Of a stretch of DNA of 64,000 nucleotides, positions 1-64,000 are shown in pieces. The stretch is from NCBI RefSeq assembly GCF_011326735.1, contig NZ_JAANCN010000001.1, positions 496,001 through 560,000 on the forward strand. The letters run 5' to 3'. Both the position numbers and the translations under genes were made by a program. The notes under the pieces are model-generated. The model saw only the letters and a list, made by a program, of their open reading frames with translations. It searched no databases and was not told where the DNA came from. Position 1 is the stretch's first letter. Every line of letters begins with the position of its first letter. This DNA is from Phycicoccus endophyticus (lineage in GTDB: Bacteria; Actinomycetota; Actinomycetes; Actinomycetales; Dermatophilaceae).

Positions 1-202
1 TGTCGATGTTCGAGTTGGGGACCGAGGACTTCTTGGCCTTCTGGATCGCGTCGTAGAGCGTCGGGTTGCCCGCGGGGTCGCCGCCGCCGGTGCGCGCGGC
101 GACCTCGATGTTCTTGATGAGCTTGGCGAAGAGCTTGCCGCGCTTGGCGTCGATCGCCGCCTTCTTGTGCTTGGTGGTCGCCCACTTGGAGTGGCCGCTC
201 AT
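1..202 (-). CDS. yebC: YebC/PmpR-family regulator, 5' part only
   Basis: The 67 visible residues begin [20 protein letters not shown], the hallmark N-terminus of the YebC/PmpR family (usually about 250 aa), and continue with the family's [16 protein letters not shown] stretch. Members are DNA- or ribosome-associated proteins; several act as transcriptional regulators and some help translation of difficult motifs. The gene runs off the left edge of the window. Its ATG overlaps the pdxT stop by four bases (ATGA), so it is translationally coupled downstream of pdxT, the standard actinobacterial pdxT-yebC order. Identity is near certain; the precise role is not shown by the sequence. Confidence 0.95.
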
Positions 203-819
203 GAACGCTCCCTCAGACTCTCTCTCACGATGTCGGCGAACAGCCGGTGCACCCGGTGGTCTCCGGTCACCTCGGGGTGGAAGGACGTGACCAGCAGGTT
301 CCGCTGCCGCGCGGCGACGATCCTACCCGTGGCCGGCCCGTGCTCGACCCGCGCCAGGACCTCGACCGTCGGCCCGGCCTCCTCGACCCACGGAGCCCGG
401 ATGAAGACCGCACGCACCGGCTCGCCCCCGAGCTCGCGGATGTGGAGGTCCTCCTCGAAGGAGTCCAGCTGGCGCCCGAAGGCGTTGCGGCGCACGAGGA
501 TGTCCATCCCCCCGAGGGTCTGCTGGCCGGGGGCGCCGTCCGCGAGGCGGTCGGCGAGCATGATCATCCCGGCGCACGAACCGTAGACCGGCAGGCCGGC
601 CGCGATCCGCTCGCGCAGGGGCTGCTGGAGCTCGAAGACCCGCACGAGCTTGTCCATGGTCGTCGACTCGCCACCGGGGACGACGAGACCGTCGACGGCC
701 TCGAGCTCGCTCCTACGGCGCACGGTGGTCGCCCTCGCCCCGCCGCGCTCGAGTGCCTGGAGGTGCTCGCGCACGTCGCCCTGGACGGCGAGGACTCCGA
801 TGGTCGCGGTGGTGGTCAC
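199..819 (-). CDS. pdxT: Pyridoxal 5'-phosphate synthase glutaminase subunit PdxT
   Basis: The 206 aa class I glutamine amidotransferase supplies ammonia to PdxS for PLP synthesis. Visible motifs are [13 protein letters not shown] at the N-terminus, PGGEST, the nucleophile elbow YGSCAGM, and the C-terminal SFHPE carrying the His-Glu pair. I chose the GTG at 819 rather than a longer ATG start because homology begins there and a TAGAGT box lies 8 nt upstream (828-833), fitting a leaderless transcript. It couples to yebC through ATGA. Its partner pdxS is not adjacent: kynU and a repeat array lie between them, so pdxT seems to have its own promoter. Confidence 0.95.
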
Positions 820-937
820 GCCCGCCGACTCTACGGCGTGCCGGGGGGTGGGCCAGATGCCGCGCCCCGCCTGTGCACCCGCTCGGTCGAGCCGGCGCTC
901 GCTCGACCGCCCCCGCCCGCGCGCTACCGTCGCCACC

Positions 938-2176
938 ATGACCTCCGCGCTGACCGAACGGGCCCGCGCGCTCGACGCCGAGCACGCCGCCACCGACCTG
1001 CGCGGCCGCTTCCGCCTGCCTGCCGAGGTGGTCTACCTCGACGGCAACTCCCTCGGCGCCCTACCCGTCGGGGTCGCCGAGGCGGTCTCGGACGTCGTGC
1101 AGCGCCAGTGGGGCAGCAGGCTGGTCGCCAGCTGGAACGAGTCGGACTGGTGGGGTGCCCCCACCCGCGTCGGGGACCGGGTCGGCGCGCTGGTCGGCGC
1201 GGACGAGGGCCAGGTCGTGTGCACGGACTCGACGACGGTCAACCTCTACAAGTGCGTCGTCGCGGCGGCGCGGATGCGGCCGGGGCGGCGGGTCGTCCTC
1301 ACCGACCCCGGGTCCTTCCCCACCGACCTCTATGTCACCGAGGCGGCCGCGCGCGACCACGGGCTGACCGTCGAGCGGGTCGCGCCGCCGCAGGCCCCGG
1401 CCCGGATCGCCGAGCTCGGCGACGACCTCGTCCTCGCCGCGTACAGCTCGGTCGACTACCGCACCGGCGAGCTGTGGGACCTGCCTGCCGTCACGAGCGC
1501 CGCCCACGCGGTGGGCGCCCTCGTGTGCTGGGACCTGTGCCACTCGGCCGGGGTGCTCGACGTCGCGCTCGACGCCCATGGGGTCGACCTCGCGGTCGGC
1601 TGCGGCTACAAGTACCTCAACGGTGGGCCCGGAGCGCCCGCCTTCCTCTACGTCGCCCGGCGCCACCAGGAGGCCTTCGACCAGCCGCTCGCGGGATGGA
1701 ACGGCCACGCGCGGCCGTTCGCGATGGCCCCCGACTACGCCCCGGCGCCGGGGGTGGCGCGCGGTCGGGTGGGCACTCCCCCGATGCTGTCGATGCTGGC
1801 GCTCGAGGCGGCGCTGCGCACGTACGACGCGGTGACGGTCGCCGATCTGCGCGCCCGGTCGGTCTCGCTCACCGGGTTCTTCCTCGAGTGCCTCGACGCG
1901 CTCCTTCCCGAGGTCGAGGTCGCGACGCCGCGCGAGCCCGGCCGCCGCGGTTCTCAGGTCAGCCTGCGTCACCCGGCGGCGTACGAGGTCGTCCAGGCGC
2001 TCATCGCCCGGGGCGTCGTCGGCGACTTCCGCGAGCCGGACATCGTCCGGCTCGGGTTCGCGCCGATGTACCTGACCCACGCCGACGTCCTCCGGGCCGC
2101 CGAGCAGCTGCGCGCGGTGCTCGACGGGCGCGAGCACGAGCGCCCCGAGCACGCTGCCCGCCCCACCGTCACCTGA
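938..2176 (+). CDS. kynU: Kynureninase
   Basis: The 412 aa PLP enzyme cleaves kynurenine to anthranilate and alanine in tryptophan catabolism. It shows YLDGNSLG near the N-terminus, the phosphate-binding region around [17 protein letters not shown] with the cofactor aspartate, and the PLP lysine in [10 protein letters not shown] (about K225). Length fits the family. A TACCGT box at 925-930 ends 7 nt before the ATG, so transcription is probably leaderless. No tryptophan dioxygenase or formamidase is adjacent. It lies opposite to, and between, pdxS and pdxT, which are normally neighbours, so it looks like an insertion into that locus. A hairpin repeat begins one base after its stop codon. Confidence 0.93.
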
Positions 2177-2177
2177 G

Positions 2178-2257
2178 CCACAACTTTCCCTCCGGCTGCC
2201 GGAACCTTCAGTGAGCGGCCCCTTGAATGCGGCAGGTCGCTGAAGGTCCCGGCAGGT
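2178..2257 (+). repeat. Stop-anchored hairpin repeat, copy A1
   Basis: The element starts one base after the kynU TGA with CCACAACTTTCCCTCCGG, followed by an inverted repeat: CTGCCGGAACCTTCAG at 2196-2211 and CTGAAGGTCCCGGCAG at 2240-2255 (one mismatch), with a 28-nt loop containing GCGGCCCCTTG and GCGGCAGGTCG. Related copies follow msrB (41035-41112) and hemQ (42319-42243). Position and stem strength would suit a transcription terminator or 3' mRNA stabiliser, but the conserved flank and loop suggest a repeat family and not just a hairpin. Confidence 0.85.
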
Positions 2258-2384
2258 GTGCGACGGCGGCGAAGGTTCCGGCAGGTGGCTGAAGGCTCTG
2301 ACAGATTTGCGACGGCGGCGAAGGTTCCGGCAGGTCGCCGAAGGTTCCGGCAGGTGTGCGACGGCGGCGAAGGCTGGCGACGGC
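2238..2384. repeat. Imperfect 20-bp tandem repeats with 9-bp insertions
   Basis: Units resembling CGCCGAAGGTTCCGGCAGGT occur at 2238, 2267, 2287, 2316, 2336 and a decayed one at 2365. A nine-base block (G/T)TGCGACGG precedes every second unit (2258, 2307, 2356), giving an alternating 20/29 pattern. The unit equals the 3' arm of the hairpin repeat. The array lies in the convergent gap between kynU and pdxS and holds no plausible gene. Bases 2385-2449 carry no feature I can name. Confidence 0.8.
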
Positions 2385-2449
2385 GCCAGGGGCTGTCCGA
2401 GGGTGCAGCGGCCGGCCGAGCGAGCCGGTGGCACCGGCGCGTCGGCGTC

Positions 2450-2571
2450 CTGCCGGAACCTTCAGTGAGCGGCCCCTTGCATGCGGCAGGTCGCCGAAGG
2501 TTATGGCAGGTGGCTGAAGGTTCTGACAGGTGGCTGACCGCGCCGGCAGGTGGCTGAAGGTATCGGCAGGT
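2450..2571 (+). repeat. Hairpin repeat copy A2 plus four tandem 20-bp units
   Basis: A second hairpin has its 5' arm CTGCCGGAACCTTCAG at 2450-2465 and its 3' arm at 2494-2509, with a loop nearly identical to copy A1. It lacks the AACTTTC flank. The 3' arm is the first of four exact-length 20-bp units (2492, 2512, 2532, 2552), each ending in GGCAGGT or GACAGGT. The rest of the gap to pdxS (2572-2624) shows nothing recognisable. Confidence 0.8.
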
Positions 2572-2624
2572 AAGTGACTGGCTGCGGGCGCCGGCGGCCG
2601 ACGGACGTCGCCCCGCGGGCGCAG

Positions 2625-3533
<909 letters not shown>

Positions 3534-3576
3534 GGTCGCGATTGTAGGTCGGGCGGGGCGGGCCCGGCGGAGGCGG

Positions 3577-4176
3577 TCATCGGCCGAGGGCGGCCGGGAC
3601 CTCGTCGTCGAACTCCACCCGCTCCGGCAGCCCCGCGTGCCCGGCGAGCCGGAACCACCGCACGGCCCGCTTCGCCCGCACCCGCCGCACCTCGCGCACC
3701 GCGTCGTTGTGGAAGCGGCGCGCCATGCGCACCCGCAGCGCGCTGGCCCCGATCCGCTCGAGCGCCTCCTCGACGAGCTCGTCGCCCTCGGCCCGCAGCC
3801 CGGTGACGAGCTCGTCGGTCAGCGTCAGGGAGAGCACCTCGGTCAAGGTGGCCTCGACCTGCTCGCGACCCCCGAAGTGCTGGCCGTCGAGGAGGTCCTC
3901 GGCGAGCGGGTGCTCGGTGGTCCGTTCGATCGACTCGGTCGCCGCGTCGGTGAGCAGCAGGGCGGTGGCCGGGTCGAGTGCGCCGCTCGTCGCGAGCTCC
4001 AGCGTGGCCTCCGCCCGGCGGACGAGCTGGGCGTCCAGCGCGGACATCGCCCCCTCGACCTTGGTGTGCAGCCGGTCGAGGCGGGCCGCAGCGTAGGAGA
4101 GGTACCAGGCCGCGGCGATGAGCGCGATGACGAGGAAGGTCGCGACCTGGAGGACGTCGATGTCGAGACCGCTCAC
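3577..4176 (-). CDS. LemA-like single-pass membrane protein of the PIM operon
   Basis: The 199 aa protein begins with one hydrophobic helix (about residues 9-27, [20 protein letters not shown]), followed by a helical stretch [20 protein letters not shown] that resembles the start of the LemA fold, then a mostly helical, charged remainder ending acidic. The GTG start overlaps the pimA stop as GTGA, making it the last gene of the pgsA-patA-pimA operon; in mycobacteria that position holds a NUDIX hydrolase. Its function is unknown. The LemA resemblance is my reading of the N-terminal half only. Confidence 0.7.
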
Positions 4177-5369
4177 GACCCGCCTCCCCCGGTGCCGGGC
4201 ACGCTGCGCACCAGCCGGTTCCACAGGGTGCGCGGGGCGGGGTCGGGCACCTCGGCGTGGGCGCCGGCCAGCACGGTCTCGTAGACGGCCATCACCTGGC
4301 CGGAGACGCGGGACCAGTCGAAGGCCCGTGCCCGCTCCCGCCCGGCCGCCCGCAGCGACGCGCGGCGGGCGCCGTCGCCGAGGAGCGCGGTGAGGGCCGC
4401 CGCCAGAGCGGAGGGCGACCCCGTCTCGAAGGTGACGCCGCACCGGCCCCCGTCGAGGACGGCGACGAAGGCGGACAGGTCGGAGGCCACGACCGGGGCG
4501 CCCGCGGCCATCGCCTCGACGAGGACGATGCCGAAGCTCTCGCCCCCGAGGTGAGGCGCGACGTAGGCGTCGACCGAGCGCAGCAGGGTCGCCTTGTCGG
4601 GGTCCGAGACCGCACCGAGGACGGTCGTCGCCGCGCGGGCCCGCGGGTCGGCGCGGCGCAGCAGGTCCTGCGCGTCTCCCGGCCCGGCGACGAGCAGCCG
4701 CGTGCCGGGATGGCTCTCGAGGACGGCCGGCAGGGCGCGCAGCAGCACGTCGAGGCCCTTGCGGGGCTCGTCGACCCGGCCGAGGAAGGCCAGCGTCGGC
4801 GCCGAGGGCCGCCCGGTCCACGCCTCGCGCGCCGGGGCCGCGCCGAACCGGTCGACGTGCACCCCGTTCGGGACGATGTACGTCTCGCCCCCGAGGTGGC
4901 TGCGCACCGTCCGGGCGGCGTCCTCGGAGACGGCGATCCGGCCACGGATCTTCTCCAGCGACGGCCGAAGCAGCGGGTTGGCGGCGTGCATCGCACGGGA
5001 GCGCACCGTCGAGGTGTGGAACGTCGCCACGACGGGGTCCTCCGCCGCCCACAGCGCCATCAGCGAGACCGACGGGGTCACCGGCTCGTGGAGGTGGACG
5101 ATGTCGAACCGCCCGCCCTCCAGCCAGCGGGCGACCCGGGCCGAGGTCACCGGCCCGAAGGTCAGCCGGGCCACCGAGCCGTTGTACCGCACGGGCACCG
5201 CCCGGCCGCACGACGTGAGGTACGGCGGCAGGTCGGCGTCGTCGTCCGCCGGTGCCAGCACGGAGACCTCGTGGCCCTGGGCGAGGAAGACCTCGGCGAG
5301 GTCGCGCACGTGGAACTGCACCCCGCCGGGCACGTCGAAGGAGTACGGGCAGACCATCCCGACCCTCAT
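4173..5369 (-). CDS. pimA: Phosphatidylinositol mannosyltransferase PimA
   Basis: The 398 aa GT-B, GT4-family glycosyltransferase transfers the first mannose from GDP-mannose to phosphatidylinositol on the inner membrane face. It begins MRVGMVCPYSFDVPGGVQFH, carries HLHEP, the FHTS region, FLGRVDEPRKG and the donor-site GGESFGIVLVEAMAAG with its EX7E pattern. It is coupled by ATGA to the acyltransferase upstream and by GTGA to the membrane protein downstream. The operon context (pgsA-patA-pimA) makes the specific assignment much safer than sequence class alone. Confidence 0.92.
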   Translation of the reverse strand: MRVGMVCPYSFDVPGGVQFHVRDLAEVFLAQGHEVSVLAPADDDADLPPYLTSCGRAVPVRYNGSVARLTFGPVTSARVARWLEGGRFDIVHLHEPVTPSVSLMALWAAEDPVVATFHTSTVRSRAMHAANPLLRPSLEKIRGRIAVSEDAARTVRSHLGGETYIVPNGVHVDRFGAAPAREAWTGRPSAPTLAFLGRVDEPRKGLDVLLRALPAVLESHPGTRLLVAGPGDAQDLLRRADPRARAATTVLGAVSDPDKATLLRSVDAYVAPHLGGESFGIVLVEAMAAGAPVVASDLSAFVAVLDGGRCGVTFETGSPSALAAALTALLGDGARRASLRAAGRERARAFDWSRVSGQVMAVYETVLAGAHAEVPDPAPRTLWNRLVRSVPGTGGGGS

Positions 5370-6307
5370 CGGCCGACCCCCGCCCGCGCGAGCCGCTCCT
5401 CGTCGAGGTCCTCGAGGAAGACCCGCTGGAGCATGTGCCAGTCGGCCGGGTGGCTGCGGACGGCCGCGCCGAGGGCGTCGGCGCACTGCTGGGTCATCGC
5501 GAGGACCTTCTCGCGGGTCGCACCGGTGCTCGGGACGGCGACCGCGGGGTGGAAGGTGATGACGATGCCCCAGCCGCGCCCCCGCCGCTCGTGGCGGATG
5601 GACACCGGCACGAGCGGCCGGCGCTCGGCCAGCGCCAGCGCGGCCGGCCCGGGGGCCATCCGGGCCGGGCGGCCACACAGGTCGACGGTGACGCCGTGGT
5701 GGGTGAGGTCGCGGTCGGCGAGCAGGGGGATCAGCCCGGGCCGGCGCGCGGCCTCCCGCAGCGCCGGGAAGACCGCGGGCCCTCCGGTCAGCGGCAGGAT
5801 CGTCATCCCGAGACCCTCCCGGAAGGCGAGGAACTCCTCGAACACCTCCTCCGGCTCCAGCCGCTCGGCCACCGTCGTCACCGGCGCGAGGTGCACGCTC
5901 GCCCAGGCGCCGGCCAGGTCCCAGTTGCCGAGGTGGCCGAGGAAGCAGACGAGCGACCCGCCCGCGTCGAGCACCTCGCGCACCGGCCCGTCGCCCTCGG
6001 GCCGCACACGGGCCGCGAGCTCCTCGGGCCCCAGCTCCGGCAGCCGGAACGCCTCGCAGTAGTAGCGCAGGTAGGCGCGCATGCCCGCCCGGGTGAGGGC
6101 GTCGAGCTCGTCGCCCGCCAGGTCGGGGCGCACGCGGGCGTAGTTGGCGCGCAGGGCTCGCGCCCCGCCGCGGGCGACCGTGAGGTCGGCGAGGCCGTCG
6201 AAGGCCCGGTAGGCCAGCCCCTCGGGCATCCGCCGCACCGCCCCCCAGCCGAGCCGGTACGCGGCCAGCGTCCCGGCGTCGGTCAGCCGGCGGGGCAGCG
6301 ACCTCAC
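5366..6307 (-). CDS. patA: Phosphatidylinositol mannoside acyltransferase
   Basis: The 313 aa lysophospholipid-acyltransferase-family protein (LpxL/HtrB-like) is predicted to acylate the mannose of PIM1/PIM2 at the membrane. Visible features are GSLVCFLGHLGNWDLAGAW, which contains the HX4D acceptor/catalytic motif as HLGNWD, and the later RPLVPVSI segment. I use the GTG at 6307 because it overlaps the pgsA stop as GTGA and follows the operon's pattern; longer readings run inside pgsA. It sits between pgsA and pimA exactly as in mycobacteria. Confidence 0.9.
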   Translation of the reverse strand: MRSLPRRLTDAGTLAAYRLGWGAVRRMPEGLAYRAFDGLADLTVARGGARALRANYARVRPDLAGDELDALTRAGMRAYLRYYCEAFRLPELGPEELAARVRPEGDGPVREVLDAGGSLVCFLGHLGNWDLAGAWASVHLAPVTTVAERLEPEEVFEEFLAFREGLGMTILPLTGGPAVFPALREAARRPGLIPLLADRDLTHHGVTVDLCGRPARMAPGPAALALAERRPLVPVSIRHERRGRGWGIVITFHPAVAVPSTGATREKVLAMTQQCADALGAAVRSHPADWHMLQRVFLEDLDEERLARAGVGR

Positions 6308-6918
6308 GCGGGACCCAGGGCCTGGCGACGCACCTCGAGGATCCGCTGGACGACGGTGACCAGGCTCGCGAGCGCCAGGAGCGCCAGGACCGTGCCGAGG
6401 AAGCCGGTGGGGATGTCGAACCACCCGGTGAGGCCGGTGGCGACGAGGACCGCCACGAGCCGGTCGGCACGCTCGGCGATGCCGACGTTCGCGGTCATCC
6501 CGAGGCCCTCGGCGCGCGCCTTGGCGTAGGACACGACGCTGCCGAGGATGAGGCAGGCGAGCGCGAGCGCGGCCATGTAGGCGTTGCCGCCGTCACCGGA
6601 GTACCACAGGACCAACCCGCCGAAGATCGCCGCGTCACCCACCCGGTCGAGGGTCGAGTCGAGGTAGGCCCCCCAGCGGCTCGAGCGGCCCGTGCGTCGC
6701 GCCATGATCCCGTCGACCGTGTCGGAGAAGACGAACGCGGTGACCACCAGGGTGCCGACGAGGAACTCGCCGCGGGGGTAGAACGCCAGCGCGCCGGCCG
6801 CCACCCCGATCGTGCCGATGACGGTCACGACGTCCGGGCTCACCCCGAGCCGGACGAGGAAGGCGGCCACCGGCGTGAGCAGCTTGGTGAAGAAGGCACG
6901 GGCGTATCGGTTGAGCAT
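6304..6918 (-). CDS. pgsA: Phosphatidylinositol phosphate synthase (CDP-alcohol phosphatidyltransferase)
   Basis: The 204 aa multi-pass membrane enzyme condenses CDP-diacylglycerol with inositol phosphate. The CDP-alcohol phosphotransferase signature DG-X2-AR-X8-G-X3-D-X3-D is present in full (DGIMARR ... GAYLDSTLD, about residues 66-89). Several hydrophobic helices follow. It is the first gene of the PIM operon; a TACGCT box about 10 nt before the ATG suggests a very short leader. Substrate is inferred from the patA/pimA context, since the domain alone does not separate inositol from glycerol enzymes. Confidence 0.9.
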   Translation of the reverse strand: MLNRYARAFFTKLLTPVAAFLVRLGVSPDVVTVIGTIGVAAGALAFYPRGEFLVGTLVVTAFVFSDTVDGIMARRTGRSSRWGAYLDSTLDRVGDAAIFGGLVLWYSGDGGNAYMAALALACLILGSVVSYAKARAEGLGMTANVGIAERADRLVAVLVATGLTGWFDIPTGFLGTVLALLALASLVTVVQRILEVRRQALGPA

Positions 6919-7060
6919 GGTGCTCGCCAGCGTAGTGGGACCGCCGCGCGGGCCGCGTGAGCCGGGCCGGGCGCGGCGCTCGCGGTGGGGTGGCGCAGGT
7001 CTCCCGGGCGTGGGGGTGCGTCCCCTTGTGTGCCGTCGCGGCGTGGAGTTGATTGGGGTC

Positions 7061-9166
7061 ATGAGCAGCGCAGCCACCGCCCCCGTCGTCGCCGACCCCC
7101 GTCGGCTCCGCACCGTCCTCCTCGTCGGCCCGAGCGGCGCCGGCGCCTCGCGGCTGTTCGACCGGGTGGTCGACACCCTGGCCCCCGGCCGCAGCACCCG
7201 GGCCCGAGGGGACGCGGCGGTGGGCCTGCGGGCGGCGACGCTCGAGCTCGGGGAGGTGGTGCTGACCCTCCTCGACGCCCCGGGCAACCCCGACTTCGTC
7301 GGGCAGGTGAGGGCGGGTCTGCGCGCTGCGGACGCCGCCCTCTTCGTCGTCTCGGCCGCCGACGGTGCCGACGCGCACTCGCGCTCGCTGTGGCACGAGT
7401 GCGCACTCGTCGGCATGCCCCGCGCCGTCGTCGTCACCCAGCTCGACGCGCGCGACGCCGACTTCACCGCGACCCTGGAGGACTGCCGCGCGCACTTCGG
7501 CGCCGGCATCCAGCCGCTCGGGGTCCCCGTCACGGGGCCGGACGGGCAGGGCACCTCGATCGCCGACCTGCTCCTCGGCGAGATCCACGACTACGACGGC
7601 GAGCGGCGCACCGTGCGCCCGGCAGGCGCCGAGCACGCGGGCGCCTTCGACACCCACCGCCCCGGCCTCGTCGAGGGGATCATCGAGGAGTCCGAGGACC
7701 CCGACCTCATGGACCGCTACCTCTCCGGGGAGGAGCTGGACTTCGCCACCCTCGAGCGTGACCTGCTCCAGGCGGTCGCCCACGGCAGCTTCCACCCCGT
7801 CCTGCCGGTCTCCGGCGAGACCGGCGCCGGCGTCGACGTGCTCCTCCACCTCCTCGAGGCGGCCTTCCCGCACCCCGGCCTGCGCCCGACGCCCTCGGTG
7901 ACGGCGGTGGGCGGCGGCGAGCCCGTGGAGGTCACCCCCGACCCCGACGGTCCGCTCGTCGCCGAGGTCGTCCACACGGCGTCGGACGCGTACGTCGGGC
8001 ACCTGTCCCTGGTGCGCGTGTTCTCGGGGACGCTGCGTGCCGACCGGCCGGTGCACGTCTCGGGGCACCTCGACCTGCTCGAGGGCCCCACCGGCGAGGG
8101 GCACGAGGCCCACGACGAGGACGTCCGTCCGGGCTCGCTCGCGGCGCCGCTCGACGGTGAGCTGCTGCCCAAGGACTCCGCCGTCGCGGGCGAGGTCGTC
8201 GTCGTCACCAAGCTCGCCGGCGCGCAGACCTCCGACACCCTCTCCGACCCCGCCCGACCGCTGCTCGTCACCCCGTGGGCGCTGCCGGACGCCCTCCTGC
8301 CGGCCGCCGTGCAGGCCGTGACCCGCGCGGACGAGGACCGGATGCCGGTCGCCTTCCACGAGCTGGCGGCGGAGGACCCGGCCCTGCGGATCGAGCACGA
8401 CCCGGAGACCGGGCAGGTCGTGCTGTGGACGACCGGTCCGGCACACCTCGAGCTCGTCCTGCACCGGCTGCGGGAGCGGTTCAACGTCGGCGTCGAGCAG
8501 GTGCCGGTCAAGGTCGCGCTCAAGGAGACCGCGGTGGCCCGCGCCGAGGCCCAGGGGCGGCACGTCAAGCAGTCCGGCGGCCACGGGCAGTACGCGGTCT
8601 GCCAGCTGGTCGTGGAGCCGCTGCCCCGCGGTGCCGGGGTCGAGTTCACCGAGGTGGTCGTCGGGGGCGCGGTGCCGCGGCAGTTCATCGGCAGCGTCGA
8701 GAAGGGTGTCCATGCCCAGCTCGCCAGGGGCCTGCTCGCCGGGTGGCCGGTCACCGACGTGCGGGTCACCCTCACCGACGGCAAGGCACACAGCGTCGAC
8801 TCCTCGGACATGGCCTTCCAGACGGCGGCGGGCCTCGCGCTGCGCGAGCTCGCCTCGCCCGCGACGATGTGCCTGCTCGAGCCGGTCGACACCGTGCGGG
8901 TCACCCTCGACGACGAGTACCTCGGCGCGGTGATGACCGACATCGGGACCCGCCGCGGGCAGATCATCGGCTCGGAGCCGGACCAGGAGGAGGGCCGCTC
9001 GGTCCTCGAGGCGGCCGTCCCCCGCCTGGAGCTGCTCGACTACGCCGTCGCCCTGCGCTCGCTGGCCCACGGCACCGGCACCTTCCACCGTGAGCCGCGC
9101 GGCTACGAGCAGCTGCCGGAGCGGATCGCCCGCCAGCACCTGGCCGCGCAGCCCGCGCCGGCGTAG
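7061..9166 (+). CDS. EF-G-like protein (FusA2 type) with degenerate GTPase motifs
   Basis: This 701 aa translational-GTPase paralogue keeps the EF-G architecture: an N-terminal G domain, a domain II around HLSLVRVFSGTLRADRPV, and domain IV with the landmark KQSGGHGQYA. The nucleotide motifs are eroded. The P-loop reads GPSGAGASR with the essential lysine replaced by alanine (about residue 29), G3 reads DAPG, and the NKXD motif reads TQLD. Mycobacterial FusA2, as I recall it, keeps the P-loop lysine. It probably does not work as a normal elongation factor; a ribosome-binding or regulatory role is a guess. It is oriented opposite to the flanking lipid genes and ends 6 nt from the convergent HIT gene. 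Confidence 0.85.
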   Translation: MSSAATAPVVADPRRLRTVLLVGPSGAGASRLFDRVVDTLAPGRSTRARGDAAVGLRAATLELGEVVLTLLDAPGNPDFVGQVRAGLRAADAALFVVSAADGADAHSRSLWHECALVGMPRAVVVTQLDARDADFTATLEDCRAHFGAGIQPLGVPVTGPDGQGTSIADLLLGEIHDYDGERRTVRPAGAEHAGAFDTHRPGLVEGIIEESEDPDLMDRYLSGEELDFATLERDLLQAVAHGSFHPVLPVSGETGAGVDVLLHLLEAAFPHPGLRPTPSVTAVGGGEPVEVTPDPDGPLVAEVVHTASDAYVGHLSLVRVFSGTLRADRPVHVSGHLDLLEGPTGEGHEAHDEDVRPGSLAAPLDGELLPKDSAVAGEVVVVTKLAGAQTSDTLSDPARPLLVTPWALPDALLPAAVQAVTRADEDRMPVAFHELAAEDPALRIEHDPETGQVVLWTTGPAHLELVLHRLRERFNVGVEQVPVKVALKETAVARAEAQGRHVKQSGGHGQYAVCQLVVEPLPRGAGVEFTEVVVGGAVPRQFIGSVEKGVHAQLARGLLAGWPVTDVRVTLTDGKAHSVDSSDMAFQTAAGLALRELASPATMCLLEPVDTVRVTLDDEYLGAVMTDIGTRRGQIIGSEPDQEEGRSVLEAAVPRLELLDYAVALRSLAHGTGTFHREPRGYEQLPERIARQHLAAQPAPA

Positions 9167-9172
9167 CGCCGC

Positions 9173-9712
9173 TCAGGCGGGCCAGTGCTCGCTGAGCCGG
9201 GAGCGCACGTCCTCGAGCAGCATCGGCAGGGCCTTGGTCCGGGCGATGATCGGGAGGAAGTTGCTGTCGCCGCCCCAGCGCGGGACCACGTGCTGGTGCA
9301 GGTGGGCGGCGACCCCGGCGCCGGCGACCTCGCCCTGGTTCATCCCGAGGTTGAACCCCATCGGCGCCGAGGCCGCCTCGAGGGCCCGCACGGCGCCCTT
9401 GGTCAGCGTGGTGAACTCGGCGGTCTCCTCGTCGGTGAGGTCGACGTAGCGCGCGACGTGCCGGTAGGGGCAGACGAGGACGTGCCCGGGGTTGTACGGG
9501 AAGAGGTTCATCACGACGTAGCAGTGCTCGCCGCGGTGCACGACGAGCCCCTCCTCGTCGCTCTTGCCCGGTGCCGCGCAGAAGGGGCAGCCCTGCCCGG
9601 GGTCGGGGTCGGGGCGCTCGCCGTGGATGTACACCATCCGGTGGGGCGTCCACAGCCGCTCGAAGCCGTCCGGATCGCCGACGAAGTCGGCCGGGTCCTC
9701 GAGGTCGGGCAT
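9173..9712 (-). CDS. HIT-family nucleotide phosphorylase/hydrolase
   Basis: The 179 aa protein has the CPFC zinc-like pair near the N-terminus (about residues 42-45), FPYNPGHVLVCPYRHV, and the catalytic HIT triad as HLHQHVV. It resembles the mycobacterial diadenosine tetraphosphate phosphorylase encoded beside pgsA (Rv2613c), so it likely cleaves dinucleoside polyphosphates. TAGGAT at 9719-9724 lies 6 nt before the ATG (leaderless). In most relatives it directly precedes pgsA; here the EF-G-like gene is inserted between them on the other strand. Confidence 0.9.
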   Translation of the reverse strand: MPDLEDPADFVGDPDGFERLWTPHRMVYIHGERPDPDPGQGCPFCAAPGKSDEEGLVVHRGEHCYVVMNLFPYNPGHVLVCPYRHVARYVDLTDEETAEFTTLTKGAVRALEAASAPMGFNLGMNQGEVAGAGVAAHLHQHVVPRWGGDSNFLPIIARTKALPMLLEDVRSRLSEHWPA

Positions 9713-9764
9713 GCCTCGATCCTAGGACCGGGGCCGCGGGCGCTCGCGGCGGCCGGCGCGCTCC

Positions 9765-10229
9765 TTACGGGTCCGGGTCGAGCCGGTACTCCATGAACCG
9801 GTCCGAGGCCGGCCCGAAGCCGAGCCGCTCGTAGAGCGAGCGCGCCTGCGGGACGGCGTGCAGCTGGATGCGTGTCACCCCCTCGCCCCGCGCCCACCGC
9901 AGCAGGGCCCGCATGAGCTGCTCGCCCGTGCCCCGGCCGCGGGCGTCGCGCGCGACGAAGAGGAGGCTGACGTGGAACCACGCCTCGGCGCCACGGTGGG
10001 CGCTCGGCAGCTTCTGGACGCGCGTGCCGTGGACCACCCCGACGGGCCGGCCGCTCGCCTCCTCGGCCAGCCACGTCCGGCGGGCCCGGTCGCGCAGCCA
10101 CGCGTCGGCGAAGGCGTCGAGGAACCCCGCGGGGATGGTGCTCGCCAGCTCCCGCTCGTGCTGGATGTGCAGGGCGCCCACGGAGAAGGCGTCCCGGGGC
10201 TCGGCGGCTCGCACGACGACGCCTTCCAT
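9765..10229 (-). CDS. GNAT-family N-acetyltransferase
   Basis: The 154 aa single-domain acetyltransferase has an N-terminal VVVRAAEPRDA strand-helix start, the acetyl-CoA-binding motif A as LFVARDARGRGTGEQLM (R-X-X-G-X-G/A type), and the C-terminal LHAVPQARSLYERLGF typical of small-molecule or ribosomal-protein acetyltransferases. The substrate cannot be read from the sequence. It lies downstream of ppk2 on the same strand, beyond a hairpin that probably ends the ppk2 transcript, so the two need not be co-expressed. Confidence 0.85.
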   Translation of the reverse strand: MEGVVVRAAEPRDAFSVGALHIQHERELASTIPAGFLDAFADAWLRDRARRTWLAEEASGRPVGVVHGTRVQKLPSAHRGAEAWFHVSLLFVARDARGRGTGEQLMRALLRWARGEGVTRIQLHAVPQARSLYERLGFGPASDRFMEYRLDPDP

Positions 10230-10260
10230 GGCCCGAGCATGGCACGCGGGCGCCCGTCGC

Positions 10261-10282
10261 GGGCCGCTTCGCTCGGCGGCCC
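10261..10282 (-). terminator. Hairpin just after ppk2
   Basis: Arms GGGCCGC (10261-10267) and GCGGCCC (10276-10282) enclose an 8-nt loop, about 8 nt beyond the ppk2 stop. There is no T-tract, which is usual for high-GC actinobacteria, so this is a probable and not a certain terminator. Confidence 0.55.
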
Positions 10283-10289
10283 GGCACGC

Positions 10290-11126
10290 TCAGCGGTGGT
10301 CGGGCTGCCCCTGCGCCTGTGCGGCAGCGGCCCTCTCGACCTCGGCGGCATGGTCGGGCACGAGGGTGGACTCGTTGCGGGGCGGGCGCTCGTAGCCCTT
10401 GGTCGCCGGACGCGGCGGCACCTCGACCGGCTCCCGTTCGATCGGCTCCCACGGGACCTGGGCGAGCAGGTGGGAGATCATGTTGAGGCGTCCGCGGCGC
10501 TTGTCGTCGGACTCGACCTCGAACCACGGCGCCTCGGGGATGTCGGTGTGCACGAACATCACGTCCTTGGCGCGCGAGTAGTCCTCCCATCGGGTGATCG
10601 AGGCGACGTCGTTGGGGCTGAGCTTCCAGCGTCGCATCGGGTCCTGTGCCCGGGAGCGGAAGCGCTTCTCCTGCTCGGTGTCCGAGACGCTGAACCAGTA
10701 CTTCAGGAGGATGACCCCGTCCTCGACGAGCATCCGCTCGAAGATCGGCGCCTGGTGGAGGAAGCGGTGGTACTCGGCGTTGCTGCAGTAGCCCATGACG
10801 TGCTCGACGCCGGCGCGGTTGTACCAGGAGCGGTCCATGAGGACGATCTCGCCGGCCGCGGGCAGGTGCGGCACGTAGCGCTGGAAGTACCACTGGGTGC
10901 GCTCGCGCTCGGTCGGCGAGGGCAGCGCGACGATGCGCGCGATCCGGGGGTTGAGGTACTCGGTGACGCGCTTGATCGTCGAGCCCTTGCCGGCGGCGTC
11001 GCGCCCCTCGAAGACGACGACGATCCGCGCTCCGCGCGCCCGCACCCACGCCTGCATGTCGACCAGCTGGGCCTGCAGGCGCTTCAGCTCGCGCTCGTAG
11101 AGCTTCTTGTCCATCCGTGCGACCAC
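10290..11126 (-). CDS. ppk2: Polyphosphate kinase 2 family protein
   Basis: The 278 aa PPK2-family kinase moves phosphate between polyphosphate and nucleotides. Walker A appears as FEGRDAAGKGSTIKR and Walker B as LMDRSWYNRAG, with a conserved YWFSVSD strand and the RWKLSPND stretch; the core resembles one-domain class I (NDP/GDP kinase-type) enzymes. The C-terminal 30 residues are charged, Ala/Gln-rich and likely disordered. I favour the GTG at 11126 because GGAG sits 6 nt upstream; the ATG four codons later is the alternative. A second, different PPK2 lies at 35375-36352. Confidence 0.92.
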   Translation of the reverse strand: MVARMDKKLYERELKRLQAQLVDMQAWVRARGARIVVVFEGRDAAGKGSTIKRVTEYLNPRIARIVALPSPTERERTQWYFQRYVPHLPAAGEIVLMDRSWYNRAGVEHVMGYCSNAEYHRFLHQAPIFERMLVEDGVILLKYWFSVSDTEQEKRFRSRAQDPMRRWKLSPNDVASITRWEDYSRAKDVMFVHTDIPEAPWFEVESDDKRRGRLNMISHLLAQVPWEPIEREPVEVPPRPATKGYERPPRNESTLVPDHAAEVERAAAAQAQGQPDHR

Positions 11127-11202
11127 CGGTGGCTCCGTCCTGGGGGGTGTCGAGGACCGTCACCGTACGCCGTCGCCGCCCGCACCGGGCACGCACATGG
11201 GT

Positions 11203-11235
11203 GAGGCCCCGGGAAGTATGAGTTCCCGGGGCCTC
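11203..11235. terminator. Perfect 13-bp hairpin
   Basis: GAGGCCCCGGGAA (11203-11215) and TTCCCGGGGCCTC (11223-11235) form a perfect 13-bp stem with a 7-nt loop. It is about 300 nt past the thrS stop and 77 nt before the ppk2 start. It can end transcripts from either strand and most naturally closes the structured region at 11236-11377. Confidence 0.75.
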
Positions 11236-11377
11236 GTCGACACGCTGTGATGACTCGCGTCTCACGGACCGACATCCGGTCGCCACCACCGTCATCACCC
11301 GGTGGCTCCTCACGGCAGAACCGCGAGGCCTGGCGTCCTTCGCCTTTCCGATCCCTCCACCACCGAGGTGGTGAAGT
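11203..11377 (-). ncRNA. Candidate structured RNA between thrS and ppk2
   Basis: The 414-nt gap contains no convincing gene. On the minus strand it has a promoter-like pair (TTGCGC at 11412-11407, 17-nt spacer, TAGAAA at 11389-11384), then a run of hairpins: CACCACC/GGTGGTG, CCTCGCGG/CCGTGAGG, GCCACC/GGTGGC and GACCG/CGGTC, closed by the perfect 13-bp stem at 11235-11203. The promoter segment is locally AT-rich compared with its surroundings. I do not recognise a known riboswitch or RNA family. It could be a free sRNA or a leader of ppk2. Strand and function are inferred. Confidence 0.4.
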
Positions 11378-11540
11378 GACTTATTTCTATCCCCGTTCGT
11401 GGTGTCGCGCAAGAGCTTTGACGAAGCACTTTGGCCGCGCGGGGCCCGTGTCGGCGTGTCGTCGGCGTGTCGTGTGACTGGCGTGACCGTCGCTCACGAG
11501 GTGACCCCGGCGTCTCGCCATCCGGACGCCGGCCTCCGGG

Positions 11541-13520
11541 TCAGACCTGGGTCTTGGCGCGGATCGCGCCGAGCACCTCCTGCACGGCCTCCTCGACGGG
11601 CACGCCGTTCTTCTGCGACCCGTCGCGGTAGCGGAAGGAGACCGCACCGGCCGAGCGGTCCTCCTCCCCCGCGATGAGGACGAAGGGCACCTTGGACTTG
11701 CTCGCGTTGCGGATCTTCTTTGGGAAGCGGTCGTCGCTCTCGTCGAGCTCGAACCGCACCCCCTCGGCCGCCAGCCGCTCGCCGACCTCGCGCAGGTAGG
11801 GCTCGAACTCCTCGGCGACGGGGATGCCGAGGACCTGGACCGGCGCGAGCCACGGGGGGAAGGCGCCGGCGTAGTGCTCGACGAGGACGCCGACGAAGCG
11901 CTCGATCGAGCCGAACTTCGCCGCGTGGATCATCACCGGCTGCTGGCGGGTGCCGTCGGCGGCCTGGTACTCCAGCCCGAAGCGCTCCGGCTGGTTGAAG
12001 TCGTACTGGATGGTCGACATCTGCCAGGTGCGCCCGATGGCGTCCCGCGCCTGCACCGAGATCTTCGGGCCGTAGTACGCCGCCCCGCCCGGGTCGGGCA
12101 CGAGCTCCAGCCCCGAGGCGACGGCGACCTCCTCGAGCACGCGGGTGGCCTCCTCCCACTGGGCGTCCGAGCCGATGAACTTCTCCGGCTTGCTGTCGTC
12201 CCGGGTGGAGATCTCCAGGTAGTAGTCCTCAAGCCCGAAGTCGCGCAGCAGCGAGAGGACGAACTCCAGCAGGTGGCCGACCTCGGCCGGTGCGTCCTCC
12301 TTGGCCACGTAGGAGTGCGAGTCGTCCTGGGTGATCATCCGCACCCGGGTCAGGCCCGAGAGGACACCGGACTTCTCGTCACGGTAGACGGTGCCGAACT
12401 CGAACAGCCGCAGCGGCAGGTCCCGGTAGGAGCGCCCCCGCGAGCGGTAGATGAGGTTGTGGATCGGGCAGTTCATCGCCTTGAGCCGGTAGCTCTGACC
12501 GTCGAGGTCCATCGGGGGGAACATGCCGTCGGCGTAGTACGGCAGGTGCCCCGAGGTGTAGAAGAGCTCCTCGCGCGAGATGTGGGGGGTGCCGACGTAG
12601 GAGAACCCCTCCTCGATGTGCCGGCGACGGACGTAGTCCTCCATCTCGCGCTTCACGACGCCACCCTTGGGGTGGAAGACAGGCAACCCGGCGCCGAGCA
12701 CCTCGGGGAAGGAGAACAGGTCCAGCTCGGCCCCGAGCCGGCGGTGGTCGCGCCGCTCGGCCTCGGCGAGCCGCTCGAGGTAGGCCTTCAGCTCCTCCTT
12801 GCTCGGCCAGGCGGTGCCGTAGATGCGCTGCAGCTGGGGGTTCCTCTCCGACCCGCGCCAGTAGGCCGCCGCGCTGCGCATCAGCTTGAAGGCGTTGCCG
12901 AGCACCTTCGTCGAGGGCACGTGCGGGCCACGGCACAGGTCCCCCCACGCCACCGTGCCGTCCTTGCGCACGTTGTCGTAGATGGTCAGCTGGGAGCCGC
13001 CGACCTCGACCGACGCCCCCTCGGCCGCGTCCTCAGCCGCCCCGCCCTTGAGGCCGATGAGCTCGATCTTGTACGGCTCGGCGGCGAGCTCGGCGGCCGC
13101 CTCCTGGTCGCTCACCTCGCGACGACGGAAGGTCTGCCCCTCGTTGACGATGCGCTGCATCGTCTTCTCGAGGGCCTTGAGGTCCTCCGGGGTGAACGGG
13201 GTCTCGACGTCGAAGTCGTAGTAGAAGCCGTCACGGACGGGGGGGCCGATGCCGAGACGGGCGGAGGGGTTGACCTGCTGGACGGCCTGGGCCAGGACGT
13301 GGGCGGCGGAGTGCCGCAGCACCTCGAGGCCGTCCTGCTCGGCGGCGGTCACCGGCTCGACAGCCTCCCCGTCGTGGGCGGCGAGGTGCAGGTCGCGCAG
13401 CTCGCCGTCGACCCTGGCCACGAGCACGCCCCGCTGGTCCTCGAACAGCTCGCCGTACGTCGTCCCCTCGGCCACCGATCGCTCGCTTCCGGCGACGTGG
13501 ACGGTGATCGGGGCGGGCAT
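11541..13520 (-). CDS. thrS: Threonine-tRNA ligase
   Basis: The 659 aa class II synthetase has an N-terminal TGS domain ([14 protein letters not shown]...), the editing domain with the HXXXH-type [11 protein letters not shown], the catalytic core with [27 protein letters not shown] split over motif 2, and a C-terminal anticodon-binding domain ending in a [13 protein letters not shown] segment. GAGGAG lies 8 nt before the ATG. A TAGCAT box at 13579-13574 gives a leader of roughly 45 nt; I see no T-box. It heads the conserved actinobacterial thrS-HIT-pgsA neighbourhood, here spread by inserted genes. Confidence 0.97.
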
Positions 13521-13636
13521 GCGGGTGCTCCTCGGTGATGGTGGGTGGTGCGCCGGTGGCCCGGCACCCCCACGATGCTATCGAGGCCCCGCGGGCCACG
13601 TCGCCGCAGTTCCCCCGACCGGGCCCGCGGCGGATG

Positions 13637-14500
13637 TCACGCCCGGCTCTCGAGTGTGAGGACGAGGTGTGTCCTCGCGGGGTCGGTGCGCTCGCGCAGG
13701 CCGGCGAGCCGCCCGTCCTCGTGCCGTCCGAGGACGAGCTCGACGGTGCTCGGCAGGTACACGGGCGCCGTGAACCACACGCGGCTGCTCGAGGGCCCGA
13801 GCGAGCCCCGGCCGAGCGCGGCGAGGGTGCGGGCGTAGGTCCACATGCCGTGCGCGATGTGCCGACGGAACCCGAGGGCGCGCGCCGTGAGCGGGTGCAG
13901 GTGGATGGGGTTGACGTCACCGGAGACCCGGGCGTACTCCCGGCCGAGCCCCGCCGGCAGCCGCCACACCCCGGCAGGCGGTCCCTCGGGCAGGTCCGGT
14001 GGCGTCTCGCCCCTCGGGGCGTCCTCATGGCCCGCTCCGCGCGCGAGGTAGACGCTGTCGCACTCCCAGACGAGCTCGTCCCCGACGCGGGCCTCGAGCC
14101 GCACCGCCAGGGTCCGGCCCCGACGGTGCGGGCGCAGCTCTCCCGCACGGGCCTCGAGGGTCAGGGGCTCGGCGGCGTCCATGGGCCGGTGGGTGGTCAC
14201 CCGGTTCTCCAGGTGCACCATGCCCGGAAGGGCGAGCGGGAAGTCCGGACGCACCATGAGAGCGGTCTGCACCGGGAAGGCGAGGACCCACGGGTAGGGC
14301 TGCGGGACGGTGTCGGAGACGTCGTGGCCGGTGAGCCGCTGGTAGGCGGCGAGCCGGTGGCGGTCGATGCGGACGTCCTCGACCCGCAGGGTGCGCTCGG
14401 GCACCTCCTCGCCCGAGCGTCCACGCGCCGTCAGGGCGGCCCGGGCCAGCAGGGGCCCGGTGGCGGGCAGCCCGCCCAGGGTCTCGGTCGGCATCCTCAC
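13637..14500 (-). CDS. MaoC-like hydratase/dehydratase
   Basis: The 287 aa double-hotdog protein carries the hydratase-2 signature as YARVSGDVNPIHLHPLTAR (D-X-N-P-X-H) in its C-terminal half. It likely hydrates or dehydrates an enoyl/3-hydroxyacyl thioester. The GTG at 14500 overlaps the fabG stop as GTGA; the ATG at 14494 is an alternative. It is third in a thiolase-FabG-MaoC operon resembling mycobacterial fadA2-fabG4-htdX, which together could run a three-step acyl-chain cycle. Confidence 0.85.
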   Translation of the reverse strand: MRMPTETLGGLPATGPLLARAALTARGRSGEEVPERTLRVEDVRIDRHRLAAYQRLTGHDVSDTVPQPYPWVLAFPVQTALMVRPDFPLALPGMVHLENRVTTHRPMDAAEPLTLEARAGELRPHRRGRTLAVRLEARVGDELVWECDSVYLARGAGHEDAPRGETPPDLPEGPPAGVWRLPAGLGREYARVSGDVNPIHLHPLTARALGFRRHIAHGMWTYARTLAALGRGSLGPSSSRVWFTAPVYLPSTVELVLGRHEDGRLAGLRERTDPARTHLVLTLESRA

Positions 14501-15849
14501 GCCCCGAGCAGGCTCTGGCCGCACACCCGCAGGACGTTGCCCGAGACCGCGGACTGGGCGTCGGCCGCGAAGTAGGCGATGGTCTCGGCGACGTCGACCG
14601 GTAGGCCGCCCTGGGCCAGGCTGCTCAGCCGGCGGCCCACCTCCCGGGTGGCCAGCGGGATCCGCGCGGTCATCTCGGTCTCGATGAACCCGGGGGCCAC
14701 GGCGTTGACGGTGACGCCCCGGCGGCGTAGCCCGGGGTCGCAGGAGTAGCCGTCGACGAGGCCGATGACGCCCGCCTTGGACGCCGCGTAGCTGCTCTGC
14801 CCCCGGTTGCCGGCGATGCCGGCGATCGAGGAGACCAGGACCACCCGACCGCCGTCGCGCAGCCCGTCCTTCGCCAGCAGCGCCTCGTTCATCCGCAGGA
14901 TGGAGAGGAGGTTCACCTGGAGGACCGAGCCCCACCGGTCGGCGTCGGTGTTCGCGAGCAGCTTGTCGCGCGTGATGCCGGCGTTGTGCACGACGACGTC
15001 GAGGCCGCCGTGGCGGGTGCGTGCGTGGTCGAGGATGCGCGCGCCGGCGTCCTCGCTCGTGACGTCGAGCTGGAGGGCGGTCCCGCCGACCTCGTTGGCG
15101 ACCTGCGCGAGCTGGGCCCCGGCGGCCGGCACGTCGACGCAGACGAGCGTCGCGCCGTCGCGTGCCAGGGTGCGGGCGATGTCGGCGCCGATCCCACGGG
15201 CGGCCCCGGTGACGACCGCGACCTTGCCCGTGAGGGGACCCTCGGGGCTCTCGGCAGCGGTGTCGACCTCGGCGTCGCCGACCCGCACGACCTGCCCGTC
15301 GACGTAGGCCGAGCGGGCCGAGAGGAAGAAGAGGACCGTGCCGAGAGCCGCGGCCTCGTGACCGTCGCCGGTGAGCACGAGGTTGGCCGTGGCTCCCTCG
15401 CGCAGCTCCTTGGCGACCGAGCGGGTGACCCCCTCGAGGGCACGGCGGGCCGCGCGCTGGGCGGGCGATCCCGCGCCTCGCGGGTCCCGTCCCACGACGA
15501 CGACACGGGCACAGCGCCCCAGACGCCGCAGGGCCGGCGCCAGCGTGGCCCGCAGCGACTCCAGGTCGGCCGGCGTCTCGGCGGCGGTCAGGTCGAGGAC
15601 CACGCCCCCGAGCCGTTCCTGCTCGGGAGGCGTCTCGGTCAGGCTGACCCCCGCGGCGGTCAGCCCGCCGCGCAGCGCCGTGACCGCCGGCGTGTCACCG
15701 TGCCCACCGACGAGAACCTGGCCCTCGGTGACCGGCTGGCCCGGGGTGTACCGGCGCAGCGGCACCGGCCGGGGCAGCCCGAGGCTCGTGGCGAGCCTCG
15801 CCCCCACCCCGGTGTTGACGAACGCGGTGTACCGGTCGGAGCGGGCCAT
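14497..15849 (-). CDS. fabG: FabG4-type 3-oxoacyl-thioester reductase
   Basis: This 450 aa protein is a high-molecular-weight FabG: an N-terminal flavodoxin-like, non-catalytic half (about residues 1-210, with GGVVLDLTA and VVVVGRDPRG) and a C-terminal SDR half with TGAARGIGADIA, the HNAGITRD loop, SSIAG and catalytic YAASK. Such two-domain reductases (mycobacterial FabG4) act on acyl-CoA or ACP substrates. The start is the ATG at 15849, one base from the thiolase stop. It belongs with the neighbouring thiolase and MaoC protein. Confidence 0.9.
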   Translation of the reverse strand: MARSDRYTAFVNTGVGARLATSLGLPRPVPLRRYTPGQPVTEGQVLVGGHGDTPAVTALRGGLTAAGVSLTETPPEQERLGGVVLDLTAAETPADLESLRATLAPALRRLGRCARVVVVGRDPRGAGSPAQRAARRALEGVTRSVAKELREGATANLVLTGDGHEAAALGTVLFFLSARSAYVDGQVVRVGDAEVDTAAESPEGPLTGKVAVVTGAARGIGADIARTLARDGATLVCVDVPAAGAQLAQVANEVGGTALQLDVTSEDAGARILDHARTRHGGLDVVVHNAGITRDKLLANTDADRWGSVLQVNLLSILRMNEALLAKDGLRDGGRVVLVSSIAGIAGNRGQSSYAASKAGVIGLVDGYSCDPGLRRRGVTVNAVAPGFIETEMTARIPLATREVGRRLSSLAQGGLPVDVAETIAYFAADAQSAVSGNVLRVCGQSLLGA

Positions 15850-15850
15850 C

Positions 15851-17134
15851 TCAGGCCGCCTCGAGGATGGCGACGACACCCTGCCCGCCGGCGGCGCAGA
15901 TCGAGACGAGCCCTCGCGCCCCGGACCCCTTCTCGTGGAGGAGCTTGGCGAGGGTGGCGACGATCCGCCCGCCCGTGGCGGCGAACGGATGGCCGGCGGC
16001 GAGCGAGGAGCCGGTGACGTTGAGCCGGTCCCGGTCGATGGCCCCGAGCGGCGCATCGAGCCCCAGCCGCTCGTGGCAGAACTCCTCGTCCTCCCATGCG
16101 GCAAGCGTCGTGAGCACGGTCGAGGCGAACGCCTCGTGGATCTCGTAGAGGTCGAAGTCGGCCAGGGTGAGCCCCTGACGCGCGAGCAGCCGCGGCACCG
16201 CGTACGCCGGTGCCAGCAGGAGGCCCTCCTCGCCGCCGACGTAGTCCACGGCGGCGGTCTCGGCGTCGACGAACCAGGCCAGCGGGGTCAGGCCGTGCGC
16301 CTGCGCCCACTCCGGCGTGCCGAGCAGGACGGTGGAGGCGCCGTCGGACAGTGGGGTGGAGTTGCCGGCGGTCAGGGTCGCCTCGGGGCCGGTACCGAAG
16401 GCCGTGCGCAGCGACGCCAGCTTCTCCAGCGTGGTGTCCGGGCGCAGGTTCTGGTCACGGGTGAGGCCGAGGTAGGGCGTCACGAGGTCGTCGAAGAAGC
16501 CGCGCTCGTAGGCCGCGGCGAGGTTGTGGTGGGAGGCCAGGGCGAGCTCGTCCTGCGCCTGCCGCTCGATGCCCCACCGGGCGGCCGTGAGCGCCATGTG
16601 CTCCCCCATCGACATGCCGGTGCGCGGCTCGGTGGCGGCGGGCACCTGGACGCCGAGGTCGGTGGGCCGCAGGGCGGCGGCCGCCCGGGCCCGCTGGCCC
16701 GCGGTGCGGGCGCGCGAGAGCCGCAGGAGCTTCCGGCGCAGCCGCTCGGGGACGACGACGGGCGCGTCCGAGGCGGAGTCCACGCCCCCCGCGATGCCCG
16801 AGTCGACCTGCCCGAGCGCGATCTTGTTGGCCACGAGGACCGCGGCCTCGAGCCCGGTCCCGCAGGCCTGCTGGACGTCGTAGGCGGGGGTCTGCGGCGA
16901 CAGGCTCGAGCCGAGCACGGCCTCACGGGTGAGGTTGAAGTCGCGGCTGTGCTTGATGACCGCTCCGGCCGCGACCTCGCCGAGCCGCTCCCCCGCCAGC
17001 CCGTGCCGGGCGACGAGCCCCTCGAGCGCTGCGGTGAGCATGTCCTGGTTGGAGGCCTCGGCGTAGGGGCCGAACTGGCGGGCGAACGGGATCCGGTTGC
17101 CGCCGAGGACGGCGGCGCGGCGGGTGGTGGTCAC
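15851..17134 (-). CDS. Acetyl-CoA C-acyltransferase (FadA2/FadI-like thiolase)
   Basis: The 427 aa thiolase has the nucleophile cysteine in VQQACGTGLEA, the base-bearing IHEAFAS, the GSSLAAGHPFAATGGR loop and the second cysteine in SICAAGGQG. It is of the longer FadI/FadA2 type. It leads the fabG-maoC operon and is transcribed away from a TetR gene whose probable operator sits in the shared 102-bp gap, so it is likely TetR-controlled. Whether it degrades or extends acyl chains cannot be read from sequence. Confidence 0.92.
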   Translation of the reverse strand: MTTTRRAAVLGGNRIPFARQFGPYAEASNQDMLTAALEGLVARHGLAGERLGEVAAGAVIKHSRDFNLTREAVLGSSLSPQTPAYDVQQACGTGLEAAVLVANKIALGQVDSGIAGGVDSASDAPVVVPERLRRKLLRLSRARTAGQRARAAAALRPTDLGVQVPAATEPRTGMSMGEHMALTAARWGIERQAQDELALASHHNLAAAYERGFFDDLVTPYLGLTRDQNLRPDTTLEKLASLRTAFGTGPEATLTAGNSTPLSDGASTVLLGTPEWAQAHGLTPLAWFVDAETAAVDYVGGEEGLLLAPAYAVPRLLARQGLTLADFDLYEIHEAFASTVLTTLAAWEDEEFCHERLGLDAPLGAIDRDRLNVTGSSLAAGHPFAATGGRIVATLAKLLHEKGSGARGLVSICAAGGQGVVAILEAA

Positions 17135-17188
17135 CGGGAGGTGCTCCTTCGCGGGGTACGGGCGGCGGCACGGGGACCGCCGATATCC

Positions 17189-17231
17189 GGTACCGACGGT
17201 ACACGGTACCGAGCGTCCCTGCTACCGTCGG
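17189..17231. promoter_or_regulatory. Probable TetR operator between the thiolase operon and tetR
   Basis: Two copies of the self-complementary CGGTACCG start 16 bp apart at about 17188 and 17204. The intervening bases contain a further TACCGACGGTA near-palindrome (17191-17201), and TACCGTCGG recurs at 17223-17231 over the tetR -10 box. Multiple TACCG/CGGTA half-sites in the divergent gap suggest cooperative binding and autoregulation. Confidence 0.65.
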
Positions 17232-17236
17232 GACCC

Positions 17237-17878
17237 GTGACCTCCGCCGCCCAGCCCGACGGGCGCCGTGCGCGCTGGGACGAGCACCGCCTCGCCCGGC
17301 GGCGCGAGCTCGTCGAGGCGGCCGTGGCCGCCGTCCGCGAGCACGGCGCGGCCGTCGGCATGGACGAGATCGCCGCCGTCGCGGGCACCTCGAAGACGGT
17401 CGTGTACCGGCACTTCGGGGACCGCGCGGGCCTCTACGCCGCGGTCGCCGACCGGGTGGACGCGACGATCATCCGCAGCATCACCCGCGCGGCCGGCGGC
17501 GCCGAGGCCGGCCCCCTCCCGCCGCGCGAGGTCGTCCGGGCGGCGATCGGCGCCTACCTGCACCTCGTCGAGAGCGACCCTCAGGTCTACCGCTTCATCG
17601 TCAACGCGCCACTGCTGGCCCCCGGTGAGCGCCCCGAGGGGGACGTCACCGCCGGGATGACCGGGCGGGTCGCCGAGCACGTGGCGCGGATCGTGCGCGA
17701 CGGGCTGCGCGGCCGGGTCGAGGAGCCCACGGCCCGGCTGTGGGGCGTGGCGCTCGTCGGCATGGTCCGCGCGGTCGCCGACGCCTGGCTCGCCGAGGGC
17801 GCGGCGGACGGGCGCACTGCGAGCGACCTCGCGGACGCGCTCACTACGCTCGCGTGGGACGGCCTCTCGCCGAGCTGA
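17237..17878 (+). CDS. TetR-family transcriptional regulator
   Basis: The 213 aa regulator has the N-terminal HTH at about residues 20-65 (VGMDEIAAVAGTSKTVVYRHF, recognition helix SKTVVYRHFGDRAG) and a helical ligand-binding domain. TACCGT (17223-17228) lies 8 nt before the GTG, so the mRNA is probably leaderless and starts at GTGACCTCC. It is divergent from the thiolase-fabG-maoC operon and probably represses it in response to an acyl-CoA-like ligand. The stop is 6 nt from the convergent methyltransferase gene. Confidence 0.9.
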   Translation: MTSAAQPDGRRARWDEHRLARRRELVEAAVAAVREHGAAVGMDEIAAVAGTSKTVVYRHFGDRAGLYAAVADRVDATIIRSITRAAGGAEAGPLPPREVVRAAIGAYLHLVESDPQVYRFIVNAPLLAPGERPEGDVTAGMTGRVAEHVARIVRDGLRGRVEEPTARLWGVALVGMVRAVADAWLAEGAADGRTASDLADALTTLAWDGLSPS

Positions 17879-17883
17879 CCGCC

Positions 17884-19143
17884 TCAGGCGCTCCACCAGG
17901 GCCGCAGCGGACGGCCGTGGTTCCCGGTCTCGTCGGTCTTGGCGGCCAGGACGTGGTGCAGCTGGATCTCGTTGCGCTCGAACGCCAGCCGCGACCCGGC
18001 CATGTAGAGGCCCCACACGCGGGCGGTCCCCTCGCCGACCTCGGCCACACACTCGTCCCAGTGCTCGACGAGGTTGGCACACCAGCCCGCGAGGGTCTTG
18101 GCGTAGTGCTCGCGCAGGTTCTCCTCGTGGAGCACCTCGAGCCCGACGTCCTGGACCTCGGTGATGATCCGCCCGGACCCGGTCAGCTCGCCGTCGGGGA
18201 AGACGTACCGGTCGATGAACGCCCCGGTGGAGGTGGGCCGGTTGTGCGGTCGGGTGATGCAGTGGTTGAGCACCAGCCCGCCGGGGCGCAGCCGGTCCTT
18301 GATGAACCCGAAGTACGCGGGGTAGTTCCGCACCCCGATGTGCTCGGTCAGGCCGATCGAGGAGAGAGCGTCGAACCCGGTCTCGGTGACGTCGCGGTAG
18401 TCGCTGTGGCGCACCTCCGCGAGGTCGGAGAGCCCCTCCTCGGCGATGGCCTTCTGGGCCCACAGGGCCTGCTCGCGCGAGAGGGTGACACCGAGGGTCG
18501 AGACCCCCTGCCGGGCGGCGTAGCGCACCATCCCGCCCCAGCCGCACCCGATGTCGAGCAGGCGGTCCCCGGGCCGGAGGCCGAGCTTGTCGAAGACGAG
18601 CCGGTACTTGTTCTCCTGGGCCTGCTCGAGGGTGGCCTCGGGCGTGGGGTAGCAGGCGCACGTGTAGGTCATCGACGGGCCGAGGACCAGCTCGTAGAAC
18701 CGGTTCGAGACGTCGTAGTGGTGGTGGATCGCCTCGGCGTCGCGGGTCAGGGAGTGGCGCAGCCCCTCGGCGACCCGGCGCCAGCGCGGCAGGCTCTCCT
18801 GCGGCGGCGGGGGCGGCGGGGTGAGCCCCTTGACCCCCAGCAGTCGGGCGAGCTCGACGACGTCGTCGCGGCCGGGGCGCCGGTAGCGGATCCTCGACAT
18901 CGCCGCGAGCACCTCGTACGGGTCGCCGGGGTGGACCCCGTCGACCGTCAGCTCCCCGGTGAGGTAGGCACGGGCCAGGCCGAGGTCGCCCGGGGCGGTC
19001 GCGACGTAGGACACCCCGCGCTCGGACTCGACCCGCAGCCGGTACGGGGCGTCGGTCGGGCCGGCTGCGGACCCGTCGTAGGCCTCGAGCCGCACGGGCA
19101 GCGGTCCGTCGACGACGGACTCGACGATGGTGGCGATGCTCAC
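17884..19143 (-). CDS. tmsB: Fatty-acid C10 methylene-forming SAM methyltransferase
   Basis: The 419 aa cyclopropane-synthase-family protein has the SAM site LLDIGCGWGGM, the HHHYDVSNRFY and TYTCACYP motifs, and SSIGLTEHIG. Paired with the adjacent FAD protein it matches the TmsB/BfaB enzyme that methylates oleoyl phospholipid at C10 to a 10-methylene intermediate; the FAD protein then reduces it to 10-methylstearate (tuberculostearic acid). GGAGGAG precedes the GTG start. It is the third gene of a MOSC-tmsA-tmsB operon. Product identity rests on the pairing; a plain cyclopropane synthase is the alternative. Confidence 0.85.
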   Translation of the reverse strand: MSIATIVESVVDGPLPVRLEAYDGSAAGPTDAPYRLRVESERGVSYVATAPGDLGLARAYLTGELTVDGVHPGDPYEVLAAMSRIRYRRPGRDDVVELARLLGVKGLTPPPPPPQESLPRWRRVAEGLRHSLTRDAEAIHHHYDVSNRFYELVLGPSMTYTCACYPTPEATLEQAQENKYRLVFDKLGLRPGDRLLDIGCGWGGMVRYAARQGVSTLGVTLSREQALWAQKAIAEEGLSDLAEVRHSDYRDVTETGFDALSSIGLTEHIGVRNYPAYFGFIKDRLRPGGLVLNHCITRPHNRPTSTGAFIDRYVFPDGELTGSGRIITEVQDVGLEVLHEENLREHYAKTLAGWCANLVEHWDECVAEVGEGTARVWGLYMAGSRLAFERNEIQLHHVLAAKTDETGNHGRPLRPWWSA

Positions 19144-19164
19144 GCTCTCTCCTCCAGGGTGTGG

Positions 19165-20562
19165 TCAGGCACCGCGCACGGCCTTGGCGTACAGGTCGGG
19201 CAACCGGTGGTCGGGGTCGAAGCGCTCCTTGAGCGCCGGGTAGTGCGCGCCGCCGTAGTGGCGCCAGAAGGTCTCCTCGTCGTAGAAGGCCTCCGAGTAG
19301 AGGGACTTGTGCCCGCCGAGCTCGCTCACCTCGTCCTCGATGCGGCGGTTCGCCGCACCGGGCGGCGCGGCGGGGTCGGCCGGGACCGTGGACCAGAAGC
19401 CGACGTTGACGTAGCGCTCCCCCGGCTGGAGCGGGTAGAGGGTCCACGCCTGCTCGCTGCGCAGCTGGAGCGGGCAGAGCCAGACCGGCTCGATGGGCAC
19501 CTCGCGCAGGAACCAGCGCAGGAAGTCGGCGGTGCGCTCCAGCGGGATCTCGACGTCCTGGACGACCCGCTCGCGCGGTGGGCGGCCCTTGCGCGCCTCG
19601 AGCCGGTCGGCGACGTCGAAGCGCCGGTCGAGGGCGACGAGCTTCCAGTAGACGCTCGAGCGCAGCCAGCGCCGGGGCCACAGCCGCCGCACCAGGGGGT
19701 TCTGGGCACCAAAGGCCCGGCTGCACCAGAACCAGTCGGTGTCCCAGCGCCAGAGGTAGTCGTGCGTGGTCAGGGTGTCGCGGGCCGGCCGGGGGGCGTC
19801 GTGCTGGATCGAGCGGTAGAAGACCCGCTGGCCGGTGTAGTCGCTCGTCGGCCCGGGCTCCTCCGAACGCCGGCCAAGGACCAGGTAGGACTCGTCGGCG
19901 CTGAAGACGACACCGTCGAGGTAGTCGACGGCCTCGCCGTCGTGCTCGCCGCTGTCCATCACCGCGCCGACGGCCGCGACGAGGGCGTCGAGGTCGTGGA
20001 AGCGTACGTGCCGCAGGCTCACGGTGCGCCCGACGGGCTCGAGCTCGATCCGCAGCCGGGTCGCGTACCCGAGCGTCCCGTAGGAGTTGGGAAAGCCCTG
20101 GAACAGCTCGGGGTGCCGGTCGGTGGGGTCGGTGGTGACCACCTCACCGGCGCCGGTGAGCACGTCCATCTCGAGGACGGACTCGTGGGGCAGCCCGTTG
20201 CGCCACGAGGTCGACTCGATGCCGAGCCCGGTGACGGCGCCGCCGAGGGTGATGGTGCGCAGCTGGGGGACGACGAGCGGGGTCAGACCGTGCGGGAGGG
20301 TCGCGTCGACCAGGTCCTCGTACGTGCACATCCCCTGCACGTCGGCGGTGCGGGCGTCGGGGTCGACGGCGACGACGCCGGTGAGGCCGCTGGTGTCCAG
20401 CCCGGGCACGTCGGTGGCGGTGCGCCCCCGGAAGAGGTTGCTCGTGCGCTTGGCCAGCCGGACCGGGGCACCCTGCGGGATGGCGTGGTAGCTCGCGACG
20501 AGCCGCTCGACGCCGGCCTCGTGGGCCGCTCGGCCGGTCGTCGGCGCTGAGGTCACCGTCAC
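19165..20562 (-). CDS. tmsA: FAD-dependent 10-methylene fatty acid reductase
   Basis: The 465 aa protein has a vanillyl-alcohol-oxidase-type FAD domain (about residues 30-200: TSNLFRGR, VDATLPHGLTPLVVPQLRTITLGGAVTGLGIESTS) and a DHCR24-like C-terminal half rich in tryptophan, including HYGGAHYPALKERFDP. This composition, beside a cyclopropane-synthase-family methyltransferase, fits TmsA/BfaA, which reduces 10-methylene to 10-methyl acyl chains. The GTG start at 20562 overlaps the MOSC-protein stop as GTGA, so the genes are coupled. Confidence 0.85.
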   Translation of the reverse strand: MTVTSAPTTGRAAHEAGVERLVASYHAIPQGAPVRLAKRTSNLFRGRTATDVPGLDTSGLTGVVAVDPDARTADVQGMCTYEDLVDATLPHGLTPLVVPQLRTITLGGAVTGLGIESTSWRNGLPHESVLEMDVLTGAGEVVTTDPTDRHPELFQGFPNSYGTLGYATRLRIELEPVGRTVSLRHVRFHDLDALVAAVGAVMDSGEHDGEAVDYLDGVVFSADESYLVLGRRSEEPGPTSDYTGQRVFYRSIQHDAPRPARDTLTTHDYLWRWDTDWFWCSRAFGAQNPLVRRLWPRRWLRSSVYWKLVALDRRFDVADRLEARKGRPPRERVVQDVEIPLERTADFLRWFLREVPIEPVWLCPLQLRSEQAWTLYPLQPGERYVNVGFWSTVPADPAAPPGAANRRIEDEVSELGGHKSLYSEAFYDEETFWRHYGGAHYPALKERFDPDHRLPDLYAKAVRGA

Positions 20563-20903
20563 GAGGGGTCCTCCACGACCTCGACCAGGTCTCCGACCGT
20601 GACCGTCCCCGCCTCCCCCACCGCGGCGTAGAGCCCGGGGCACGCGTTGCCCGTGCCCTCCACGGCGAGCAGCACGCCGCCGACCCGGACGACGTGGCCG
20701 GCGAGCGACTCGACCTGGGCCGTGGGGGCGTCGAGGACGAGGTTGGCCCGGGTGTGCGGGGAGTCGGCCCCGACGATGGAGACCGCCGCCTTCTTCGGCC
20801 GGTCGCCGGTCAGCCCGGCAGCGCCGACCCGCGAGCTGGTGTGCGCCCGGCCGTCGCGCCCCCGCTCCGGGTAGGTGTGGATGGCGCGGACCGACATCTG
20901 CAT
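20559..20903 (-). CDS. Small MOSC-like protein, first gene of the tms operon
   Basis: The 114 aa protein keeps a MOSC-like C-terminal pattern: GDRPKKAAVSIVGADS, NLVLDA, GVLLAVEGTGNACPGLY with a cysteine in the usual place, and GTVTVGDLVEVVE. MOSC domains move sulfur for cofactors, but this one is about half normal length. Two starts are possible. The ATG at 20903 abuts TAGGGG with TATGCA just upstream (leaderless); the ATG at 20897 has GGGG 6 nt before it. It occupies the tmsC-like position of the 10-methyl fatty acid cassette; I cannot confirm it is that gene. Confidence 0.7.
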   Translation of the reverse strand: MQMSVRAIHTYPERGRDGRAHTSSRVGAAGLTGDRPKKAAVSIVGADSPHTRANLVLDAPTAQVESLAGHVVRVGGVLLAVEGTGNACPGLYAAVGEAGTVTVGDLVEVVEDPS

Positions 20904-20978
20904 CCCCTATGCATACACCCGAGACGGTGCCGCTGCGTGACGCACCCCACGCTGCGGGCACTGCCCCCCACATATGAC

Positions 20979-21010
20979 GAGGCCGACACCCGGGTCAGAG
21001 TGTCGGCCTC
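20979..21010. terminator. Perfect 11-bp hairpin
   Basis: GAGGCCGACAC (20979-20989) and GTGTCGGCCTC (21000-21010) form a perfect stem with a 10-nt loop. On the minus strand it lies about 165 nt beyond tRNA-Val and probably ends that transcript before the tms promoter. Confidence 0.7.
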
Positions 21011-21175
21011 CTCACCACGCCCACCCCCTTCGTCCCTGCCCGATGGGGGTGGTGCGGTACTCACCAGTATGCACCGCTTCTTGACTGTTAACAGAGAATC
21101 TCTTTACTTTCTCTTTACTCGTCTCACGCCTCGGTCATCACCGACCTCGGGCGGCTCGACGGGCAGGACCCCGGG
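21011..21175. other. AT-rich gap between the terminator and tRNA-Val
   Basis: This stretch has no gene. Bases 21079-21122 are strikingly AT-rich for this genome and on the plus strand contain TTGACT (21081-21086) with TACTTT 18 nt later, which resembles a promoter pointing into the antisense of tRNA-Val. TCTCTTTACTTTCTCTTTAC is an internal short duplication. Confidence 0.45.
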
Positions 21176-21249
21176 TGGATGTGGAGGGACTCGAACCCCC
21201 GGCCTCTCGCGTGTGAAGCGAACGCTCTAACCAGCTGAGCTACACATCC
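21176..21249 (-). tRNA. tRNA-Val (anticodon CAC)
   Basis: The 74-nt cloverleaf has acceptor arms GGATGTG and CACATCC with discriminator A, D arm TAGCTCAGCTGGTTAGAGC, anticodon loop TTCACAC within the TTCGC/GCGAG stem, and T arm GGGGGTTCGAGTCCC. The CAC anticodon reads GUG valine codons. CCA is not encoded. Confidence 0.97.
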
Positions 21250-21318
21250 GGGTGCCTTGCGGCGTGCCGAGGATACCCGGCGCCGTCGCGGCGTGGAAAT
21301 CGGCTGTGCCCCGGCGGC

Positions 21319-21762
21319 TCACAGCCAGAGGTTGGCGTGCAGCCAGGCCGCGACGCCGTCCGGGACGATGCCGGGCACACCCATCACCTTGGTGACGCCC
21401 CACAGGACGGCCGCGACGAACGCGAACGTCGCGAGGGCGACGCCGGCCTGGGTCCACCGGGACTGGGCCCGCACCCACTGGTCCCACTGGCGCACCTTGT
21501 CCTTGACAAACTCCAGCAGCCGAGCCGCCGGCTCGAACTCCGATGACCACACGGCGATCCCGAGGATGACGATGAACCACCCCGGCCCGGGCAGCGGCAC
21601 GAGGAGCAGCCCTCCCCCGACGAGCACGAGACCGAGGACGGCCACCGCGGCGCGCAGCACGTGCCGGGTCGTCGGGTTGTTGCGCAGCCGTCGCCGCCAC
21701 TCCCACTCGTCGTCGTCGCCGGCGGGGCGGAAGAACTCCCGACGGTGCTCGGACGCGCTCAC
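21319..21762 (-). CDS. PGPGW-motif transmembrane protein (TIGR02611-like)
   Basis: The 147 aa membrane protein has a charged N-terminus, two closely spaced hydrophobic segments (about residues 36-70) containing the family motif PLPGPGW, and a further helix near residue 110. The family is widespread in actinobacteria and its function is unknown. The GTG start overlaps the pabC stop as GTGA, so it is co-translated with the folate genes, although nothing suggests a folate role. Confidence 0.8.
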   Translation of the reverse strand: MSASEHRREFFRPAGDDDEWEWRRRLRNNPTTRHVLRAAVAVLGLVLVGGGLLLVPLPGPGWFIVILGIAVWSSEFEPAARLLEFVKDKVRQWDQWVRAQSRWTQAGVALATFAFVAAVLWGVTKVMGVPGIVPDGVAAWLHANLWL

Positions 21763-22601
21763 GGGTCCACCGTGCGGGCCGCGTGCGTGGCCCAGATCTC
21801 GCGCACCGCGGTGGTCACCGGGCCGGGGGCCGCCAGCTCACGGCCGTCGAGCACCGAGACCGGCAGGACGTCCTTGACCGAGGAGGTGAGGAAGACCTCC
21901 TCGGCCTGCGCGAGCACCTCCAGCGGCAGCGTCTCCTCACGCACCTCGAGCGCCTCGGCCCGGCACCACTGCAGGACGAGCTCGCGGGTGATGCCGGCGA
22001 GGCAGCCGCTCTCCACCGGCGGCGTGCGCAGGACTCCCCCGGTGACGACGAAGACGTTGCTCCCGGTCCCCTCGCACAGCTCGCCGCGGGTGTTGGCGAA
22101 GAGCGCCTCGAGCGCACCCTGCTCGTGGGCCCGGGCCAGCGCGACGACGTTCTCGGCGTACGAGGTCGTCTTCAGCCCGGCGGTGGCCGAGCGCTCGTTG
22201 CGCACCCAGGGCACGGTGACGGCGGCACCGGAAGGCGGCGGAGGGTCGTGGGCGACCGCGGTGACGACGTAGGTCAGCCGCGAGGCCTGCCGGTCCGAGC
22301 CGAGGGGGCCCCGCCCGGCGGTGACGGTCCACCGCAGCCGCCCGAAGGGGATGGGCTCGCCCGCGAGCACCGCGGCGATACCCTCCCGGACGCGGTCGTG
22401 GTCGGCGGCCGGCAGCCCGAGACCTGCCATCGAGCGGTCGAGGCGGGCGAGGTGGCGGGAGAGCGCGAACGCCTCGCCGCCGTCCACCTTGGCGGTCTCG
22501 AAGACGCCGTCCCCGACGGTCACGCCGTGGTCGAGCGCGCTGAGCGCCGGCTCGTCGGGCGCCACCCTGGCGCCGTCGACCCACACCCGGACCTCGCTCA
22601 T
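21759..22601 (-). CDS. pabC: Aminodeoxychorismate lyase (class IV aminotransferase fold)
   Basis: The 280 aa fold-type IV PLP protein shows VTVGDGVFETAKV, LKTTSYAENVVALARA with the PLP lysine (LKTTSY), and EGTGSNVFVV. It probably releases p-aminobenzoate and pyruvate from aminodeoxychorismate for folate synthesis. The assignment over a branched-chain or D-amino acid aminotransferase comes from the adjacent pabB, 3 nt upstream on the same strand. Confidence 0.85.
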   Translation of the reverse strand: MSEVRVWVDGARVAPDEPALSALDHGVTVGDGVFETAKVDGGEAFALSRHLARLDRSMAGLGLPAADHDRVREGIAAVLAGEPIPFGRLRWTVTAGRGPLGSDRQASRLTYVVTAVAHDPPPPSGAAVTVPWVRNERSATAGLKTTSYAENVVALARAHEQGALEALFANTRGELCEGTGSNVFVVTGGVLRTPPVESGCLAGITRELVLQWCRAEALEVREETLPLEVLAQAEEVFLTSSVKDVLPVSVLDGRELAAPGPVTTAVREIWATHAARTVDP

Positions 22602-22604
22602 GCC

Positions 22605-23639
22605 TCACACCCTTCCAGACGCGGCCCCCGCGCCGGCGGCGAGCCCGACGAGCCGAGCCGCCTTCAGCTCGGTCTCGTCCCACTCGGCAACGGGCGAGCT
22701 GCCCCAGGTGATCCCCGCCCCCGTGCCGAACCGCAGCACCCGGGTGCCGTCCGCCCGCCGCGCGGCCCAGAACGTCCGGATGCCGACCGCGAGCTCGGCC
22801 TCGTCACGGTCGGCGTCGACCCACCCGACCGCGCCGCAGTACGGACCCCGAGGCACCGGCTCGAGGTCGGCGATGGCCTGCAGGGCGGTGTGCTTGGGCG
22901 CACCGCTCACCGAGCCGGGCGGGAACGTGGCCTCGAGCACCTGTGCCCAGGTGGCTCCGGGGCGCAGGTGCCCGGCGACGTCGGAGACCAGATGGACCAG
23001 GCCGGGGTGCCGCTCGAGCCGGCAGAGCGCCTCGACGATGACCGTTCCCGGGGTGCTGACGTGCTGGAGGTCGTTGCGGACGAGGTCGACGATCATGACG
23101 TTCTCCGCGTAGTCCTTCGCGAGCAGCCCGTCCGCCGCCACGGCGGTGCCCTTGACCGGGCCGGAGACCAGGCGCGCGCCGTGCCGCCCGAGGTATCGCT
23201 CGGGCGAGGCACACGCGACCTCGACCCCGGCCTCGGGCAGGTCCAGGGTGGCCGCGAACGGCGCGGGGTTGCCGGTGGCGAGGCGCTCGCCGAGCGCCAG
23301 CAGCGAGGCGTCCTCGGGCAGCTCGTGCTCGAGGACCCGGCAGAGGTTGACCTGGTAGACGGTGCCCGCGGCCACCCGGCGGCGGACCTCGGCGACCCCG
23401 GCGAGGTACTCGGCCCGCTCGAGGCTGCTCGTCCACGGGCCGGCGAGCCTCGGCCACGGGTCGCGACCCCCCGGGGGCCGGCCGGCGGGAGTGCGCTCGA
23501 CCTCGGCCATCCGCACGGCGGTGAGCTCGCCCTCGAAGGTGACCACCACCGCCCAGAACCCCTCGGTCAGGTCGTCGGCGTCGTGGGTGACGGCCTCGAC
23601 CCCGCGGGCCTGCACCGCTGCGAACCGCGCGACCGCCAC
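22605..23639 (-). CDS. pabB: Aminodeoxychorismate synthase component I
   Basis: The 344 aa chorismate-binding enzyme carries GPVKGT, whose lysine is the PabB-specific residue (anthranilate synthase has alanine there), plus SPERYL, MIVDLVRNDL and FPPGSVSGAPK. It lacks the N-terminal accessory half of full-length homologues. The upstream ATG at 23648 lies inside a TACGAT promoter box (23652-23647), so I place the start at the in-frame GTG 7 nt after that box, three codons downstream. With pabC it forms a p-aminobenzoate operon; the glutaminase partner is not in the window. Confidence 0.88.
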   Translation of the reverse strand: MAVARFAAVQARGVEAVTHDADDLTEGFWAVVVTFEGELTAVRMAEVERTPAGRPPGGRDPWPRLAGPWTSSLERAEYLAGVAEVRRRVAAGTVYQVNLCRVLEHELPEDASLLALGERLATGNPAPFAATLDLPEAGVEVACASPERYLGRHGARLVSGPVKGTAVAADGLLAKDYAENVMIVDLVRNDLQHVSTPGTVIVEALCRLERHPGLVHLVSDVAGHLRPGATWAQVLEATFPPGSVSGAPKHTALQAIADLEPVPRGPYCGAVGWVDADRDEAELAVGIRTFWAARRADGTRVLRFGTGAGITWGSSPVAEWDETELKAARLVGLAAGAGAASGRV

Positions 23640-23680
23640 GCCGAGCATCGTAGGGCCCGGGGTGGCGGTCGCAGGACGGC

Positions 23681-25540
23681 TCAGGCGGTGACGGTGGCCT
23701 CCTGGTCGAGAGCGGCCGCCACCCGGCGGTGTGCGGCCCAGATCTCCTCGGGCAGGTCGGCGAACTGCTCCAGGTGCTCCCGACGGTGGTCCATCTCCTC
23801 GCGCCAGCGTTCGACGTCGATGCTGAGGATCGTCTCGAGGTCGCCGTCGTCGATCTGGAGACCCTCGAGGTTGAGCTCCTCGCGCAGCGGCACGACGCCG
23901 ACCGGGGTCTGCCGCCCGGTGACCTCACCCTTCTTGAGCTGGACGAGCCACAGCAGCGCCCGCAGGTTCTCCCGGTAGCCCGGCCACAGGAAGTGCCCGT
24001 CCTCGGGGTCGCGCTGGAACCAGTTGACGTGCGCGAAGATCGGCTGGTCGCTGGTGGCGCCGACGATGTCGAGCCAGTGCTGGGCGTACGCACCCTCGGG
24101 GTAGGACATGAAGGGCCGCATCGACATCGGGTCGTACCGCAGCTTGCCCTCGACGCCCTCGGCGGCGAAGGTCGCCTCGGCGCCGAGGGTGAGCCCGTCG
24201 TACACGCCCTCGGCGAGGTCGGTGATCGCCCGCACGAGCGGTTCGCGGTCACGGGTGCGACCGCCGAAGATGATCGCGTCGATCTTCACACCCTTGGGGT
24301 CCTCGAAGTCCTCGGCGACGTTGGGGACGTTGGCCAGGGTCGTCGTGAACCGGCTGTTCGGGTGGGCCCACGGCTCCCCCGCCTCGTCGGGGTTGCGGTC
24401 GGCGATCAGCTCGCCCTTCCAGTCCCGCCAGCCGGTGACGTCCTCGGGCGGGTTCGGCGTGCGCCCCTCCCACCACACCTCGTGGGTGTCCTCGTTGTAG
24501 GCGATGTTCGTGAAGAGGGCACCGGTCCCGGGCGCCACCGCCTCCAGCGCCGTCGGGTTGGTCTTCTCGTTGGTGTCCTTGGCGACGCCGAAGACGCCGT
24601 TCTCGGGGTTGAGCCCGTAGAGGCAGCCGTCCTCGCCGACCCACAGCCAGGCGATGTCGTCACCGTAGAAGGAGACGTGGTAGCGCTCGCCGAGGGCGTC
24701 GGGCGCGAGGGTCATCGCGAGGTTGGTCTTGCCCGAGGCGCTCGGGAACCCGCCGCAGACGTGGTGGGTCTCGCCGGTCTCCTTGTCGGTGATCCCGAGG
24801 AGCATGAACTGCTCGCCGAGGAACTCCCGAGAGGCCCATCCGTCGTACGCCGCCTGGCGCAGCCCGTGGGCGATCTTGCCGAGCAGCGCGTTGCCGCCGT
24901 AGGAGGAGCCGAAGTGCAGGATGGTCCGCTCGTCGGCCACCGTGACGAAGTAGCGCTTGTCGTGCGGCGTGCCCTGGCCGAGGTTGGGCAGGTCGCCGGT
25001 GACGTGCACGGCGCGCACGAACATCTCGGGGTCGGCGAGGTGGTTGATCAGGTCGACCCCGACGCGCGCCATCCGGATCATGTGCAGGCACACCGTGCGG
25101 TTGTCGGTCAGCTGCACCCCCGCCGCGAACCGCTCCAGCGGGGACCCCAGCGGTGCCATGAGGTACGGGATGACGTACATCGTCTTGCCCGCGAGGGCCC
25201 CCTGCATGTGTCCCTCGACGACGGGGCGGATCTCGTCGCTGTGCCGCCAGTTGTTGTAGACGCCCTCGTCCTGCGGGCGGCTCGTCGCGACGATGGTGCG
25301 CTCCTCCGAGCGCGCGGTGTCCTTGGCGTAGCTGCGCGAGTAGTACAGGCCCTCACCGGCCGGCTGGATCTCCCCCGAGGCCAGGGACTCCTCCACCAGC
25401 CGGGCGTCGTCGGAGGCGCTGACGACCTCCACCCGCTCGGCGCCGAGGAAGTCCGCCCAGTGGCGGACGTACTCGCGCACGCTGGTGTTGGTCAGCCCCG
25501 CATCGTCCAGGGACTTGTCCAGGTCGGCCACAATGCTCAC
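23681..25540 (-). CDS. pckG: Phosphoenolpyruvate carboxykinase (GTP)
   Basis: The 619 aa GTP-type PEPCK makes phosphoenolpyruvate from oxaloacetate in gluconeogenesis. It has the reactive-cysteine P-loop region as HHVCGGFPSASGKTNLAM, YGDDIAWLW for metal and nucleotide, FGGRTRDREP and the C-terminal nucleotide-binding segment; length is typical. The upstream gap (25541-25788) holds two LacI-type palindromes and two copies of GATGTGACC, and one more GATGTGACC lies upstream of the neighbouring fba, hinting at joint control of glycolysis and gluconeogenesis. Confidence 0.97.
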   Translation of the reverse strand: MSIVADLDKSLDDAGLTNTSVREYVRHWADFLGAERVEVVSASDDARLVEESLASGEIQPAGEGLYYSRSYAKDTARSEERTIVATSRPQDEGVYNNWRHSDEIRPVVEGHMQGALAGKTMYVIPYLMAPLGSPLERFAAGVQLTDNRTVCLHMIRMARVGVDLINHLADPEMFVRAVHVTGDLPNLGQGTPHDKRYFVTVADERTILHFGSSYGGNALLGKIAHGLRQAAYDGWASREFLGEQFMLLGITDKETGETHHVCGGFPSASGKTNLAMTLAPDALGERYHVSFYGDDIAWLWVGEDGCLYGLNPENGVFGVAKDTNEKTNPTALEAVAPGTGALFTNIAYNEDTHEVWWEGRTPNPPEDVTGWRDWKGELIADRNPDEAGEPWAHPNSRFTTTLANVPNVAEDFEDPKGVKIDAIIFGGRTRDREPLVRAITDLAEGVYDGLTLGAEATFAAEGVEGKLRYDPMSMRPFMSYPEGAYAQHWLDIVGATSDQPIFAHVNWFQRDPEDGHFLWPGYRENLRALLWLVQLKKGEVTGRQTPVGVVPLREELNLEGLQIDDGDLETILSIDVERWREEMDHRREHLEQFADLPEEIWAAHRRVAAALDQEATVTA

Positions 25541-25644
25541 CCTTTTCGGTCGTCATGCCGGTCAACCCGAGGACAGAGCCACGACGTGTCCGCCCCTCGA
25601 GGTAGCCCATTGCACCGCACCCGCGACGAGGGGGTCCACAGCGG

Positions 25645-25748
25645 AAGCGCTTAGATCCGGGAGTCCTTGGTCACATCCGGCCTCCAGGGGGCGAGACTCC
25701 GGTCACATCGGCGCTCTGCGGCGACTTCCGCTGTGCGACAACGTTGTC
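25645..25748. promoter_or_regulatory. Regulatory cluster upstream of pckG
   Basis: The gap contains AAGCGCTT (25645-25652, LacI/CRE-like), the perfect 12-bp palindrome GACAACGTTGTC (25737-25748, also LacI-type), and GATGTGACC on the minus strand at 25677-25669 and 25709-25701, spaced 32 bp (about three helical turns). This is the most palindrome-rich intergenic stretch in the central window. Binding proteins are inferred from motif shape only. Confidence 0.55.
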
Positions 25749-25788
25749 AGCGACGGGCTCCCGTGCCGGCCGCGGTCGCGGCGCCCGC

Positions 25789-26676
25789 TCAGGTTGCCGA
25801 GGCCGCCCTGATGGCCTCGATCGAGGCGTCCAGGGCCGCGTCGAACTCGGCCTGGCTCATCTGCGCGCTCAGCCCCTCGGTCAGCGCCCGCGAGAAGCTC
25901 GCGATGACGCCCTCGGCCCGGCGGAGCCGCTCGACGGCCTCTTCGCGGGAGTACCCGCCCGAGAGGGCCGCCACCCGCAGCACCCGCGGGTGCGCGAGCA
26001 GGCGACGGTGGCCGTCGTCCGCCTCGGGCAGGGTGAGCTTGAGGACGACGGAACGGTCCTCGGCGAGGGCGTCGAGGTGCACGAGGAGGGCACGTTCGAG
26101 CAGCTCCTCGGCGGTCGCCTTCTGCGGGCAGTGGATGTCGACCTCGGGCTCGACGATCGGGACCAGGCCCGCGTCGAGGATCCGGCCGGCCAGCTCGAAC
26201 TGCTGGTCCACGACGGCGTCGATACCGGCGGGGTCGGCCTCGAGGACGAGCGAGCGCATCTTCGTCCCGAACACCCCGTGCGAGAGGGCCCTCTCGAGCA
26301 GCGCGTCGAGCCCCGGGACCGGCTTCATCAGCCGCACGCCGTCGGCCGGCTCCGCCAGGCCCTTGTCCACCTTGAGGAAGGGGACGATGTGCTTGCGCTG
26401 CCACAGGTACTCGGCCGAGCCGAGGCCGTCGATCTCGCGGTCCATCGTCTGCTCGAAGAGGATCGCGGCGAGGATGCGCTCGCCGTCGAAGACGGGGCTG
26501 GTGATGATCCGGGTGCGCATCTGGTGGACGAGGTCGAACATCTCCTCCTCGCCCGAGTAGCTGTCCTCCTCGATGCCGTAGCGCCGCAGGGCTCCCGGCG
26601 TGCTCCCGCCGCTCTGGTCGAGGGCCGCGATGAAGCCGGCCCCGGTCGAGACCTTGGCGAGCATCTCCTGGTTCAC
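25789..26676 (-). CDS. Fructose-bisphosphate aldolase, class I
   Basis: The 295 aa protein matches the compact bacterial class I aldolases (about 296 aa, staphylococcal type): MLAKVSTGAGFIAALDQSGG, ILFEQTMDREIDG, FLKVDKGLAEPADGV with a candidate lysine, MRSLV, LVPIVEPEVDIH and LKLTLPE with the Schiff-base-type lysine. GAGGAG sits 6 nt before the GTG start; a longer reading has no RBS. A GATGTGACC element lies about 104 nt upstream (26788-26780), shared with pckG. Confidence 0.9.
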   Translation of the reverse strand: MNQEMLAKVSTGAGFIAALDQSGGSTPGALRRYGIEEDSYSGEEEMFDLVHQMRTRIITSPVFDGERILAAILFEQTMDREIDGLGSAEYLWQRKHIVPFLKVDKGLAEPADGVRLMKPVPGLDALLERALSHGVFGTKMRSLVLEADPAGIDAVVDQQFELAGRILDAGLVPIVEPEVDIHCPQKATAEELLERALLVHLDALAEDRSVVLKLTLPEADDGHRRLLAHPRVLRVAALSGGYSREEAVERLRRAEGVIASFSRALTEGLSAQMSQAEFDAALDASIEAIRAASAT

Positions 26677-26779
26677 GATGGGCTCCTCTCTGCGGAGGGC
26701 CGTCGCCGACGGGTGCGGGCGCACCGCCCACCGCCACCTCTCCAGCGTGCGCCGCGGCCGGGCCCGGGGCAAGGACGGG

Positions 26780-26788
26780 GGTCACATC
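26780..26788 (-). promoter_or_regulatory. GATGTGACC element upstream of fba
   Basis: The nine-base element is identical to two upstream of pckG. It lies in the 184-bp divergent gap between the aldolase gene and the permease gene, where I see no other clear signal. The TGTGA core resembles a CRP/FNR-family half-site. Confidence 0.4.
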
Positions 26789-26860
26789 AGGGGGTGTGCG
26801 CCCCGAGCACCGGGTACGACACTGCACGCAGGAGCACCGACCCCGCGAGGAGCGACGCCG

Positions 26861-27979
26861 ATGACCACTCCCCCGCCCCGGCCCGCGCCCCCCGGGCCCG
26901 AGGACCCGTCCCCCGGCAGCGCGGCGGACGCCGGCGCGCTCCTGCGGGTGCGCCTCGCCGGTCTCGCCGTCCTCGCCGTGCTCGCCGTGGCCGGGCTGCT
27001 GTGGGCGAAGTGGCTGCCCTACGGCGGCAAGGTCGAGGGGCTCGCGACGAGCCGCCACTGGAGCGGGTCGGCGATCTTCGGCGCGAGCGGCGCGCCGGGG
27101 TCGCCACCGTCCCTCGCCGGGGCCGTGGAGTTCACCCGGGCCTACGCCGCCGCGGTGTGGAAGGCGGCGGTCGTCGCCGTCGTCCTGGCCGCCGCCCTCG
27201 AGGCGCTCGTGCCGCGGTCCTGGCTGCTGCGCCCGCTCAGCCGCCCCGGGGCGCTGCGCCAGGGCGTCACCGGCGGCCTGCTCGCCATGCCGAGCATGAT
27301 GTGCACGTGCTGCACCGCGCCGGTGACCATCGGGCTGCGCCGCCGCGGCGCCCCGGTCGCCGCCAGCGTCGCCTACTGGCTCGGCAACCCCGTGCTCAAC
27401 CCGGCGGTGCTCGTCTTCCTCGCGCTCTGCCTGCCCGGCGAGCTCCTCGCCCTGCGCGTGCTCGTCGGGGTACCCCTCGTCCTCGGCGCCGCCGTGCTCG
27501 CCTCGCGCCTGGCCGCAGGCCGCCCCGCCGACCCGAGCGGGCTCGTCCCCGTCACCGACGAGCCCACCGGCGGGCGGCAGATCGCGGCACGCTTCGGGCG
27601 ATCGCTCGCGCGCTACCTCGTGGTCGTCGTGCCCGAGTACCTCGTCGTCGTCCTGCTGACCGGCGCGGTGAGTGCCTGGCTGTCGGACTGGACGGGCCTG
27701 GGGTCCCTCGCGGGGCCGCTGGCGATCCTCGTCGTCAGCGTCGTCGGCGCCCTCCTCGTCATCCCCACCGGCGGGGAGATCCCGGTGGTCGCCGGGCTCG
27801 CGGGTGCCGGGCTGGCCACCGGCTCGGCCGCCGCCCTGCTCATCACCCTCCCCGCGCTCAGCCTGCCCTCGGTGGTCATGGTGGCGCGCAGCCTCACCTG
27901 GCGGGTCACCCTGGCCGTGACCGGGCTCGTCGTGCTCGCCGGGGTCGCCGCGGGTCTCGTCGCCCGGGTCGTCGGCTGA
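26861..27979 (+). CDS. ArsP/DUF318-type permease
   Basis: The 372 aa integral membrane protein has about eight to ten hydrophobic segments in two repeats. The first half carries MPSMMCTCCTAPV and YWLGNPVLNPAV, and the second carries IPTGGEIPVVAGL, a pattern of the permease family that includes the organoarsenical exporter ArsP, whose CTCC cysteines bind trivalent arsenicals. The N-terminus (about 30 residues) is proline-rich and cytosolic. GAGGAG lies 9 nt before the ATG. No arsenic regulator is adjacent, so the substrate is uncertain. Confidence 0.75.
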   Translation: MTTPPPRPAPPGPEDPSPGSAADAGALLRVRLAGLAVLAVLAVAGLLWAKWLPYGGKVEGLATSRHWSGSAIFGASGAPGSPPSLAGAVEFTRAYAAAVWKAAVVAVVLAAALEALVPRSWLLRPLSRPGALRQGVTGGLLAMPSMMCTCCTAPVTIGLRRRGAPVAASVAYWLGNPVLNPAVLVFLALCLPGELLALRVLVGVPLVLGAAVLASRLAAGRPADPSGLVPVTDEPTGGRQIAARFGRSLARYLVVVVPEYLVVVLLTGAVSAWLSDWTGLGSLAGPLAILVVSVVGALLVIPTGGEIPVVAGLAGAGLATGSAAALLITLPALSLPSVVMVARSLTWRVTLAVTGLVVLAGVAAGLVARVVG

Positions 27980-28006
27980 CGCTGCCCGCCTGGGCGCCGC
28001 CCCCGC

Positions 28007-28882
28007 TCAGAAGACCGGCTTGCCGCCGGTGACGCCGAGGACGCTGCCGGAGACGTAGCGCGCCTCGTCCGAGGCGAGGAAGAGGAAGGCCGCCGCGACC
28101 TCGACCGGCTGGCCGGGCCGCCCGAGCGGGGTCGTGGTCCCGAAGGACTCGACCTTCTCGGCGGACATCGTCGCGGGGATGAGCGGCGTCCAGATCGGCC
28201 CCGGCGCGACGGCGTTGACCCGGATCCCCCGCGGTCCGAGCTCCTGGGCGAGGTTGACGGTGAGGTTGGTCAGCGCACTCTTGCTCGCGGCGTAGTCGAG
28301 CAGGTGGTCGGCCGGCTCGTAGGCCTGGACGGACGTCGTGACCAGGACGTTGCCCCCGGAGCTCTCGAGGTCGCCGACGAGCTCGCGCACGAGCCAGAAC
28401 GTCGCGAACACGTTGGTCGCGAAGGTGCGCTCGACCTGCTCGGGAGGGAAGTCCTCGAGGCGGTCGTGGGTCATCTGGTAGGCGGCGTTGGAGACGAGGA
28501 CGTCGACGCCGCCGAGGTCGGTGCGCGCCCGCTCGGCGAGCTCACGGACCGCGTCGTGGGTTCGCAGGTCGGTCTCGTGGAGGACCGCGAGACGTCCCTC
28601 GGCGGCCACGAGCTCGGCGGTGACGCGGGCGTCCTCGGCCTCCTCGGGCAGGTGGGCGACGAGCACGTCGGCCCCTTCACGCGCGAAGACGAGGGCAACC
28701 GCCCGGCCGATGCCGGAGTCGCCGCCGGTGACGAGCGCGCGCCTGCCCGCCAGCCGCTCCCGCCCGACCCACGAGTCGACGCCGTGGTCGGCAGGCGGGT
28801 CGAGCGCGGCCTCCGAGCCGGGCCACCGCTGCTCCTGCGGGGGCGGGCCGTCGGGCATGGGGCCGTCGGCCGGAGTGCTCAT
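28007..28882 (-). CDS. SDR-family oxidoreductase (YghA/GSP39-like)
   Basis: The 291 aa classical short-chain dehydrogenase has an N-terminal proline-rich extension of about 45 residues, TGGDSGIGRAVA for NAD(P), LVSNAAYQ, TTSVQAYEP and catalytic YAASK, ending with the GSVLGVTGGKPVF tail. The extension plus DSGIGRA places it with YghA/general-stress-protein-39-like oxidoreductases, which respond to stress and use small carbonyl substrates. GAGGGA precedes the ATG. It converges with the permease gene. Confidence 0.85.
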   Translation of the reverse strand: MSTPADGPMPDGPPPQEQRWPGSEAALDPPADHGVDSWVGRERLAGRRALVTGGDSGIGRAVALVFAREGADVLVAHLPEEAEDARVTAELVAAEGRLAVLHETDLRTHDAVRELAERARTDLGGVDVLVSNAAYQMTHDRLEDFPPEQVERTFATNVFATFWLVRELVGDLESSGGNVLVTTSVQAYEPADHLLDYAASKSALTNLTVNLAQELGPRGIRVNAVAPGPIWTPLIPATMSAEKVESFGTTTPLGRPGQPVEVAAAFLFLASDEARYVSGSVLGVTGGKPVF

Positions 28883-29056
28883 GCGTCCCTCCGGGCTCGG
28901 CGGGACGGTGCACCGGCGGGTGCGGTCGTGGGCTGGCGTGCTGCGGGCATCGCGGCTCCTTCGGCGGTGCGGTGGTCACCTCACCGCTACCCGGTTCGGC
29001 GGCGGCCATGCGCCCCGGGTTGGTTGGGCCCGACGCACCGGGGGTAGCGAGGTGCC

Positions 29057-30064
29057 ATGCCCCTCCCCGGCCCCTCGGTCGCCCTCGTCGCCGGAGGCTC
29101 CCGCGGCCTCGGCCTGGCCGTCGCCCGCGAGCTGCTCTCGCGAGGGTGGCGGGTACACGTCGCAGCCCGGGATGCCGCCGAGCTGGAACGGCTGGCGCAC
29201 GAGGCCACCGCGGGGCTGCTGCGCACCCACGTCGTCGACGTCGCGGACGCCGAGGCCGTCGGGCGGCTCGTCGGCGCCGTGGTGGAGGCCGACGGGCGGG
29301 TCGACGCCGCCTTCCACGTGGCGGGAACCATCCAGGTCGGCGCGCTCGAGTCGGTGACCCTCGGGCACGTCGAGGAGGCGATCGGCACGATGCTGTGGGG
29401 GCCGGTGCACCTCAGCCTGGCCGTCCTGCCGGCGATGCGTCGCCAGGGGCGGGGCCGGATCGGCGTGGTCTCGTCGGTCGGGGGCCTCGTGGCGGTCCCG
29501 CGGCTGCTTCCGTACAGCATCGCCAAGTTCGGCGCGGTCGGGCTCGCCGAGGGGCTGGCCGCCGAGCTCGCCGGCACCGGGGTCACCGTCACCTCGGTCA
29601 CGCCGTGGCTCATGCGCACCGGTGGCCACGAGCACGCGCACTTCACGGGCGACGGCGCCGCCGACCACGCCTGGTTCGCCCCGGGCGCCTCGCTGCCCGG
29701 GCTGACCGTGCCGGCCGAGCGGGCGGCCCGGCGCATCGTCGACGGCGTGCTCGCGGGCCGGGTGGTCGTCGACACCTCGCCCCTGCCCCGGCTGGCCCGC
29801 GTCGTCCACGGGCTCGCCCCCGCCACCACGGTGCGCGCCCTCGGGCTGGCCGCCCGGGTGCTCCCCGGGGCTGCGCCCCGCCGCGACTGGCGCGCCCGGG
29901 ACGCGCCACACACCGACGGCCACGCCGTCGCCCACCGCCGCGGCGACCGGGTGCTCGGGGTGCTCACCGCGGCGGGACGACGAGCGGCGCGCCGGCTGAA
30001 CCAGCCGGCGGCCCGCCCGACCCCCGAGGAGGTCGCGGCGCCGCCGGACGCACGAGGAGACTGA
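29057..30064 (+). CDS. SDR-family protein with C-terminal extension
   Basis: The 335 aa short-chain dehydrogenase has AGGSRGLGLAVA and catalytic SSVGG...YSIAK, but the usual NAG motif reads VAGT, so the structural asparagine is missing. After about residue 225 it adds an Arg/Pro-rich tail with an amphipathic or membrane-proximal segment (RLARVVHGLAPATTVRALG). Such extended SDRs are common beside ZIP and stress genes in actinobacteria; the substrate is unknown. The ZIP gene follows 62 nt later on the same strand. Confidence 0.8.
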   Translation: MPLPGPSVALVAGGSRGLGLAVARELLSRGWRVHVAARDAAELERLAHEATAGLLRTHVVDVADAEAVGRLVGAVVEADGRVDAAFHVAGTIQVGALESVTLGHVEEAIGTMLWGPVHLSLAVLPAMRRQGRGRIGVVSSVGGLVAVPRLLPYSIAKFGAVGLAEGLAAELAGTGVTVTSVTPWLMRTGGHEHAHFTGDGAADHAWFAPGASLPGLTVPAERAARRIVDGVLAGRVVVDTSPLPRLARVVHGLAPATTVRALGLAARVLPGAAPRRDWRARDAPHTDGHAVAHRRGDRVLGVLTAAGRRAARRLNQPAARPTPEEVAAPPDARGD

Positions 30065-30126
30065 CCCCCGTCCCCGCGGGTCCACGCAGCCGCCGCCCGC
30101 CACGCCCGGATCTCACAAGGACGCCC

Positions 30127-30834
30127 ATGCTCACTGCTCTGCTCTGGGGGGCCCTGGCCGCCTCGTCGCTGCTCGTCGGGGCGGCGCTCGCCGCCGTCCG
30201 GCCGTGGCGCCCCGCCCTCGTCGGGACCGTCCTGGCCTTCGGTGCCGGCGCCCTGATCTCCGGTGTCGCCTACGACCTCGCCGAGGAGGGGCTGCGGCAG
30301 TCCGGGGCGCTGCCCGTGGCGGTCGGCATCACCGTCGGCGCGCTGAGCTTCTACCTCGCCAACCGTGCGGTGGGCCGGCTCGGCGGACGCGACCGCGGCT
30401 CGGGAGCCGGGCTGCCGCTGGCCGTCGGGGCGCTGCTCGACGGCATCCCCGAGCAGGCGGTCCTCGGCATCGGGCTGGCCTCGGGCGACGGGGTGAGCAT
30501 CGCCCTGCTCGTCGCGATCTTCATCTCCAACGTGCCCGAGGCCGTCGGGTCCTCGGCGGACATGCTGACCGGAGGCCGCTCGCGGCGTGGCGTCCTCGCC
30601 CTGTGGGCTGCGGTCGGGCTGGTCTGCGTGGCCGCGACCGTCGCGGGCTTCTCGCTCGCCGACGTCGCGGGCCCGCAGCTCTCGGGCGGGATCGACGGGT
30701 TCGCGGCCGGGGCCCTGCTCGTCATGCTCGTCGACGAGATGGTCCCCGAGGCGCGCAGCAAGACCGGCACGTGGGCGGGGCTCGTGACGGTCCTCGGGTT
30801 CTCGCTCGCTGCGGGGCTCTCCCAGCTGACCTGA
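30127..30834 (+). CDS. ZIP-family membrane protein
   Basis: The 235 aa, roughly eight-helix protein aligns with ZIP metal transporters through LAFGAGALISGVAYDLAEE, LDGIPEQAVLGIGLA and ISNVPEAVGSSADM. The usual metal-binding histidines of the two ZIP signature helices (HNXPEG, HXXPE) are replaced (LDGIPEQ, ISNVPEA), so transport of divalent metal is doubtful. AAGGA lies 5 nt before the ATG. Likely co-transcribed with the preceding SDR gene. Confidence 0.78.
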   Translation: MLTALLWGALAASSLLVGAALAAVRPWRPALVGTVLAFGAGALISGVAYDLAEEGLRQSGALPVAVGITVGALSFYLANRAVGRLGGRDRGSGAGLPLAVGALLDGIPEQAVLGIGLASGDGVSIALLVAIFISNVPEAVGSSADMLTGGRSRRGVLALWAAVGLVCVAATVAGFSLADVAGPQLSGGIDGFAAGALLVMLVDEMVPEARSKTGTWAGLVTVLGFSLAAGLSQLT

Positions 30835-30858
30835 GCCGGCCGCGACGTCGGCGCCGGG

Positions 30859-31059
30859 CTACCCGACGCGTTCGAAGGTGACGAGCAGCCCCTCGACGCC
30901 ACCGGGACCCATGCGTCCCTTGACGTCGGCTGCCGTGATCGCCTTGAGCTGCCATCCCTCGCGCGCGTGCTCGTTGAGCACCTTCTCGAGCCGCTCGCCG
31001 GACATCTTGCCGCCGATCATCTTCTCGCGGAGCTCGACCACCTTGTACTCGTAGGCCAT
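30859..31059 (-). CDS. DUF4177 domain protein
   Basis: The 66 aa protein MAYEYKVVELREK...LNEHAREGWQLKAI matches the DUF4177 pattern (EYKV ... L..G..GWEL). AGGAGG lies 8 nt before the ATG, which supports a real small gene. The family has no assigned function. Confidence 0.85.
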   Translation of the reverse strand: MAYEYKVVELREKMIGGKMSGERLEKVLNEHAREGWQLKAITAADVKGRMGPGGVEGLLVTFERVG

Positions 31060-31194
31060 CCTCGGGTCCTCCTGTCACCTGGGCGTGCCGTCCTGTGACC
31101 GTAGCCGCATCGGGCCCTGGCCTGCCGACGGGTCGCCGGCATCGAGCAGGATCGGAGAAGCATCCGCCGGCCCGAGCGGCCTATCGTGAGCGTC

Positions 31195-31341
31195 ATGACG
31201 GTCACCCTCGGCAGCGACGAGGAGCCCGGCGTCGCCCTCGCGCCGTGCGAGCCGCGGGCCGCCCGCCGCCCGCGGGACTGCACCGTCCGGGGCCTCTCCG
31301 GCAGAACGGTCCAGGTCATGGCCGCGGAGCCCTCGCCGTGA
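31195..31341 (+). CDS. Possible 48-aa small ORF
   Basis: An ATG at 31195 opens a 48-codon frame ending MAAEPSP. No strong RBS is visible and I recognise no homology. Codon third positions are GC-rich as in real genes here, but so are most random frames. I list it because the 316-nt gap before the DUF1801 gene otherwise contains nothing; treat as unproven. Confidence 0.2.
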   Translation: MTVTLGSDEEPGVALAPCEPRAARRPRDCTVRGLSGRTVQVMAAEPSP

Positions 31342-31375
31342 GGCCCGCGTACGTGGGTCGTGGGAGGCGATAGCC

Positions 31376-31750
31376 GTGCCGATGCCCCGGCGAGCGAGCG
31401 TCGACGACTTCTTCGCCCGGCTCGAGGACGTCCAGCGTCCTCATCTGGAGGCGCTGCGGTCCTTGAGCGTCCGGGTTGCCCCCGACGCGCGCGAGGAGCT
31501 GAAGTGGAACCTGCCCACCTACGTCCGGGGCGAGAGGAGGACCCTGTGGATGCTGCAGAACTTCGCCAGGCACTGCTCGCTGCGCTTCTCCCCGGAGTTC
31601 TTCGCCACGCAGCGGGCGGCGGTCCTCGCGGCCGGCCAGGAGTGTGGCGCAGGGTTCGTCAGGCTGCCCTACGACCGTGAGCTCCCCGTGCCCCTCCTGG
31701 AGTCCCTCATGCGCGCTCGCCTGGCCGACAGCGACCCGACCGGAGGCTGA
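31376..31750 (+). CDS. DUF1801-like protein
   Basis: The 124 aa protein (VDDFFARLEDVQRPHLEALRSL ... EELKWNLPTYVRGER) follows the YdhG/DUF1801 fold pattern, with the conserved KW-P-Y segment and a C-terminal PYDRELPVPLL. These small cytosolic proteins lack a firm function. GGGAGG lies 8 nt before the GTG, which is better spaced than the ATG two codons later. An in-frame ASCH-like remnant follows its stop directly. Confidence 0.8.
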   Translation: MPMPRRASVDDFFARLEDVQRPHLEALRSLSVRVAPDAREELKWNLPTYVRGERRTLWMLQNFARHCSLRFSPEFFATQRAAVLAAGQECGAGFVRLPYDRELPVPLLESLMRARLADSDPTGG

Positions 31751-31996
31751 CCGCCGACCGTCGCCCGTGCTCGGTACCCCAGCGGTCGTCACCGCCGTCC
31801 GTGCGGCCGCTACCGCACTGCCGGCGTGGTCATCGAGGTCGACTCTCTCGAGGTGCTGCCGTTCTCGGCCGTCACCGACGAGGACGTGGCCGCATCGGGC
31901 GAAGCCGACCCTGAGGCACTTCGGGACCGGGCGGCGCACGCCGGGCCGATCCGCGAGGACACCCTCGTCCACCGGGTCGAGTTCCACGTCGTGTAG
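31751..31996 (+). pseudogene. ASCH-domain gene remnant (N-terminus lost)
   Basis: Directly after the DUF1801 stop the same frame stays open for 81 codons. Its second part, YRTAGVVIEVDSLEVLPF, then AVTDEDVAASGEADPEALRD and LVHRVEFHVV, has the look of the C-terminal half of an ASCH RNA-binding-fold protein. The only start is a GTG at 31826, which would delete the core of the domain. The preceding in-frame residues (RRPCGRYRTAG) still resemble the lost part, so decay or deletion is more likely than a mini-gene. The family call is from memory of the pattern. Confidence 0.5.
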
Positions 31997-32074
31997 ACGC
32001 GTGTGGCGGGCTCGACGCGTCCGGCGCCGCTCGGCTGCGGCAACGCGCGGTGCGCCCGGGGCGACCGGTACGAG

Positions 32075-32114
32075 AACGGCCCCTGGCCCGCGTCTCCGCA
32101 GGTCAGGGGCCGTT
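32075..32114 (-). terminator. Terminator of the tRNA Gly-Cys-Val cluster
   Basis: AACGGCCCCTG (32075-32085) and CAGGGGCCGTT (32104-32114) form a perfect 11-bp stem with an 18-nt loop, 5 nt beyond the encoded CCA of tRNA-Val on the minus strand. Confidence 0.8.
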
Positions 32115-32119
32115 CGTCG

Positions 32120-32194
32120 TGGTGGGCGATACTGGGTTTGAACCAGTGACCTCTTCCGTGTCAAGGAAGCGCGCTACCACTGCGCCAATCGCCC
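32120..32194 (-). tRNA. tRNA-Val (anticodon GAC)
   Basis: Acceptor GGGCGAT pairs with ATCGCCC; the anticodon loop TTGACAC in the CTTCC/GGAAG stem gives GAC (valine, GUC/GUU). The T arm is CTGGTTCAAACCCAG. This is the only tRNA of the cluster with an encoded CCA end (32122-32120). Confidence 0.97.
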
Positions 32195-32210
32195 GTGGGG
32201 GTCCTACTCG

Positions 32211-32281
32211 AGGTGGAGACGGGATTTGAACCCGTGTACGCGGCTTTGCAGGCCGCTGCCTCGCCTCTCGGCCACTCCACC
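32211..32281 (-). tRNA. tRNA-Cys (anticodon GCA)
   Basis: The 71-nt cloverleaf has acceptor GGTGGAG/CTCCACC with discriminator U, anticodon loop CTGCAAA (GCA) in the GCGGC/GCCGC stem, and T arm CGGGTTCAAATCCCG. U73 is the cysteine identity base. CCA is not encoded. Confidence 0.97.
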
Positions 32282-32304
32282 ATTGGGGGCGGCTAAACCC
32301 TCCG

Positions 32305-32377
32305 AGCGGATGACCGGCCTCGAACCGGCGACCTCAACCTTGGCAAGGTTGCGCTCTACCAACTGAGCTACATCCGC
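32305..32377 (-). tRNA. tRNA-Gly (anticodon GCC)
   Basis: The 73-nt cloverleaf has acceptor GCGGATG/CATCCGC with discriminator U, D arm TAGCTCAGTTGGTAGAGC, and anticodon loop TTGCCAA (GCC) between CAACC and GGTTG. It is first in the Gly-Cys-Val transcript, a cluster order common in actinobacteria. Confidence 0.97.
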
Positions 32378-32508
32378 GTGCGTCGAGAGGCCATCCGCGG
32401 GCGGCGTCCCCTCTCGGCGTGCTCCGAGACAGTAGCCGATCGGCGGGGCGAACTCCAAACCGGCGCGGCCGCCCGAGACACCCGGGCCGGCCCCTCGCCG
32501 ACGGCGGT

Positions 32509-33642
32509 TCAGCGCTCCGGCTCACCCGCCCCGACCCGCGCCGCCGAGGCCGCCGTCTCCGCCGGGGAGGACGCGTTCGACATCGGCGTCAGCGGCTGGT
32601 TGGCGGCCCGCCGCAGGCTGCGCAGGTCGAGCTCGTCGGAGTCCTCGTCGGCCATCGTCGCGTACCCCTCGAACGGGTCGACGCGCGCGGGCTGCTCCTC
32701 CGGCGGGCGACGGCGGGTACGCAGCCAGTCGACCAGCCGGGTGTGCAGGGCACGGCGCTCCTCGACGGGCCACAGCTCACGGACCGCGGCGTTGAGGGCG
32801 GCGCCGATGAGCACGGCGATCGCCAGCGCGTAGAGCCAGATGAGGATGACGATCGGCGCCGACAGCGGCCCGTAGATCGACGCTCCGCCGAGCGAGGCCG
32901 CGATCGTCCCCCGCACGACGAACGAGGCCAGTGCCCAGATGACGAGAGTGAGCACCGCGCCGGGCACGTCCCGGGTCCACGGCGAGCGGCGCGGTGTCGC
33001 CACGTGGTACAGGCTCGTCAGCCCGCCGACGGTGAGCACCGTGACGAGCGGCCAGTACAGCAGGACGAGGTTGTCCCACGGCGAGGGCAGCCAGCCCCGG
33101 ATGATCGTCGGCCCGAGGAGGACGAGCGGGATCGTGATGATCCCGAGGACGAGGGCGACGACGTAGAGCGAGAACGAGAGCGCACGGGTCTGCACGATGC
33201 CGCGCACGCCCGACTGCCCGTACATGATCGAGATGGTGTCGACGAACACGTTCAGGGCCCGCGAGCCCGACCACAGCGAGAGCAGGAACCCGATGGAGAG
33301 CAGGTCGGCGCGCCCCGCCTCGAGGACGTCGTTGACCGTCGGCCCGAGGACGGAGTCGATGACCGGCTGGGTGAGGAACTGCGCCGAGTAGTCGAGAATG
33401 TCCTGGCGCACCTCGACCACCGTGTCCGGCCCGAGTGCGGTGCCGAGGTAGCCGATGCCGCCGAACAGCCCGAGCACGAGCGGCGGCAACGAGAGCAACG
33501 CAAAGAACCCTGCCTCCGAGGCCAGCCCGGTCACCCGGTAGCGCAGGCAGATCCGCGTCGTCACGACGGTCAGCCGAGCGGTCGGCAGCGCGCCGGGGAC
33601 CCGCGCGAGGGCCCGGCGCGCGCGATGCCTCGCGTCCGTCAT
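32509..33642 (-). CDS. YihY/BrkB-family membrane protein
   Basis: The 377 aa protein has a basic N-terminus, about six transmembrane helices between residues 45 and 280, including GFFALLSLPPLVLGLFGGIGYLG and the family segment IWLYALAIAVLIGAALNA, and a long acidic cytosolic tail. The family was once misnamed ribonuclease BN and is now usually left as a membrane protein of unknown function. TACCGT (33654-33649) lies 6 nt before the ATG. Only 31 bp separate it from the divergent aidB gene, whose own box faces the other way. Confidence 0.85.
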   Translation of the reverse strand: MTDARHRARRALARVPGALPTARLTVVTTRICLRYRVTGLASEAGFFALLSLPPLVLGLFGGIGYLGTALGPDTVVEVRQDILDYSAQFLTQPVIDSVLGPTVNDVLEAGRADLLSIGFLLSLWSGSRALNVFVDTISIMYGQSGVRGIVQTRALSFSLYVVALVLGIITIPLVLLGPTIIRGWLPSPWDNLVLLYWPLVTVLTVGGLTSLYHVATPRRSPWTRDVPGAVLTLVIWALASFVVRGTIAASLGGASIYGPLSAPIVILIWLYALAIAVLIGAALNAAVRELWPVEERRALHTRLVDWLRTRRRPPEEQPARVDPFEGYATMADEDSDELDLRSLRRAANQPLTPMSNASSPAETAASAARVGAGEPER

Positions 33643-33673
33643 GCGCCCACGGTAACCGCCGTAGAGTGCCAGG

Positions 33674-35329
33674 GTGCGGACCCATGACGTGACCAACCAG
33701 GTGCCGACGCTGCAGGGACACGACGTGTACGGCGGCGACCCCGCCCTCACCGAGGCCGTCGACCGCTGGGTCCGGCCGCACGACCCGGACGGTGTGCGCG
33801 CCCTGCACGAGCTCGGCCGGCTCGCCGGGACCCCCGAGGCGCGCACCTGGGCCGACCAGGCCGACCGGGTCGGCCCGCTGCTGCGTACGCACGCCCCCAC
33901 CGGCGAACGCCTCGACGAGGTCGAGTTCCACCCGGCCTACCACCGCCTCATGGAGGTCGCCGTCGGCGAGGGGCTGACCGCCGAGCCGTGGACCCGCCCC
34001 GAGGGCACCGGCGCGCACGCCCGCCGGGCGGCCGGCTTCCTCGTCTGGTCCCAGGTCGAGGCCGCCCACATGTGTCCGGTCTCGATGACCTACTCCGCCG
34101 CCCCCGCCCTGCTCGCCAACGCCCCCGGGCTCGCCGAGCAGTGGGTGCCCGGGCTCGCCTCGCGCGGCTACGACCCCGTGCTGCGCCCTCGCGCGAAGAA
34201 GCCGGGGCTCACCGTCGGGATGGGGATGACCGAGAAGCAGGGTGGCTCGGACGTTCGCGCGAACACCACCCGGGCGCTCGCGGCACCGGGCGGCCCGCTC
34301 GAGGGCGAGACCTACCGGCTCACCGGCCACAAGTGGTTCTGCTCGGCCCCGATGAGCGACGGCTTCCTCGTCCTCGGCCAGGCCGACGCCGGGGTCACCT
34401 GCTTCCTCCTCCCCCGCGTCCTCGACGACGGGACCCGCAACGCCATCCGCATCCAGCGCCTCAAGGACAAGCTCGGCAACCGGGCCAACGCCTCCTCCGA
34501 GATCGAGCTCGAGGAGGCCTGGGCGCTGCGCGTCGGCGACGAGGGCCGCGGGGTGCGCACCATCATCGACATGGTCGCCTCGACCCGCCTGGACTGCGTG
34601 CTCGGCTCGACCGCCACGATGCGCGCCGCCCTGACCCGTGCCGTCCACCACGCCCGGCACCGCAGCGCGTTCGGGGCCCGCCTGGTCGACCAGCCCCTCA
34701 TGCGCAACGTCCTGGGCGACCTCGCGCTCGAGACCGAGGCCGCCACCGTGCTCGGGATGCGCCTCGCCCACGCCGTCGACGCCGGCGAGCACGAGCTCTC
34801 CCGGCTCGGGGTCGCGCTCGGCAAGTTCTGGGTGTGCAAGCGGACCGCGCCGGTGGTCGCCGAGGCCCTGGAGTGCCTCGGGGGCAACGGCTATGTCGAG
34901 GAGAACGGCCTCGCCCGCCTCTACCGGGAGGCCCCGCTGAACTCCATCTGGGAGGGCTCGGGCAACGTCAACGCCCTCGACGTGCTGCGCGCCATCGCCC
35001 GCGAGCCGGCCTCGCTCGCCGCCCTCGGCAAGGAGCTCGCGCTCGCCCGCGGCTACGACCCGGGGCTCGACGCCGCGATCGACGCCTGCGAGGAGGCGGG
35101 CGCCGCGGCCCTGGCCGACGACGCGCCGTGGGGTGCCCGCCGGCTCGTCGAGCGGCTCGCGCTCACCCTCCAGGCGGCGCTGCTCGTGCGCCACTCCCCC
35201 GGACCGGTGGCCGACGCGTTCGTCGCCAGCCGGGTCCGTGGAGAGCACGGCGCGGTCTTCGGCACGCTCGACGCCGGCCTCGGCCAGCAGGCCGCCCGCA
35301 CCCTCATCGAGCGCGCGCTGCCGTCCTGA
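33674..35329 (+). CDS. AidB-like acyl-CoA dehydrogenase
   Basis: The 551 aa flavoprotein starts THDVTNQVPTLQGHDVYGGD and shows the AidB series ICP-like MCPVSMTYSAAPALL, GMGMTEKQGGSDVRANTT, GHKWFCSAPMSD, RLKDKLGNRANASSEIE and YREAPLNSIWEGSGN. E. coli AidB belongs to the adaptive response to alkylation, binds DNA and has weak isovaleryl-CoA dehydrogenase activity. TAGAGT (33662-33667) lies 6 nt before the GTG, supporting a leaderless start. No ada gene is nearby, so damage induction is not shown. Confidence 0.9.
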   Translation: MRTHDVTNQVPTLQGHDVYGGDPALTEAVDRWVRPHDPDGVRALHELGRLAGTPEARTWADQADRVGPLLRTHAPTGERLDEVEFHPAYHRLMEVAVGEGLTAEPWTRPEGTGAHARRAAGFLVWSQVEAAHMCPVSMTYSAAPALLANAPGLAEQWVPGLASRGYDPVLRPRAKKPGLTVGMGMTEKQGGSDVRANTTRALAAPGGPLEGETYRLTGHKWFCSAPMSDGFLVLGQADAGVTCFLLPRVLDDGTRNAIRIQRLKDKLGNRANASSEIELEEAWALRVGDEGRGVRTIIDMVASTRLDCVLGSTATMRAALTRAVHHARHRSAFGARLVDQPLMRNVLGDLALETEAATVLGMRLAHAVDAGEHELSRLGVALGKFWVCKRTAPVVAEALECLGGNGYVEENGLARLYREAPLNSIWEGSGNVNALDVLRAIAREPASLAALGKELALARGYDPGLDAAIDACEEAGAAALADDAPWGARRLVERLALTLQAALLVRHSPGPVADAFVASRVRGEHGAVFGTLDAGLGQQAARTLIERALPS

Positions 35330-35374
35330 GCCCGCGCCGTCGCGGCCCGGCTGCCCGGCACGCCCGCCCGGGCG

Positions 35375-36352
35375 TCAGGGCGACATCTCGAGGCGCTGCT
35401 GCTCGGCCTCGACGTCGAAGTCGGCCGCCGGCCACTGCGGGTCCATCCCCTCCAGCGCCTCGAGGAGCAGGTTGGTCACGGCGAGGCGGGCGTACCACTT
35501 CCGGTCCGCGGGCACGACGTGCCACGGCGCGGCGTCGCTCGAGCACCGCTCCAGGGCGGCCTGGTAGGCCGCCATGTACTCCGGCCAGTGGGCGCGCTCG
35601 TCGAGGTCGCCGGGGTTGTACTTCCAGTGCTTGTCACCGCGGGCCAGCCGCTCGGCGAGGCGCTCCTTCTGCTCCTCGGGCGAGATGTGCAGCATCACCT
35701 TGACGACCGTCGTGCCGGCGTCGACGAGCCCCTGCTCGAAGTGGTTGATCTGGCCGTAGCGGCGCGCCCACGTCGCCCGGGGGACGAGGTCGTGCACCCG
35801 CACGACGAGCACGTCCTCGTAGTGCGAGCGGTCGAAGACGCCGATGATGCCCGGCCCGGGCAGGGCCCGGCGGATCCGCCAGAGGAAGGGGTGGCGTCTC
35901 TCCTCGGCCGTCGGCACCTTGAACGCGGTGATCCGTACGCCCTGCGGGTCCACCGCACCGACGACGTGCCGCATGATGCCGCCCTTGCCCGCCGTGTCCA
36001 TCCCCTGGATGACGAGCAGCACCGAGCGCTCGCCGCCACCGCGGGACTCCGCGAAGAGCCGCTCCTGGAGGTCGGACAGCCGCTGCTGGAGCCCGGCCAT
36101 GAGCGCCTCGGCGTCCTTCTTGCCTCCGTCGAACCCGGGGGTACCGCGGGTGTCGACGTCCGCGAGGTCGAACCCGTCTCCGACGCGCAGCACGTGCGAC
36201 CAGGATGCGGCCTCCACCGCCTCGTCCCGGCGCGCGGCCCGCGCGGCGTCCGCCTTCTTGCGGGCCTTCTTCGCGGCCTTCCCCCGCAGGGGCGCCGCCT
36301 CGGGCGCGCCGCCCTTGCCGCCGGACCTCTTCTTCTTCGTGCCCTTGCCCAT
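35375..36352 (-). CDS. ppk2: Polyphosphate kinase 2 family protein, second paralogue
   Basis: The 325 aa enzyme begins with about 45 Lys/Arg/Ala-rich residues (MGKGTKKKRSGGKGG...), probably disordered, then the PPK2 core with Walker A LVIQGMDTAGKGGIMRH, lid-like FLWRIRRALPGPG and Walker B GVFDRSHYEDVLV. The DRSHYEDV form fits the class III/PAP-type branch more than the DRSWYNRAG seen in the paralogue at 10290-11126. It is divergent from a RibD-like gene and shares with it a long palindrome. Confidence 0.9.
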   Translation of the reverse strand: MGKGTKKKRSGGKGGAPEAAPLRGKAAKKARKKADAARAARRDEAVEAASWSHVLRVGDGFDLADVDTRGTPGFDGGKKDAEALMAGLQQRLSDLQERLFAESRGGGERSVLLVIQGMDTAGKGGIMRHVVGAVDPQGVRITAFKVPTAEERRHPFLWRIRRALPGPGIIGVFDRSHYEDVLVVRVHDLVPRATWARRYGQINHFEQGLVDAGTTVVKVMLHISPEEQKERLAERLARGDKHWKYNPGDLDERAHWPEYMAAYQAALERCSSDAAPWHVVPADRKWYARLAVTNLLLEALEGMDPQWPAADFDVEAEQQRLEMSP

Positions 36353-36355
36353 GAC

Positions 36356-36388
36356 GGCATCCTCGCAGAGCCGGCCTGCGAGGATGCC
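36356..36388. promoter_or_regulatory. Perfect 13-bp inverted repeat between ppk2 and the RibD-like gene
   Basis: GGCATCCTCGCAG (36356-36368) and CTGCGAGGATGCC (36376-36388) flank a 7-nt loop. The right arm contains the GAGG and the ATG of the RibD-like gene, and the left arm begins four bases from the ppk2 ATG. It can act as an operator for both genes, or as an mRNA hairpin hiding the start of the RibD-like gene. Confidence 0.6.
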
Positions 36389-37151
36389 CCTCGTGCGCGT
36401 CCTCCTCGACCCCCGCCGGCCCGCGTCGCCCGGGTCGCGCCCGAGCACCGAGCAGCTCGCCGGGCTCTACGCGCCTCCGCGACGGCGCTGGGTGCGCTCG
36501 AACATGGTCACCACCCTCGACGGCTCGGCGACCGGTGCCGACGGCCGCAGCGGCTCGGTCGGCACCCCCGCCGACCGGCGGGTCTTCGACATCCTGCGGG
36601 GGCACGCCGACGCCGTCCTCGTCGGTGCCGGGACGGCGCGCGCCGAGGGGTACCGGCGCCTGCGCGTGACGCGGCGCACTCCGCATCCGGCCACGCTCGT
36701 CGCCGTGACCCGCAGCGGTGGGGTGCCGGACGGGCTGCGGTCCCCGACCGAGGGGCGCGGACCCGCCCTGCTCGTGACGTGTGCGGCCGCGGGGCCGCGC
36801 GCGCTCGCGCGGGCCCGCGCGACCCTCGGCGAGGAGTCGGTCCTCGTCTGCGGCGACGACCTCGTCGAGCTGCCCGCCGCCCTGGACGCCCTCGCCGAGC
36901 GCGGGCTGCGGCACGTCCTCCTCGAGGGCGGCCCGTCGCTGCTCGGGGCCGCGCTCGCGGCCGGGGTCGTCGACGAGATGGCCGTGACCGTGGCCCCCAC
37001 CGTTGTCGGGGGCGGCTTCCCGCGGATCGTTGCCGGCCCTGCCCTGGCCACCCCGGTGGGGGTCGCGGTGCGCCCGCACCTGCTGCTCGAGCAGGCCGGC
37101 ACCCTGCTCGGGCTGTGGCGGGTGCGCCGCCGGGGTCAGCCGGCCACGTAG
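36384..37151 (+). CDS. RibD C-terminal-type pyrimidine reductase
   Basis: The 255 aa protein is a stand-alone reductase domain of the RibD/HTP family (dihydrofolate-reductase fold): RSNMVTTLDGSATGADG, DAVLVGAGTARAEGYRRLR, VLLEGGPSLLGAALAAG and DEMAVTVAPTVVGGG. It lacks the deaminase half, so it could serve riboflavin synthesis or another NADPH-dependent reduction. The start codon lies in the right arm of the inverted repeat. Its end overlaps the convergent hydrolase gene by 16 nt. Confidence 0.85.
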   Translation: MPLVRVLLDPRRPASPGSRPSTEQLAGLYAPPRRRWVRSNMVTTLDGSATGADGRSGSVGTPADRRVFDILRGHADAVLVGAGTARAEGYRRLRVTRRTPHPATLVAVTRSGGVPDGLRSPTEGRGPALLVTCAAAGPRALARARATLGEESVLVCGDDLVELPAALDALAERGLRHVLLEGGPSLLGAALAAGVVDEMAVTVAPTVVGGGFPRIVAGPALATPVGVAVRPHLLLEQAGTLLGLWRVRRRGQPAT

Positions 37152-38335
37152 GCGCCGACGAGCTCCTCCCAGCGCTGAGGGTCGGTGTTCCACTCCTTGC
37201 AGTGCCGCGCGAGCCGCCACTGTTGGAAGTCGACGAGGTCGGGACGGGCCTGCGCCAGCGCGAGCGAGGGGCCGAAGGGCACGAACTCGTCGTCGGCGGA
37301 GTGGATGAGCAGGACGCGGTGGCGCAGCTCGTCGGCCCGGCGCACCCAGTCGGTGAGGGCGAGGTCGACCCCCTCGTGCACGCCGACGAGCCGGTGTCCC
37401 CAGCGCTGGCGCATCATCACCCGGGCCAGCGAGCCGACCGGCCGCGGCAGGTGGTGCTCGCGGGCGTGGTGGGCCAGGACGTCGCCCCAGTCGACGACGG
37501 GTGCGTCGAGCACCACCCGGCTGACCGCGTCCGCCCGCGGCGAGCGGTCGAGCACCTGCAGCACGATGGCACCGCCCATCGACCAGCCCGCGAGGAGCAG
37601 CTCGCCGGCACCGCGCGCCGCCGCGTACCCCATCGCCGCGTCGACGTCGCGCCACTCCGAGAGCCCGAGTGCGTAGCGCCCGTCCGGCCCGGCGGGCACG
37701 CCCTCGTCGTTGCGGTAGCTCGGCACGAGGCAGGTCCAGCCCTGCGCGAGCAGCGGCGGCACGGCCCGCAGCACCTCCTCGCGCCGCGCGCCGCGGCCGT
37801 GGACGAGCACGGCCCAACGGTCGGTCGGGGAGCCGCCCGGGGCGACGACCCACGCCGGCATCGGGCCGAGCTCGCCGTCGTAGGTGACGTGCTCGGTGGG
37901 CAGCCCGAGGCTCTCCTGCGGCGGCCCCCCGTGGAAGTAGGAGTTCCAGCGGGCCGGCCCGGGGGCGAGCCGCCCCCGGTCGACCCCGAGCAGCTCGCGG
38001 CGCACGGCCCCCGCGGCGGGGTCCAGCTCGAGCACCTCGCCGAGGCGCGCGTGCCCCTCCCCGCCGTCGAGCCACAGCCCGTACCGTCCGGGGACGACCG
38101 TCTCGGCGGTCGTCTCGAGGGTGACCTCCCCCTCCCCGACCTCCCGGACCAGCACGTCGTCGGGGCGACGAGCCTCGGGCGTGAGCACCCGGCGGGCGAA
38201 GTACGCCGCGGCGGCCAGCGACCCCCCACCCGAGGCGAGCGCCGCCGTCCCGCTGACCGCGGCCCCGGCGACCGCCGCGCGACGTGCCCGGGGGTGCCCG
38301 CGCAGGGGCTGGGCGCGCGTCACCGGCCCGCTCAT
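37136..38335 (-). CDS. Alpha/beta hydrolase, membrane-anchored or secreted
   Basis: The 399 aa protein starts with an Arg-rich segment and an Ala/Gly-rich hydrophobic stretch (about residues 20-48) that could be a signal or anchor. The hydrolase fold follows with oxyanion VLVHGRGARREE, nucleophile elbow LLAGWSMGGAIV, acid HSADDEFVP and a C-terminal histidine in LARHCKEWN. The region before the fold (about residues 60-150) is unassigned. It overlaps ligD by four bases (ATGA), so both are in one transcript. Substrate unknown. Confidence 0.85.
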   Translation of the reverse strand: MSGPVTRAQPLRGHPRARRAAVAGAAVSGTAALASGGGSLAAAAYFARRVLTPEARRPDDVLVREVGEGEVTLETTAETVVPGRYGLWLDGGEGHARLGEVLELDPAAGAVRRELLGVDRGRLAPGPARWNSYFHGGPPQESLGLPTEHVTYDGELGPMPAWVVAPGGSPTDRWAVLVHGRGARREEVLRAVPPLLAQGWTCLVPSYRNDEGVPAGPDGRYALGLSEWRDVDAAMGYAAARGAGELLLAGWSMGGAIVLQVLDRSPRADAVSRVVLDAPVVDWGDVLAHHAREHHLPRPVGSLARVMMRQRWGHRLVGVHEGVDLALTDWVRRADELRHRVLLIHSADDEFVPFGPSLALAQARPDLVDFQQWRLARHCKEWNTDPQRWEELVGAYVAG

Positions 38336-40500
38336 CGCCGGCCGCCCGCGAGGACGGCCGACAGGTCGTAGGACACCGGCTCCTCGAGCTGGTCGTAGGT
38401 GCACTCGCGCGGGTCCTTGTCGGGGCGCCAGCGGACGAACTGTGCCGTGTGCCGGAAGCGGACGCCCTCGAGGTGGTCGTAGCGCACCTCGACGACCCGC
38501 TCCGGGCGCAGCGGCGTGAAGGAGAGGTCCTTGCCGGCGGCCCACCGGCTGCCGGCGGCGTTCTGCGGGGTGCGCGTACCCTCCTCCTGCCGCGCCCAGG
38601 CCCACGGGTGGTCCTCGAAGCCGGTGACGAGGGGCTGCAGCTCCTCGAACAGCTCGCGGCGCCGGGCCATCGGGAAGGCGCCGATGACCCCGACCGACAG
38701 CAGCGTCCCGGTGTCGTCGTGGATGCCGAGCAGCAGGCTGCCCACGGCGTCGGGGCCGGACTTGTGGGTGCGGTAGCCGGCGACGACACAGTCGGCGGTG
38801 CGCTCGTGCTTGACCTTGAGCATGGTGCGCCGATCCGGCTCGTACCGGCCGTCGACCGGTTTGGCGACGAGCCCGTCCAGGCCGGCACCCTCGAACTCGG
38901 TGAACCAGGCGGCGGCGACCTCGGGGTCGGAGGTCGCCGGCGTCAGGTGCACGGGTGGGCGCGCGTCGGCGAGGGCCCGCTCGAGCAGTGCACGGCGCTC
39001 GGCGAACGGCCGCCCCGTGAGGTCGTCGTCGCCGAGGGCGAGCAGGTCGAAGGCGACGAACCGGGCCGGGGTCTGCGCGGCGAGCCGGGCCACCCGGCTG
39101 GCCGCGGGGTGGATGCGCTGGCTCAGCAGCTCGAAGTCGAGCCGGTCCTCGCCGGGACGCACGACGATGATCTCGCCGTCGACGACGCAGCGCTGCGGGA
39201 GGTTGTCGAGGACGGCCTCGACGACCTCGGGGAAGTAGCGCGTCATCGGCTTCTCGTTGCGGCTGCCGATCTCGACCCGGTCGCCGGAGCGGAAGACGAT
39301 GGAGCGGAAGCCGTCCCACTTCGGCTCGTAGACGACCTCGGTGTCCTGGAGCGCCTTGGCGTCCAGGCCCCGGACCGGCTTGGCGAGCATCGGCGGCACC
39401 GGCGGCACGAGGGGGATCCCCCACTCCTCGCGCAGGGCGGCGTCGCGCTCGGCCTTGGGCGCCATGTACTCGTCGTCGGCCTTGTCCTGCCGGCGCTTGC
39501 TCGGCTGCACCCGCGGCGGCTCGCCGGGCATCTTCGGGTAGTCCGGGGGGAAGCTGAGCTCCCCGAGGCCGCGCTCCTGGACATCCTTGTCCCACAGGAC
39601 GACCGCCGCGGCGACGTCGCCCACCGCGTCGTCGATGCCGGCCCAGGCGTCACCGCGGTCCTCGAGGACGTCCGGGACGGTGAGCACCGTGAAGTCGCCC
39701 GGGGCGACCGTGCCGAGCTCCTCCCAGCTGACCGGCATCGACACCGGAGCACCGGGCAGCGGCCGTGGGCTGTAGGCGGAGGCGATCGTGCGGTCGCGGC
39801 AGGCCTGGTTGAAGTCGACGAAGACCCGTTCGCCGCGCTCCTCCTTCCACCACGAGGCCGTGACGAGCCGCGGCAGGCGCCGCTCGAGCTCGCGGGCGAT
39901 GCCGATCACCCCGTGCCTGACGTCGAGGAACTCGTGGGTCGGCCGGATGCGGGCGTACACGTGCACGCCGCGGTTGCCGCTGGTCTTGGCCCACGCGGTC
40001 AGGCCGAGCTCGGCGAGCAGCTCACGCAGCGCCCGGGCCGCCTCGACGGCGTCGGTGAAGGTGCGGCCGGGCTGCGGGTCGAGGTCGACGCGCAGCTCGT
40101 CCGGGTTGTCGGTGTCGGCGGTGCGCACCGGCCACGGGTGGAAGGTGACGGTGTTCATCTGCACGGCCCAGAGCGCCGTGGCGACCTCGTCGACGACGAG
40201 CTGGGGGTGCCGGCGGCCGCTCGGGTAGCGGCAGGAGACGGTACGCACCCACTCCGGCATCCCCGTGGGTGGGTTCTTCTGGTAGAACTCCTCGCCCCCG
40301 ACGCCGTCGGGGAAGCGCTGCAGGGTGACCGGACGGTCGCCGATGTGGCGCACGAGGGGGTCACCGACGGCCATGACGTAGCCCGCGAGGTCGCCCTTGG
40401 TGACACCGGCGTCGGGCCACATGACCCGGTCGGGGCTGCTCAGGCGCACCTGGCGGAGCCCGCCGGGGCCCTCGACCTCGACGATCTGCGCATCGGCCAT
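38332..40500 (-). CDS. ligD: LigD-type polymerase-ligase fusion
   Basis: The 722 aa protein joins an N-terminal archaeo-eukaryotic primase/polymerase domain (residues 1-290, catalytic DLDP at 139-142, and AKTSGNRGVHVYA) to an ATP-dependent ligase domain (about 365-700) with the adenylated lysine in EPKWDG (K394), GEIIVV and the OB-fold. There is no 3'-phosphoesterase domain, unlike mycobacterial LigD (POL-PE-LIG), and no ku gene in the window. Role: non-homologous end joining or gap repair. TAGGCT lies 6 nt before the ATG (leaderless). Confidence 0.93.
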   Translation of the reverse strand: MADAQIVEVEGPGGLRQVRLSSPDRVMWPDAGVTKGDLAGYVMAVGDPLVRHIGDRPVTLQRFPDGVGGEEFYQKNPPTGMPEWVRTVSCRYPSGRRHPQLVVDEVATALWAVQMNTVTFHPWPVRTADTDNPDELRVDLDPQPGRTFTDAVEAARALRELLAELGLTAWAKTSGNRGVHVYARIRPTHEFLDVRHGVIGIARELERRLPRLVTASWWKEERGERVFVDFNQACRDRTIASAYSPRPLPGAPVSMPVSWEELGTVAPGDFTVLTVPDVLEDRGDAWAGIDDAVGDVAAAVVLWDKDVQERGLGELSFPPDYPKMPGEPPRVQPSKRRQDKADDEYMAPKAERDAALREEWGIPLVPPVPPMLAKPVRGLDAKALQDTEVVYEPKWDGFRSIVFRSGDRVEIGSRNEKPMTRYFPEVVEAVLDNLPQRCVVDGEIIVVRPGEDRLDFELLSQRIHPAASRVARLAAQTPARFVAFDLLALGDDDLTGRPFAERRALLERALADARPPVHLTPATSDPEVAAAWFTEFEGAGLDGLVAKPVDGRYEPDRRTMLKVKHERTADCVVAGYRTHKSGPDAVGSLLLGIHDDTGTLLSVGVIGAFPMARRRELFEELQPLVTGFEDHPWAWARQEEGTRTPQNAAGSRWAAGKDLSFTPLRPERVVEVRYDHLEGVRFRHTAQFVRWRPDKDPRECTYDQLEEPVSYDLSAVLAGGRR

Positions 40501-40602
40501 GCCCGGAGCCTAACGAGGGGCGAGGGCCGTCGGGTTCTCACGAGGTCCTTTCACCCCCGGCATCCCGGGAACCATCACCCGCGTCTCGGTGTTGGGACGG
40601 GC

Positions 40603-41034
40603 ATGACGATGAAGCCGACCGGCCACGAGTACACCGTGCGCAAGTCCGACGCCGAGTGGCGTGAGCAGCTCTCACCCGCGGAGTACCAGGTGCTGCGCGA
40701 GGCGGGGACGGAGCGGCCGTGGACCGGCGAGTACACCGACAGCAAGACCGTCGGGGTGTACGCGTGCCGGGCCTGTGGCGCGGAGCTGTTCCGCTCGGAC
40801 ACCAAGTTCGAGTCGCACTGCGGGTGGCCCTCGTTCTGGAGCCCGCTCGCCGGCGATGCCGTCGAGCTCCTCGAGGACCGCTCGCTCGGCATGGCGCGCG
40901 TCGAGGTGCGGTGTGCCTCGTGCGGCAGCCACCTCGGCCACGTCTTCGAGGGCGAGGGCTTCGACACCCCGACCGACCAGCGCTTCTGCATCAACTCGGT
41001 GAGCCTCACGCTGCATCCCACCTCCCCCGCCTGA
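40603..41034 (+). CDS. msrB: Peptide methionine (R)-S-oxide reductase
   Basis: The 143 aa MsrB reduces methionine-R-sulfoxide in proteins. It has two zinc CXXC pairs (CRAC and CASC), HCGWPSFW, HLGHVF and the catalytic cysteine in RFCINSVSL. Length is typical of free-standing MsrB. A copy of the hairpin repeat begins at the base after its stop codon. Confidence 0.96.
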   Translation: MTMKPTGHEYTVRKSDAEWREQLSPAEYQVLREAGTERPWTGEYTDSKTVGVYACRACGAELFRSDTKFESHCGWPSFWSPLAGDAVELLEDRSLGMARVEVRCASCGSHLGHVFEGEGFDTPTDQRFCINSVSLTLHPTSPA

Positions 41035-41112
41035 CCCCAACTTTCCCTCCGGCTGCCGGAACCTTCAGCGACCTGCCGGTTGCAAGGGGTCGTTCGCCGA
41101 AGGTTCCGGCAG
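41035..41112 (+). repeat. Stop-anchored hairpin repeat, copy B (loop inverted)
   Basis: CCCCAACTTTCCCTCCGG begins immediately after the msrB TGA. The stem is CTGCCGGAACCTTC (41053-41066) with GAAGGTTCCGGCAG (41099-41112), perfect over 14 bp. The loop, GCGACCTGCCGG...GCAAGGGG, is the reverse complement of the loop in copies A1 and C while the outer flank keeps its orientation. No gene is seen in 41113-41220. Confidence 0.85.
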
Positions 41113-41220
41113 GTCGGGCTCGACGCGGCGAGTCATCCGTAGGGTTTCCGACCGCGTGGCTGGCCGGCGCGGGACACGGTCGAGCCCGGCGGGCCGCTCG
41201 AGCGATGACGAGAGTCGAGC

Positions 41221-42132
41221 TCAGGCGGCACGCACGGCAGAACGTACGGCGGCGGCGACGGCGCCGGGGCGTTCGAGGTCTGCCCACGTGATGCGGACGA
41301 CGACGTAGCCGAGCCGGCGGAGCCGGTCCTCTCGTCGCTTCTCGGCCCAGAGCACCGCCGGGTCGCCCGAGCCGTACTTCACCCGGCCGTCGAACTCGAC
41401 GATGACGTTGCTCCCCTCCACGAGCCAGTCGACCCGGGCGACGAGCCGTCCCCGGCCGTCCCGGATCTCGACCTGCGGGGTCACCGCGATACCGGCGAGG
41501 GCGAGCGCCAGGCCGCACCGTGACTCCCCGACCGACTCGCGACGTCCGTCGGCCAGGTGCATCGTCGCCAGCGCGCGACTTCCGTGCCGCCAGGTCGCGA
41601 CGGCGGCCACCTCCGTAGCGAGCGCGTCTGCCTCCACGAGGCCTCGGTGGAGCGCGGCGTCGGCCGACACCACGCCCGGCGCGATCCCGTGGTCGACCGC
41701 GTGCTCGACCAGCGCGCGAGCGACGGGCTGGGCCGGTCCGACCGCCGACGGGGCGACCTCGCCGACGCCGTGCCGGACGGTGAAGCAGGCAACCCCGCGC
41801 CACCGGTCGGGCGGGCGGCGTACGAGGGGGCGGCGCAGGTCGACACCCCACACCGGCAGGCCGTGGGCGAGGACGGCAGAGGTCCCGGCGAGGACCGCGT
41901 CCGGGTACACCAGGAGCGCCGCGGCGCACAGCTGGAGGTGACGGCGCTCGGCATCCGGCTCGAGGAGGGCGCTGACGAGGTACACGCCGCGGCCCGGATG
42001 CGCGAGCACCCCGGCTCGCACGAGCGCGACCAGGCCGGGCGCCGAGATGCCGCACGCCGCGGCCTGGGCGGTCGTGAAGGCACCGTGCTGGGCAGCAGCG
42101 GTGTCCAGGAGGGCGGCATCGAGGGTCGGCAC
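41221..42132 (-). CDS. AbiEi-like HTH plus DUF559/Vsr-like nuclease-fold protein
   Basis: The 303 aa protein has an N-terminal winged HTH of the AbiEi antitoxin type (HGAFTTAQAAACGISAPGL ... GRGVYLV, residues 15-55) and a C-terminal DUF559-type PD-(D/E)XK fold: VARVDWLV, VIVEFDGRVKYG and LWAEKRREDRLRRLGYVVVRITW. The acidic residues and lysine expected of an active nuclease are present. No AbiEii toxin partner is adjacent. The gene is flanked by oppositely oriented hairpin repeats (41035-41112, 42243-42319). The family is often multicopy in actinobacteria; its role is unknown. Confidence 0.8.
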   Translation of the reverse strand: MPTLDAALLDTAAAQHGAFTTAQAAACGISAPGLVALVRAGVLAHPGRGVYLVSALLEPDAERRHLQLCAAALLVYPDAVLAGTSAVLAHGLPVWGVDLRRPLVRRPPDRWRGVACFTVRHGVGEVAPSAVGPAQPVARALVEHAVDHGIAPGVVSADAALHRGLVEADALATEVAAVATWRHGSRALATMHLADGRRESVGESRCGLALALAGIAVTPQVEIRDGRGRLVARVDWLVEGSNVIVEFDGRVKYGSGDPAVLWAEKRREDRLRRLGYVVVRITWADLERPGAVAAAVRSAVRAA

Positions 42133-42242
42133 GAGCCGATCATCGGACTGCTCGAGACGGCCATCCAGGCGTCAACCCCGGGCTGTGGACGACCCGGTCG
42201 TGACGCGGGCCCTGTGGACGGGACCGCTGCGGGCGTCCGTCA

Positions 42243-42319
42243 TGCCGGAAGCTTCAGCGACCTGCCGCGTACAAGGGGCCGCTCACTGAAGGTTCCGGCA
42301 GCCGGAGAGAAAGTTGTGG
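42243..42319 (-). repeat. Stop-anchored hairpin repeat, copy C
   Basis: On the minus strand CCACAACTTTCTCTCCGG starts at the base after the hemQ TGA (42319), followed by the stem CTGCCGGAACCTTCAG (42301-42286) and CTGAAGCTTCCGGCA (42257-42243). Loop orientation relative to the flank matches copy A1. It lies between hemQ and the nuclease-like gene, both on the minus strand, so it could terminate hemQ transcripts. Bases 42133-42242 hold no other feature. Confidence 0.85.
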
Positions 42320-43045
42320 TCAGCGGAGGCGGGTGAGCAGGTCGCGGACCTCGACCCGCGGGCCGGTGTGGAAGGGGACCTCCTCGCGCACGTGCATCCG
42401 GGCGCGCGAGGCCCGCAGGTCGCGCATCAGGTCGACGATGCGGTGCAGCTCGTCGGCCTCGAAGGCGAGGATCCACTCGTAGTCGCCGAGCGCGAACGAG
42501 GAGATGGTGTTCGCCCGCACGTCCGGGTAGCCGCGCGCCATCTGCCCGTGCTCGACGAGCAGGTCGCGTCGCTCCTCGTCCTCGAGCAGGTACCAGTCGT
42601 AGGAGCGCACGAACGGGTAGACGCACACGTACCGGCGCGCCTCCTCCTCGGCCATGAAGGCCGGGATGTGGCTCTTGTTGAACTCCGCCGGGCGGTGCAG
42701 CGCGGCGGCCGACCACACCGGCTCCAGGTGCTCACCGAGGCCGGTGCGCAGCAGCCGGTGGTAGGCGTCCTGGAGGGCCTCGATCGTCGGCGCGTGCCAC
42801 CAGACCATGACGTCGGCGTCGCCACGCAGCCCGGCCACGTCGTAGACGCCACGCACGACGACGTCGTCCTCGGCGAGCGCGGCGAACAGCTGCTCGACCT
42901 CGTCGGCGAGCGCGTCGCGGTCGGCGTCCCCGACCGGCTCGGCGAGGGCGAACACCGACCACATGGCGTAGCGGATGGTGTCGTTGATCTCCCGGATGCG
43001 GGAGGCCCCGGGCCTGCTCGGCGCGGGGCGGCTGGGGGTGCTCAT
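42320..43045 (-). CDS. hemQ: Coproheme decarboxylase HemQ
   Basis: The 241 aa chlorite-dismutase-family protein decarboxylates coproheme III to heme b, the last step of the coproporphyrin-dependent pathway of actinobacteria and firmicutes. It shows [38 protein letters not shown], and the proximal-histidine segment [14 protein letters not shown]. The ATG overlaps the hemG stop (ATGA). A hairpin repeat starts right after its stop. Confidence 0.93.
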
Positions 43046-44511
43046 CCGGACTCTCCTTCGGACGCGATGGTGGTGGCCGCGACGCCCGCGGCGCTCGTGA
43101 CGTGCTCGGCCACGGCCCGGGCGGCCCGGGTCGCCGAGGCGATGACGGCGGGAATGCCCACGCCGTCGTAGACCGCGCCGGCGACCTCGACACCGGGCAG
43201 GCGCGCGAGGTCGGAGCGGACGGCGGCGACGCGGCCGAGGTGGCCGACGGCGTACTGCGGCAGCCCCCCGCCCCAGCGCTGGACGTGGTGGTCGACGACG
43301 GGCGGCAGCGGCGCACCGAGGGCCTCCCCGACCTCGGCGACCGCGAGCGTGACGAGCTCGGCGTCGTCGCGCTGGAGGGCGGCCTCCTCGCCGGCGCGGC
43401 CCAGGGACGCGCGCAGGTGGACGACCTCGGGCGAGAGCGCACCGACCCAGCCCCACTTGGCGAAACTGAAGGTGGCCGCCTTGACCCCGTGGCCGTCGAC
43501 CGGGGGGACGAGGAAGCCGGAGCCGGGCAGGTCGGGCAGCCCGTCGCGGCGCACCGCGAGGGTGACGACCGCCATCGAGGCGGTCTCGACCTGCCCGAGG
43601 GAGCGAGCCGCAAGGGGGGCGAGCTCGGCGAGCAGGCGCGCGGCGGGGGTCGCAGGCACCGCGAGCACGACGGCGTCGGCCTCGACCGTCGCGGGGTGGG
43701 CTGCCGACCCGACGACGAGCCGCCAGCGCTCCCCCGCCCGCTCCAGGACGCGGACGACGGCGTCGGTGCGCAGCAGGGCACCGCGGGTGCGCAGCTCGTC
43801 CTCGACGAGCCCGGGCAGCCGCCCGACCCCACCGCGGATGCCGGCGAAGGGCGAGCGCGGGGCGGAGCCGCCGGGCGCCGGTGGCCGCGCGGCGGGTGGT
43901 GTGCGCAGCGACTCGCCGCGGACCGCGCGCTGCCACAGCGCCGGCACGGTCGCCTGCAGGGAGAGCCGGTCGGCGTGGCCGGCGTACACGCCGCCGAGGA
44001 GCGGCTCGACCAGCCGGTCGACGACGGCCCGGCCCATCCGGTGGCCGACGTACTGCCCGACCGACACGTCCGTCTCGACGCGCTCGCCGGGCCACGGCTG
44101 CTCGTCCGTCGCGCGCGCGACCTCGGCGTCGTCGAGCAGGCCGCGGGCGGCGGGCGGGTCGGTGGGGACGCCCATGACCGTCCCGGTGGGCAGCGGATGG
44201 AGCGCCCCGCGGCTCCACACCTGGGCTGACGTCGTCGCCGGGGTCACGAGGTCGTCCTCCTCGAGCCCGGCCCGCCGCGCGAGGTCGACCGCCTCCGGAC
44301 GCACCGCGAGGAGGGACTCGGCGCCGACGTCGACGCGGTGCCCGGCGACGGGCTCGAGCCGCAGCTTGCCGCCGAAGCGGTCACCGGCCTCGAGGACCGT
44401 GACGTGCGCCCCGGGCACCGCGTCGAGCACCTCGAGCGCAGCGGCCAGGCCGGCGATGCCACCCCCCACGACGGCGACGTGCGGCCGGGTCGGCAGGGAG
44501 TCCGCGGGCAT
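43042..44511 (-). CDS. hemG: Coproporphyrinogen III / protoporphyrinogen oxidase
   Basis: The 489 aa flavoprotein (HemY/CgoX type) has the dinucleotide motif [48 protein letters not shown] and the C-terminal [24 protein letters not shown] contacts. With hemQ directly downstream, the physiological substrate is probably coproporphyrinogen III. The start ATG lies in a region without an obvious leaderless box. Confidence 0.93.
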
Positions 44512-44664
44512 GGACTCAGCGTCTCACGGGGGCGGCCGGCGGCTCCGGGCACCCCTGGAGGGCACCGCTCGCCGAGGTCGTGACCGGATCGAGACCCTCG
44601 CGAGGGAACCCGGCAAGGCGCCGGCGCGCCCCATCGGCGACCGGTCCTCGACGAAGGAGCCACC

Positions 44665-45612
44665 GTGCGAGCAGCAGCCCGACCCTCCCTTCCCCGCCTC
44701 GCCGCGGCGCTCGCCGCAGGCCTCGCCCTCACGCTCCTCGGTGGCTGCAGCTCCGGGGGGGACGGTGACGCCGGCAGCTCGGCCGACATCGCGGCCGACG
44801 CCCCCGGCGAGGACCGGGCCGGCGCTGCACAGGGCGAGGTGGCCACCGGTGAGGCGGACACCGTGCAGGTCACGGCGGCCTCGGTCGCGGACCGCCGGCT
44901 GGCGCGCCGGGCCGACGTCGAGCTCGAGGTCGAGGACGTCGCGGCGGCCGCGGCGAGGCTGCGGACGCTCGCCGCCCGCGCCGGCGGTCTCGTGGTCTCC
45001 GAGCAGGTCTCGGGCACGGGCGCGACGGCGCCGGAGGACCCCGACGCCCCGGGGTGGGGCACGGTGACCATCTCCGTGCCGGCGGAGTCCCTGGACTCCA
45101 CCCTCGAGGACGTCGCCCGTCTCGGCAGGCTGCTCTCCCGCAGCACGACGAGCGAGGACGTCACCGCGCAGTACGTCGACACCACGGCCCGCCTGCAGAC
45201 GATGCGGGCGAGCGTCCAGCGGGTGCGCACCCTCCTGGGCCGGGCCGAGAAGATCGCCGACGTCGTGAGCATCGAGGCCGAGCTCTCCCGCCGGCAGGCC
45301 GACCTGGAGTCCCTCGAGCGACAGCTGGCGAGCCTCGAGGACCAGGTCGCCCTCTCCCCGGTCACCGTCGGGCTGAGCACGGCGGACGCGCAGGAGGAGG
45401 ACCCCAGCGGCTTCCTCGCCGGGCTCGCCTCGGGCTGGAGCGCCCTGACCACCTCCGTCCAGGTGCTGCTCACCCTCCTCGGGGCGCTGCTGCCGTTCGC
45501 GCTGGTCGCCGCGCTCGTCCTCGTCCCGCTCGTCACCTGGCTGCGCCGACGTACCCGCTCCGGTGCGCTCGAGGGCCCGTCAGCTCCTCCGCCGGCCGCC
45601 CCGACGAGCTGA
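44665..45612 (+). CDS. DUF4349 lipoprotein with C-terminal membrane helix
   Basis: The 315 aa protein has a lipoprotein signal (ALAAGLALTLLGGC, lipobox LGGC, Cys about residue 28), a low-complexity acidic linker, a DUF4349 domain with RLARRADVELEVEDV and a coiled-coil-like stretch (AEKIADVVSIEAELSRRQADLESLERQLASLEDQ; shown here only as its beginning and end blocks it spans about residues 195-230), and a C-terminal transmembrane helix followed by RRRTR. AAGGAG lies 5 nt before the GTG. A perfect CCCTCGCGAGGG palindrome (44595-44606) lies in the leader. Function unknown. Confidence 0.85.
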   Translation: MRAAARPSLPRLAAALAAGLALTLLGGCSSGGDGDAGSSADIAADAPGEDRAGAAQGEVATGEADTVQVTAASVADRRLARRADVELEVEDVAAAAARLRTLAARAGGLVVSEQVSGTGATAPEDPDAPGWGTVTISVPAESLDSTLEDVARLGRLLSRSTTSEDVTAQYVDTTARLQTMRASVQRVRTLLGRAEKIADVVSIEAELSRRQADLESLERQLASLEDQVALSPVTVGLSTADAQEEDPSGFLAGLASGWSALTTSVQVLLTLLGALLPFALVAALVLVPLVTWLRRRTRSGALEGPSAPPPAAPTS

Positions 45613-45633
45613 CGGGGCAGGGCGACGCCGGGC

Positions 45634-46128
45634 TCAGTGTCGGGCGTCCTCGGCGAGCACCTGCTCGCGGAGGATGTCGGCGTGGCCGCAGTGCTGCGCG
45701 AGCTCACGCAGCAGGTGCAGCTGGACCCATCGCAGCCGCAGGGGCCCGCGCCGGTTGCCCTCGACGAGGTCCTCGAGGGCCACTGCGGCGTGGATGGCCC
45801 TCGCCGTGGCGCACGCGGCGTCGTGCGCAGCGAGGACCGAGGCCACGGTGTCGTCCTCGGTGAGGAGGAAGGACTCCCCGGCGACCTCCGGCAGGCCCAG
45901 CTCGGCCCGGGGCCTGCGCAGCACCGCCTCCTCGGACCAGACCCGCTCGACGAAGACCGCGTGCTTGACGAGCCCGAGCAGCGTCGTCGCCGACGGGACG
46001 AGCCGCCGGCGGGCCTGCTCCTCGGTCAGCCCGTCGAGGGCATCACGCAGGCCGGCTCGCTGCTCGTCGAGGAATGCCTCGATCATCGTCCGCTCGTCGG
46101 CCCGCAACACCTCCGGCTCGAGGGTCAT
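45634..46128 (-). CDS. DinB/DUF664-family protein
   Basis: The 164 aa four-helix-bundle protein has [42 protein letters not shown], with metal-ligand-type histidines (KHAVFVE and a C-terminal [13 protein letters not shown]) typical of DinB-superfamily putative metalloenzymes, some of which are mycothiol- or bacillithiol-dependent. The ATG overlaps the hemE stop as ATGA, so it is coupled to heme synthesis only by position. Confidence 0.88.
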
Positions 46129-47180
46129 CGCGCCGACACCTCGTGGACGAGCTCGACGACCCGGGTGAGCACGTCGGGGTCGGTCTCGGGCAGCACGCCG
46201 TGGCCGAGGTTGAACACGTGCCCGGGAGCCGCCCGGCCCTCCTCGACGATCTCGACGACCCGGGCGCGCACCGCCTCCCACGGTGCGAAGAGCAGGGCGG
46301 GGTCGAGGTTGCCCTGCAGGGCCCACCGGCCGCCGGTGCGCTCGAGGGCGTCGGTGAGCGAGACGCGGTAGTCGACGCCGACGACGTCGGTCCCGGCCTC
46401 CCCCATGAGGGTGAGCAGCTCCCCGGTGCCGACGCCGAAGTGGATGCGCGGCACGTCGAGGCCCGCGACCGACGCGAGCGCCGCCGCGGAGTGCTCGGCG
46501 ACGAAGCGGGCGTAGTCGGCCCGGCTGAGGGCGCCCGCCCACGAGTCGAACAGCTGGACCGCCGAGGCCCCCGCCTCGACCTGGACCCGCAGGAACGCCC
46601 CGGCGACCCGCGCCAGCTGCGCGCACAGGTCGTGCCAGAGCCCGGGGTCGCCGTGCATGAGCGCCTTGGTGTGCTCGTGGTTGCGCGAGGGCCCGCCCTC
46701 GACGAGGTAGGAGGCGAGGGTGAACGGTGCGCCGGCGAACCCGATGAGCGGGGTGGCGCCGAGCTCGGCGACGAGCAGCCGCACCGACTCGGTGATGTCG
46801 GGGACGTCCTCGGGGGCCAGGTCGCGCAGCCGGGCGAGGTCGGCGCGGGTGCGCACGGGTTCGGCGACCACCGGCCCGACCCCGGGCACGATGTCGAGGT
46901 CGACGCCGACCGCGGCCAGCGGGACGACGATGTCGGAGAAGAAGATCGCCGCGTCCACCCCGTGCCGGCGCACCGGCTGCAGGGTGATCTCGGTGACGAG
47001 CTCGGGACGGCGGCAGGCCTCGAGCATGCCGACGCCCTCGCGCACCCTGCGGTACTCCGGCAGCGACCGGCCGGCCTGGCGCATGAACCAGACCGGCGTG
47101 TGCGGGACCGGCAGCCCGCGGGCGGCGCGCACGAGGGGAGAGTCCTGCACGGTCGCGGCCGGGGACGGGATGGTGCTCAC
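46125..47180 (-). CDS. hemE: Uroporphyrinogen decarboxylase
   Basis: The 351 aa enzyme decarboxylates uroporphyrinogen III to coproporphyrinogen III. It has [50 protein letters not shown] and [12 protein letters not shown]. Two starts are possible: GTG at 47180 with GAGG 10 nt upstream (chosen) and ATG at 47198 with a weaker RBS. With hemG-hemQ it forms the late heme cluster next to DUF3000 and RNase D, as in mycobacteria (Rv2676c-Rv2681). Confidence 0.95.
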
Positions 47181-47232
47181 GAGCCGACATCCTCGCATCC
47201 GTCGGCGGGCCCGGCGGACGACCTTCGACGCG

Positions 47233-48051
47233 CTACGCGGCGACGAGCACCGCTCCGACGGCGGCCAGGGCGACGCCCGCCTGCTGCACCCGGCGCAGCC
47301 GCTCCTGCAGGACGGCACGGGCGAGGAGCACGGTGACCACGGGGTAGAGCGAGCCGAGGACGGAGGCCAGGCTGACCTGCCCCCGCGAGGAGGCCAGGGC
47401 GAAGAGGGCGTTGGCGCCGAGGTCGCCGGCGCCGATGACGAACAGGCCGGGGACCTCCCGGGCACCGACGCCGCCGGCGGTGCGCAGCACGAGCGAGAGC
47501 AGGGCGAGGACCGCGACCGAGGTCACCCGCATCCCCCAGAGCGTCATGAGCGTCGACTCGCGGGCGCCACGGTCGATGAGGTAGAGGGTCAGGCCGAAGC
47601 CGAGGGCCGCGCCGGCGGCCAGGGCGACCGGGCGCACCGACAGCCCGGCGGCCAGCTCGGGGCCGGAGGCCAGGCTCACCCCGGCGACCGCGAGCACCAT
47701 GCCGCCCCATGCGAGCGCCGAGGGGCGCTCCCCGCCGAGCACCCCGAGCACGACGGGGACGACCACCCCGAGCCCCGCGATCGGCGCGACGACGCCCATG
47801 GTCCCGGTCGCGAGGGCCGTGTAGAAGCACACGAGGCCCGCCAGGCCGCTCAGTCCGGCACCGACGGCCCAGGGCAGCCAGCCGAGCCCCTCGCCGGGCC
47901 ACCGCAGCACGAGGACGGTGAGCACGACCAGCGCCAGCCCCTGCGTCCAGCCCACGACGGCGACGGGGTGGCGCCGGCGGCTGGCGAGACCGGCGAGGAA
48001 GTCCGAGGTGCCCCAGGCCAGCGAGGAGCCGAGGGCGAGGAGGCTGAGCAC
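47233..48051 (-). CDS. EamA/DMT-family transporter
   Basis: The 272 aa protein has about ten hydrophobic helices in two EamA repeats, opening [18 protein letters not shown] and carrying [18 protein letters not shown] and [20 protein letters not shown]...[18 protein letters not shown]. The substrate is unknown. TACGCT (48063-48058) lies 6 nt before the GTG, giving a leaderless start and ruling against longer readings. The gene is divergent from DUF3000 across 117 bp. Confidence 0.85.
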
Positions 48052-48168
48052 CCCCGGAGCGTAGGGCGCCGAGTGGCGTCGCCGGGACACGGCCGGCGCT
48101 GCCGGCGGTCCAGCCGTGACCGGCGTGGCCTCACGCCCGGCACGCCGGGCTCGTCCTACATTGCTCGG

Positions 48169-48753
48169 GTGACGCGCAGCACCGTGACCGGGCGCGAGTC
48201 CCCGGAGTTCGCCCGGGCTCTCGAGGAGCTCCACCATGCGCGGCTGCGCCCGGAGCTGCGGCTCACCGAGGTGCCGGCGCCCCAGCGCATCGCCCCGCAC
48301 GCCGTGGCGATGACCGCCGACGTCCTCGACCCGCGCGACCCCGACGCCGAGCTGGCCTCCGGGCGGTTCGTCCTCCTCCACGACCCCGCGGCCCCCGAGC
48401 CCTGGGACGGCGAGTGGCGTGCGGTGACCTTCGCCCGGGCCGAGCTCGAGCCCGAGTTCGCCGCAGAGCCGCTGCTCGGCGAGGTCGGCTGGAGCTGGCT
48501 GACCGACGCCCTCGACGCCCGCGGGGTCCCCTTCGCCGCGGCCGCCGGGACGGTGACCCGGGTGGTCTCGGAGAGCTTCGGTGGCCTCGCCGACCGACCG
48601 GCCAGCGTCGAGATGGAGCTGCGCGCCTCGTGGACCCCCCTCGGCCCCGAGGTGGGCGAGCACCTGCTCGCATGGTCGGACCTGCTGTGCACCATCGCCG
48701 GGCTCCCCCCGCTCCCCGAGGGAGTCGTCGCGCTGCCCGGCCCCCGGCGGTGA
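48169..48753 (+). CDS. DUF3000 family protein
   Basis: The 194 aa protein follows the actinobacterial DUF3000 pattern: FARALEELHHARLRPELRLTEVPAPQR, IAPHAVAMTADV, GRFVLLHDP, and a C-terminal region with PASVEMELRASWTPLG. It always neighbours RNase D and heme genes in relatives. TACATT (48157-48162) lies 6 nt before the GTG (leaderless). No function is known. Confidence 0.88.
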   Translation: MTRSTVTGRESPEFARALEELHHARLRPELRLTEVPAPQRIAPHAVAMTADVLDPRDPDAELASGRFVLLHDPAAPEPWDGEWRAVTFARAELEPEFAAEPLLGEVGWSWLTDALDARGVPFAAAAGTVTRVVSESFGGLADRPASVEMELRASWTPLGPEVGEHLLAWSDLLCTIAGLPPLPEGVVALPGPRR

Positions 48754-48761
48754 CCTCCGGC

Positions 48762-50030
48762 ATGAGCACCCCCTCGGACCTGCCCGCGGGCGTGGACCCG
48801 GCCGGTGAGGACGTCCTCGCCGCCCCGCCGGTCCCACCGCAGGAGCCCGTCCCGCTCGAGGAGCCGGCCGACGGCGTCCCGCCCGTCGTCGAGACCGAGC
48901 GGGCGCTCCAGGAGGCCGCGCGGGCCGTGGCCCACGGTGTCGGGCCGTTGGCCATCGACGCCGAGCGGGCCTCCGGGTATCGCTACGGCCAGCGGGCCTA
49001 CCTGGTCCAGGTCCGTCGCGAGGGCTCGGGCACCTGGCTCGTCGACCCGATCGCCGTCCCGGACCTCGGCCCCCTCGACCAGGCCGTGGGAGCCGCCGAG
49101 TGGATCCTGCACGCCGCGACCCAGGATCTCGCCTGCCTCGCCGAGGTCGGCCTGCGCCCGCGCCAGCTGTTCGACACCGAGCTCGCCGGCCGCATCCTCG
49201 GCCTGCCCCGCGTCGGCCTCGCGGCCGTCGTCGAGCACTACCTCGGGCTGCGGCTGGCCAAGGAGCACTCCGCGGTCGACTGGTCCACCCGGCCGCTGCC
49301 GGAACCGTGGCTGCGGTACGCGGCGCTCGACGTCGAGGTCCTCGGCGAGCTGCGCAACCTCATGGGCGTCGACCTCGCGGCCCAGGGCAAGGACGAGTGG
49401 GCGCGCCAGGAGTTCGCCGCCCTCCTGTCGTGGGCGCCGACCGAGCGGGTCGACCCGTGGCGGCGCACCTCGGGGATCAACACGCTGCGCTCGCGCCGGG
49501 CCATCGGGGTGCTGCGCGAGCTCTGGTACACCCGGGACGCCATCGCCCGCGAGCGCGACACCTCCATCGGCCGGGTGCTGCCGGACACCGCGCTCGTCGA
49601 CATCGCCCGGGCCGCCCCCCGCGACCCCTCCGGGCTGCCGTCCGGGCACCGGGCGATCCGCCGCTACGCCCGCCAGTGGGTCGAGGCGGTCACCCGCGCG
49701 CTGGACCTGTCCGAGGAGGACCTGCCACCGCGCACGCTGCCCTCGGACGGTCCGCCGCCACCGCGGGTGTGGGCCGACAAGGACCCCGTGGCGGCGGCCC
49801 GGCTCGGGGCCACCCGGGCCGCGCTCACCGCGTTCGCCGAGGAGCACACGATCCCCGTCGAGAACGTCTGCTCCCCCGACCCGCTGCGCCGCGTCGTGTG
49901 GTCTCCCCCGGCCGAGCGCTCGGTCGAGGGGTTCGCCGCCGCGCTCCAGGGCCACGGCGTGCGGCGCTGGCAGGCCGAGATCGTCGCACCGCTGCTCGTC
50001 GCGGCCTTCGAGGCCCACCCGGACGCCTGA
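48762..50030 (+). CDS. Ribonuclease D-like 3'-5' exonuclease with HRDC domain
   Basis: The 422 aa protein has an acidic, proline-rich N-terminus (about 40 residues), a DEDDy exonuclease domain with LAIDAERASGYRYGQRAYLVQV, HAATQDLACL and LRYAALDVEVLGEL, and an HRDC domain around LRELWYTRDAIARERDTSIGRVLPD plus a second helical segment. It likely trims structured RNAs such as tRNA precursors. It begins 8 nt after DUF3000 on the same strand. Confidence 0.92.
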   Translation: MSTPSDLPAGVDPAGEDVLAAPPVPPQEPVPLEEPADGVPPVVETERALQEAARAVAHGVGPLAIDAERASGYRYGQRAYLVQVRREGSGTWLVDPIAVPDLGPLDQAVGAAEWILHAATQDLACLAEVGLRPRQLFDTELAGRILGLPRVGLAAVVEHYLGLRLAKEHSAVDWSTRPLPEPWLRYAALDVEVLGELRNLMGVDLAAQGKDEWARQEFAALLSWAPTERVDPWRRTSGINTLRSRRAIGVLRELWYTRDAIARERDTSIGRVLPDTALVDIARAAPRDPSGLPSGHRAIRRYARQWVEAVTRALDLSEEDLPPRTLPSDGPPPPRVWADKDPVAAARLGATRAALTAFAEEHTIPVENVCSPDPLRRVVWSPPAERSVEGFAAALQGHGVRRWQAEIVAPLLVAAFEAHPDA

Positions 50031-50046
50031 GGACCCCGCCCGCCCG

Positions 50047-50076
50047 TTGACATGCAAGCAGGCACTTGCATATGGT
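50047..50076 (+). promoter_or_regulatory. Promoter and operator of arsR-VOC
   Basis: TTGACA (50047-50052) and TATGGT (50071-50076), 18 bp apart, form the best consensus promoter in the window. The palindrome ATGCAAG (50052-50058) / CTTGCAT (50065-50071) fills the spacer. The predicted transcript start falls on the arsR GTG, so binding of ArsR here would block its own leaderless mRNA. Confidence 0.8.
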
Positions 50077-50082
50077 GACCGG

Positions 50083-50379
50083 GTGGACGACGGTGCCGAC
50101 GCGGTCTTCCGGGCCCTCGCCGACCCGACCCGGCGGGCCCTGCTCGACGCGCTGCTCGAGCGCGACGGGCAGACCCTCTTCGAGCTGTGCACCCGGATGG
50201 CCGACACGGGTGTCGGCTCGAGCCGACAGGCCATCTCCCAGCACATCGACGTGCTCGCCGGAGCCGGCCTGGTCCACGTGCGCCGCGAGGGGCGCTACCG
50301 GCTGCACGACCTCGACACCACCCCGCTGCACCCCCTACGCGAGCGCTGGCTGCGCGCCGAGAAGAGGAACCGACCATGA
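50083..50379 (+). CDS. ArsR-family transcriptional regulator
   Basis: The 98 aa winged-helix repressor has DAVFRALADPTRRALLDALLERDG and the recognition helix in SRQAISQHIDVLAGAGLVHVRREGRYRLH. It lacks the cysteine-rich metal site, so it is of the non-metal type often paired with glyoxalase-fold (VOC) proteins or START-domain proteins. The stop overlaps the VOC start (ATGA). Autoregulation is inferred from the promoter palindrome. Confidence 0.9.
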   Translation: MDDGADAVFRALADPTRRALLDALLERDGQTLFELCTRMADTGVGSSRQAISQHIDVLAGAGLVHVRREGRYRLHDLDTTPLHPLRERWLRAEKRNRP

Positions 50380-50768
50380 GGATCACCCGCACGAGCGTCT
50401 TCGTCGACGACCAGGCCAAGGCGCTGGAGGTCTACACCCGGCTGCTCGGCTTCGAGGTGCGCCACGACATCCCCCTCGGGGAGCACCGGTGGCTCACCGT
50501 CGTCAGCCCCGAGGAGCCCGACGGCGTCGAGGTCGTCCTCGAGCCGAACGAGCACCCGGCCGCGCGCGCCTTCACCGAGGCCCTCGCCGCCGACGGCATC
50601 CCCTCGACCTCGTTCACCGTCGACGACGTCGAGGCCGAGTACGACCGGCTCACCGGACTCGGGATGACCTTCACCCAGCCACCCACCCCGACCGGGCCGG
50701 TGGTCACCGCCGTCCTCGACGACACCTGCGGCAACCTCGTCCAGCTCGTGTCCGCAGCGCCGGCCTGA
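50376..50768 (+). CDS. VOC (glyoxalase-fold) family protein
   Basis: The 130 aa protein has the paired beta-alpha-beta pattern of VOC enzymes: TSVFVDDQAKALEVYTRLLGFEVR, LGEHRWLTVVSPEEPDG, FTVDDVEAEYDRLTGLGMTF and LDDTCGNLVQLV. Likely metal ligands are the histidine of EHRW and the C-terminal acidic residue. Such proteins give resistance to small electrophiles or act as binding proteins; here it is the target of its own ArsR partner. Confidence 0.88.
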   Translation: MRITRTSVFVDDQAKALEVYTRLLGFEVRHDIPLGEHRWLTVVSPEEPDGVEVVLEPNEHPAARAFTEALAADGIPSTSFTVDDVEAEYDRLTGLGMTFTQPPTPTGPVVTAVLDDTCGNLVQLVSAAPA

Positions 50769-50776
50769 CGCCGGTC

Positions 50777-51412
50777 TCAGCCGTAGAGGCCCGCCTCGTA
50801 CTGCTCCCCGTAGTAGGCGTCGAGCTGCTCGAGCGAGCGGCCGTCGGGCTCGACCTCGTGAGCGAGGACCGCCCGGCGTGGCACGCGCTCCTGGGGCGCC
50901 CAGGTCCCGGTGTCCCACAGCCGCGAGCGCAGGAACGCCTTGGAGCAGTGGAAGAAGACCTGCTCGACCTCGACGACGAGGGCGAGCACCGGGCGGTGGC
51001 CCCGCACGACCATCTCCTCGAAGAACGGGGCGTGCGAGACGAGCCGGGCGCGGCCGTTGACCCGCAGCGTGTCGCCCCGGCCGGGGATGACGAAGACCAG
51101 CCCGACGTGGGGGTTGTCGAGGACGTTGCGGTAGCCGTCGACTCGCCGGTTGCCGGGGCGCTCGGCGATGGCCAGGGTGCGCTCGTCGAGGACGTGGACG
51201 AGCCGTCCGGCGGGGTCGCCCTTGGGCGAGGCGTCGCAGGTGCCCTCCGGCCCGGCGGTCGCGAGGACGCAGAACGGCGAGGCGGCCAGCCACTCGCGGT
51301 CGACGTCGAGCAGCCGGTCCCGCTCCTTGTCCCGGGCCCTCGCCGTCGGCTCCCCGACGAGCGCCCCGAGGGCGGCCTCGTCCTCGACCACGGTCCACGT
51401 CGCGTCCTCCAC
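50777..51412 (-). CDS. PPOX-class FMN-dependent flavoprotein
   Basis: The 211 aa split-barrel protein (pyridoxamine-phosphate-oxidase-like, MSMEG_1061-type) has FCVLATAGPEGTCDASPKGDPAG, IAERPGNRRVDGYRNVLDNPHVGLVFVIPGRGDTLRVNG and FFHCSKAFLRSRLWD. It probably binds FMN and reduces or oxidises a small molecule. TACCCT (51425-51420) lies 7 nt before the GTG (leaderless). It is convergent with the VOC gene and divergent from fadA. Confidence 0.88.
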   Translation of the reverse strand: MEDATWTVVEDEAALGALVGEPTARARDKERDRLLDVDREWLAASPFCVLATAGPEGTCDASPKGDPAGRLVHVLDERTLAIAERPGNRRVDGYRNVLDNPHVGLVFVIPGRGDTLRVNGRARLVSHAPFFEEMVVRGHRPVLALVVEVEQVFFHCSKAFLRSRLWDTGTWAPQERVPRRAVLAHEVEPDGRSLEQLDAYYGEQYEAGLYG

Positions 51413-51428
51413 GCCCGCCAGGGTAGAG

Positions 51429-51450
51429 GGGCGTGAGGCCCCTCACGCCC
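51429..51450. promoter_or_regulatory. Perfect 10-bp-arm palindrome upstream of the PPOX gene
   Basis: Arms GGGCGTGAGG (51429-51438) and CCTCACGCCC (51441-51450) are separated by CC. It lies between the PPOX -10 box and fadA, and may be a regulator site for either gene. Confidence 0.5.
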
Positions 51451-51463
51451 ACCGCCGTCGACG

Positions 51464-51486
51464 ACTAAGCGCTCGCTTAGTACGAT
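51464..51486 (+). promoter_or_regulatory. TetR-type operator overlapping the fadA promoter
   Basis: ACTAAGCG (51464-51471) and CGCTTAGT (51474-51481) form a perfect 18-bp palindrome with a 2-bp spacer, whose last base begins the TACGAT box (51481-51486). The shape is that of TetR-family fatty-acid regulators. No regulator gene is adjacent, so control would be in trans. Confidence 0.6.
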
Positions 51487-51545
51487 CGCCGGTGTGCCCG
51501 GGGGTCCCCGGCACCCATCCGCACCCGACCAGGGAGGCCACCGAC

Positions 51546-52757
51546 GTGCCCCGTGAGCTCCAGGAGGTCGTCTTCGTCGACGGCGTCCGCACCCCGTTCG
51601 GCAAGGCGGGCGAGAAGGGCATGTACGCCCAGACCCGCGCCGACGACCTCGTCATCAAGTGCGTCCGCGAGCTGCTGCGCCGCCACCCCGAGCTGCCGCC
51701 GGAGCGGGTCGAGGAGGTCGCGGTCGCCGCGACCACCCAGATCGGCGACCAGGGCCTGACCCTCGGCCGGCTCACCGCCCTGCTCTCCGGCCTGCCGAAG
51801 AGCACCCCGGGGTACTCGGTGGACCGGATGTGCGCCGGGGCGATGACCGCGGTGACGAACGTGTCGGCGGCCATCGGCGTCGGCGCGATCGACGTGGCGA
51901 TCGCCGGCGGTGTCGAGCACATGGGCCGCCACCCGATGGGCGAGGGCGTCGACCCCAACCCGCGGATCGTCGCCGAGCGGCTCGTCGACGAGTCGGCGCT
52001 CGTCATGGGCAAGACCGCCGAGAACCTCCACGACCGCTTCCCCGCCCTGACCAAGGAGCGCTGCGACGCCTTCGCCGTCGGTAGCCAGCGCAAGCTCGCC
52101 GCCGCCTACGAGGCCGGCCGGGTCCAGCCCGACCTCGTGCCCGTCGCCACCCGGCACGTCGAGAAGGGCTGGGGCCTGGCCACCACCGACGAGCCGCCGC
52201 GCCCCGGGACGACGCTCGAGGAGCTGGCCGGCCTGAAGACACCGTTCCGCCCGCACGGCCACGTCACCGCGGGCAACGCCGCCGGCCTCAACGACGGGGC
52301 CACGGCGTGCCTGCTCGCGTCGCAGGCGGCAGCCGAGGAGCTCGGTCTGCCCGTCGCCATGCGCCTGGCGTCCTACGCGTTCGTCGGCGTCGAGCCGGAG
52401 GTCATGGGGGTCGGCCCGATCCCCGCGACCGAGAAGGCGCTCGCGAAGGCGGGCCTGGGCATCGAGGACATCGGGCTGTTCGAGCTCAACGAGGCCTTCG
52501 CCGTCCAGGTGCTCGCCTTCCTCGACCACTTCGGCATCGCCGACGACGACGAGCGGGTCAACCCGTGGGGTGGCGCCATCGCCACCGGGCACCCGCTCGC
52601 CTCCTCCGGGGTGCGGCTGATGACCCAGCTCGCCCGGCACTTCGAGGAGCACCCCGAGGTGCGCTACGGCCTCACCGCGATGTGCATCGGCATCGGGATG
52701 GGCGGCGCCGTCATCTGGGAGAACCCGCACCACGCGGACTACGGGAAGGACGCCTGA
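51546..52757 (+). CDS. fadA: Acetyl-CoA acetyltransferase, beta-oxidation thiolase
   Basis: The 403 aa thiolase has the nucleophile in VDRMCAGAMTA, ELNEAFAVQ, the GGAIATGHPLASSGVR loop and the final cysteine in AMCIGIGMGG. AGGGAGG lies before the GTG start. It pairs with the downstream fadB (3 nt gap) to form the trifunctional beta-oxidation unit. A palindrome overlaps its promoter at 51464-51481. Confidence 0.94.
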   Translation: MPRELQEVVFVDGVRTPFGKAGEKGMYAQTRADDLVIKCVRELLRRHPELPPERVEEVAVAATTQIGDQGLTLGRLTALLSGLPKSTPGYSVDRMCAGAMTAVTNVSAAIGVGAIDVAIAGGVEHMGRHPMGEGVDPNPRIVAERLVDESALVMGKTAENLHDRFPALTKERCDAFAVGSQRKLAAAYEAGRVQPDLVPVATRHVEKGWGLATTDEPPRPGTTLEELAGLKTPFRPHGHVTAGNAAGLNDGATACLLASQAAAEELGLPVAMRLASYAFVGVEPEVMGVGPIPATEKALAKAGLGIEDIGLFELNEAFAVQVLAFLDHFGIADDDERVNPWGGAIATGHPLASSGVRLMTQLARHFEEHPEVRYGLTAMCIGIGMGGAVIWENPHHADYGKDA

Positions 52758-52760
52758 GCC

Positions 52761-54884
52761 ATGACCACGACCACCCCGTCCCCCGCGATGCCCGCCGAGG
52801 TCGTCACCCGCACGCCCGTCCAGGACGTCGTCCTGCCCGGCGGCGCCGGCACCCTGGCCCTGGTCACGCTGGAGAACGGCAAGGACCACACCCGGCCGAC
52901 GACCTTCGGGCCGGAGGGCGTCGCCGGGCTCCAGGCCACCCTCGACGGGTTGCGCGCCCGCGCCAAGGCCGGCCAGGTCCAGGCCGTCGCCGTCACCGGC
53001 AAGCCGTTCGTCTTCGCCGTCGGCGCCGACCTCTCGGGCATCCCCTACGTCACCGAGCGCGCCCAGGCGGTCGAGATCGCCCGAGCCGGCCACCGGGCGT
53101 TCGCCACGCTCGCCGACCTGCCGGTCCCGACGTTCGCCTTCGTCAACGGTGCCGCGATGGGCGGTGGGGTCGAGCTCGCGCTCTCGGCCGACTACCGCAC
53201 CGTGTCCGCGGGCGTGCCGGCGTTCGGGCTGCCGGAGACCTTCCTCGGCCTGCTCCCCGGCTGGGGCGGCTGCTGGATGCTGCCGCACCTCGTCGGGCCC
53301 GAGGCGGCCCTGACGGTCATCGTCGACAACCCCCTGGCGAACAACCGGATGCTGCCGGCCCGGGACGTCGTGCGGCTCGGCGTCGGCGACGTCCTCCTCG
53401 AGCCCGCCGACTTCCTCGAGGACTCGCTGCGCTGGGCGGCCGGAGTGCTCACCGGCACCGTGCCGGTCGAGCGCACCCCGGTCGACCTGGAGGACGCCGA
53501 GACGTGGGAGGCGGCGTGCGACGCCGCCCGCACCCGCGCGCTGGCCAAGACGGCCGGCCGCTCCCCCGGCGTGCTGCGGGCCGTCGAGCTCGTGCGGGCC
53601 GCCCGGACCGCCAGCCGGGAGGCGGCCTTCGCCGCCGAGGACGAGGCGCTCGGCGACCTCATCATGTCCGACGAGCTGCGCGCCGGCCTCTACGCCTTCG
53701 ACCTGGTCCAGAAGCGGGCCAAGCGGCCGGCCGGTGCCCCGGACAAGGGCCTCGCCCGCCCGGTCACCAAGGTCGGCGTCGTCGGCGCCGGGCTGATGGC
53801 CAGCCAGCTCGCCCTCCTGTTCGCCCGCCGTCTCGGTGTGCCGGTCGTCATGACCGACCTCGACGAGGAGCGCGTGGCGCGGGGCGTCGGGTACGTCCAC
53901 CACGAGGTCGACCAGCTGCTCGCGAAGCGCCGCATCTCCCCCGACACCGCCTCGTTCCTCACGGGCCTGGTCACCGGCACGACGAGCAAGGACGGCTTCG
54001 CCGACGCCGACCTGGTCATCGAGGCGGTCTTCGAGGAGATGTCGGTCAAGCAGCAGGTGTTCGCCGAGGTCGAGGCGGTCGTGACGCCCGAGTGCGTCCT
54101 CGCGACCAACACCTCCTCGCTGTCGGTCACCGAGATGGCGAGCGGGCTGGCCCATCCCGAACGGGTCGTCGGGCTGCACTTCTTCAACCCGGTCGCCGTC
54201 ATGCCGCTGCTCGAGGTCATCCCCGGGGAGCGCACCGACGAGGCGACGCTCGCGACGGCCTTCGCCGTGGGCAAGGGCCTGAAGAAGACGTGCATCCGCT
54301 CCACGGACTCCGCGTCCTTCGTCGTCAACCGGCTGCTCGGCCGGTTCATGGGCGAGTACTCGCGGGTCGTCGACGAGGGCACCCCGGTCGAGGTCGCCGA
54401 CCGCGGCGTCGCCGGGCTGGCCCCGATGCCGCCATTCGTCCTGCTCGGGCTCGTCGGCCCGGCGATCGCCCTGCACAACAGCGAGACCCTGCACCGCGCC
54501 TTCGGCGACCGGTTCTTCGTCTCCCCCACCCTGCGGCGCCTCGTCGAGGCCGGCAAGCGCGGCTACTACGCGAGCGACGACACGGGCCGTCCGGTGCCCG
54601 ACCCGGAGGTCGACGCGCTGCGCGAGCGCCCGGAGAACCCCGTGGAGCTCACCGCCGAGGAGGTCCGCGAGCGGGTTCTCGGGGCCCTCGCCGAGGAGGT
54701 CGGGCTGATGCTCGCCGAGGGGGTCGTCCAGGCCCCCATGGACATCGACCTCGCGATGGTCACCGGCGCGGGGTTCCAGTTCTGGAACGGCGGGCTAGTG
54801 CCCCTGCTCGACCGCGAGGGCGTCACCGAGCGGGTCCTCGGGCGCCGCATCCTCCCGCACGGGGTGGCGAGCGTCCCGGCCTGA
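52761..54884 (+). CDS. fadB: Enoyl-CoA hydratase / 3-hydroxyacyl-CoA dehydrogenase
   Basis: The 707 aa two-domain enzyme carries an N-terminal crotonase domain (about 20-240) with NGAAMGGGVELALSADYR and the catalytic-type ETFLGLLPGWGG, then an NAD-binding domain KVGVVGAGLMASQLA (about 335), the HADH motif GLHFFNPVAVMPLLEV and a duplicated C-terminal dimer domain. It hydrates enoyl-CoA and oxidises the alcohol. Co-transcribed with fadA. A strong hairpin follows. Confidence 0.95.
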   Translation: MTTTTPSPAMPAEVVTRTPVQDVVLPGGAGTLALVTLENGKDHTRPTTFGPEGVAGLQATLDGLRARAKAGQVQAVAVTGKPFVFAVGADLSGIPYVTERAQAVEIARAGHRAFATLADLPVPTFAFVNGAAMGGGVELALSADYRTVSAGVPAFGLPETFLGLLPGWGGCWMLPHLVGPEAALTVIVDNPLANNRMLPARDVVRLGVGDVLLEPADFLEDSLRWAAGVLTGTVPVERTPVDLEDAETWEAACDAARTRALAKTAGRSPGVLRAVELVRAARTASREAAFAAEDEALGDLIMSDELRAGLYAFDLVQKRAKRPAGAPDKGLARPVTKVGVVGAGLMASQLALLFARRLGVPVVMTDLDEERVARGVGYVHHEVDQLLAKRRISPDTASFLTGLVTGTTSKDGFADADLVIEAVFEEMSVKQQVFAEVEAVVTPECVLATNTSSLSVTEMASGLAHPERVVGLHFFNPVAVMPLLEVIPGERTDEATLATAFAVGKGLKKTCIRSTDSASFVVNRLLGRFMGEYSRVVDEGTPVEVADRGVAGLAPMPPFVLLGLVGPAIALHNSETLHRAFGDRFFVSPTLRRLVEAGKRGYYASDDTGRPVPDPEVDALRERPENPVELTAEEVRERVLGALAEEVGLMLAEGVVQAPMDIDLAMVTGAGFQFWNGGLVPLLDREGVTERVLGRRILPHGVASVPA

Positions 54885-54899
54885 GCGCCGGACCGCTAC

Positions 54900-54934
54900 G
54901 GCGTCGGCCCGGGCCCAAGGGTCCGGGCCGTCGC
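54900..54934 (+). terminator. Terminator after fadB
   Basis: GGCG-T-CGGCCCGG pairs with CCGGGCCG-T-CGCC around a short loop with AAGGG; the stem lies about 15 nt after the fadB stop. No T-tract. Together with the murA-like promoter it separates the two transcripts. Confidence 0.75.
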
Positions 54935-54986
54935 CGCAGGTCAGGGGGCCGCCACCGGGCACCGGCGGGTGACCTGCCCGGCTGGC

Positions 54987-55014
54987 TTGGTTTATCTCAC
55001 ATGTGATCTACGAT
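54987..55014 (+). promoter_or_regulatory. Promoter of the HTH-MurA gene with TCACATGTGA palindrome
   Basis: TTGGTT (54987-54992) and TACGAT (55009-55014) form the promoter; the perfect 10-bp palindrome TCACATGTGA (54997-55006) fills the spacer, and the start GTG follows 6 nt after the -10 box. The encoded protein has an XRE domain, so autoregulation at this site is an obvious hypothesis. Confidence 0.65.
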
Positions 55015-55020
55015 GGTCCG

Positions 55021-56562
55021 GTGACGACGACCACCGACACGTACCTGACCCGCATCGGCACCCTCATCCGGGACGCCCGACGCCACCAGGGGCTCACCCA
55101 GAGCGAGCTCGCCGACGTCCTCGGGACGAGCCAGAGCGCGGTCGCGCGGATCGAGCAGGGCAAGCAGAACCTCTCGCTCGAGATGCTCGCCCGCGTCGGC
55201 GAGAAGCTCGACAGCGAGTTCGTCTCCCTCGGCCACTCCGGCCCCCAGCACCTGCGCATCGTCGGCGGGCGCAAGCTCTCCGGGTCCATCCCGGTCAAGA
55301 CGAGCAAGAACGCCGCCGTGGGTCTGCTGTGCGCGAGCCTGCTCAACCGCGGGCGCACGACGCTGCGCAACCTCGCGCGGATCGAGGAGGTCAACCGGAT
55401 CATCGAGGTGCTCACCTCGATCGGCGTGCGCGTGCGCTGGCTGCCCGACAGCAACGACCTCGAGGTCGTCCCGCCCGCGCGCCTGGACCTCGCCGGCATC
55501 GACGTCGACGCCGCCCGACGCACCCGCACCGTCATCATGTTCCTCGGCCCGCTGCTCGCCGAGTACGACGAGTTCCGCCTGCCCTACGCCGGCGGCTGCG
55601 ACCTCGGCACCCGCACCGTCGAGCCGCACCTGTCGGCGCTGCGGCACTTCGGCCTCGACGTCACCGCCACCCACGGCTTCTACGAGTCGGTCGTCGACCG
55701 CAGCCGGCACCCGAAGAAGGCGATCATCCTCACCGAGCGGGGCGACACCGTCACCGAGAACGTGCTGCTCGCCGCGGCCCGCTACGAGGGCACGACGGTC
55801 ATCCGCAACGCCTCCCCCAACTACATGGTCCAGGACCTGTGCTTCTTCCTCCAGGGTCTCGGGGTGCGCATCGAGGGCATCGGCACGACGACGCTGACGG
55901 TCACCGGGGTGGGCCAGGTCGACACCGACATCGAGTACTCCCCCTCGGAGGACCCCATCGAGGCGATGAGCCTCATCGCGGCCGCGGTCGTCACCGGCTC
56001 GATGATCACCGTGGAGCGGGTGCCGATCGAGTTCCTCGAGATCGAGCTGGCCACCCTCGAGGAGATGGGCCTGACCTTCGACACGACCGAGGAGTACCTC
56101 GCCCAGAACGGCCACACCCGGCTGGTCGACCTGACGATCCACCCCGGCCCGCTCGTCGCGCCGAAGGACAAGATCGCGCCGATGCCCTTCCCGGGCCTGA
56201 ACATCGACAACCTGCCCTTCTTCGCCCTCATCGCCGCCGTCGCCGAGGGCACGACGATGATCCACGACTGGGTCTACGAGAACCGGGCCATCTACCTCAC
56301 CGAGCTGACCAAGGTCGGTGCCCAGGTCCAGCTGCTCGACCCGCACCGGGTCATGATCACCGGGCCGACGCCGAAGTGGCGGGCCGCCGAGGTGATGTGC
56401 CCGCCGGCGCTGCGCCCCGGCGTCGTCGTCCTGCTCGCGATGCTCGCCGCCCCCGGGACCTCGGTGCTGCGCAACGTCTACGTCATCAACCGCGGCTACG
56501 AGGACCTCGCGGAGCGGCTCAACGCGCTCGGCGCGACGATCGAGACCTTCCGCGACATCTGA
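55021..56562 (+). CDS. HTH-XRE / MurA-like enolpyruvyl transferase fusion
   Basis: The 513 aa protein joins an XRE helix-turn-helix (about residues 11-65: LIRDARRHQGLTQSELADVL, TSQSAVARIEQGKQ) to a complete MurA-like EPT fold (about 78-513). MurA catalytic residues are kept: Lys-Asn of SKNAA (K96, N97), the PEP-site cysteine in AGGCDLGTR (C193) and its arginine (R198), and the aspartate in FPGLNIDNL. The ALRPG segment replaces the usual DLR. Classic MurA is about 420 aa and lacks the HTH. The protein may be a transcription factor sensing UDP-GlcNAc, an active MurA, or both. Confidence 0.85.
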   Translation: MTTTTDTYLTRIGTLIRDARRHQGLTQSELADVLGTSQSAVARIEQGKQNLSLEMLARVGEKLDSEFVSLGHSGPQHLRIVGGRKLSGSIPVKTSKNAAVGLLCASLLNRGRTTLRNLARIEEVNRIIEVLTSIGVRVRWLPDSNDLEVVPPARLDLAGIDVDAARRTRTVIMFLGPLLAEYDEFRLPYAGGCDLGTRTVEPHLSALRHFGLDVTATHGFYESVVDRSRHPKKAIILTERGDTVTENVLLAAARYEGTTVIRNASPNYMVQDLCFFLQGLGVRIEGIGTTTLTVTGVGQVDTDIEYSPSEDPIEAMSLIAAAVVTGSMITVERVPIEFLEIELATLEEMGLTFDTTEEYLAQNGHTRLVDLTIHPGPLVAPKDKIAPMPFPGLNIDNLPFFALIAAVAEGTTMIHDWVYENRAIYLTELTKVGAQVQLLDPHRVMITGPTPKWRAAEVMCPPALRPGVVVLLAMLAAPGTSVLRNVYVINRGYEDLAERLNALGATIETFRDI

Positions 56563-56634
56563 CCGGCGCGCCGCCCGGGGCCGGCGTCGTCCTCTCGGTG
56601 CCGCGCGAGAGCGTGTGCGCCGCGACGGCGAGCC

Positions 56635-57666
56635 TCAGCCGCCGGCGAGGGCGCGGGCGCGCTGGTCCACGCCCAGCTCGCCGTAGGGGTAGTCGGTGGC
56701 ACCGGGGTCGCTCGCCTCGTCGAGCGCCGCCCGCTCCTGGTCCGTCAGCTGCAGGTCGACGGCCGCGAGGTTGGTCCGCAGCTGGTCGGTCGTGCGCGCA
56801 CCGAGGATCGTCGCCGTGACCGCGGGACGGTTGTTGACCCAGGAGAGGGCGACCTCGGCCATCGAGCACCCGCGGCTCTCGGCGACCCGCTCCACGGCGT
56901 CGACGATGCGCCACGTGCGGTCGTTGCCCCGCCGGTCGTAGGCCTCCATGCCGCGTCCGGGGTCGTCGCCGAGGCGGGTGTCCCCCGTCGGCCGCTCGTC
57001 ACGCCGGTACTTCCCGGAGAGCCACCCACCCCCGAGCGGGCTCCACGGCAGCAGCCCCATGCCCGCGTCCAGCGCGGCCGGGACGATCTCCCACTCGATC
57101 TCCCGGACGACGAGGCTGTACTGCGGCTGCAGCGTGACCGGCTGCCGCAGCCCGAGGGCGCGGGCGGTGAGCACCGCCTTCGTCAGCTGCCAGCCGGTGA
57201 AGTTGGACAGGCCGTAGTAGTGGATCTTGCCGGCCTGGACGAACCCGTCGAGGGTGCGCAGCGTCTCCTCCATCGGGGTGTGCTCGTCGAAGGCGTGCAC
57301 CTGGTAGAGGTCGACGGCGTCGACGCCGAGCCGGCGCAGGGAGTCCTCGAGGGCGCGGGTGAGGTGGCGGGTCGAGAGGCCGTTGCCGTTGGGGCCCTGG
57401 TCGGTGGCGGCGAACCGGCCCTTGGTCGCGAGGACCACCCGGTCGGTGACCTCCCGCGGGCGGCTCCTCAGCCAGGCGCCGATGATCTCCTCCGAGACGC
57501 CCGCGGAGTAGACGTCGGCGGTGTCGACGAAGGTGCCGCCGGCCTCGAGGAAGACGTCGAGCTGCTCGTGCGCGCCGGCCTCGTCGGTCTCGTTCCCGAA
57601 GGTCATGGTCCCCAGGCAGAGCTCGGAGACGGCACATCCACTGTGGCCCAGACGTCGGTAGCGCAT
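56635..57666 (-). CDS. Aldo/keto reductase
   Basis: The 343 aa TIM-barrel NADPH reductase has the tetrad region DTADVYSAGVSEEI (Asp, Tyr), VLATKGRF (Lys) and YQVHAFDEH (His), plus GLSNFTGWQ and the C-terminal VAVTATILGARTTDQL cofactor loop. TAGGGT (57679-57674) lies 7 nt before the ATG (leaderless). The substrate is unknown. It sits between the MurA-like gene and dxs, as a single transcript. Confidence 0.92.
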   Translation of the reverse strand: MRYRRLGHSGCAVSELCLGTMTFGNETDEAGAHEQLDVFLEAGGTFVDTADVYSAGVSEEIIGAWLRSRPREVTDRVVLATKGRFAATDQGPNGNGLSTRHLTRALEDSLRRLGVDAVDLYQVHAFDEHTPMEETLRTLDGFVQAGKIHYYGLSNFTGWQLTKAVLTARALGLRQPVTLQPQYSLVVREIEWEIVPAALDAGMGLLPWSPLGGGWLSGKYRRDERPTGDTRLGDDPGRGMEAYDRRGNDRTWRIVDAVERVAESRGCSMAEVALSWVNNRPAVTATILGARTTDQLRTNLAAVDLQLTDQERAALDEASDPGATDYPYGELGVDQRARALAGG

Positions 57667-57723
57667 GGGGTCGACCCTAGCCCGGCGCCCCCGCAGCCGT
57701 CGGGTGAGCCGGGTGGGGTGACG

Positions 57724-59592
57724 TCAGCCGAGCCCGGCGCGCAGCCGGTCGGCCACGGCGTCGGGGGTGAGCCCGACGGCGTCGAGCACCTGGCCGCGCG
57801 AGGCGTGCTCGAGGAACTGCCGGGGCAGCCCGAAGAGGTCGACGGGGACCTCGACCCCCGCGTCGCGCAGGGCCTGGGTGACCTGGGAGCCGATGCCGCC
57901 GACGACGACGTTGTCCTCCGCGACGGCCACCCGCCGGGCCGCGCGCGCGAGCGACACGACGGCGTCCGGCACCGGCAGCGCCCAGACGGGGTCGACGACG
58001 CGGACCCGGTGCCCCTCGGCGGCCAGCTTCTCGGCGGCGGTGAGCGCGGTGGCGGCCATCGAGCCGACGCCGACGAGCAGGACCTCGACGTCGTCCTCGT
58101 CGGGCTCGGCGAGGACGTCGACACCCCCGACGGTGCGGACGGCCTCGACCGGCTCCGCGACGGTGCCCTTGGGGAAGCGGACGACCGAGGGCGCGTCGGC
58201 GATGGCCACCGCCTCGCGCACCGCCCGGGCCACCTGCTGGCCGTCGCGCGGCGCCGCGAGGTGCAGGCCGGGCACGACACCGCTGATCGACATGTCCCAC
58301 ATGCCGTGGTGCGAGGCTCCGTCCGGCCCGGTGACGCCCGAGCGGTCGAGCACGACGGTGACGCCCGCCCGGTGGAGCGCGCAGTCCATGAGCAGCTGGT
58401 CGAAGGCGCGGTTGAGGAAGGTCGCGTAGACCGCGACGACCGGGTGCAGCCCGGCGTAGGCGAGCCCGGCGGCCATCGTCAGGGCGTGCTGCTCGGCGAT
58501 GCCGACGTCGAAGGTGCGCTCGGGGAAGCGGCGGCAGAACGGCTCGAGCCCGACCGGGATCATCATCGCGGCGGTGATCGCCACGAGGTCCTCGCGCTCG
58601 CGCCCGAGCTGGACCATCGTGTCGGCGAACTCGTCGGTCCAGCTGCGCCCGGCGATCTCCAGCGGGAGCCCGGTCTCGGGGTTGATGACGCCGACGGCGT
58701 GGAACTGGTCACCCTCGTCGTTGACCGCGTGCTCGTAGCCGCGCCCCTTCTGGGTGATGACGTGGACGAGCACCGGGCCCCCGAAGGCCCGGGCCTTGCG
58801 CAGGGCCGCCTCGAGGGCCGGCTCGTCGTGCCCGTCGACCGGGCCGACGTACTTCAGGCCCAGGTCCTCGAACAACCCCTGGGGGGCGACGATGTCCTTG
58901 ATCCCCTTCTTGACGCCGTGCAGCGTCTCGTACATGGCACCGCCGACGTAGGGGGTGCGCGAGAGCGTGTGCTTGCCCCAGTCGAGGAAGCGCTCGTAGC
59001 CCTGGGTCGTGCGCAGGGTCGCGAGGTGGTCGGCGAGACCGCCCCGGGTCGGGGCGTAGGAGCGCTCGTTGTCGTTGACGACGATGACGAGCGGGAGGTC
59101 CTCCTCGGCCGCGATGTTGTTCAGGGCCTCCCAGGCCATCCCGCCGGTCAGCGCGCCGTCGCCGATGACCGCGACCGTGTGCCGGTCGCGCTCGCCCCGG
59201 ACCACCCGGCCCGCGGCGATGCCGTGCGCCCACGACAGGGAGGTCGAGGCGTGCGAGTTCTCGACGACGTCGTGCTCGGACTCGGCCCGGCTCGGGTAGC
59301 CGGCGAGGCCCCCGGCCCGGCGCAGCCCGGAGAAGTCGCGTCGCCCGGTGAGCAGCTTGTGGACGTAGGACTGGTGGCCGGTGTCGAAGACGACGGCGTC
59401 GTGCGGGCTGTCGAAGACCCGGTGCAGGGCGATGGTCAGCTCGACGACGCCGAGGTTCGGGCCGAGGTGGCCCCCGGTGCGCGAGACCTGCTCGACGAGG
59501 AAGGCCCGGATCTCCTCGGCGAGCGCGGGCAGCCGGTCCGCGGGGAGCGCCTTGAGGTCGCGGGGACCGCTGATCCGTTCCAGCAGGCTCAC
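57724..59592 (-). CDS. dxs: 1-deoxy-D-xylulose-5-phosphate synthase
   Basis: The 622 aa thiamine enzyme starts the MEP isoprenoid pathway from pyruvate and glyceraldehyde 3-phosphate. It shows [34 protein letters not shown], the ThDP motif [27 protein letters not shown] and the transketolase-like C-terminal region. AGGAGGT precedes the GTG start at a normal distance. Its neighbourhood with RNase D and heme genes is conserved. Confidence 0.96.
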
Positions 59593-59745
59593 CGGGCCTA
59601 CCTCCTCGTCGCTCGGGTCCGGGCCAACCCCGCAAGTCTAGGCGCTCGGGCCCGCCCGGCCCGCACCGCACGGGCCGTGGCCGGTGGCCTCCACGAGACC
59701 TCCGGACGGTCTCCAGGCGGGGCGCGACCCGGTCCTCGGGCCCGC

Positions 59746-60201
59746 TCACAGCCGCGGGACGAACTCCAGGCCCCGTAGCGCGTCCAGGAGGAGCCCGGCC
59801 GAGCGGCGCGCGGCGAGCAGCCGGACGCCCTCGCACTCGAGGTCGGCGAGCACCTGGGCGACCCCCTCGGGACCGATGTCCTCGCCGAGCGCGACCCGCA
59901 CCTCCCGGTAGGAGCCGCGCATCGCCTCGAGCTGGGCGTCGAGGTGGCGTACCGCGAACCAGCCGAGCGCGACCGGGTGGCGGCGCCAGGACGGGTAGAG
60001 CCGGTAGTCCGGCGGGCAGTGGTCGAACAGCCAGCCGACGGCCCGCTGCTCCCACCCCCGCTCCCCCGGCGGTGGGACACCCGGCGGCCAGCCGGGGGGA
60101 CCGCCGGCCCCCGTCGCCCCGGCGGTGGAGCGGCGCCGGGCCGGCGCGGCCGGGGTCGGGGCGCGCAGCGGGGGCCCGCCACCAACCACCTCCTCGAACA
60201 T
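59746..60201 (-). CDS. SOS-box-controlled conserved hypothetical protein
   Basis: The 151 aa protein has a proline/glycine-rich N-terminus (about 50 residues) and a helical C-terminal domain: WLFDHCPPDYRLYPSWRRHPVALGWFAVRHLDAQL and a final VAQVLADLECEGVRLLAARR...LEFVPRL. I recognise no named domain. The ATG at 60201 is favoured over an upstream reading because TACCAT (60214-60209) is 7 nt away. The SOS box TCGAAC-N4-GTTCGA (60209-60194) covers the -10 edge and the start codon, so LexA would block it directly. Role in the damage response is inferred from that site only. Confidence 0.75.
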   Translation of the reverse strand: MFEEVVGGGPPLRAPTPAAPARRRSTAGATGAGGPPGWPPGVPPPGERGWEQRAVGWLFDHCPPDYRLYPSWRRHPVALGWFAVRHLDAQLEAMRGSYREVRVALGEDIGPEGVAQVLADLECEGVRLLAARRSAGLLLDALRGLEFVPRL

Positions 60202-60209
60202 GTGTTCGA
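60194..60209 (-). promoter_or_regulatory. LexA (SOS) box
   Basis: TCGAAC followed by ATGT and GTTCGA (plus strand) matches the actinobacterial SOS box TCGAAC-N4-GTTCGA at every defined position; the arms are even 7-bp perfect (TCGAACA/TGTTCGA). It overlaps the start codon and transcription start of the gene at 59746-60201. Confidence 0.85.
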
Positions 60210-60251
60210 TGGTAACCCCGCTCGACCACATGGTGGACCCGGGATGCAGGA

Positions 60252-60271
60252 ATAACCTTGCGTTATAGATT
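60252..60271 (+). promoter_or_regulatory. Inverted repeat and -10 region upstream of the sulfite reductase operon
   Basis: ATAAC (60252-60256) and GTTAT (60262-60266) flank CTTGC, immediately followed by the -10-like TAGATT (60266-60271). It is AT-rich compared with its surroundings and about 45-60 nt before the start codon. It could be an operator for a sulfur-responsive regulator. Confidence 0.5.
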
Positions 60272-60314
60272 GCATGACGCCCAGTGATCCCCTACCCGTC
60301 CCGAGGACCCTGCG

Positions 60315-62021
60315 ATGACGACGACGGACCCGGCCTCCCGCGCCCTGCGGCCACCGCGCCCCGGGCGCAGCAACGGCCAGTGGGCGCTCGACGGCCGCAC
60401 GCCGCTGAACGCCAACGAGGAGGCCAAGCAGGCCGGGGGCGGGCTCGAGGTGCGTGAGCGCATCGAGACCGTCTACTCCCGCGAGGGCTTCGCCTCCATC
60501 CCCGCCGACGACCTCGACGGCCGGTTCCGGTGGTGGGGCCTGTACACCCAGCGCCGCCCGGGGATCGACGGCGGCCGCACCGCGACCCTCGAGCCACACG
60601 AGCTCGCCGACGAGTACTTCATGCTGCGGGTGCGCCTCGACGGCGGTGCGCTCACCCTCGCCCAGCTGCGCACCCTGGCCGAGATCTCCACCGAGTACGC
60701 CCGGGGCACCGCCGACATCAGCGACCGGCAGAACATCCAGTACCACTGGGTGCGGGTCGAGGACGTCCCGGAGATCTGGCGGCGGCTCGAGGCGGTGGGG
60801 CTGCAGACGACCGACGCCTGCGGCGACACCCCGCGCGTCGTCCTCGGCAGCCCGCTCGCCGGGATCGCCGCGGACGAGATCCTCGACCCGACCCCGGTCA
60901 TCGACGAGATCGTCTCCCGGTTCGTCGGCGACCCCGAGCTGCAGAACCTCCCCCGCAAGTTCAAGACCGCCGTCACCGGCCACCCGAGCCTCGACGTCGT
61001 CCACGAGACCAACGACATCTCCCTCGTCGGGGTCCTCCACCCCGAGCTCGGGCCGGGCTACGACCTGTGGGTGGGCGGCGGGCTCTCGACGGCTCCGCGG
61101 CTGGCCGAGCGGCTGGGCGCCTTCGTCCCGCCGGAGCGGGCGGCCGAGGTCTGGTACGCCGTCGTGCGGATCTTCCGGGACTACGGCTACCGCCGGCTGC
61201 GGACCAAGGCCCGCCTGAAGTTCCTCCTCGCCGAGTGGGGCGCCGCGAAGTTCCGCCGGGTCCTCGAGGAGAACTACCTCGGCACGCCCCTGCCGGACGG
61301 GCCCGCGCCCGCGGCCCCGACGACCCCGGGCGACCACGTCGGCGTCCACCGGCAGAAGGACGAGCGCTACTACGTCGGCGCGGCACCGACCGTCGGCCGG
61401 GTCAGCGGGGAGGTCCTCGCCGGGCTCGCCGAGCTCATGGCCGCCGCCGGCACCGACCGGCTGCGGCTGACGCCGCACCAGAAGCTCGTCGTCCTCGACG
61501 TGCCGGCCGAGCGGCTCGACGCGCTCGTCGAGGGGCTCACCGCCCTCGGGCTCTCGGTGCGCCCGAGCCCGTTCCGGCGCGCCACGATGGCGTGCACCGG
61601 CATCGAGTACTGCAAGCTGGCCATCGTCGAGACCAAGGCGACCGCGGCCGGGGCCGTCGCCGCGCTCGAGCAGCGGCTCGCGGACGTCACCGAGCAGCTG
61701 GCCACGCCGATCACGCTGCACGTCAACGGCTGCCCGAACTCCTGCGCCCGCATCCAGGTCGCCGACATCGGCCTCAAGGGCCAGATCGTCACCGTCGACG
61801 GCGAGCAGCGTCCGGGCTTCCAGGTCCACCTCGGGGGTGGGCTGGCCTCCACCGAGCGGGACGAGGCGGGCCTGGGCCGCACCGTGCGTGGCCTGAAGAC
61901 CACCGCCGAGGAGCTCCCCGACCTCGTCGAGCGGCTCGTGCGCCGGTTCGTCGACGCGCGGGCCGACGGCGAGAGCTTCTCCTCGTGGGTCCACCGCGCC
62001 GACGAGGAGGACCTGCGGTGA
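60315..62021 (+). CDS. Ferredoxin-dependent sulfite (or nitrite) reductase
   Basis: The 568 aa siroheme/4Fe-4S protein has the duplicated ferrite-reductase fold with cluster cysteines in CTGIEYCK and NGCPNSCARIQ. YTQRRPG and DACGDTPR correspond to the Tyr-Cys cross-link pair of mycobacterial SirA. Electrons come from ferredoxin. Nitrite is a possible substrate by sequence, but the overlap with cysH and the siroheme gene make sulfite reduction much more likely. GAGG precedes the ATG. Confidence 0.92.
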   Translation: MTTTDPASRALRPPRPGRSNGQWALDGRTPLNANEEAKQAGGGLEVRERIETVYSREGFASIPADDLDGRFRWWGLYTQRRPGIDGGRTATLEPHELADEYFMLRVRLDGGALTLAQLRTLAEISTEYARGTADISDRQNIQYHWVRVEDVPEIWRRLEAVGLQTTDACGDTPRVVLGSPLAGIAADEILDPTPVIDEIVSRFVGDPELQNLPRKFKTAVTGHPSLDVVHETNDISLVGVLHPELGPGYDLWVGGGLSTAPRLAERLGAFVPPERAAEVWYAVVRIFRDYGYRRLRTKARLKFLLAEWGAAKFRRVLEENYLGTPLPDGPAPAAPTTPGDHVGVHRQKDERYYVGAAPTVGRVSGEVLAGLAELMAAAGTDRLRLTPHQKLVVLDVPAERLDALVEGLTALGLSVRPSPFRRATMACTGIEYCKLAIVETKATAAGAVAALEQRLADVTEQLATPITLHVNGCPNSCARIQVADIGLKGQIVTVDGEQRPGFQVHLGGGLASTERDEAGLGRTVRGLKTTAEELPDLVERLVRRFVDARADGESFSSWVHRADEEDLR

Positions 62022-62734
62022 CCGCCGTCGCCCGGCGCACCCGCCGCTCCACCGGGCGGCTGCGGGCCCTCGCCGCCGACGGCGCCGACCGGCTCGGGCA
62101 GGCCGGCGCCGAGGAGGTCCTCGCCTGGGCGGCCGCCACCTTCCCCGGCACCCTGACCGTCGCGAGCAGCATGGAGACCTCCGTGCTGCCGCACCTGGTC
62201 TCACAGCAGGTGCCCGGGGTCGACGTGCTCTTCCTCGACACCGGCTACCACTTCGCCGAGACCCTCGGGGCCCGCGACGAGGTCGCCCACACCCTCGACG
62301 TCACCGTCGTCGACGTCCGACCGGAACGCACCGTCGCGCAGCAGGACGTCGAGCACGGTCCGCGCCTCCACGAGCGCGACCCCGCCGCCTGCTGCCGCAT
62401 GCGCAAGGTCGAGCCGCTGCGTGCGGCCCTGGCCGGCTACGAGTGCTGGGTCACCGGCGTGCGCCGTGAGGAGTCGGCGAGCCGGGCCGACACGCCCCTC
62501 GTCGCCTTCGACGAGACCAACGGCCTGGTCAAGGTCAACCCGCTCGCCGCGTGGAGCGCCGACGACGTGCTCGGCTACGGCCTGCGCCACCGGCTGCCGG
62601 TCAACCTCATGCTCTCGTCCGAGTACCCGTCGATCGGGTGCGCGCCGTGCACCGCCCGGGTCGAGCCGGGGGCCCACCCCCGCTCCGGACGGTGGTCGGG
62701 GATGAGCAAGACCGAGTGCGGGATCCACGGATGA
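62018..62734 (+). CDS. cysH: Adenylylsulfate (APS) reductase CysH
   Basis: The 238 aa enzyme has the 4Fe-4S-type cysteine set: CC in PAACCRMRKVEPL, CAPC in SIGCAPCTARV, and the C-terminal ECGIHG with the catalytic cysteine. Two adjacent cysteine pairs mark an APS-specific reductase and not the cluster-free PAPS type. Motifs SSMETSVL and VTGVRREESASR shape the nucleotide site. The GTG overlaps the reductase stop (GTGA), and it runs on into cysG (ATGA). Confidence 0.95.
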   Translation: MTAVARRTRRSTGRLRALAADGADRLGQAGAEEVLAWAAATFPGTLTVASSMETSVLPHLVSQQVPGVDVLFLDTGYHFAETLGARDEVAHTLDVTVVDVRPERTVAQQDVEHGPRLHERDPAACCRMRKVEPLRAALAGYECWVTGVRREESASRADTPLVAFDETNGLVKVNPLAAWSADDVLGYGLRHRLPVNLMLSSEYPSIGCAPCTARVEPGAHPRSGRWSGMSKTECGIHG

Positions 62735-63933
62735 GCCTGCCGGTGGCCCTCGACCTGCGCGGTCGCCGCGTCGTCGCCGTCGGTGGGGGCCCGGTGTCGG
62801 CACGCCGGGTCGCCGCCTTCCACGCCGAGGGGGCCCGGGTCCACGTCGTCGCCCCGTGGCTGTGCGAGGACCTCGCCGGGCTCGCCGGTACCGGGGAGGT
62901 CACCTGGGCCGAGCGCGACTACGCCGGCCCCGAGGACCTCGAGGGCGCCTGGCTGGTGCACACCGCGACCGGCGACCGGCTCGTGGACGCGACCGTGCGG
63001 GCCGACGCCCAGGCGGCCCGGCTGTGGTGCGTGGACGCCACCGACGCCGAGGCGAGCGCCCTGGCCGTCCTGGCCCGCCACCGGGTCACGACCCCGGACG
63101 GGACGCTCACCGTGGCCGTCCACGCCGACGGCGACCCCGGGCTGGCCCGCGACGCCGCCCGCTCACTCGCCCGGGACCTCGCGACGGGCGGCACCGACCT
63201 GCGCCGTCGGCGCCCTCGCCGCGGACCCGGGTGGGTCGCGCTCGTCGGCGGTGGCCCGGGCGACGCCGGGCTGCTCACCGCCCGCGGGCACGAGCTGCTC
63301 GCCGCGGCCGACGTCGTCGTCGTCGACCGGCTCGCCCCCCGCGACCTGCTCGAGGCGCTCCCCGCGAGCGTGCGGGTCGTCGACGTCGGCAAGCTGCCCG
63401 GTCGGCATGCCGTCCCCCAGGACCGGATCACCGACGTGCTCCTCGAGGAGGCCCTGGCCGGCCACGGCGTGGTGCGGCTCAAGGGCGGCGACCCGTACGT
63501 CTTCGGGCGGGGCGGCGAGGAGCGGCTCGCGTGCGAGGCCCGCGGCATCGCCGTCGAGGTGGTCCCGGGCGTCACGAGTGCGGTGGCCGTGCCCGCGGCG
63601 GCCGGTATCCCGGTGACCCACCGGGGGGTCAGCCGCGGGTTCACCGTCGTCACCGGCCACGACGAGCTGCCGGCGCTGCCCACCGGCTCCGAGCACACCC
63701 TCGTCCTCCTCATGGGGGTGGCGACGCTGGGCGCGTCGACCCGGGCGCTGCTCGCGGCCGGGCGCGCGGCGGACTGCCCGGTGGCCGTCGTCGAGCGCGG
63801 CTGGCAGCCCACGCAGCGCACGACGGTGGGCACCCTCGGGGACATCGCCGAGCGGGCCCGGGCCGCAGGCGTCGAGAACCCCGCGGTCGTCGTCGTCGGC
63901 GACGTCGTCCGGCTGGCCCACCCGGCCGGCTAG
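62731..63933 (+). CDS. cysG: Siroheme synthase: precorrin-2 dehydrogenase fused to uroporphyrinogen methyltransferase
   Basis: The 400 aa fusion has an N-terminal Met8p-like NAD domain (residues 1-150, LDLRGRRVVAVGGGPVSARR) that oxidises precorrin-2 and may insert iron, and a C-terminal SUMT domain with VALVGGGPGDAGLLT, KGGDPYVFGRGGEE, VPGVTSAVAVPAAAGIP and VERGWQPTQ. It is shorter than E. coli CysG because the middle region is reduced. It makes siroheme for the reductase two genes upstream. Confidence 0.93.
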   Translation: MSLPVALDLRGRRVVAVGGGPVSARRVAAFHAEGARVHVVAPWLCEDLAGLAGTGEVTWAERDYAGPEDLEGAWLVHTATGDRLVDATVRADAQAARLWCVDATDAEASALAVLARHRVTTPDGTLTVAVHADGDPGLARDAARSLARDLATGGTDLRRRRPRRGPGWVALVGGGPGDAGLLTARGHELLAAADVVVVDRLAPRDLLEALPASVRVVDVGKLPGRHAVPQDRITDVLLEEALAGHGVVRLKGGDPYVFGRGGEERLACEARGIAVEVVPGVTSAVAVPAAAGIPVTHRGVSRGFTVVTGHDELPALPTGSEHTLVLLMGVATLGASTRALLAAGRAADCPVAVVERGWQPTQRTTVGTLGDIAERARAAGVENPAVVVVGDVVRLAHPAG

Positions 63934-63967
63934 GAGGACCCGGGCGGGTGGGCCGGCCGGCGCTCGG

Positions 63968-64000
63968 CTACGCGAGCGAGCGCAGGACGTACTGGAGGAT
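63968..64000 (-). CDS. C-terminal end of an unidentified gene
   Basis: The last ten codons of a minus-strand frame (ILQYVLRSLA, stop at 63970-63968) enter from the right edge. The gap to the convergent cysG is 34 nt, consistent with a real gene end, but the fragment is too short to name. Confidence 0.4.
   Translation of the reverse strand: MLQYVLRSLA

Follow-up and report, generated by a model that had tools for sequence, protein, structure and literature searches.

An XRE-type helix-turn-helix (HTH) DNA-binding domain and a UDP-GlcNAc enolpyruvyl transferase (MurA) fold share one chain, here called XRE-MurA, encoded at positions 55021 to 56562 on the forward strand of the window (the whole 64,000-nucleotide stretch of DNA that was analyzed; 513 aa, GTG start). 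We consider it probable that XRE-MurA functions as a MurA and also represses the promoter of its own gene; a matching DNA switch kept in front of its own gene suggests an enzyme that may set its own level. The computed basis for this reading consists of the domains, the catalytic residues, the lack of any other MurA match in the host genome, an operator that is both conserved and exclusive, and the covariation of this operator with the recognition helix. In many actinobacteria, Streptomyces included, a MurA with its own DNA-binding domain appears to read its own promoter. A preliminary description of this DNA had proposed a transcription factor linking cell-wall precursor supply to gene expression; the scope is narrower than proposed there, being one protein and one site, and the finding is real and stronger, with a conserved candidate operator at the protein's own promoter and matching changes in the predicted recognition helix.

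Domain composition and active site of XRE-MurA

The ORF finder placed the start of XRE-MurA at GTG 55003, inside the conserved operator. In nearly all XRE-MurA relatives, the start codon lies 27 to 31 bases past the operator's first base; two loci (L133 and L135) have no in-frame start codon until ∼146 nt downstream of the operator site. Because GTG 55003 sits within the operator and GTG 55021 matches the spacing seen in relatives, the latter is most likely the start. The XRE/HipB-type HTH domain spans residues 16 to 65 (55066–55215, forward strand), where HTH_3 (PF01381) matched with 49.2 bits against a cut-off of 23. The best HTH model listed was TIGR03070 (HipB/Y4mF), yet its match was below cut-off (54.9 versus 71.65 bits). 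Family models, alignment, and Foldseek assigned residues 77 to 510 (55249–56550, forward strand) to the MurA fold, with EPSP_synthase (PF00275) matching residues 82 to 500 at 163 bits (cut-off 22.8). The NCBIfam model NF006873 (MurA subfamily) was exceeded (333.8 versus a cut-off of 297), and the strict MurA equivalog TIGR01072 fell short (316.1 versus 392.7 bits); as judged by these profiles, XRE-MurA is a member of the MurA subfamily outside the strict equivalog.

An AlphaFold2 model, built on a 41-row alignment, had a mean pLDDT of 85.3 and a pTM of 0.79 and contained four HTH helices (residues 2–22, 27–34, 38–45, and 53–62), the third of which is the predicted recognition helix (55132–55155, forward strand), whose residues 39 and 42 vary together with the operator. 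Confidence was low in the linker (65–73) and in the loops at 194–198, adjoining Cys193, and 488–491; MurA is known to have a mobile loop at the fosfomycin-site cysteine. When Foldseek was run with this model, solved MurAs ranked first, with TM scores by target length of 0.85 to 0.92 in the best 43 rows.

The active-site residues Lys96, Asn97, Arg169, Cys193, Arg198, Asp396, Arg422, Arg465, and Arg491 are all present and correspond, we assume, to Lys22, Asn23, Arg91, Cys/Asp115, Arg120, Asp305, Arg331, Arg371, and Arg397 of Escherichia coli MurA. These nine are invariant in 234 of 234 distinct XRE-MurAs, among them the aligned Lys96-Asn97 pair (codons at 55306–55311, forward strand) and Cys193, the equivalent by alignment of the PEP/fosfomycin-site Cys115 (codon at 55597–55599, forward strand). 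With HTH_3, EPSP_synthase, and the nine residues found together, the claim that an XRE domain and a catalytically equipped MurA fold occupy one chain is borne out. Canonical MurAs (TIGR01072) share the fold, and their active-site set is identical in the 24 aligned except for Cys/Asp at 193; they differ in being without an HTH and in forming a separate group. The MurA part of XRE-MurA is 27 to 32% identical to these 24 proteins, and XRE-MurA is its own group (support 100) in a tree of 23 XRE-MurA and 24 canonical rows. At position 462, beside an alignment gap, all 24 canonical MurAs have Asp where all 23 XRE-MurAs have Pro, a warning that the kinetics of XRE-MurA may differ.

An Asp115-type residue is found in some canonical MurAs, whereas XRE-MurA always has Cys: the fosfomycin-site residue is Asp in 9 of the 24 canonical MurAs of relatives (loci L006–L029) and Cys in all 234 XRE-MurAs. 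From this Cys, XRE-MurA is predicted to be a fosfomycin-sensitive target in genomes that have it alone. None of the five neighbors of XRE-MurA covered by a model scan (48414–62021 of the window) is a cell-wall gene; they are ribonuclease D-like (48414–50030), FadJ/FadB-like (52761–54884), aldo-keto reductase-like (56635–57666), and nitrite/sulfite reductase-like (57724–59592), all with matches below the model cut-off, and dxs (60315–62021), with a match over it.

Distribution of XRE-MurA and canonical MurA

A PF00275 search of the host genome (3.18 Mb, completeness 100, 21 contigs) returned two genes, XRE-MurA and one (C3) that reads as AroA from its LPGSKSLTNR motif, recognized by eye. No further MurA was found there by PF00275 or TIGR01072 (E up to 10), searches which a too divergent MurA would escape. 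With no other MurA match in the host genome, the possibility that XRE-MurA is a duplicate of a housekeeping MurA was rejected. To the preliminary description, a sole murA with a dispensable HTH of no regulatory effect would have spoken against its idea; the first half appears true, as no separate murA was found in the host genome, and the second is unlikely because the operator is conserved.

Among 58 relatives, 34 had the XRE-MurA class only, with no match above the TIGR01072 cut-off, a count that takes in one 89% complete genome (G047) with XRE-MurA split over two contigs and seen as a profile match only. The other 24 had a match over this cut-off, nine of them together with XRE-MurA and 15 with canonical MurA alone. 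In 80 further genomes, picked for having XRE-MurA, 45 also exceeded the TIGR01072 cut-off and 35 did not, the latter including G136, whose gene is split in two frames. By family, canonical MurA occurred along with XRE-MurA in all 21 f37 genomes of these 80, both kinds were found in 14 of 14 f38 genomes, and XRE-MurA was alone in 30 of 33 f45 genomes. We take f37 to be Streptomyces because one of its genomes (G417) shows the operator context of L167, and f45 to be Nocardioidaceae because G358 shows that of Mumia quercus L163.

These distributions bear on whether the MurA domain might serve only as a sensor, making the protein a pure regulator rather than the cell's MurA. The low identity to canonical MurA, the score below the TIGR01072 cut-off, the Pro for Asp in all 23 XRE-MurAs compared, and the canonical MurA accompanying XRE-MurA in all 21 Streptomyces genomes would fit a sensor, but the invariance of the nine active-site residues (234/234) and the finding of no MurA besides it in 34 of the 58 relatives and in 35 of the 80 genomes picked for having it argue for an enzyme, and we regard a sensor-only role as very unlikely.

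A survey of 394 genomes of the class, in which at most three candidates were scored per genome and matches were listed down to ∼201 bits, gave at least 111 intact full-length matches (854–1005 bits, hand count). At least three split XRE-MurAs (G136, G261, and G349) were among the matches listed; in G136, where no other MurA match was found, the split is likely a sequencing error. A sister group without the HTH was considered and rejected, the other listed matches scoring at most ∼230 bits and starting at profile position 33 or later. In a sample of the phylum, 12 of 296 genomes matched at 1e-100, and since all 12 belong to the window's own class, an occurrence beyond that class was ruled out within this sample. 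In the host family, 166 of 186 genomes had a match at 1e-200; in one genus of this family (g47; G103, G360, and G824–G832), none of the 11 genomes searched had a match at this threshold.

The candidate operator and its promoter

Directly before the XRE-MurA gene lies an 18-bp palindrome, TATCTCACATGTGATCTA (54993–55010, without strand), which is a candidate operator; 230 of the 234 distinct XRE-MurA genes are preceded by it. Its right arm provides the first two bases of a −10 box, TACGAT (TAnnnT; 55009–55014, forward strand), and the start codon follows 6 nt beyond this box, so the mRNA would be leaderless. The last T of the −10 box is present in 203 of 209 rows; its leading TA is present in 209 of 209 by row selection. 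A −35-like TTGGTT (54987–54992, forward strand) is without conservation in relatives. It had been proposed that a 10-bp palindrome lies between the −35 and −10 boxes of the gene's own promoter. The palindrome is real and is in the promoter, but the element measures 18 bp, its right arm overlaps the −10 box, and the −35-like hexamer is not conserved.

The 10-mer itself, TCACATGTGA (54997–55006), occurs once in the 3.18-Mb host genome. Within the window, allowing up to one mismatch, there was 1 match versus 0.31 expected and at least one match in 27 of 100 shuffles, so the 10-mer alone, being near chance, was discarded as evidence. The palindrome is significant because it is conserved among relatives, the window statistics alone being weak. 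Of the first 42 genes compared, 40 carry the consensus TATCTCA-yATr-TGAKnTA, in which positions 1, 3–6, 11–13, 16, and 17 are invariant (the first base of the 18-mer being position 0). The operator is followed by nnnT, completing a TAnnnT −10 box, and in most of these 40 genes by a start codon 6 to 7 nt on; the 22 positions upstream of the operator hold at most 0.56 bits each. In a census of 274 loci, from which 40 were left out for having a protein identical to another, 230 of 234 distinct proteins had the operator, which was 18 bp long in 214 cases and longer by 2 bp in 16. The XRE-MurA frame stays open in the four genes without an operator.

The longer form, with its 2 additional bases in the center, read ATCTCATATATGTGATCTA in 16 of 16 such rows (L125, L128, L131, L141, L266, L277, L280, L282, L290, L292, L298, L299, L301, L305, L307, and L317), with the recognition helix TSQSAVA unchanged. 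The four rows that are named belong to Ornithinimicrobium and Serinicoccus, and the smallest tree clade holding all 16 contains 27 rows.

A dimer seated on the operator would occupy the spacer together with the first bases of the −10 box, which makes repression by occlusion the most likely effect. An operator overlapping the −10 box is typical of occlusion, and the autoregulation known for HipB is repression. The same promoter could be read as one that XRE-MurA activates, or at which it switches between activation and repression: the site lies in the promoter spacer, its distance to the start codon is near-fixed, and no −35 is conserved in the 40 genes in which the operator and −10 box are, for which reason activation is conceivable. 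We think this unlikely, given the overlap of the right operator arm with the −10 box, the open frame kept in the four operator-less genes, and the behavior of HipB, the best-matching characterized HTH and operator type, which autoregulates its own operon according to the accessible part of its description (PMC3376134).

Covariation and exclusivity of the operator

A phmmer alignment set query residues 13 to 50 on residues 3 to 40 of the 434 repressor chain, so that residues 38, 39, and 43 correspond to 28, 29, and 33, which presumably contact bases. The covariation table held 229 of the 234 rows (L055, L063, L126, L310, and L329 were left out). Thr or Gly occupies residue 42 in 20 of these, each of them with AACTCA..TGAGTT, i.e., A at position 2 and T at position 15, a pair of changes found in 0 of the 209 other rows; the 16 longer operators, none of them among the 20, were read in the 18-bp register, in which their position 15 is not comparable. 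The left-arm change alone (A at position 2) occurs in 1 of the 209 rows, L104, with His42. Residue 39 is Gly in 17 rows, all within the 20. A tree of the MurA part alone shows 8 changes at residue 42 and 9 at operator position 2. For residue 42, 8 pairs are possible on the best tree and only 3 lie on supported branches, where 3 of 3 agree (p = 0.25); for residue 39, an average of 2.9 among the 5 supported pairs agree, and 2.1 lack an operator difference. A smaller tree run gave 2 supported pairs. Judged on these alignments, the covariation of operator and recognition helix is strong and, because the tree test is short of significance, not proven.

The genus g20, with four genomes, offers a further comparison: L238 and L252, with the operator, keep TSQSAV, and L055 and L310, without it, have helices altered to TQPSAV and TTESTV. 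In L063 and L126, the operator is lost and the recognition helix is intact, which we counted against the autorepressor reading. This pair would also suit another regulator reading the operator, with the HTH of XRE-MurA kept as a relic or for oligomerization only. That explanation is highly improbable: the operator covaries with residues 39 and 42, operator and helix are lost or altered together in g20, and the operator site is missing from all 80 genomes without XRE-MurA. On the tree, L063 and L126 are near neighbors of L120, in which the operator is degenerate and the helix likewise intact, and the genome of L063 (G015) also carries a canonical MurA.

A wider set of targets upstream of cell-wall genes had been suggested for the palindrome, and this suggestion found no support. 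The host genome held no second operator site, even when as many as 3 of the 18 positions were allowed to differ. The pattern ATCTCANATNTGAKNTA matched exactly in 53 of 78 XRE-MurA genomes (chosen for having the gene, as relatives or from the class survey, and not random draws), and 64 of 64 exact-match rows, in which palindromes count twice, lay directly upstream of XRE-MurA; the reversed-pattern control gave 0. Among the 25 genomes lacking an exact match are operator-less ones and ones whose variant operator falls outside the pattern (e.g., L038 and L045). No exact match was found in the 80 genomes without XRE-MurA, which were chosen for showing no full-length match and likewise are not random draws.

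When up to 2 mismatches were allowed in 45 genomes, 76 sites were obtained, 43 at XRE-MurA and 33, with 1 to 2 mismatches, elsewhere (hand count), against 1 site for the reversed pattern. These 33 sites could be taken for a wider regulon of cell-wall genes under XRE-MurA. Base composition at 68 to 74% GC predicts 18 to 68 such sites, and a dinucleotide model of the loci predicts 147 with the pattern as it stands but 17 with the pattern reversed, so that the reversed-pattern control gives too low an estimate of chance; since the 33 weak sites fall within the composition expectation, no regulon is needed to explain them. With exact matches all located at XRE-MurA and the host genome without an extra site, a global cell-wall regulator was rejected, and we consider a wider role barely credible. 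The transcription factor proposed at the outset likely has its own operator as its cognate site, as conservation, specificity, and covariation indicate, and other cell-wall genes are not supported as its targets.

Proposed autoregulation and relation to known systems

In the reading that we favor, XRE-MurA would be an active MurA, the only one found in its host, and would also repress the gene that encodes it. Two N-terminal XRE domains would sit together on the 18-bp palindrome, which precedes and overlaps the −10 box, and block RNA polymerase; in this way, the amount of the enzyme for the first committed step of peptidoglycan synthesis would be kept at a set level. Catalytic activity, dimer binding, repression upon binding, and any substrate effect on binding are what we infer from the computed features. 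By analogy, XRE-MurA might sense UDP-GlcNAc or PEP, as the preliminary description had suggested. We propose more tentatively, as a possibility that we lean against, that the repressor is gated by substrate, so that a sole MurA would couple entry into peptidoglycan synthesis to precursor supply with no other regulator. The open, idle enzyme would bind the operator; once it closed on UDP-GlcNAc and PEP, or was trapped by fosfomycin, its HTHs would shift out of register and the gene would be derepressed. Such a one-protein, one-site feedback loop, which comes with a natural series of operator/recognition-helix pairs, would make it possible to test directly if transcription can be gated by the substrate state of an enzyme.

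Control of MurA in E. coli, Bacillus, and mycobacteria involves feedback inhibition, proteolysis, and CwlM. BirA, PutA, and NadR are autoregulating or trigger enzymes, which combine an enzyme and DNA binding in one chain and regulate their own pathway. XRE-MurA would resemble them in this arrangement, and none of the three is a MurA; no peptidoglycan trigger enzyme was found in the literature searched. The proposed autoregulation would place XRE-MurA among the autoregulating trigger enzymes. NF006015 matched XRE-MurA over the HTH only; this model, we assume, describes XRE regulators of benzoate catabolism fused to a shikimate-kinase fold, in which the enzyme fold is a ligand sensor. The fusion of an XRE domain to a biosynthetic enzyme fold is alike in the two, whereas XRE-MurA has a complete set of catalytic residues and in many genomes is the sole copy that was found.

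The closest parallel in DNA recognition is HipB of the E. coli hipBA system, which, in the part of its description accessible, binds TATCC-N8-GGATA cooperatively and autoregulates (PMC3376134). The operator geometry is the same, with 5-bp arms 8 bp apart (TATCT-N8-AGATA in the symmetrical form for XRE-MurA), and HTH type and autoregulation, the latter proposed for XRE-MurA, are alike across the HipB/TIGR03070 XRE family. HipB differs in being a small protein of its own, the antitoxin to a kinase toxin, whereas the HTH of XRE-MurA is fused to a biosynthetic enzyme and matches TIGR03070 below cut-off. The preliminary description knew of no functional account of such a protein, and our search agrees: no functional description of an HTH-MurA was found in the literature searched, which included the accessible parts of PMC4255298 and PMC9239103 and covered few subscription journals.

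MurA2 of Streptomyces coelicolor, SCO5998, is presumably an orthologue of XRE-MurA. An attempt to identify the Streptomyces locus L160 as SCO5998 by its neighbors was abandoned, as no aconitase model matched at 1e-20 among four frames, XRE-MurA itself included. The accessible parts of two accounts of SCO5998 (PMC12161575, PMC8346170) make no mention of an HTH or an operator; the first calls it MurA2, counts it as one of two UDP-GlcNAc transferases, and places a predicted DmdR1 site close by (PMC12161575), and the second reports a SigB-dependent promoter (PMC8346170).
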